From positions 1-20,494 of IMG/VR virus record IMGVR_UViG_3300042891_000503: 20,494 nt of DNA. The stretch is one strand, 5' to 3'. Position 1 is the first letter of the stretch. Each line of letters opens with the position of its first letter. This DNA is from a virus. The position numbers were made by a program, and so were the translations under genes. This document shows positions 1 to 20,494 of the stretch, one piece after another. The notes under the pieces were generated by a model, which was not told the origin of the DNA, ran no database searches, and saw only the letters and a list, made by a program, of their open reading frames with translations.

Positions 1-1
1 A

Positions 2-91
2 GCAGCAAGAGGCAATGGGCAAAGAGTTAGAACTCAAGTAGATATCGCTCGCTCTATCGGAACTTCTGTTAGGGCTTCACTTGATATCTAA
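2..91 (+). CDS. C-terminal end of an unidentified protein (5' cut by window)
   Basis: An open frame enters from the left edge and ends at a TAA at 89-91, giving 29 residues that end in VDIARSIGTSVRASLDI. It is followed 13 bases later by the next gene, in the same dense + strand arrangement as the rest of the region, so it is likely the tail of a real gene. Too little is present to name a family; the polar/helical composition is uninformative. Confidence 0.45.
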   Translation, partial: AARGNGQRVRTQVDIARSIGTSVRASLDI

Positions 92-104
92 AGAAAGGGT
101 AAAT

Positions 105-212
105 ATGTACGGAATTAAATGCGAAAATTGCGACACTGGCGAAGAAGCAACGCACAAAGTAATAACTAATAAAGGACTTATCGCAATGTGCGATATGTGC
201 TACGAAGACTAG
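105..212 (+). CDS. 35-aa zinc-ribbon-like microprotein
   Basis: A short ORF of 35 codons starts at ATG 105 behind a clear Shine-Dalgarno (AAAGAAAGGGT). It carries two CxxC pairs (CENC at residues 6-9 and CDMC at 29-32), separated by 19 residues, the spacing of a small zinc ribbon or rubredoxin-like knuckle. Phages of actinobacteria often encode such tiny zinc-binding proteins in their early regions, with unknown roles. The next gene starts 11 bases downstream behind a nearly identical leader, which supports a shared operon. No function can be assigned beyond probable metal binding. Confidence 0.6.
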   Translation: MYGIKCENCDTGEEATHKVITNKGLIAMCDMCYED

Positions 213-223
213 AAGGGGTAAAA

Positions 224-493
224 ATGAAAGTGAAAGAACTTAAGGAAATCATTAAAGACATGAGTGATGATGACTTGGTCTTTGTTGCTCTGTATTATAA
301 AGAAGAGTCGGAAGAACACATTAGAGAAAATCTTAATGAAGGTGAAGACTTCTCTATAACTAATGAGCAATGGGAAGAAGTTGTTGAGAAAATGGATAGA
401 GATGAAGGAATATGGTCGGAACTGTCTGGTGCTTGGAGAGATTACTTAGAAAAAGTATATAACTCCACCAAAAAAGAAGGGGTAAATGTATGA
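224..493 (+). CDS. 89-aa hypothetical phage protein
   Basis: An acidic 89-residue protein. ATG 224 is preferred over an upstream in-frame ATG at 188 because it has a strong ribosome site (AGAAGGGGTAAAA) and because 188 lies inside the preceding gene. The N-terminus (KVKELKEIIKDMSDDDLVFV) resembles the small phage proteins that begin with a 'V.EL...L...D.D..V.V' pattern, for which no activity is known. The rest is rich in Glu and predicted helical. Its TGA overlaps the ATG of the next gene (ATGA), so translation is probably coupled to the nuclease downstream. Function unknown. Confidence 0.75.
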   Translation: MKVKELKEIIKDMSDDDLVFVALYYKEESEEHIRENLNEGEDFSITNEQWEEVVEKMDRDEGIWSELSGAWRDYLEKVYNSTKKEGVNV

Positions 494-1431
494 CCCAAGT
501 TGATGACCTAATCAGCATAATTACTAAGTCAAGCAAGAACTCTACTAGGTCTAGACAAACTAAGGTTGGACCTAGTGAAGTAGGTGGTTGTGCTAGAAAA
601 CTCTGGTATAAATTAAACGACCAAGAGCCAACTAATCAAAACACACTATCTCTCGCTTCAATTATGGGAACTGGTATTCACTCCCATTTACAGAAAATCT
701 TTTATGAACAAGACCCATTTGCGGAAAGGTTCTTATTAGAACAAGAGTTCGATTCCCCTGAAGATGATTTAGTCGGACACATAGATATGTATGACAAAGA
801 AAACCAAGAGGTTATAGATTGGAAAACTAGCACCAAATCAAATCTAGGTCGCTACTTCCCATCAAAAGCCCAACGCTGGCAAGTACAACTATATGGATAT
901 CTTGCTAGTCGTGGTGGACATCAAGTTAAAACAGTAACTCTTGTTGGTATTCCGAGAGACGGAGACGAAAGAGATATTGTTTATCACAGCGAACCATTTG
1001 ATCCCGAGGTCTGCAAAGAAGCACTTGCTTGGCTTGCCCAAGTTCGTGAATCTAAAACACCGCCACCAGCAGAAAAAGACGCAGTATTCTGTAAGAACTA
1101 TTGTGGATTCTATGATGCTAGTGGTGTGAAGGGTTGTGTCGGTCGCCCAAAAGCCGAAGCGGAAAGCGCAGTTATTGAAGATACACAAATTGCGTTAGCC
1201 GCACAGGATTATATCGAAATCAATGAGCGAATTACAGAACTAGAAAAACAGAAAGATGCTATTAAGTCTGCACTAGAAGGCGTTAATGGTATTACTCCAC
1301 AAGGCATTAAGATAATTTGGAGTCTTATTGCTGGCAGGAAAACTGTTGATGAAAGTGAAGTGAAGAAACTTCTAGGCAATGTCCCCTACAAGACCGGCAA
1401 AGAATCCGCCCGACTTACAGTCAAGAAATGA
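490..1431 (+). CDS. PD-(D/E)XK exonuclease, Cas4/RecB-like with Fe-S cysteines
   Basis: A 313-residue nuclease of the PD-(D/E)XK superfamily. Visible motifs: H64/H66 in GTGIHSHL, D99 in GHIDMY, D110 and K112 in VIDWKTS (the D-x-K metal site), and the QxxxY-type helix QVQLYGYLA at 131-139. One cysteine near the N-terminus (C34, GGCARKLWY) and three near the C-terminus (C201, C205, C216) match the iron-sulfur cluster layout of Cas4/AddB-type enzymes. Residues 230-313 form a coiled-coil-like helix and a small tail resembling the C-terminal region of YqaJ-type phage recombination nucleases. Likely role: DNA end resection for phage recombination. It starts at ATG 490 by ATGA overlap behind GAAGGGGTAAA. 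Alternative: a Cas4-like protein with a role in DNA processing or anti-defence. Confidence 0.85.
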   Translation: MTQVDDLISIITKSSKNSTRSRQTKVGPSEVGGCARKLWYKLNDQEPTNQNTLSLASIMGTGIHSHLQKIFYEQDPFAERFLLEQEFDSPEDDLVGHIDMYDKENQEVIDWKTSTKSNLGRYFPSKAQRWQVQLYGYLASRGGHQVKTVTLVGIPRDGDERDIVYHSEPFDPEVCKEALAWLAQVRESKTPPPAEKDAVFCKNYCGFYDASGVKGCVGRPKAEAESAVIEDTQIALAAQDYIEINERITELEKQKDAIKSALEGVNGITPQGIKIIWSLIAGRKTVDESEVKKLLGNVPYKTGKESARLTVKK

Positions 1432-1517
1432 TTTACAGCACCAATTAAAACTGACATGATGACTGAAAGGTCAAGGAAGGGATATATGTTAAAAGATAAA
1501 GAAGGCGGAGGTAAATT

Positions 1518-2300
1518 ATGGGGTGGGTAAGAGTTGATGACAATTTTGCTGACCACCCCAAGATAATTGCTTTATCGGATAAGGCTTTCAGGTTATTTAT
1601 TACTGGACTGTGTTATTCAAATAGGCAATTAACTGACGGGGTTATTCCATATCAAATCGTAAGTGCTTGGGTGGGCGATGATCCGTTCAAACCTAGCGAT
1701 GAACTAGAAGACCAAAACTTATGGGAAAGGGTAGATAAAGGTTTTGCTATTCGCTCCTATACTGAATATCAGCCAACAAGGGAAAAGGTTAATAAGAAGA
1801 GGGACGAAGCCAAAGAGAGACTCCGTAAATTCAGGGAAAAGCAAAACTCAAATGAAACGGAAAAGAAACTCAGCCCCCAACCCAACCCAACCCAACCCAA
1901 CCCATACCCCTTAGATATAGACATATCTAAGGAGGTAGTACTTGTTCCAAGAAATCTATCAGCAAAAAATGCAGTAGAGCGCATATCTCTCAAACTGGGT
2001 GAAGCAAGAGCAGGTGGAGTGAATGCTTGGAACATGAGCAAGTTGGTTGAAGAGCAATGGGACATACTCCACTCTGAGAATGATATTGGTGGTTGTATTG
2101 CTCTTACTTCTTGGTATGTGTCGGAACTCCAATCAAGAGTTTTAACAGGTCCAGAGATAGCAAGAATCGGACAAATGACCAAAAGGTTTGGGCGCATATC
2201 TCTACTGGCAATAGACGAAGCAGCAAGCAAAGACCTTTCAGACTTACTAAGTTATGCTTTCCGAGTGGCTCAACGAATGTATTCATCACAGAAGGCTTGA
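1518..2300 (+). CDS. Replisome-organizer-like DNA-binding protein
   Basis: A 260-residue protein starting at ATG 1518 behind GGCGGAGG. The first ~90 residues (MGWVRVDDNFADHPKI, then SDKAFRLFITGLCYSNRQLTDGVIP) match the winged-helix N-terminal domain found in many phage replication initiators annotated as replisome organizer or helix-turn-helix protein. Residues 92-118 are a highly charged helix (KKRDEAKERLRKFREKQ), followed by a Pro/Asn/Gln linker encoded by a CCCAA tandem repeat. The C-terminal ~130 residues are helical and could load helicase, as DnaD/DnaB-like C-terminal domains do; that part is inference. It lies between a recombination nuclease and RusA/SSB, which fits a replication role. 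Confidence 0.75.
   Translation: MGWVRVDDNFADHPKIIALSDKAFRLFITGLCYSNRQLTDGVIPYQIVSAWVGDDPFKPSDELEDQNLWERVDKGFAIRSYTEYQPTREKVNKKRDEAKERLRKFREKQNSNETEKKLSPQPNPTQPNPYPLDIDISKEVVLVPRNLSAKNAVERISLKLGEARAGGVNAWNMSKLVEEQWDILHSENDIGGCIALTSWYVSELQSRVLTGPEIARIGQMTKRFGRISLLAIDEAASKDLSDLLSYAFRVAQRMYSSQKA
1876..1900 (+). repeat. Five perfect CCCAA tandem copies inside the replication gene
   Basis: Five uninterrupted CCCAA units, preceded by extra C residues and followed by a degenerate CCCAT, encode the PQPNPTQPNP linker of the replisome-organizer-like protein. A 5-base unit is not a multiple of three, so loss or gain of one copy would shift the frame and truncate the protein between its two domains. Confidence 0.9.
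1911..1930. repeat. Perfect 8-bp inverted repeat, 4-base loop
   Basis: TTAGATAT, AGAC, then ATATCTAA form a perfect 8-bp hairpin inside the replication gene. It is followed directly by GGAGGT at 1931-1936, a strong Shine-Dalgarno-like sequence, but there is no in-frame start codon at a sensible distance. It may be chance within AT-rich coding DNA or an operator/origin-like element inside a replication gene, as is common in phages. Confidence 0.5.
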
Positions 2301-2301
2301 T

Positions 2302-2502
2302 GTGTATATTGGCGATAAGGAAGTAGGGGAAGGGTGGGAATCTATGTCCTGTCCTTTCTGCGAGGGTTTCATTGTAGTTTGGGAAGTTGGAGTCGGTTTA
2401 TTGTTCGACCCAACAGTTCCTTTCTCAAGCCACATGAAAGATAAACATAGAATATCGGTTGCCGACTTAACTCGGTGGAAGGGTAAAGGTGGAAATTGGT
2501 AA
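2302..2502 (+). CDS. 66-aa C2H2-type zinc-finger-like protein
   Basis: The frame is open from ATG 2254, but GTG 2302 is the likelier start: AGAAGG lies 6 bases upstream, it follows the stop of the previous gene directly, and it avoids a 47-base overlap. The protein has a CPFC pair followed about 23 residues later by HMKDKH, together a C2H2-type zinc site (CxxC...HxxxxH). Such small zinc-finger proteins are common in phage early regions and may bind DNA or host proteins. Its last codons overlap the TTG start of the next gene. Function unknown. Confidence 0.65.
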   Translation: MYIGDKEVGEGWESMSCPFCEGFIVVWEVGVGLLFDPTVPFSSHMKDKHRISVADLTRWKGKGGNW

Positions 2503-2807
2503 CAAAAGGAAGGCATTGTGGTAAGCCAGTCTGTATTTGCACCCATTCAGATGGTTGCGATGGGGGCTGGATTATGGAGCAATATTGGGTGGATAGAGAT
2601 GGCGTCAGGTGTTCAGAGTTTGATACCATTGATAAGACCCAACATGAAGGGGCAGTTCCGTGTAAGAACTGCGACTACGACAGGTGGCGTATTTGGAAGA
2701 CTTCGACCACTAGTGAGGAATACCATGAGCGACTCCGTGCTCGTGGAACACATACCCGAATCAAAGCCTACGAAACAGAAGAGAGTTCTAAGACTCGCAT
2801 TCTGTAA
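2496..2807 (+). CDS. 103-aa cysteine-rich zinc-binding phage protein
   Basis: A 103-residue protein with the pattern CGKPVCICTHSDGCDGGWI near the N-terminus and a PCKNCDYDRW pair around residues 56-65, giving at least six candidate zinc ligands. The same 'C.CTH..CD.GWI...PC..C' layout recurs in actinophage proteins annotated only as hypothetical or zinc-finger. The start is TTG 2496 behind AAAGGTGGAAA, overlapping the previous stop. A competing frame from 2518 lacks these conserved features and was discarded. It ends 11 bases before the next ATG. Role unknown; probably a nucleic-acid-binding accessory factor. Confidence 0.7.
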   Translation: MVTKGRHCGKPVCICTHSDGCDGGWIMEQYWVDRDGVRCSEFDTIDKTQHEGAVPCKNCDYDRWRIWKTSTTSEEYHERLRARGTHTRIKAYETEESSKTRIL

Positions 2808-2818
2808 AAGGAGGGCAC

Positions 2819-3283
2819 ATGAAAAAGGAAAAGGGCTACAAAGCCCCTAACAACGGAAGGAAAATAAGGCGGTTGAAGTTTTACCTTGCCTTATCTTTAA
2901 CGGCTCTAATAACCCTTGCAACCCCTTTAACTGGGGTTCATACCGCCTCGGTTAATGACGCTAAGGTGGAAAGTATGAAGGTGTCCGACCCCAAGCAATA
3001 TGCTCGCAGTATTGCACAGGAGCAGTATGGTTGGAATTCAGAGCAACATAAATGCTTAGGTATATTGTGGGGAAAAGAGTCTGCTTGGAACTTTCAGGCA
3101 GCATCACCTACCCAAGATTATGGCATACCACAAAGACACATGCGCAAAAACACCCAAGAAGAGATAGACGCATTTATGAAAAATCCACAAACCCAAATTA
3201 AATGGGGATTAAACTATATCGAAAAGCGGTATGGTTCGCCCTGTGAAGCATGGGAATTCTGGAGTGTGAATAGATGGTACTGA
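2819..3283 (+). CDS. Exported lytic transglycosylase (Apf/lysozyme-like fold)
   Basis: A 154-residue protein with a basic N-terminus (to about residue 20), a hydrophobic segment at 21-40 (signal peptide or membrane anchor), and a lysozyme-like catalytic domain at about 60-154. The domain shows the catalytic Glu in LWGKESAWN (E87), the YGIPQ signature (101-105) and the RYGSPCEAWEFW end that typify actinobacterial Apf-like transglycosylases. It would cleave peptidoglycan glycan strands outside the membrane. The start has AAAAGGAGG 7 bases upstream. It sits among replication genes, away from any visible lysis cassette, so it may act in lysis, wall weakening or host remodelling. No holin was recognised in this window. 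Confidence 0.8.
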   Translation: MKKEKGYKAPNNGRKIRRLKFYLALSLTALITLATPLTGVHTASVNDAKVESMKVSDPKQYARSIAQEQYGWNSEQHKCLGILWGKESAWNFQAASPTQDYGIPQRHMRKNTQEEIDAFMKNPQTQIKWGLNYIEKRYGSPCEAWEFWSVNRWY

Positions 3284-3663
3284 AGAACTCTTTCTTTGTT
3301 AAAGGAAGACCTGTTCCTCAAGGTTCAATGAAGTTCATAAGACCTGGAGTGATGATTCACTCTCGTTCTCAGGACTTGGCTTTATGGCGTGCTGATGTAG
3401 CAAGAAACGCAGAACTATTTGGTTTCAAACCTATTGCAAGTGCGGTCAAAGTTGAATTGGACTTTATCATTGCTAGACCTAAATCAGCAAAAAGAGCATT
3501 CCCCTCAGTTAAACCAGACCTTGATAAACTAATCAGGGCAGTTCTAGATGGATTAACTGGCGTTGCTTACGAAGATGACTCTCAAGTAATCCTCATACAG
3601 TCCAGCAAAACTTATGGAGAGAAGCAGGGAGTATGGATAGGAATAGAGCAAATAATTGAGTAA
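3274..3663 (+). CDS. rusA: RusA-like Holliday junction resolvase
   Basis: A 129-residue protein with the RusA signature: GRPVPQGSMKF at 11-21 and KPDLDKLIRAVLDGLTGVAYEDD at 80-102, split here as KPDLDKLIRAVLDGL and GVAYEDDSQV. The acidic set D82, D84, D92 and D101/D102 with K85 corresponds to the metal-binding Asp residues and Lys of E. coli RusA. It resolves four-way junctions and branched replication intermediates, working with the SSB and nuclease encoded nearby, so that DNA can be packaged. ATG 3274 overlaps the end of the transglycosylase by 10 bases, with GGAG 9 bases upstream. Confidence 0.9.
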   Translation: MVLKNSFFVKGRPVPQGSMKFIRPGVMIHSRSQDLALWRADVARNAELFGFKPIASAVKVELDFIIARPKSAKRAFPSVKPDLDKLIRAVLDGLTGVAYEDDSQVILIQSSKTYGEKQGVWIGIEQIIE

Positions 3664-4015
3664 TAGCAAAACTGATTTCACAGAGATGCGTGAAATGGTG
3701 AGAGTTCGGTGTGGTGGCTACTGCGAAAAATGCGGTAAGCCCTTAACCGAAACATGGGCTTTACACCATAGGAAGTTGCGGTCTCGTGGAGGGAAAGATA
3801 CCGTATCAAACCTAGTTGCCTTACATCACGAATGCCACAATACTGGAACGGATAGTGTTCATCTCAACCCTTCCGCTTCTAATCAGGCAGGGTTGATGGT
3901 AGCAACTTGGCAAGACTCGGAAGATACTCCATTGATTTTGCCTAGTGGTGCTATTGTTCTACTTACAGATGACGGAAGTTATCGCTACTTAGAAGGGAAG
4001 GCTGATGGCTGGTGA
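3656..4015 (+). CDS. HNH endonuclease
   Basis: A 119-residue protein with a complete zinc-stabilised HNH core: C23 and C26 (YCEKCG), H37-H38 (ALHHRKLRSRGGKD), N52 (SNLVALHHECH) and C60/H61. The C-terminal ~50 residues lack a recognisable motif. The frame opens at TTG 3656, overlapping the RusA stop; ATG 3686 is an alternative with no better ribosome site and would leave the HNH core intact. HNH proteins next to RusA and SSB occur in many phages, where they may nick DNA in recombination or packaging, or be free-standing mobile nucleases; context cannot separate these. Confidence 0.85.
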   Translation: MSNSKTDFTEMREMVRVRCGGYCEKCGKPLTETWALHHRKLRSRGGKDTVSNLVALHHECHNTGTDSVHLNPSASNQAGLMVATWQDSEDTPLILPSGAIVLLTDDGSYRYLEGKADGW

Positions 4016-4400
4016 ACCAGTAATTACGATAGTTGGAAACTTAGGTTCTGATGCAGAGTTTAGAAAGACACCAAAGGGTATACCTGTGACATCTTTCAAT
4101 CTTGCTAATACTCCTAGGAAAAACATTAACGGAACTTGGACAGACCAAGAAACTACTTGGTATAGAGTTTTCGTATGGAATGCAGAAGCAGCAGGAGCAG
4201 CGAACGCATTGAAAAAGGGAGATAAAGTATTTGTTCAGGGCAGGTTTCAAATCAATACTTTCAGAACTAAAGACGGAGAAGAAAAGAAGAGTTTAGAAAT
4301 CAACGCAGATTCTGTAGGCGTAGTACCTAAGTATGTGCCTGAACCACAGAATTCTCAGATCAAAGAAAATGAAGGCACTGAAAATGATTTCCCTTGGTAA
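4005..4400 (+). CDS. ssb: Single-stranded DNA-binding protein
   Basis: A 131-residue SSB. The OB fold spans about residues 1-108: VITIVGNLGSDAEFRKTPKG, VTSFNLANTPR, TTWYRVFVWNAEA, LKKGDKVFVQGRFQINTF. The short acidic tail ends in NDFPW, the usual protein-interaction tip with a terminal Trp in place of the canonical Phe. It coats single-stranded DNA during phage replication and recruits partners by its tip. ATG 4005 sits behind GAAGGGAAGG and overlaps the HNH gene by 11 bases. Confidence 0.95.
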   Translation: MAGEPVITIVGNLGSDAEFRKTPKGIPVTSFNLANTPRKNINGTWTDQETTWYRVFVWNAEAAGAANALKKGDKVFVQGRFQINTFRTKDGEEKKSLEINADSVGVVPKYVPEPQNSQIKENEGTENDFPW

Positions 4401-4524
4401 TCTATTTAAGAAAAAAGAGGCTACTAAATTAGTTCGTATTCAGTGTTGCCATTGCGGGAAATGGTTTAATACTGGAGTAGATAATGTAAGGGCAATGTCT
4501 TATTGCTCTGAGTGTTTAGACTAG
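4384..4524 (+). CDS. 46-aa zinc-ribbon microprotein
   Basis: The frame is open further upstream, but ATG 4384 has GAAGG 8 bases before it and overlaps the SSB gene by only 17 bases, so it is the likely start. The protein has CCHCGKWF and YCSECLD, two CxxC-type pairs 20 residues apart that make a zinc ribbon, behind a basic N-terminus (FKKKEATK). It resembles the other small zinc-binding proteins of this region. Function unknown. Confidence 0.65.
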   Translation: MISLGNLFKKKEATKLVRIQCCHCGKWFNTGVDNVRAMSYCSECLD

Positions 4525-4532
4525 GGAGAAAA

Positions 4533-4655
4533 ATGTATTTCAATATGATGTTTGGTATTTATAAGTGGTCAGCCAAAAGACTTCAGAAAGAAATGAACAG
4601 AAGATATACAGGACCAGCACTAACCTTACCTTCATTGAAGCAGAAAGTAAGTTAA
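4533..4655 (+). CDS. 40-aa basic microprotein
   Basis: A 40-codon ORF starting at ATG 4533 with GGGAGAAAA directly upstream, 8 bases after the previous stop. It is Lys/Arg-rich (YKWSAKRLQKEMNRRYTG) after a hydrophobic start (MYFNMMFGIY). No family recognised. Its ribosome site and placement favour it over the longer overlapping frame 4565-4762, which has no ribosome site and would run through the hairpins. Confidence 0.5.
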   Translation: MYFNMMFGIYKWSAKRLQKEMNRRYTGPALTLPSLKQKVS

Positions 4656-4835
4656 ATAGAATTGGGTTATACGAGTGGCAGTTTGTCCCTTCCGTCCGAC
4701 TGCTTAACCCGATAGATAGACTAAATTACGTGGTGTATTTAATCTATTTGTTATCACTCTAAGTTGTGAGAGTCTATCCCAGTTGTTATTACCCTTCCAA
4801 CAGGATAGGCTCTCACCCTACAAGAAGGAGTAGTT
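4656..4835 (+). promoter_or_regulatory. Structured 5' leader with three hairpins before the DNA-modification operon
   Basis: This is the longest non-coding stretch in the window. Hairpin 1: GGGTTA (4664-4669) pairs with TAACCC (4705-4710), enclosing GCAGT (4678-4682) with ACTGC (4699-4703). Hairpin 2: 4717-4726 with 4737-4746, nine of ten pairs. Hairpin 3: 4766-4779 with 4803-4816, 14 pairs including one G-U. The loops of hairpins 1 and 3 both contain CCCTTCC (4687-4693 and 4792-4798), whose CCTTC is complementary to the GAAGG (4824-4828) of the ParB-gene ribosome site. No T-run follows hairpin 3, so it is not a standard terminator. A cis-regulatory leader or a small RNA is plausible; the mechanism is inferred from sequence only. 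Confidence 0.55.
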
Positions 4836-5507
4836 GTGGAGATTATTAGTTCTGATATAGAAACGCTTTTACCTTTTCCAAATAACCCAAGAAGAGGTAA
4901 TGTTAATAAACTTAAAGAATCTTTAAATGCTAACGGACAATACAAGCCGATTGTTATTCAGGCATCAACTAGATACATACTTGCCGGTAACCATCTATGG
5001 CAAGCAGCAAAAGAATTAGGTTGGACAAGAGTTGATACTGTTGAGGTAGATGTTAATAACACCCAAGCGAAGAAGATAGTAGCCAGCGATAATAGATTAG
5101 GCGAACTTGGAACTTATGATGAGAAAGAATTATTAGATTTATTACAAGATATTAGTCTAGAGGGAACTGGCTACGACACCCAAGATATAGATGATTTACT
5201 TGCGTTAATTGAAGAACAGTCAATAACTCCTTCTTACGAAGAGACTGGAAGTATGGTTGAGGGTGTTAGTGGAGGCGGTCAATTAGCACAAGAAGGAGTT
5301 AATAGAAGACCGACTATGTCTGAAAGAGCATCTCACTATGCCGAAAGAACAGTCAGGCTGTTAATGTGTGAGTTTCCTAACGACCAATATATTTGGATTC
5401 AAGACAGGCTAACTGAACTTAGAGTAAAGTATAATGTAGATAGTAATGGGGACGCCATTATTAGAGCAGTTGCGGAAGCGACTGGAACAGAGGCACCAAG
5501 TGATTAA
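4836..5507 (+). CDS. ParB-like (ParB/Srx fold) protein
   Basis: A 223-residue protein starting at GTG 4836 with AAGAAGGAG 5 bases upstream. The N-terminal ~100 residues form a ParB/sulfiredoxin-type domain: PNNPRRGNV (15-23), NGQYKPIVI (33-41), AGNHLWQAAKELG (50-62) and DNRLGELGTYDEKEL (85-99). Residues 157-215 form a separate helical domain. Phage proteins of this type are usually not plasmid-partition factors; ParB/Srx domains bind nucleotide and occur with DNA methyltransferases and with TET/JBP-type modification genes. It directly precedes such a dioxygenase and overlaps it, so it may guide or regulate modification or act as a nicking enzyme (inference). Confidence 0.85.
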   Translation: MEIISSDIETLLPFPNNPRRGNVNKLKESLNANGQYKPIVIQASTRYILAGNHLWQAAKELGWTRVDTVEVDVNNTQAKKIVASDNRLGELGTYDEKELLDLLQDISLEGTGYDTQDIDDLLALIEEQSITPSYEETGSMVEGVSGGGQLAQEGVNRRPTMSERASHYAERTVRLLMCEFPNDQYIWIQDRLTELRVKYNVDSNGDAIIRAVAEATGTEAPSD

Positions 5508-6366
5508 AGATTTAGATGTAATACCAGTCAAAAGAGTTTTTGATAGAAGTAAAACTAAGGAACTTAAAGGTGTAGATGTTCCAGAGTTAGAAGCAAATAT
5601 CAAAGAGGCTGGAATCTATGTTGATGCAGACACCAATGAACCTTTCTTAGTTTACATGCCTCTACCAGAAGCAGTAATTCCAGAACTTAGAAAAGCAGTT
5701 CGTTCAATTAAGTATTCTTCATCAGGTGTAACTAGACAATCAACTGGTGTAGAAAATCATTCAAGAACTTTCGGTATGGCGCCACGCAAACCATTTCAAA
5801 CTAGAGAAGCATGCCGACCAACAGCATTATCTTATGACCAACCCGAAGAGCATGATGTTCTAACTAGAACAGCAGATGTATTAGCAGATATTATTAAAGA
5901 GTTAATTCCTGATGTATACAATGCAGATGTAACCGAAACAGCAGCAGTAGCAGATGAGTGGAGATTAAGCGAGCGAAGTCTTTGGACTAGCGGAGTTATT
6001 AATAAAACCTCAACCCTTCCATACCACTTTGACGGCAACAACTTTGATATGTGGTCTGCTATGCCAGTAATTAGAAGAGGTACTCGTGGTGGTTACCTAA
6101 GTATGCCCGAATACGATTTAGTTATTGAGTGCCGAGATGGTTGGTGTTTATTCTTTCCAGGATACAGATACCTTCACGGAGTTACTCCGATAGCACATGT
6201 TCAGAAAGATTCTTACCGCTACACAGTTGTTTATTACTGCTTAAGAGGCATGAAAGACTGCTTCTCATTCGCAGTTGAACAGAAAGAAGCGAGGAAACGG
6301 AGAACAGAACGAGAAACAGGACTGGCTTCTGCTCTCAAAGGTGATACTCCGTTTAAGGTTGGTTGA
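5500..6366 (+). CDS. TET/JBP-type 2OG-Fe(II) dioxygenase (DNA base hydroxylase)
   Basis: A 289-residue protein from GTG 5500 (AGAGG 6 bases upstream, overlap of 8 with ParB; an upstream ATG 5446 would overlap by 62). The C-terminal half has the double-stranded beta-helix motifs of phage TET/JBP enzymes: HFD (H176, D178), GGYLSMPEYDLVIECRDG, LFFPGYRYLHGVTPI (H226 as third iron ligand) and YRYTVVYYCLRGM with R240 for 2-oxoglutarate. The Lys/Arg-rich tail may bind DNA. This family oxidises the methyl group of 5-methylcytosine or thymine in DNA to hydroxymethyl. The next gene is a glycosyltransferase of the type linked to these enzymes. No cytosine C5-methyltransferase is seen here, so the base is open (thymine, or 5mC made elsewhere). 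Confidence 0.85.
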   Translation: MIKDLDVIPVKRVFDRSKTKELKGVDVPELEANIKEAGIYVDADTNEPFLVYMPLPEAVIPELRKAVRSIKYSSSGVTRQSTGVENHSRTFGMAPRKPFQTREACRPTALSYDQPEEHDVLTRTADVLADIIKELIPDVYNADVTETAAVADEWRLSERSLWTSGVINKTSTLPYHFDGNNFDMWSAMPVIRRGTRGGYLSMPEYDLVIECRDGWCLFFPGYRYLHGVTPIAHVQKDSYRYTVVYYCLRGMKDCFSFAVEQKEARKRRTERETGLASALKGDTPFKVG

Positions 6367-7166
6367 AGTATCAAGTAGTAGTTCCTTCTTACCAGCGAGC
6401 AGAGATTTGCCGAGATCAAACTCTAGCAACTTTAGAACGCCTGAAAGTAGATAAAGATAAGGTTCATGTCTTTGTCGCTAATGAAGAGCAAGAAGAACTC
6501 TATCGGTCTGTATTAAAAGACGATTACCGCATTGTTGTTGGCGTGCGTGGTATATCTACCCAAAGAAAGTTTTACCACAACTGGTTTCCTGAAAATGAAA
6601 GACTATTAAGCATTGATGATGATATGTCTGATTTACTAGAACTTGGAGATAAGAAACTAGTACCAACACGGTACCAACTCGACGAGATAGCAGAGATAGG
6701 TTTCTCAACAGCAGAAGAACAGGGAGCAAGACAGTGGGGTATTAACCCAACCATGAACCACTTCTTCTTAAAAGACCATATTTCAGTAGGACTTCGATAT
6801 ATATGTGCTAACTTCATGGGAACTTATGCTAAAGACTGGATATTCTGCGATCCTGAAAGACGCATGACCCCAACAGGAGAAGACCACCATTCAACTCTTA
6901 GAGGATTTACTAGATATGGTTGCGTTGTTCGCCTAGAATTCTTATGCCCAAAGACCAAGTATTTTGCTTCAGGCGGTATAGATGCTTGCGTAACAGAAGA
7001 TGGAGATGTGAGAAAAGATAGACATGCTTCAGAATTGCGTTGGGTACAAGAAAGATATCCAGACCTATCTTCAATACAGATTAAAGCAGGAGGAGTAGTG
7101 AATCTTCGCTTGAAGCCGATTACTTTAGGAAGAAAAGAGAGACCATTACATGGACTTGCAAACTAG
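6363..7166 (+). CDS. GT-A glycosyltransferase, TET/JBP-associated type (TAGT-like)
   Basis: A 267-residue protein starting at TTG 6363 within the dioxygenase stop (TTGA), with AAGG just upstream. It begins with a Rossmann-like strand typical of GT-A enzymes (YQVVVPSYQRAE), has VRGISTQRKFYHNWFPENER (62-81) and the metal-binding SIDDDM motif (D85-D87), then GEDHHSTLRGF (172-182), likely the catalytic acidic region. It would transfer a sugar from an NDP-sugar to an acceptor. Its position directly after a TET/JBP dioxygenase, and its similarity to the family described as TET/JBP-associated glycosyltransferases in phages, suggest the acceptor is hydroxymethylated DNA base. A sugar other than glucose cannot be excluded. 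Confidence 0.8.
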   Translation: MKYQVVVPSYQRAEICRDQTLATLERLKVDKDKVHVFVANEEQEELYRSVLKDDYRIVVGVRGISTQRKFYHNWFPENERLLSIDDDMSDLLELGDKKLVPTRYQLDEIAEIGFSTAEEQGARQWGINPTMNHFFLKDHISVGLRYICANFMGTYAKDWIFCDPERRMTPTGEDHHSTLRGFTRYGCVVRLEFLCPKTKYFASGGIDACVTEDGDVRKDRHASELRWVQERYPDLSSIQIKAGGVVNLRLKPITLGRKERPLHGLAN

Positions 7167-7767
7167 AGAAGGAACAACCGATGCTATGACATTGGGCGAA
7201 ATAAATGCGTATAAAACCTGCCCAATACCTGCTGGTTGTAAAGTGTTAGATGTTGGTGGACACATAGGTTCTTTTACTAATTGGGCATTACTACAAGGTG
7301 CTGGTTTCGTAGTTGCCTATGAACCAGAACCAGACAATTTCCGTATGCTTACTCTCAACACAGAAGGCAAACCAGTTGAAATCCATAACAAAGCATTAAC
7401 CCGTGATGGCAGAGATGTAATGCTTAATGTTAAAACTTCTGGACATACGGGCGGACATAGTATTCTTTATGATGGCCCAACTAGAAACCATATAATAGTT
7501 CCGAGCGATTCATTTGCTGAGGTAGTGGCTAGAGTTCAACCCAATGTAGTAAAGATTGACTGCGAGGGCGCAGAATACGAATTCAACATACCCGAAACAC
7601 TTCCTGATTCGGTACAATATGTAACAATGGAAATTCACTTAAACAGGAAAGCCTTAAGAGAGATAGAGGCACCCAAACTGATTCAAGGATTCGAGAAGTG
7701 GACAGCAATAAAGCCACCTAAGATTACGCCCAAAGGCTGGCAGACTATTGCGGTATGGGCAAGATAA
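7150..7767 (+). CDS. FkbM-family SAM-dependent methyltransferase
   Basis: A 205-residue methyltransferase: SAM-binding motif VLDVGGHIGSFT (32-43), acidic loop AYEPEPDNF (56-64) and the FkbM hallmark VVKIDCEGAEYE (133-144). FkbM enzymes O-methylate hydroxyls on sugars and secondary metabolites. ATG 7150 overlaps the glycosyltransferase gene by 17 bases and the stop overlaps the ATG of terS, so it is coupled on both sides. The context suggests it methylates the sugar that the preceding enzyme puts on DNA; that is inference. An alternative is modification of a phage or host glycan. Confidence 0.85.
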   Translation: MDLQTREGTTDAMTLGEINAYKTCPIPAGCKVLDVGGHIGSFTNWALLQGAGFVVAYEPEPDNFRMLTLNTEGKPVEIHNKALTRDGRDVMLNVKTSGHTGGHSILYDGPTRNHIIVPSDSFAEVVARVQPNVVKIDCEGAEYEFNIPETLPDSVQYVTMEIHLNRKALREIEAPKLIQGFEKWTAIKPPKITPKGWQTIAVWAR

Positions 7768-8258
7768 TGACTGATAACGATTCTGTTACAAAGCGAGGAA
7801 GAAAGACCAAACTAGATGATGCTCGAAGGGATAAGTTAATCAAAGCAATAAGAGCAGGAAACGACAAGAAAGTTGCCTGCTCCTTTGCTGGTATATCTGA
7901 AGCAACTCTTTATCGCTGGTTAGAACAGTCAAGAGCCAAGAATGCTAGTGAGGAATTACAAGAATTTCGAGAGTCGTTTGAGCGTAGCGAAGCAGAAGCA
8001 GAAACAATGAATGTTGGCAGAATTGTTCAAGCAGCACAAAATGGAAGATGGCAAGCAGCAGCATGGTGGCTAGAAAGAAAACACCCTGAACGCTGGGCAC
8101 AACACACTAAGATTAAAGCAGAACTTTCTGGACCTGACGGAGCGCCAATAACAATTAGCGTTGAAGAGGCTAGGAAAGTAGTATTAGAAATGCTTAATGA
8201 AGGGGGAGATGATGGGCTTATCATTGATGGAGAAAGTCCAGAAGTTATCCAAGAGTGA
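7767..8258 (+). CDS. terS: Terminase small subunit
   Basis: A 163-residue DNA-binding protein. The N-terminal part has a basic start (KRGRKTKLDDARRDKLIKA) and a helix-turn-helix, KKVACSFAGISEATLYRWLE, typical of small terminase subunits and Hin-like recombinase HTH domains. The middle (QAAQNGRWQAAAWWLERKHPERW) is the helical oligomerisation region seen in many actinophage TerS proteins. It recognises phage DNA for packaging. ATG 7767 shares a base with the FkbM stop (TAATG); an in-frame ATG at 7755 is the alternative. The large subunit overlaps its 3' end. Confidence 0.85.
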   Translation: MTDNDSVTKRGRKTKLDDARRDKLIKAIRAGNDKKVACSFAGISEATLYRWLEQSRAKNASEELQEFRESFERSEAEAETMNVGRIVQAAQNGRWQAAAWWLERKHPERWAQHTKIKAELSGPDGAPITISVEEARKVVLEMLNEGGDDGLIIDGESPEVIQE

Positions 8259-9594
8259 GAAAGAAAAGTGGCTCTCGGAACTTCCTGAACCAGTATTAAC
8301 AGAACTCTATAAATCTCCTTGGTGGTTTATTGGTAGACCCGAGCAACAAGAACCTGAAGGTGATTGGTTTATCTGGTTAATTCTTTCTGGTCGTGGTTGG
8401 GGTAAGACAAGAACTGGAGCAGAGTGGCTTGCTAAGAAAGTTATAGATAACCCTAAGACTAAAGATAATGTTTCCACCCAATGGGCTATTGTCGCACCAA
8501 CCTTCAAAGACGCAAAGAGTATCTGCGTAGAAGGACCTAGCGGATTATTGAAAGCACTCCAACACCAAGGATTACAGAACGAAAAAGATTATGTCTATAA
8601 CAAATCATCACACAAAATAGATATGGCTAATGGGGCAAGAATACATACCTTTGGTGCAGACTCTCCAGATTCTGGTCGTGGTCTTAACTTATCTGGTGCT
8701 TGGCTAGACGAGATAGCATCATGGCAATATCCATACGAATCATGGACAGAAGGATTAGCACCAGCATTGCGTATTGGTGAAAGACCAAGAGTTGTTGTTA
8801 CTACTACACCCAAGCCAATTAAGTTAATCCGTGAGTGGGTTAGCAGAACAGATAACTCAATACATTTAACAAGAGGTAGCACTTTTGATAATGCTAAGAA
8901 CCTTTCAGGGAACGCATTAAAGGAGTTACGTAACCGATATGAGGGCACAAGAACAGGGCGACAGGAACTTTACGGCGAAATACTTGAACAGGCTGAGGGA
9001 GCCTTGTGGATAAGAAACTGGATTGAAGATACAAGAATTAGTATTGATAACTTACCTAAACTAACAAGAGTGGTAGTAGGTATAGACCCTGCCGTAACTA
9101 GTAGTGAGAACTCTGATGAAACAGGAATTATTACTTGTGGTCTTGGCGAAGATAAACACTTCTATGTATTGGCTGATGATACTTTGAGAGCAACACCTAA
9201 CGAGTGGGGTAAGCGATCACTTCAAGCATATACAAGATGGAGAGCAGACAGATTAGTTGCTGAAGTAAATAATGGTGGAGATATGGTTGCTATGGTTATT
9301 CAACAAGTAGATAGAAATGCACCAGTCAAGAAAGTTCATGCGACACGCAATAAATCCACAAGAGCAGAACCGATATCAGCACTCTATGAACAAGGTAAGG
9401 TTCACCACGTAGGAGGCTTTCCACAGTTAGAAGACCAAATGGTTCTTTGGACACCGGACTCTAAGAAATCACCAGATAGACTAGATGCTCTAGTTTGGGC
9501 ACTTACAGAACTAAGCGGTAGTTACCAAACACTAACAGGAACAGTTCCACTATCACTTACTCAAATTAACGACTGGTCTATACCAAGGATGTGA
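8212..9594 (+). CDS. terL: Terminase large subunit (packaging ATPase-nuclease)
   Basis: The packaging motor, about 460 residues. Numbered from the in-frame ATG 8197: Walker A SGRGWGKT (64-71), Walker B LSGAWLDEIASW with D171/E172, coupling motif TTTPKP (202-207), then an RNase H-like nuclease with D297 (GIDPAV), E356 (VAEVNNGGD) and D430 (SPDRLDALVW). All catalytic residues are present. It cuts concatemeric DNA and pumps it into the prohead. The start is uncertain among ATG 8197, 8209 and 8212: GGGGGAG lies just before the last two, and 8212 is chosen. It overlaps terS by about 47 bases. Portal does not follow directly; 5 kb of cargo intervenes. Confidence 0.95.
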   Translation: MGLSLMEKVQKLSKSEKEKWLSELPEPVLTELYKSPWWFIGRPEQQEPEGDWFIWLILSGRGWGKTRTGAEWLAKKVIDNPKTKDNVSTQWAIVAPTFKDAKSICVEGPSGLLKALQHQGLQNEKDYVYNKSSHKIDMANGARIHTFGADSPDSGRGLNLSGAWLDEIASWQYPYESWTEGLAPALRIGERPRVVVTTTPKPIKLIREWVSRTDNSIHLTRGSTFDNAKNLSGNALKELRNRYEGTRTGRQELYGEILEQAEGALWIRNWIEDTRISIDNLPKLTRVVVGIDPAVTSSENSDETGIITCGLGEDKHFYVLADDTLRATPNEWGKRSLQAYTRWRADRLVAEVNNGGDMVAMVIQQVDRNAPVKKVHATRNKSTRAEPISALYEQGKVHHVGGFPQLEDQMVLWTPDSKKSPDRLDALVWALTELSGSYQTLTGTVPLSLTQINDWSIPRM

Positions 9595-9596
9595 AA

Positions 9597-9773
9597 ATGA
9601 GTTTCATTGGATATTGTAGTAAATGTAAAGAAAGAGTAAAGGTGAAGGGTAACAATGCTCCAAGTTCGCCGAGTTCTACTTTAATTTACTATGAAGGAAG
9701 TTGCCCTACCTGTAGTAGTTCAGTAAAATCTTTTAAAGAAGTTCCTAAGTTTGGAGGTAAATGGCGTGTTTAA
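9597..9773 (+). CDS. 58-aa zinc-ribbon protein
   Basis: A 58-residue protein with [12 protein letters not shown] near the start and SCPTCSSS near residue 36, two CxxC pairs forming a small zinc ribbon, and a basic C-terminus (FGGKWRV). ATG 9597 is preferred to GTG 9591 because AGGA lies 7 bases upstream. Its 3' end carries the ribosome site GGAGG for the next gene. It follows terL by 2 bases. Similar CxxC microproteins occur in this position in actinophage genomes without known function. Confidence 0.7.
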
Positions 9774-10068
9774 TGACCCAAGAGATATTGCTGCTTATGC
9801 TGCTAGGTTAGTAACTGGAGATAGACAAGAAGATTACGGTCACCCTCTTGATGACTTCACTAGAGCAGGAAAGATATGGGAGGCGATATTAGGAGTTCCA
9901 GTTACGGCTGAGCAAGTAGCCTTATGTATGGTGGGAATTAAAATAAGTCGCCAAACCAATGCGCCTAAAGTAGATAATATCGTTGATGGTATAGGTTACT
10001 TTCTTACCTTGGCTATGGTTCAAGAAGAGCGAGCCGAGAGGGACCGTAATGAGAATACTAGCATTTAA
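9766..10068 (+). CDS. DUF6378-like phage protein
   Basis: A 100-residue protein from GTG 9766, which has GGAGG 8 bases upstream; TTG 9751 is in frame but lies on that ribosome site. The pattern [61 protein letters not shown] matches a common phage family labelled DUF6378. The all-helical layout with conserved Asp/Glu resembles MazG-type nucleotide pyrophosphohydrolases, so a role in nucleotide metabolism is possible but unproven. It overlaps both neighbours (8 and 20 bases). Confidence 0.75.
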
Positions 10069-11698
10069 TATAGCCCATGATAGTTCTGTATGTGTATTAA
10101 ATGATGGCGAAATTGAGTTTTTTTGTAAGGAAGAACGAATCTCTAGAAAAAAGAGAGACAAGCACCCCTTCAAATCTTTAGAATTATTGAAAGCAAATTT
10201 AGCAGGACCTTTAGACCATGCGCTCTATACAGTACCAGATAACAATGAACTCGGTATTGAAACTGTTTATAGCCGTTATATAGAAAAAACTTTTAATGTG
10301 CCTTTAGAGAATTTCTCGGCACTAACTCATCATCAATCACATGCCAACCTTGCCTACTTTAATAGCGGGTTTGAAAGTTGCTTAGTTTTTGTTATTGACC
10401 GAAATGGCTCTATAATTTTTGCTGAGGATAAAGAAGTTGCTAGAGAGTCAGAGTCTGTATATTTATGCGATAAAAATAACTTTCTAAAACCTTTACAGAA
10501 AAACTTTTGGCTTATGCCTGATATGTCTTCTAAACGGCTAAAAGTTCTAAAGTCTTTAGAAGTTCTTTATCTTGACACAAAAGTTACTCTCAATAATTTT
10601 TTGAGCATTGTTAAAGTCTATGAGTCGGCTACAACTATGATCGGGCAAAACCCTTTAGAAAATGGAAAAACTATGGGGCTTTCCTCTTATGGAACTTACA
10701 ACGATAACTATAAACTCTTTCATAAGTCCGTTGCAAGGGCTGAATTATTTACTGATTCTTACCCTGTTTGCTTCTTTGAAAAAGAAGATAAAATAACTTC
10801 TGATATAGATAATCAAAACTACTTAGAGTACGCAAACTTGGCTAAGCAAGTTCAAATCGATACCCAAGAAGCAGTTTTAGAGTTGATTAAATATCATGTA
10901 GAGAAAACCAAAGTCCGTAATGTTTGCCTCGTTGGTGGTTATGGATTAAATGTAGTCGCTAATAACTTCTATCTTAAAAACATGAAAGATGTTACTTTCT
11001 ATTTCGAACCAGTAGCCGATGATACAGGTGTGCCTATTGGTGCCGCTATGATGAAATATGTTATGGAAACAGGCAAGCGACCTAAAAAATTAAAGGATAA
11101 CTTTTTTCATTTTTATGACCTAGACCTTAGAACTTTTGGTGAAAGAGTGCCAAATATGGAACACTTAGTAGACTTGTTAATCAATCAAAAGAGTTTAGCC
11201 ATTTTCGATGGCAGTCCTGAGGCTGGTCCAAGGGCGTTAGGTCATAGGTCAATTCTTTTCGACCCAAGAAATAAGGACTGTAAGGCAATCGTCAATAAAA
11301 TTAAAAAAAGGGAATGGTATAGACCTTTTGCTGGAGTTATATTAGAGTCAGAATTCGATAAGTATTTCGTTACTTTAGGTCTTTCTTCATCAGAATATAT
11401 GACAGTAAACTTTGATGCAAAAGAGTCGGCAATAAGCCTCGTGCCCGGAATTATTCATGTAGATAATACAAGCAGAATACAAACAGTCAAAGAAGGCTTT
11501 CTATTCGACCTACTTCAAGGCTTTTATGAAAAAACAGGGTGTCCTATGTTACTTAATACAAGTTTCAATCTTGCTGGAGAGCCTTTAGTTCAAACTAAAG
11601 ACGAGGCAATACAAACCTTGAGCGAAAGTACCCTAGATGCGGTATATTTTGTTGATACGAAAACTATAGTAGAGAGAGATACAAATGAAAGTTTTTAA
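10049..11698 (+). CDS. Carbamoyltransferase, NodU/TobZ/CmcH family
   Basis: A full-length 549-residue two-domain enzyme. The Kae1-like N-terminal domain shows AHDSS (9-13), the metal-binding HHQSHA (94-99), VGGYGLN (295-301) and [13 protein letters not shown] (321-333). The YrdC-like C-terminal domain shows [14 protein letters not shown] (388-401), [11 protein letters not shown] (421-431) and [14 protein letters not shown] (501-514). These enzymes use carbamoyl phosphate and ATP to make carbamoyl-adenylate and carbamoylate a hydroxyl on a sugar or antibiotic. Phage members have been shown to carbamoylate 5-hydroxymethylcytosine in DNA, so DNA is a credible target given the dioxygenase upstream; a glycan or a small metabolite is the alternative. 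ATG 10049 follows GAGAGGGA. Confidence 0.9.
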
Positions 11699-11816
11699 GG
11701 GTGTGACAGATAACTGGGGGATAGCAATTCAATTCCATAGTTGGGATAAAAGTCTTACTATTCAATTCCTGAGGTTTTATATTATTTTTGTGGCACATAA
11801 ATGGTGGTCGAATTAA
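11685..11816 (+). CDS. 43-aa hypothetical protein between carbamoyltransferase and oxygenase
   Basis: ATG 11685 lies behind AGAGAGAGA and overlaps the end of the carbamoyltransferase gene by 14 bases. The 43-codon frame ends in TAA at 11814-11816, immediately before the ATG of the next gene, so it fills the apparent gap exactly. It starts [20 protein letters not shown] and ends in an aromatic/basic stretch (FLRFYIIFVAHKWW) that could be amphipathic or membrane-seeking. No family recognised; the packing suggests translational coupling. Confidence 0.65.
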   Translation: MKVFKGVTDNWGIAIQFHSWDKSLTIQFLRFYIIFVAHKWWSN

Positions 11817-12377
11817 ATGAGAATTATTGAAAATGTATTACCTGAACAACTTTGTTACGAAATTGGTGGTTTGGGATACAGATTAACAAGAGGGTATGAC
11901 TTAACAGAAGAAGAACTCAATATACAGTCATGGACTAATTTCCGTTGGCACTCAGACCTAAATCAAGAGTCTACCCCTGTTCTATGTTACTCAATGCCGA
12001 AATCCTTAAGCAAACAGATAATTCCTTTCTTAAAAAAGAACGACTTATTTTCAAATGAAACCGAAGAAAGTCTCCGCGAGGAAATGAAGTTTATGATTTA
12101 TGTTTGGACGAAAGGCTCATGGATTAACTGGCACGGTGACGCTCATGCGAAACAAGCAGTTACCATATATTTGAATAAAGACTGGCATTACAACGATGGG
12201 GGACTTTTTATTTGGCAAGATGAGACCACAAGCGAACTAAAAGTTGTTGAACCAAAGTTTAATACTTTAGTTTACAATGAGGGGTCAATGATGCACGGAA
12301 CCACACCTGTTACTTCTAGTACAAGTTTAAGAATTACAGTTCAAGGTTTTATGCTGCGCTCAGACGCGCAAACTTAG
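11817..12377 (+). CDS. 2OG-Fe(II) oxygenase, prolyl-hydroxylase-like
   Basis: A 186-residue protein whose second half is a P4H-type oxygenase core: WHGDAHAKQAVTIYLNKDW with iron ligands H106 and D108, GGLFIWQDE, MMHGTTPV with H160 and SLRITVQGF with R172 for 2-oxoglutarate. It is unlike the TET/JBP enzyme at 5500-6366 in motifs and length. Such small oxygenases are common in aquatic phages, with targets proposed among proteins, DNA bases or metabolites. It directly follows the 43-aa gene in the carbamoyltransferase operon. Its stop codon overlaps the stop of the convergent gene on the other strand. Confidence 0.8.
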   Translation: MRIIENVLPEQLCYEIGGLGYRLTRGYDLTEEELNIQSWTNFRWHSDLNQESTPVLCYSMPKSLSKQIIPFLKKNDLFSNETEESLREEMKFMIYVWTKGSWINWHGDAHAKQAVTIYLNKDWHYNDGGLFIWQDETTSELKVVEPKFNTLVYNEGSMMHGTTPVTSSTSLRITVQGFMLRSDAQT

Positions 12378-12565
12378 TCATCAAAAGGTCTTTCTTTGAA
12401 TATTACATTGGTGTCGTTCTGTTCTAAGAGTAAATCAAACAGTTCATCAGGGTCTAGTTCTTTTACTCTAGAACCATTGAAATAGGTATATACAGAAAAC
12501 ATAAAAGCAGCAGTGGCAAAAGCAAAAGCAAAGAAACTTAAAATTAAAGCAACCCAAGAAATCAT
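12374..12565 (-). CDS. 63-aa single-pass membrane protein
   Basis: A 63-residue protein with a hydrophobic segment at about 4-28 (WVALILSFFAFAFATAAFMF) followed by an acidic, probably cytoplasmic tail (VKELDPDELFDLLLEQND). Its ATG shares a base with the stop of the SpeD-like gene (TAATG), so it is the last gene of a four-gene - strand operon. Its stop overlaps that of the oxygenase on the + strand. Family not recognised; a holin or membrane partner is possible but unsupported. Confidence 0.6.
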   Translation of the reverse strand: MISWVALILSFFAFAFATAAFMFSVYTYFNGSRVKELDPDELFDLLLEQNDTNVIFKERPFDD

Positions 12566-12945
12566 TATTCAAACCCATGTTCTTCAGTGATGAAACCATT
12601 TTCTCTATTTAATAGTATGTAATCAAATGCAGTAATAGCAAACTTTGACTTAATAGTATCTAAGACTGCTTTCTGATCTAACTGCCCACAGGTGTAAAGA
12701 TCAAATTGCAATAAAGCAGGAGAAGGTTCGTCCCAAATATGAAAGGCAATATGGCTAGTTTCAATCATAACTATGGCAGTTAGTCCTCGATTGCCCTCTA
12801 CATCTACGTAAGAGGCAAAAGGACCTTTAATAATCTTCATGTCTATTGCTTTGACTAAGTCAGTTAAGAACTCTATCGCCTCATCGTCAGACTTCATGGG
12901 GCTATTGACTTTAGCATTAACTAATAAGTGTTTATGAAATATCAT
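12565..12945 (-). CDS. speD: SpeD-like pyruvoyl-dependent decarboxylase (AdoMetDC family)
   Basis: A 126-residue protein from an ATG that overlaps the upstream gene's stop (ATGA); a longer in-frame start at 12978 would overlap more. It aligns with class 1 prokaryotic S-adenosylmethionine decarboxylases: MIFHKHLLVNA at the start, then IETSHIAFHIWDEPSPALLQ and FDLYTCG, giving S64, H65, H69 and C86. The family self-cleaves before this Ser to make a pyruvoyl cofactor and supplies the aminopropyl donor for spermidine. The usual Glu before the Ser is Thr here. SpeD homologs in phages and bacteria can have changed substrate (ornithine or arginine), so the substrate is not assigned. Confidence 0.75.
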   Translation of the reverse strand: MIFHKHLLVNAKVNSPMKSDDEAIEFLTDLVKAIDMKIIKGPFASYVDVEGNRGLTAIVMIETSHIAFHIWDEPSPALLQFDLYTCGQLDQKAVLDTIKSKFAITAFDYILLNRENGFITEEHGFE

Positions 12946-13610
12946 TTCGCGTCTACCTGAAATTCCTTTTTCTTCCAAATCTTTTTCTTATACCAATTAG
13001 GGATTTGAGCGCGTTCTGCCACTTTCTCGCTCCAAAAATCAGCGTCATGTTTTCCTAGGGAAGCCTCCCAATCTTCTCTAGCCAAAGGTATTAGTTGATA
13101 CATAGGCGTTCCTTTCGGTATTACCCCTGTAAAACCTTTTTTAATATAAAAAGGCAAGTTGCCAAATGGTACATGCCTAAACTCATCATAATCAATTATT
13201 CCTGAGAAAGTGTAAAAAGGTAAGTCAATTCGATTTAGCGGGTGAGTAACGAGTCCTGAAAAACCTGACGGGAAAATTGGAGACCATATTGAGTTCCATA
13301 AGAACTGATAATGTAAATAGCCATCTATCTCTGGAAGGTGATTCGGCTCGCGAAAATCTACCATCTTAATTAAATGAGGTGCTGAGATTTGAAAGCCGTC
13401 TGCTGTTTCGTCAACACTAATATCAGTCCAAGTTCTTTGAATATACCCATGCGTTAAAGAGTCTAAAAAAGGTGAACAGGCTTTTATATTAGGCTCAGCG
13501 CGATTAGGTGCTATGGTTTTATACCAATCAGGAATACAATACTTACTTGGTACTGGAGCCTCTGTAATTTCTTGTACTTGCTCACTTCCTGGTATAAATT
13601 GAATTTTCAT
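12942..13610 (-). CDS. 222-aa conserved phage protein of unknown function
   Basis: A 222-residue protein with no motif that fixes a reaction. Notable stretches: PVPSKYCIPDWYKTIAPN (20-37), KACSPFLDSLTHGYIQRTW (43-61) and PFGNLPFYIKKGFTGVIPKG (148-167). Trp, Pro and Phe are abundant and the C-terminus is Lys-rich (WYKKKIWKKKEF). It resembles a protein recurring in marine T4-like and other aquatic phages with no assigned activity (recalled, not searched). It starts directly after the SNase stop (TAAATG) and overlaps SpeD, so the four genes form one transcript. Confidence 0.7.
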   Translation of the reverse strand: MKIQFIPGSEQVQEITEAPVPSKYCIPDWYKTIAPNRAEPNIKACSPFLDSLTHGYIQRTWTDISVDETADGFQISAPHLIKMVDFREPNHLPEIDGYLHYQFLWNSIWSPIFPSGFSGLVTHPLNRIDLPFYTFSGIIDYDEFRHVPFGNLPFYIKKGFTGVIPKGTPMYQLIPLAREDWEASLGKHDADFWSEKVAERAQIPNWYKKKIWKKKEFQVDAK

Positions 13611-13979
13611 TTAACCGCCAGTTTTTCCAACATTTAGTTCGCTCTCTTTCCATACGGTCTTAGTACCTCCATCGTATGACTTAGCCAGTCCTTTTTCAAT
13701 CAAAGACTTGTTGAAACTAGTGTTGTCGGGGAGAAATAATTCTCCTAGTATGCGTCCATACTTATCAGGCTTAGTTGTTTGGATACGGAATGACTTGCCT
13801 TCCAGAGCACTCTTCACATATTCCTTGACTTGCTTGCCTAATTCTGTATTCTTCTCTGCTGTATCTATACCAGACAACCGAACCCTAGTCTTGTAATGTA
13901 AAGAAAACCCCAAGTCAATCGCTATATCTATTGTATCGCCATCTACAACTCTATCAACTCTTGCCAAGTATTCGAACAT
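13611..13979 (-). CDS. Staphylococcal-nuclease-like thermonuclease (SNase)
   Basis: A 122-residue SNase-fold nuclease: VVDGDTIDIAIDLG (11-24), TRVRLSGIDTAE (31-42) with R34, D39 and E42, and DKYGRILGEL (72-81) with R76, matching the catalytic Arg/Asp/Glu/Arg set of the family. No signal peptide is seen, so it probably acts inside the cell, perhaps degrading host DNA for nucleotide scavenging, as in other aquatic phages. It is the first gene of the - strand operon, with AGAAGGAG 5 bases before its ATG and a divergent 59-base intergenic region upstream. Confidence 0.85.
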   Translation of the reverse strand: MFEYLARVDRVVDGDTIDIAIDLGFSLHYKTRVRLSGIDTAEKNTELGKQVKEYVKSALEGKSFRIQTTKPDKYGRILGELFLPDNTSFNKSLIEKGLAKSYDGGTKTVWKESELNVGKTGG

Positions 13980-14038
13980 TTGTTCTCCTTCTCTAAGGTA
14001 GTCAGCGTATCAGTAATTTATGCCCTACACTATTAGAT
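13980..14038. promoter_or_regulatory. Divergent intergenic region, probable bidirectional promoter
   Basis: The only divergent junction in the window: 59 bases between the SNase gene (-) and the 62-aa gene (+). On the - strand it has the SNase ribosome site GAAGGAG (13985-13991). On the + strand TACACT (14026-14031) fits the actinobacterial -10 pattern TAnnnT and would place the transcript start at or one base before ATG 14039, which lacks a ribosome site; this points to a leaderless mRNA. No clear -35 box is seen. Promoter placement is inference. Confidence 0.4.
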
Positions 14039-14227
14039 ATGGAGAGAGTAATCATTAAAGAACTCGAGCGAACACTGCTTCGCACTCGAGACAGAATGCT
14101 TATTTACTCAAATGAAGAACTGAAGCAGATATCAGACCTAGTTGCCTCAGCGACTCTTGCTATTGCTCTTGAATCTTATAGTCGTGAATTAGAAGCGATG
14201 AAGACTAAGCAACCAGAATTGGTATAA
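14039..14227 (+). CDS. 62-aa helical hypothetical protein
   Basis: A 62-residue, probably all-helical protein (RVIIKELERTLLRTRDRMLI, ISDLVASATLAIALESYSRE) with heptad-like Leu/Ile spacing. ATG 14039 has no ribosome site and lies close to a possible -10 box, consistent with leaderless translation. The first 50 bases contain a strong inverted repeat (14063-14090). It precedes WhiB by 3 bases. Function unknown. Confidence 0.65.
   Translation: MERVIIKELERTLLRTRDRMLIYSNEELKQISDLVASATLAIALESYSRELEAMKTKQPELV
14063..14090. repeat. Inverted repeat with two CTCGAG palindromes
   Basis: CTCGAGCGAA (14063-14072) pairs with TTCGC, one bulged A, CTCGAG (14079-14090) around a 6-base loop. The hairpin is GC-rich against its surroundings and lies 24 bases into the first + gene downstream of the divergent promoter. 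It could be an mRNA hairpin or a repressor operator. Confidence 0.6.
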
Positions 14228-14230
14228 ATC

Positions 14231-14566
14231 TTGGCGAACGAATATCCAGACTTTGATGGCTCTCAAATTTGCGCCCAGACAGAACCAGACCTTTGGTTTC
14301 CAACAGCAGATAGACAAACAGGAAGATTAGCCAAAACACTTTGTCTAACTTGCCCATGGTTGAAACCTTGCTTAGATTACGCATTAAAGAATGATGTTGT
14401 TGGTATATGGGGCGGAAAGACAGAAAGAGAAAGAAGTCATATACGCAAGAAACTTAAAATAAAACCTGAGCCACTATATCTTGATACTTTGTTTGCGCCT
14501 TCGCTGAGGGGTAAAGTAGCGGTAGGCAGGTATAATGAATCAGTAAGTGAGGTGGTTGATGTCTGA
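14231..14566 (+). CDS. whiB: WhiB-family iron-sulfur transcription regulator
   Basis: A 111-residue WhiB-like protein with the four conserved cysteines C14, C38, C41 and C47 (CAQTEPDLWFP; CLTCPWLKPCLDYA), the GIWGG turn (58-62) and the basic C-terminal segment TERERSHIRKKLKIK. The family is restricted to Actinobacteria and their phages; it binds a [4Fe-4S] cluster and the sigma factor to alter promoter use. A phage copy may redirect host transcription. It starts at TTG 14231, 3 bases after the previous stop. It is the best host indicator in the window. Confidence 0.92.
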   Translation: MANEYPDFDGSQICAQTEPDLWFPTADRQTGRLAKTLCLTCPWLKPCLDYALKNDVVGIWGGKTERERSHIRKKLKIKPEPLYLDTLFAPSLRGKVAVGRYNESVSEVVDV

Positions 14567-14750
14567 GTTTAATATGAACTTCGGTGATGGGTCTTTCAGT
14601 CCATTAGCACAACTGGCTACTGCATTACATGAAATGTTTAATTCTTTGATGAGGGCTGGGTTCACTGAGAACCAAGCACTATATTTAACGAGTAAGATGA
14701 TAATAAGGGAAGATGACTTTGATGATATTACTGATGATACGGATAGGTGA
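14559..14750 (+). CDS. 63-aa acidic phage protein upstream of portal
   Basis: A 63-residue protein from ATG 14559 (GAGG 6 bases upstream; overlap of 8 with WhiB; GTG 14547 in frame is less likely). It has the pattern LATALHEMFNSLMRAGFTENQALYL, frequent in small actinophage proteins of this genomic position, and an acidic tail DDFDDITDDTD. Its TGA overlaps the GTG start of the portal gene. Function unknown. Confidence 0.7.
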   Translation: MSEFNMNFGDGSFSPLAQLATALHEMFNSLMRAGFTENQALYLTSKMIIREDDFDDITDDTDR

Positions 14751-16138
14751 AAAATAAGATGCCAAGAAGACCAGACTTAACCGAAATAGGTAGCACAGGT
14801 TTACGCAGAACTGGCGGAACTGTTTACGAAGAGTTTTTAGTATCTCTTCGTGGTCGTCGTGGCGCAAAAGTTTATCGTGAGATGTCTGAGAACGATCCTG
14901 TTATTGGCTCTATTCTTTACGCAATAGAAAAAATTATCTTAAGACTTGAGTGGACTGTTAAACCAGCAAGCGAGAAAGAAGAAGATAGAGAAACAGCAGA
15001 GTTTATTGAGCAGTGCTTGTATGACATGAGTGATAGTTGGGACAGCACTCTTTCTCAGATTTTATCTATGCTTGTTTATGGCTACGCCTTCCATGAAATA
15101 GTTTATAAGATTAGAGATGGTGCTGGAAACGAAGACCCTGCTCGTCGTTCCGCATTTAGTGACGGAAAGATTGGTTGGCGTAAATGGCCAATCCGTGCAC
15201 AAGAAACTCATAACAACTGGATGTTTGACGAAGATGGTGGTATCCAAGGATTTGAACAAGTAGATCCATACGGTGCTGGTCTTCATAGAATTCCTATTGA
15301 TAAAGGTTTGCTATTTAGAACTAGTAGTGCCAAGAATAACCCAGAAGGTAAATCATTATTAAGAACTGCTTATCGCCCATGGTATTTCAAAAGACGCATT
15401 GAGGAAATGGAAGCGATAGGTATTGAAAGAGATTTAGCAGGATTACCAATTGCGTATATGCCTCCTGAATACTTATCATCTACTGCTTCCGTAGACCAAC
15501 AAGCAGTAAGAGATAGCATTGTTAGCATTGTTCAAAATGTAAAACGAAACGAACAAGAAGGTATTGTTTTCCCATTAGTATTTGATGATAGAGGAAACAA
15601 GATGTTCTCGCTAGAGTTATTAAACTCTGGTGGCTCAAGACAATTTGATACAGATAAAGTTATCTCTAGATATGATCAAAGAATTGCTATGTCTGTATTA
15701 TCAGACTTTATTCTTCTTGGACATGACCGAGTAGGTTCTTTCTCATTAGGTAATAGCAAAATAGATTTATGGACAATGGCTGTTGAAGCAATATGTAAAT
15801 CTATTGCAGAGGTAATTAACTATCACGCCATACCTCGCTTACTTAAGATGAATGGTATGAAAATTGGAACTGTTCCTGAATTAACTTATTCAAGCGTAAG
15901 CCACGTAGACCTTGCTGAAATATCTGATTTCGTAGCCAAACTTACAACTGCTGGAGTAATAACACCTGATGAGGATATGGAAGAATACTTAAGAGGACTA
16001 GCAGGTTTGCCGGTTGCTAATCGTAAAGATAACGACCTAAACTTTGGCGAAGAAGAAATTGAAGAACCTGAAGCAGATAGAGGAACTGAAGAAGAGGCAC
16101 TAGAAACGGAAGAGCCAACCGAGGACGAAACAGAATAA
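14747..16138 (+). CDS. Portal protein (DUF935 / Mu gp29-like)
   Basis: A 463-residue portal. N-terminal region: EMSENDPVIGSILYAIEKIILRLEW, then WDSTLSQILSMLVYGYAFHEIVYK and WPIRAQETHNNWMFD; middle: RTAYRPWYFKRRIEEMEAIG and GHDRVGSFSLGNSK; these match Mu gp29/DUF935-type portals. The acidic C-terminus (EEEIEEPEADRGTEEEALET) is usual for portals. It forms the dodecameric channel through which terminase fills the head. GTG 14747 overlaps the preceding stop (GTGA); ATG 14759 is an alternative. It is followed after 1 base by the MuF gene. Confidence 0.88.
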   Translation: MKNKMPRRPDLTEIGSTGLRRTGGTVYEEFLVSLRGRRGAKVYREMSENDPVIGSILYAIEKIILRLEWTVKPASEKEEDRETAEFIEQCLYDMSDSWDSTLSQILSMLVYGYAFHEIVYKIRDGAGNEDPARRSAFSDGKIGWRKWPIRAQETHNNWMFDEDGGIQGFEQVDPYGAGLHRIPIDKGLLFRTSSAKNNPEGKSLLRTAYRPWYFKRRIEEMEAIGIERDLAGLPIAYMPPEYLSSTASVDQQAVRDSIVSIVQNVKRNEQEGIVFPLVFDDRGNKMFSLELLNSGGSRQFDTDKVISRYDQRIAMSVLSDFILLGHDRVGSFSLGNSKIDLWTMAVEAICKSIAEVINYHAIPRLLKMNGMKIGTVPELTYSSVSHVDLAEISDFVAKLTTAGVITPDEDMEEYLRGLAGLPVANRKDNDLNFGEEEIEEPEADRGTEEEALETEEPTEDETE

Positions 16139-16139
16139 A

Positions 16140-18071
16140 ATGCCTTTAGTCATAAAGGCTAGAAAAAGAAACGACCCAGTTCTTCGTAGCCCAACCGCAA
16201 AATTAAATAAGTTCGAACAAGAAATCTTTGATATTTACTCTAAGGCTTTATCCTCTATGCCTAAAGATTTAGATAACGAAAAAGTTATTAGAGCAGTTAG
16301 GCGAGCAATAGAATCGAGAAGTCCAAATGCTGGTGCAGTTGCTTTTGAGTGGGGAGACTTTGTTTCTTCGCTAGATGGCACAGTTCCTAAGTTAGCGCAA
16401 CAACTTGCTGCTTCCGCAAATATAAGTGCTGCTGCTTTGCCTAAGAATATTAGATTTGATAGTTCTTTTACTGCCCAAGACCCAAGAGCAATAGCATGGG
16501 CACAGCAGAGAGCAGGAGCAAGAATATTAGGAATTACTCAAGAAACTCAGAAAGCCGTTGCTGAAACTATTGCTAGAAGTTTAAGTACACAAATAAATAG
16601 AGAAGAAGTAATAAATAATATTACTCAAATAGTTGGCTTAGATTCCAGACAAGCAAAAGCACTGGGTAACTTTTATGAAAAGAACTTACTTAAGTTAATT
16701 GAGCAAGGTGAAACATACGAGAAGGCAGTAAAAATAGTAACTAAACTTAGCAAAGAATATCGTGAAAGATTACTTATCCAGAGGGCTACTCGTATTGCCA
16801 GAACAGAAACTATTGCTGCTGCTAATGCTGGTCGCATGCTTTCTTGGGCGGAAGCAGATCAATTAGGATTACTTCCAGCAGGAAGCCAGAAGAGGTGGAA
16901 AACAGCAGCAGATGAAAGAACATGTCCAGTTTGCGCACCATTGAATAATGTAACAGTAGATTGGGAAGGTGTTTTTTCTACTGGCGATGTCATGCCACCC
17001 AATCACCCAAATTGTAGATGTACCGCAGTTATTGTTCCAGCAGAGCCAACCTTTGATAATAGTGTTGAGAAAAGATATTATAGATTTGCTGACGGAGAAA
17101 AAACTTGGCGAAACTATGATTACAAGTGGCGCAAAATAGCCAATGAAATGAAAGATAGAATAGGCAAGTGCCAGCGTTGTGGAAGTAAATCAGACCTAAC
17201 AGTAGATCATAAGAAAAGATTAAAAGATGGTGGTGCTAAATATGACAGGAAGAACCTAAGAGTCTTATGCCGTTCATGTAATGGAAAACTTGCTAGATTA
17301 GGAACTAAACTTAGGAAGTCAGATAACTCTTGGTTATTTGCTAAGCATGCTCCTGGACAACACAATCAGCAAAATCACGCAGGAGGCAGAAGGAGTGGTA
17401 GTGGGTCATACGAGGCTTCAGCCAGTGCTTTGGCTTCTTTTCAGAATGGCTCTTGGGATAAAGATGATGTAAGTTTAGAAGATACGAAAAAAATAACAGT
17501 CGCTTACGATAATAAATATTCTGTAAAAAATGAGGAAAATGATAATTCAGAATTCCAAGTTGAAGATTATGCAACTGCTGGCTATCAGGGCATTAATGCT
17601 GTGGCAAGAGGTAGCCAAAAAAGCGATGACTTCATGCAAAATAAGATAAGTGTTTTGGATAGAACTATTGAAGAAAGTCCAGATGCTTTCGGTGATAAAA
17701 CTCTTTATAGAGTTGCTTCCGATAGGCTTATCACAGATTTGAAACCCGGAGATACTTTTATAGACAAAGGATTCTTAAGTACAACAAGGAAAAATGTTGT
17801 AACAAATAAGTCTGCTAGAAAACAATTAGGCAACTTATCACCTACTGATGATACTGTAACTGTAATTCTTCCAAGTCCAAGCAAAACAGGTAAAGGGCTT
17901 GCTGTTGATTTACTCTTAACAAGCAGGGGGAGAAGTGGGCGAGATGAGTTTTGGGGTAAAGAAAAAGAAGTCTTACTTCCTCGTGAAACTCCACTACTAT
18001 TCTTAGGAATAAGCACGACTACGGATACAGAAGGTAAACCAGTAGCAGTTTTTCAGAGAATGGATAAATGA
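16140..18071 (+). CDS. MuF minor head protein fused to HNH nuclease and ADP-ribosyltransferase
   Basis: A 643-residue uninterrupted fusion. (1) MuF/SPP1 gp7-type head morphogenesis domain to about 300, with RIARTETIAAANAGR (218-232), CPVC (262-265) and PPNHPNCRC (286-294). (2) HNH nuclease at about 325-390: KCQRCG (343-348), VDHKKRLKDGG (355-365, H357), NLRVLCRSCNGKL. (3) Linker with a His-rich motif KHAPGQHNQQNHAGGRR (402-418). (4) C-terminal ADP-ribosyltransferase at about 470-640: TLYR (R524), GFLSTT (544-549) and KEKE (E608-x-E610), the R-S-ExE triad. MuF proteins sit in the head near the portal, so the enzymes may be ejected with DNA. Such C-terminal cargo resembles MuF polymorphic toxins. 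Confidence 0.88.
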   Translation: MPLVIKARKRNDPVLRSPTAKLNKFEQEIFDIYSKALSSMPKDLDNEKVIRAVRRAIESRSPNAGAVAFEWGDFVSSLDGTVPKLAQQLAASANISAAALPKNIRFDSSFTAQDPRAIAWAQQRAGARILGITQETQKAVAETIARSLSTQINREEVINNITQIVGLDSRQAKALGNFYEKNLLKLIEQGETYEKAVKIVTKLSKEYRERLLIQRATRIARTETIAAANAGRMLSWAEADQLGLLPAGSQKRWKTAADERTCPVCAPLNNVTVDWEGVFSTGDVMPPNHPNCRCTAVIVPAEPTFDNSVEKRYYRFADGEKTWRNYDYKWRKIANEMKDRIGKCQRCGSKSDLTVDHKKRLKDGGAKYDRKNLRVLCRSCNGKLARLGTKLRKSDNSWLFAKHAPGQHNQQNHAGGRRSGSGSYEASASALASFQNGSWDKDDVSLEDTKKITVAYDNKYSVKNEENDNSEFQVEDYATAGYQGINAVARGSQKSDDFMQNKISVLDRTIEESPDAFGDKTLYRVASDRLITDLKPGDTFIDKGFLSTTRKNVVTNKSARKQLGNLSPTDDTVTVILPSPSKTGKGLAVDLLLTSRGRSGRDEFWGKEKEVLLPRETPLLFLGISTTTDTEGKPVAVFQRMDK

Positions 18072-18205
18072 TGTCACGATTCATAGCACAACCCGAAGAT
18101 GGCAAGATTATCCGTGGGCAGGGTAAAATACAGGTCGCTAAAACAATAGAAGAAATACAAGAATCAAATCAAGTCGAGACCGAAGCCGAAGACAAGAGCA
18201 GATAG
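18068..18205 (+). CDS. 45-aa hydrophilic hypothetical protein
   Basis: ATG 18068 overlaps the MuF stop (ATGA) and opens 45 codons ending at TAG 18203-18205, nine bases before the protease gene. The sequence (RFIAQPEDGKIIRGQGKIQV, then an acidic IEEIQESNQVETEAEDKSR) has no recognised family. The overlap and fit between two head genes support expression. Confidence 0.55.
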   Translation: MMSRFIAQPEDGKIIRGQGKIQVAKTIEEIQESNQVETEAEDKSR

Positions 18206-18214
18206 AATAGAGCC

Positions 18215-19834
18215 ATGCCGTATAAAGTAGCCAGTAATGTAAAAGGTTGTCCGGGATTTGCCGTAGTCAAATCAGACACAGGTGAGTTAGTCGCTTGCCA
18301 TGTCACAAAGGTAGACGCAGCGAAACATGTTCGGGCTTTATACGCCAATGTCCCAGATGTAATCCAGAAAGCAACAACTGAATCACTATTAGCGTTTCAT
18401 GGGAAATTAAGCAAGAGTGAAATGAACGCTACTATGCTGGCTTCTCATCATTACATAACTACCGAACTATCTAAAAGAGGCTACGACTTAAGCAGTGAAG
18501 AGTTCTTTGAGAAAGAAGTAATTATTGATCCTGAGATTACTTTAGATGGTGCTGAACTAGAGGAATTGTTTAGCGGAGAAGAAGAATTAGTTGAAGATAT
18601 TATCGTTAAATGGGAAGATGGCGATATAGATTATTTCAAAATTGCTTTTGGTTTATGGGGAGACGGATTAGAAATACTTGTTAATCCAAGTAAAGAAAAT
18701 GTAGATAAGGTTGCAGAGTCAGATACATTTACTCCACCTGCTTCAGTTGCCACAAATGCTAAGAGAGCACTTAATTGGATTCGTGAAGGTAAGGCTGGTG
18801 GGGGATTTACTGATGTAGGTCGAGCAAGAGCAGCACAATTAGCAGGAAGAAGACCAGTAAGTTTAAGAACAATAAAGCGTATGCGCTCTTTCTTAGCCAG
18901 ACACACACCAGATAAGAAAGCAGAAGGTTTTAACCGAGGCGAAAAGGGTTATCCATCTGGAGGAAGAGTTGCTTGGGACGCATGGGGTGGCGATGCTGCT
19001 GAGAGTTGGGCTAGATCAATAGTAGAAAGAGTTGATAAGTCTTTTGATTATCTAGCACCATTTATGAAAGCCGATGATAAGAAATTTACTCTAGGACCTC
19101 TGTATATTCCTAATAAATTAGATGCCCACAGTGAGTGGACAGATGAAGAAGAATTGCAGAATGCTGTATGGGATTACGTAAAGTCAGGCGATAGAAATAT
19201 TCATTTACAACATAACCGAGATGTAGTAGCAGGTGAATGGGTTGAGATGATGACCTTCCCTTATGAACTAAAGATTCCAACAACTAAAGCCGATGGTAAG
19301 AAGACAGAGTTTACTTATCCTGCCAACACAGTTTTCATGGGAGTATTGTGGAAAGACTGGGCATGGGAATTAGTTAAGTCAGGCAAACTAAGCGGATATT
19401 CTATTGGTGGTAAAGCAAAAAGATTAGGAACTGATATACCTGATGATGCAGAAAAAAGCGATCCCGGTGTCAATGCGGTTCATGTAGATACTATTATGAA
19501 ACCACCTAAAAAACTTAAAGAAATTGAGAAATCAACTGAAAGCACATTGGAAGAAAAAGCCAAAGAACATAATGAAGAAGTAGGCGATGCTAAAGGCAAA
19601 AGAACTACTACTGGAACATTACTTCAAGTTTACAGAAGAGGCATAGGGGCATATAAAACCAACCCATCTTCCGTTCGTCCAAATGTTCAAAGTAAAGAAC
19701 AATGGGCTTTTGCTAGAGTAAATGGATTTTTACATGCGTTGCGTAATGGAAGATTCAAAAGAGGCGCGTATGATACAGACTTACTACCTGAAGCACACCC
19801 ATTATCAAGCAAAGGTAAGAAAAGCGATGAATGA
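18215..19834 (+). CDS. Multi-module prohead protease (XkdF-like)
   Basis: A 539-residue protein with four segments. (1) Residues 1-46: GCPGFAVVKSDTGELVACHV, a small module common in actinophage head genes. (2) About 174-272: SVATNAKRALNWIREGKAGG, SLRTIKRMRSFLARH and GYPSGGRVAWDAWGGDAAES, another recurrent module of unknown role. (3) About 285-405: XkdF-type putative serine protease with LGPLYIPN, IHLQHNRDVVAGEWVEM (H333), VFMGVLWKDWAWELVKSG and LSGYSIGGKAKR (S396). (4) About 460-530: RRGIGAYKTNPSSVRP, WAFARVNGFLHALRNGRF and YDTDLLPEAHPLS, a third recurrent module. It probably cleaves scaffold and capsid proteins during head maturation; H333/S396 as catalytic residues are inferred. Confidence 0.8.
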   Translation: MPYKVASNVKGCPGFAVVKSDTGELVACHVTKVDAAKHVRALYANVPDVIQKATTESLLAFHGKLSKSEMNATMLASHHYITTELSKRGYDLSSEEFFEKEVIIDPEITLDGAELEELFSGEEELVEDIIVKWEDGDIDYFKIAFGLWGDGLEILVNPSKENVDKVAESDTFTPPASVATNAKRALNWIREGKAGGGFTDVGRARAAQLAGRRPVSLRTIKRMRSFLARHTPDKKAEGFNRGEKGYPSGGRVAWDAWGGDAAESWARSIVERVDKSFDYLAPFMKADDKKFTLGPLYIPNKLDAHSEWTDEEELQNAVWDYVKSGDRNIHLQHNRDVVAGEWVEMMTFPYELKIPTTKADGKKTEFTYPANTVFMGVLWKDWAWELVKSGKLSGYSIGGKAKRLGTDIPDDAEKSDPGVNAVHVDTIMKPPKKLKEIEKSTESTLEEKAKEHNEEVGDAKGKRTTTGTLLQVYRRGIGAYKTNPSSVRPNVQSKEQWAFARVNGFLHALRNGRFKRGAYDTDLLPEAHPLSSKGKKSDE

Positions 19835-19949
19835 GAAAGATTTTAGATTCCTACCGCAGTCGTCCTGTTGTTCGAGCGAGTGCTCTTGCTCTGTTGCTGT
19901 ATCTGAGTCCAGTATTGTTATACAGATTCCTAAAGAAAAAGCGGAGTAA
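19827..19949 (+). CDS. 40-aa cysteine-cluster microprotein
   Basis: ATG 19827 overlaps the protease stop by 8 bases and opens 40 codons; upstream codons in this frame lie inside the protease gene and have no ribosome site. It carries a tight cysteine cluster, SSCCSSECSCS, suited to metal binding or disulfides, and a short C-terminal strand VSESSIVIQIPKEKAE. No family recognised. It is followed 3 bases later by the next ATG. Confidence 0.5.
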   Translation: MNEKDFRFLPQSSCCSSECSCSVAVSESSIVIQIPKEKAE

Positions 19950-19952
19950 ATA

Positions 19953-20465
19953 ATGGGCATATTCTTAAATGATCACGGCTTAGGACAGGAAGTTCTTAAA
20001 CACGGAAGCCATAACCAGTTATCACATGGAAGAAGAGGTGGTGGTAAAGGCGGAAGTGGTGCAGGTGGCGGAAATTCTAAACCTAATACAATGATGTCTA
20101 ATGAGTTTATAGATAAAACTGGTAATGAAGTATCTAATCAAATGCGTGACGCAAGCATTAGCCTCGTAGATGAATTAGAAGGTTTAAGAGAGCGTGCCGA
20201 TAATGCGGTACAAATAAAAGCACTTAATTCTGCTAGAGTAAATGTAGAGGGAGCAACAAAAGATTTTATGAGTGCTAAAAAACTTAAAGGACAGGAAAAA
20301 ATAGCAAAGATACAATCTGGGGTCAATAAATATGAGAGTGCTCTAGATAAAATTTCTGGTTTAGAAATTTATAGAATGAATGTAGATCAGGTTATTCAAA
20401 ATGCTTATACCGAAATCCCAGAAACCATTAGAGAACTTGGTATTGAGAGTTCACTAGATATTTAA
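19953..20465 (+). CDS. 170-aa Gly-rich/helical head-region protein with KH..HNQ..H motif
   Basis: ATG 19953 has GCGGAG upstream. The protein starts with GQEVLKHGSHNQLSHGRRGG (K16-H17, H20-N21-Q22, H25), then a Gly/Ser-rich linker to about residue 45, then helices with coiled-coil character (LVDELEGLRERADNAVQIKA, KLKGQEKIAKIQSGVNKYES). The His motif matches the linker of the MuF-HNH-ART fusion. Following the protease and preceding the expected capsid gene, it could be a scaffold or an accessory/cargo protein; no homology was recognised for the helical part. It ends at TAA 20463-20465, inside the window. Confidence 0.65.
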   Translation: MGIFLNDHGLGQEVLKHGSHNQLSHGRRGGGKGGSGAGGGNSKPNTMMSNEFIDKTGNEVSNQMRDASISLVDELEGLRERADNAVQIKALNSARVNVEGATKDFMSAKKLKGQEKIAKIQSGVNKYESALDKISGLEIYRMNVDQVIQNAYTEIPETIRELGIESSLDI

Positions 20466-20494
20466 TCAAGGTAGTCAATTTTTACAGCACTAAT

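Follow-up and report, generated by a model that had tools for sequence, protein, structure and literature searches.

A predicted TET-TAGT-FkbM pathway of DNA-base hypermodification in a putative actinobacterial tailed phage

Introduction

In kinetoplastids, base J is made by JBP1/2, which hydroxylate thymine, and a J-glucosyltransferase, which makes glycosyl-5-hydroxymethyluracil (glycosyl-5hmU); the pathway is eukaryotic, its sugar is glucose, and we know of no O-methylation of that glucose. In phage thymidine hypermodification, a thymidylate-synthase-type enzyme produces 5hmU ahead of polymerisation, and amino acids or amines are attached to the base afterwards. Systems of this kind with a 5hmU kinase and an amino acid:DNA transferase (ADDT) are those of Lee et al. 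2018 and 2022, as cited in PMC11955845. The TET-associated glycosyltransferase (TAGT, PF20691) of T-even phages adds glucose to glucosyl-5hmC (PMC13390438; PMC13216743).

The window analysed here is the whole of a 20,494-base stretch, the IMG/VR virus record IMGVR_UViG_3300042891_000503. Its combination of a TET/JBP dioxygenase and a glycosyltransferase is common to base J synthesis, with the phage base and sugar predicted from genes alone. With thymidine hypermodification it would share the 5hmU intermediate and, among relatives, the same genomic slot, whereas the window itself joins TET to a predicted sugar. Its glycosyltransferase belongs to the T-even family, although the T-even enzyme acts on an already glucosylated cytosine base without TET (PMC13216743).

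Closer likenesses are found in isolated actinophages. Mycobacterium phages Acadian and Nigel, Arthrobacter phage Altadena, Gordonia phage CloverMinnie and Rhodococcus phage Tonitrus carry a ParB gene followed by a 42–47% identical TET, in most cases next to terminase as in the window, and Acadian and Altadena also have TAGT. These modules differ in their second step, which is a PIG-L deacetylase, ADDT plus kinase, or nothing (TET stands by itself in Nigel), and none of those examined has an FkbM gene in the slot. An earlier note on this DNA had stated that TET/JBP plus TAGT is known in phages, which Acadian and Altadena bear out; its claim of novelty for this type of host was overstated as far as TET and TAGT are concerned, because the pair, also with the deacetylase, is present in isolated Mycobacterium and Arthrobacter phages. 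What is added here, as read from sequence, is that FkbM joins this pair, that it does so in several lineages, and that enzymes predicted to be thymine-specific can take over the slot by exchange. We found no open paper combining FkbM with TET or TAGT, and an earlier mention in the primary TET/TAGT literature is possible.

Results

The window has a GC content of ~35–44% per 2 kb block, no tRNA genes were found within its 20,494 bases, and no DNA-level matches to it were found among phage records. Its genes are contained at 100% identity in a 55.7 kb IMG/VR contig, in which no terminal repeat was found and a few genes may be missing. The phage carries a WhiB gene, and the two TET relatives in cellular genomes are both actinobacterial (an Actinomycetota MAG and a Brevibacterium genome). 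Both observations agree with an actinobacterial host, short of proof, and support the earlier description of an actinophage; the freshwater label does not come from the record and is one that we infer from GC content and from the kind of relatives found.

Four overlapping genes coupled to terminase had been described in the earlier note; all four lie at its coordinates, and the overlaps, profiles, motifs and folds found here agree with it. ParB, TET, TAGT and FkbM all lie on the plus strand, with an overlap of 8 bases between ParB and TET (given a TET start at GTG 5500), followed by TET/TAGT (6363–6366), TAGT/FkbM (7150–7166) and FkbM/small terminase subunit (7755–7767). In the HMM search that had been proposed as a check, the TET/JBP, TAGT and FkbM profiles were matched above curated cut-offs, as was ParB_N. 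The ParB-like protein (4836..5507, plus strand; Pfam ParB_N, 3.6e-6; PHROG 723, 1.5e-43) is the fixed first gene of the module and lies 5' of TET in nearly all relatives whose contigs reach that far. It is a constant partner of TET, perhaps with a role in targeting or in another enzymatic step. The annotation of the ParB gene of phage MED4-184 as 'DNA methylase' was judged wrong from profiles. On the downstream side, the small terminase subunit (7755..8258, plus strand; PHROG 4102, 9.8e-34) borders the exchangeable slot and comes next after it wherever a relative in the window's clade is complete; the large subunit follows (8197..9594, plus strand; Pfam Terminase_6N, 1.5e-22, and Terminase_6C, 8.2e-17). 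Pairwise dN/dS values of TET, TAGT and FkbM, calculated only where dS was unsaturated, are ~0.04–0.12 (TET ~0.06–0.11; TAGT 0.04–0.12). The ParB-TET-TAGT-FkbM module is under purifying selection, and its observation is far beyond chance.

The TET/JBP-type Fe(II)/2-oxoglutarate dioxygenase (5500..6366, plus strand; Pfam Tet_JBP, 1.4e-9, 37.8 bits versus a cut-off of 34.9) is a predicted thymine 5-methyl hydroxylase. It probably starts at GTG 5500, with a longer ATG start at 5446 possible. The HxD...H iron site and the 2-oxoglutarate-binding arginine (H176, D178, H226 and R240 with the GTG start; H194/D196/H244/R258 with ATG 5446), which the earlier note had called intact, are invariant in an alignment of 21 sequences whose homologues are 52–88% identical. 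Its AlphaFold model (pLDDT 83) has CcTet, NgTET1, TET2 and CMD1 as best Foldseek matches; these account for the first 26 PDB matches and AlkB/FTO rank after them, and a sequence search of solved structures returned only NgTET1, with a marginal E value. Profile and fold searches therefore place the enzyme inside the TET/JBP family, whereas a placement outside it is what the earlier note had named as fatal to its reading, and profile, catalytic residues and fold predict oxidation of a 5-methylpyrimidine in DNA. The annotation of TET as 'queuine tRNA-ribosyltransferase' was likewise judged wrong from profiles.

The TAGT gene (6363..7166, plus strand; Pfam TAGT, 1.7e-8) matches PF20691 with 35.1 bits versus a cut-off of 27.5. 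Its DDD motif at residues 85–87 is invariant in an alignment of 13 sequences, and its AlphaFold model (pLDDT 90) shows a GT-A fold. This model matches many glycosyltransferases weakly, and most closely AvpGT, a structure determined with the nucleoside Ara-A; matches from a sequence search of solved structures were uninformative. Profile, alignment and model agree with the TAGT-like GT-A glycosyltransferase that had been proposed. Taken with the dioxygenase, these profiles, motifs and folds lend support to a DNA-base hypermodification pathway of TET hydroxylation and TAGT glycosylation, both activities being predicted ones, and make DNA-base modification by the two enzymes very likely.

The second gene of the slot encodes an FkbM-family SAM-dependent methyltransferase (7150..7767, plus strand; Pfam Methyltransf_21, 1.1e-8; PF05050, 35.9 bits versus a cut-off of 22.7), predicted to carry out sugar O-methylation. 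The motifs LD(V/I)GGHIG and KIDCEGAEY are conserved, a SAM-binding motif among them, and the gene is conserved in three close relatives of the window. A sequence search of solved structures gave SAKe designs over short stretches, which were uninformative, and the FkbM tree has long branches with its deep order unresolved. A profile built from the window's FkbM and its nearest outside relatives picked out 17 contigs in which FkbM and TAGT lie no more than a few genes apart, and 13 of these do not belong to the window lineage; weaker profile matches had no TAGT association. In four of these 13 (L204, L222, L240 and L241), genes of HMUDK_hel type (5-hmdU DNA kinase helical domain) and of thymidylate-synthase type lie beside TAGT-FkbM, as confirmed by Pfam for L204 and called by similarity to L204 for the others, and TET was not seen within the stretch read. 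The TET-TAGT-FkbM combination itself also recurs in phage contigs unrelated to the window. A precedent for sugar tailoring beside TAGT is the PIG-L deacetylase that follows it in Acadian and Altadena, and the finding that FkbM of the same subfamily adjoins TAGT in those 13 contigs is in favour of O-methylation of the sugar that TAGT would add. It is this association with TAGT that makes action of FkbM on the sugar fairly probable. The O-methylated sugar of the earlier note thus stands as the likeliest third step, with the function of FkbM a predicted one.

A wider scan gave 429 TET relatives, from which we retrieved the 80 best, and a census of slot types covered 90 TET loci with isolates included. 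In the close clade, 21 loci have, within the limits of their contigs, the order ParB-TET-[slot]-small and large terminase subunits. Their slots hold TAGT alone, TAGT with FkbM (the window, L006, L008 and L009), two TAGT-like genes (L021, L024), a GT4-like gene (L015) or TAGT with a GT4-like gene (L023). Across the 90 loci, the slot is filled by a glycosyltransferase in 26, a glycosyltransferase with FkbM in 4, an ADDT cassette in 39 (with a P-loop kinase in most complete ones), a kinase alone in 6, an unassigned 308 aa protein (U308) with a HAD-like 148 aa protein in 12, and other content in 3. Pfam identifies ADDT (PF18724) and P-loop nucleotide kinase 3 (PF18751) in Tonitrus, CloverMinnie and several IMG/VR contigs, a kinase in Terij and an ADDT domain in LilMcDreamy; in the window's own slot, Pfam found neither a 5hmU kinase nor an ADDT/pyrophosphorylase, so the window does not class as a thymidine hypermodification locus. 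Well-supported branches of the TET tree force at least 10 changes of the glycosyltransferase label and at least 6 of the ADDT label, which indicates turnover of the finishing enzymes beside a constant ParB and TET.

Further downstream, a cassette at 10049–13610 encodes a carbamoyltransferase (10049–11698), a second 2OG oxygenase and an AdoMet decarboxylase (SpeD). We considered it as a part of the pathway and rejected it: similarity to the proven 5hmC carbamoyltransferase (PMC8670742) is weak and piecewise rather than close, and the cassette is missing from L006, L008 and L009. Since the TET-TAGT-FkbM genes of L006 are 98–99% identical to those of the window, yet stand without the cassette, it is treated here as separate cargo.

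Discussion

On balance, we favour the view that a tailed phage of freshwater actinobacteria carries here a compact, modular unit for DNA-base hypermodification, in which TET, TAGT and FkbM would act in turn on thymine. Working on phage DNA after its replication, the TET/JBP dioxygenase would convert thymines to 5hmU by hydroxylating their 5-methyl group. TAGT would then transfer a sugar from a host sugar nucleotide to the hydroxymethyl group, giving a base J-like glycosyl-5hmU, and FkbM would O-methylate that sugar, with ParB as a constant partner, perhaps for targeting. Relatives would swap the enzymes of the second and third steps in the same slot and keep ParB and TET. The likely purpose would be to shield DNA that is yet to be packaged from host restriction and from other nucleases, in keeping with the position of the module directly upstream of terminase.

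The choice of base depends on comparison, as the window's slot has no thymine-specific enzyme and the TAGT family by itself cannot fix the base, its T-even member acting on glucosyl-5hmC. The same pathway could run on cytosine, with TET oxidising 5-methylcytosine that a methyltransferase of the host, or one of the phage that has escaped notice, would supply, and TAGT and FkbM then working on 5hmC. This cytosine substrate would suit the T-even TAGT, and the best structural matches of the dioxygenase are mostly 5mC dioxygenases. A C5-methyltransferase is also present in 4 of 50 other TET records, but the slots of those four hold ADDT or U308 and not a glycosyltransferase. The earlier note had found no C5-cytosine methyltransferase in the window, and none of 19 contigs from the window's clade, the 55.7 kb contig among them, has PF00145 either. 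In 10 window-clade records, neither a thymidylate-synthase-type hydroxymethylase nor a P-loop 5hmU kinase was found, which leaves TET as the only recognised source of a 5-hydroxymethyl base. Related TETs pair with ADDT and/or a P-loop kinase in 45 of 90 loci, and the Tonitrus locus has been interpreted as a system for thymidine hypermodification that includes a 5-hmU DNA kinase (PMC11955845). Both ADDT and the kinase are enzymes of 5hmU chemistry, so conversion of thymine to 5hmU is the simplest activity to assign to this TET. With TET relatives adjoining thymidine-hypermodification enzymes and the C5-methyltransferase absent from the clade, thymine is probably the base and cytosine an unlikely one. 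The earlier note had left this choice between thymine and cytosine as its main ambiguity, which the comparative argument resolves in favour of thymine.

The target of FkbM is constrained by a second branch of relatives. In marine cyanophages like MED4-184 (81 loci from this isolate and IMG/VR contigs, many near-identical and some cut at a contig edge), FkbM lies directly upstream of TET in 69 loci, mostly as ParB-FkbM-TET-terminase, and a TAGT or TAGT-like gene takes its place in 5. In searches of 29 whole records (27 marine and two TAGT-FkbM contigs), matches to TAGT PF20691 were confined to the latter two and no record matched GT2 PF00535, absences that are provisional as the TAGT search missed the TAGT genes of the marine contigs L198 and L199, which hmmscan and phmmer recognise (for L198 by direct hmmscan). 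FkbM beside TET without a recognised glycosyltransferase implies that FkbM need not act on a sugar everywhere; it might O-methylate the 5-hydroxymethyl group directly, alongside or instead of glycosylation by TAGT, giving 5-methoxymethyluracil. For the window we consider this improbable. The marine FkbM is distant from the window's (at most ~43 bits; ~30% identity over 137 residues), whose closest FkbM outside its own lineage (L204 and L205; 111–125 bits) both overlap or abut a TAGT gene, and in the slot of the window lineage FkbM occurs only together with TAGT. More remote still is the idea that glycans of the virion or the host are the substrates of the glycosyltransferase and FkbM, and that the two happen to be co-transcribed with TET, which we regard as highly improbable. 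Both families are common in glycan pathways, and one relative has a further FkbM close to genes resembling tail-fibre genes (L032:2505–3191), but the slot between TET and terminase is filled in relatives by DNA-modification enzymes, and in contigs that lack TET the partners of TAGT are genes of 5hmU-kinase-domain and thymidylate-synthase type.

If direct methylation did occur in the marine cyanophages, their ParB-TET frame with FkbM alone would yield 5-methoxymethyluracil. A broader view, in which the ParB-TET frame is a general chassis for exchanged finishing chemistries and the virion DNA of this phage carries O-methylated glycosyl-5-hydroxymethyluracil as a prokaryotic counterpart of base J, is tentative and held with less than even confidence. 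The three-step pathway favoured here predicts definite DNA nucleosides, and isolates in laboratory-amenable hosts (the M. smegmatis phages Nigel and Acadian, and Arthrobacter phage Altadena) make the idea directly testable. The slot would represent a collection, assembled by nature, of enzymes for the second step (glycosyltransferases, deacetylase, methyltransferase and amino acid transferase) working on one intermediate, which may be useful for DNA labelling and for the study of restriction systems facing phage DNA.

FkbM genes in other contexts

The Prochlorococcus phage MED4-184, an isolate of the marine cyanophage branch, carries a ParB-FkbM-TET triplet (L111:3629-5753) in which ParB is annotated as 'DNA methylase' and TET as 'queuine tRNA-ribosyltransferase', and both labels are apparently wrong. 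The stretches L217 and L195 belong to a single contig that carries ParB, a TAGT-like gene and TET; its opposite strand encodes an FkbM that belongs to the TAGT-associated subfamily. A distinct FkbM gene in the relative L014 (L032:2505-3191), located close to tail-fibre-like genes and adjoining a weak glycoside-phosphorylase-like protein, probably has a different function.

Additional genes of the window

The cassette at 10049-13610 encodes a Nol-like carbamoyltransferase, a second 2OG-Fe(II) oxygenase, an AdoMet decarboxylase and a protein of 222 aa, and it is missing from the relative L006, which is otherwise 98% identical; the closest relatives of the carbamoyltransferase come from cyanophages. 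The MuF-like head protein (16140-18071) is fused to an HNH domain, and its long C-terminal part resembles, as judged by eye, an ADP-ribosyltransferase domain.

Alternative genes next to TET

Between TET and TAGT, three loci (L311:2079-2996, L312 and L314) hold a gene of ~300 aa, in which a sulfotransferase-like motif was noted by eye; a sulfated sugar arising from its product is conceivable. At L059:8894-10263 and 11 similar loci, the slot between TET and terminase is occupied by a 308 aa protein and a 148 aa protein, the latter HAD-like in appearance. The 308 aa protein had no match in Pfam or PHROG, and the pair possibly represents an unfamiliar finishing chemistry on the predicted 5-hydroxymethyluracil (5hmU).
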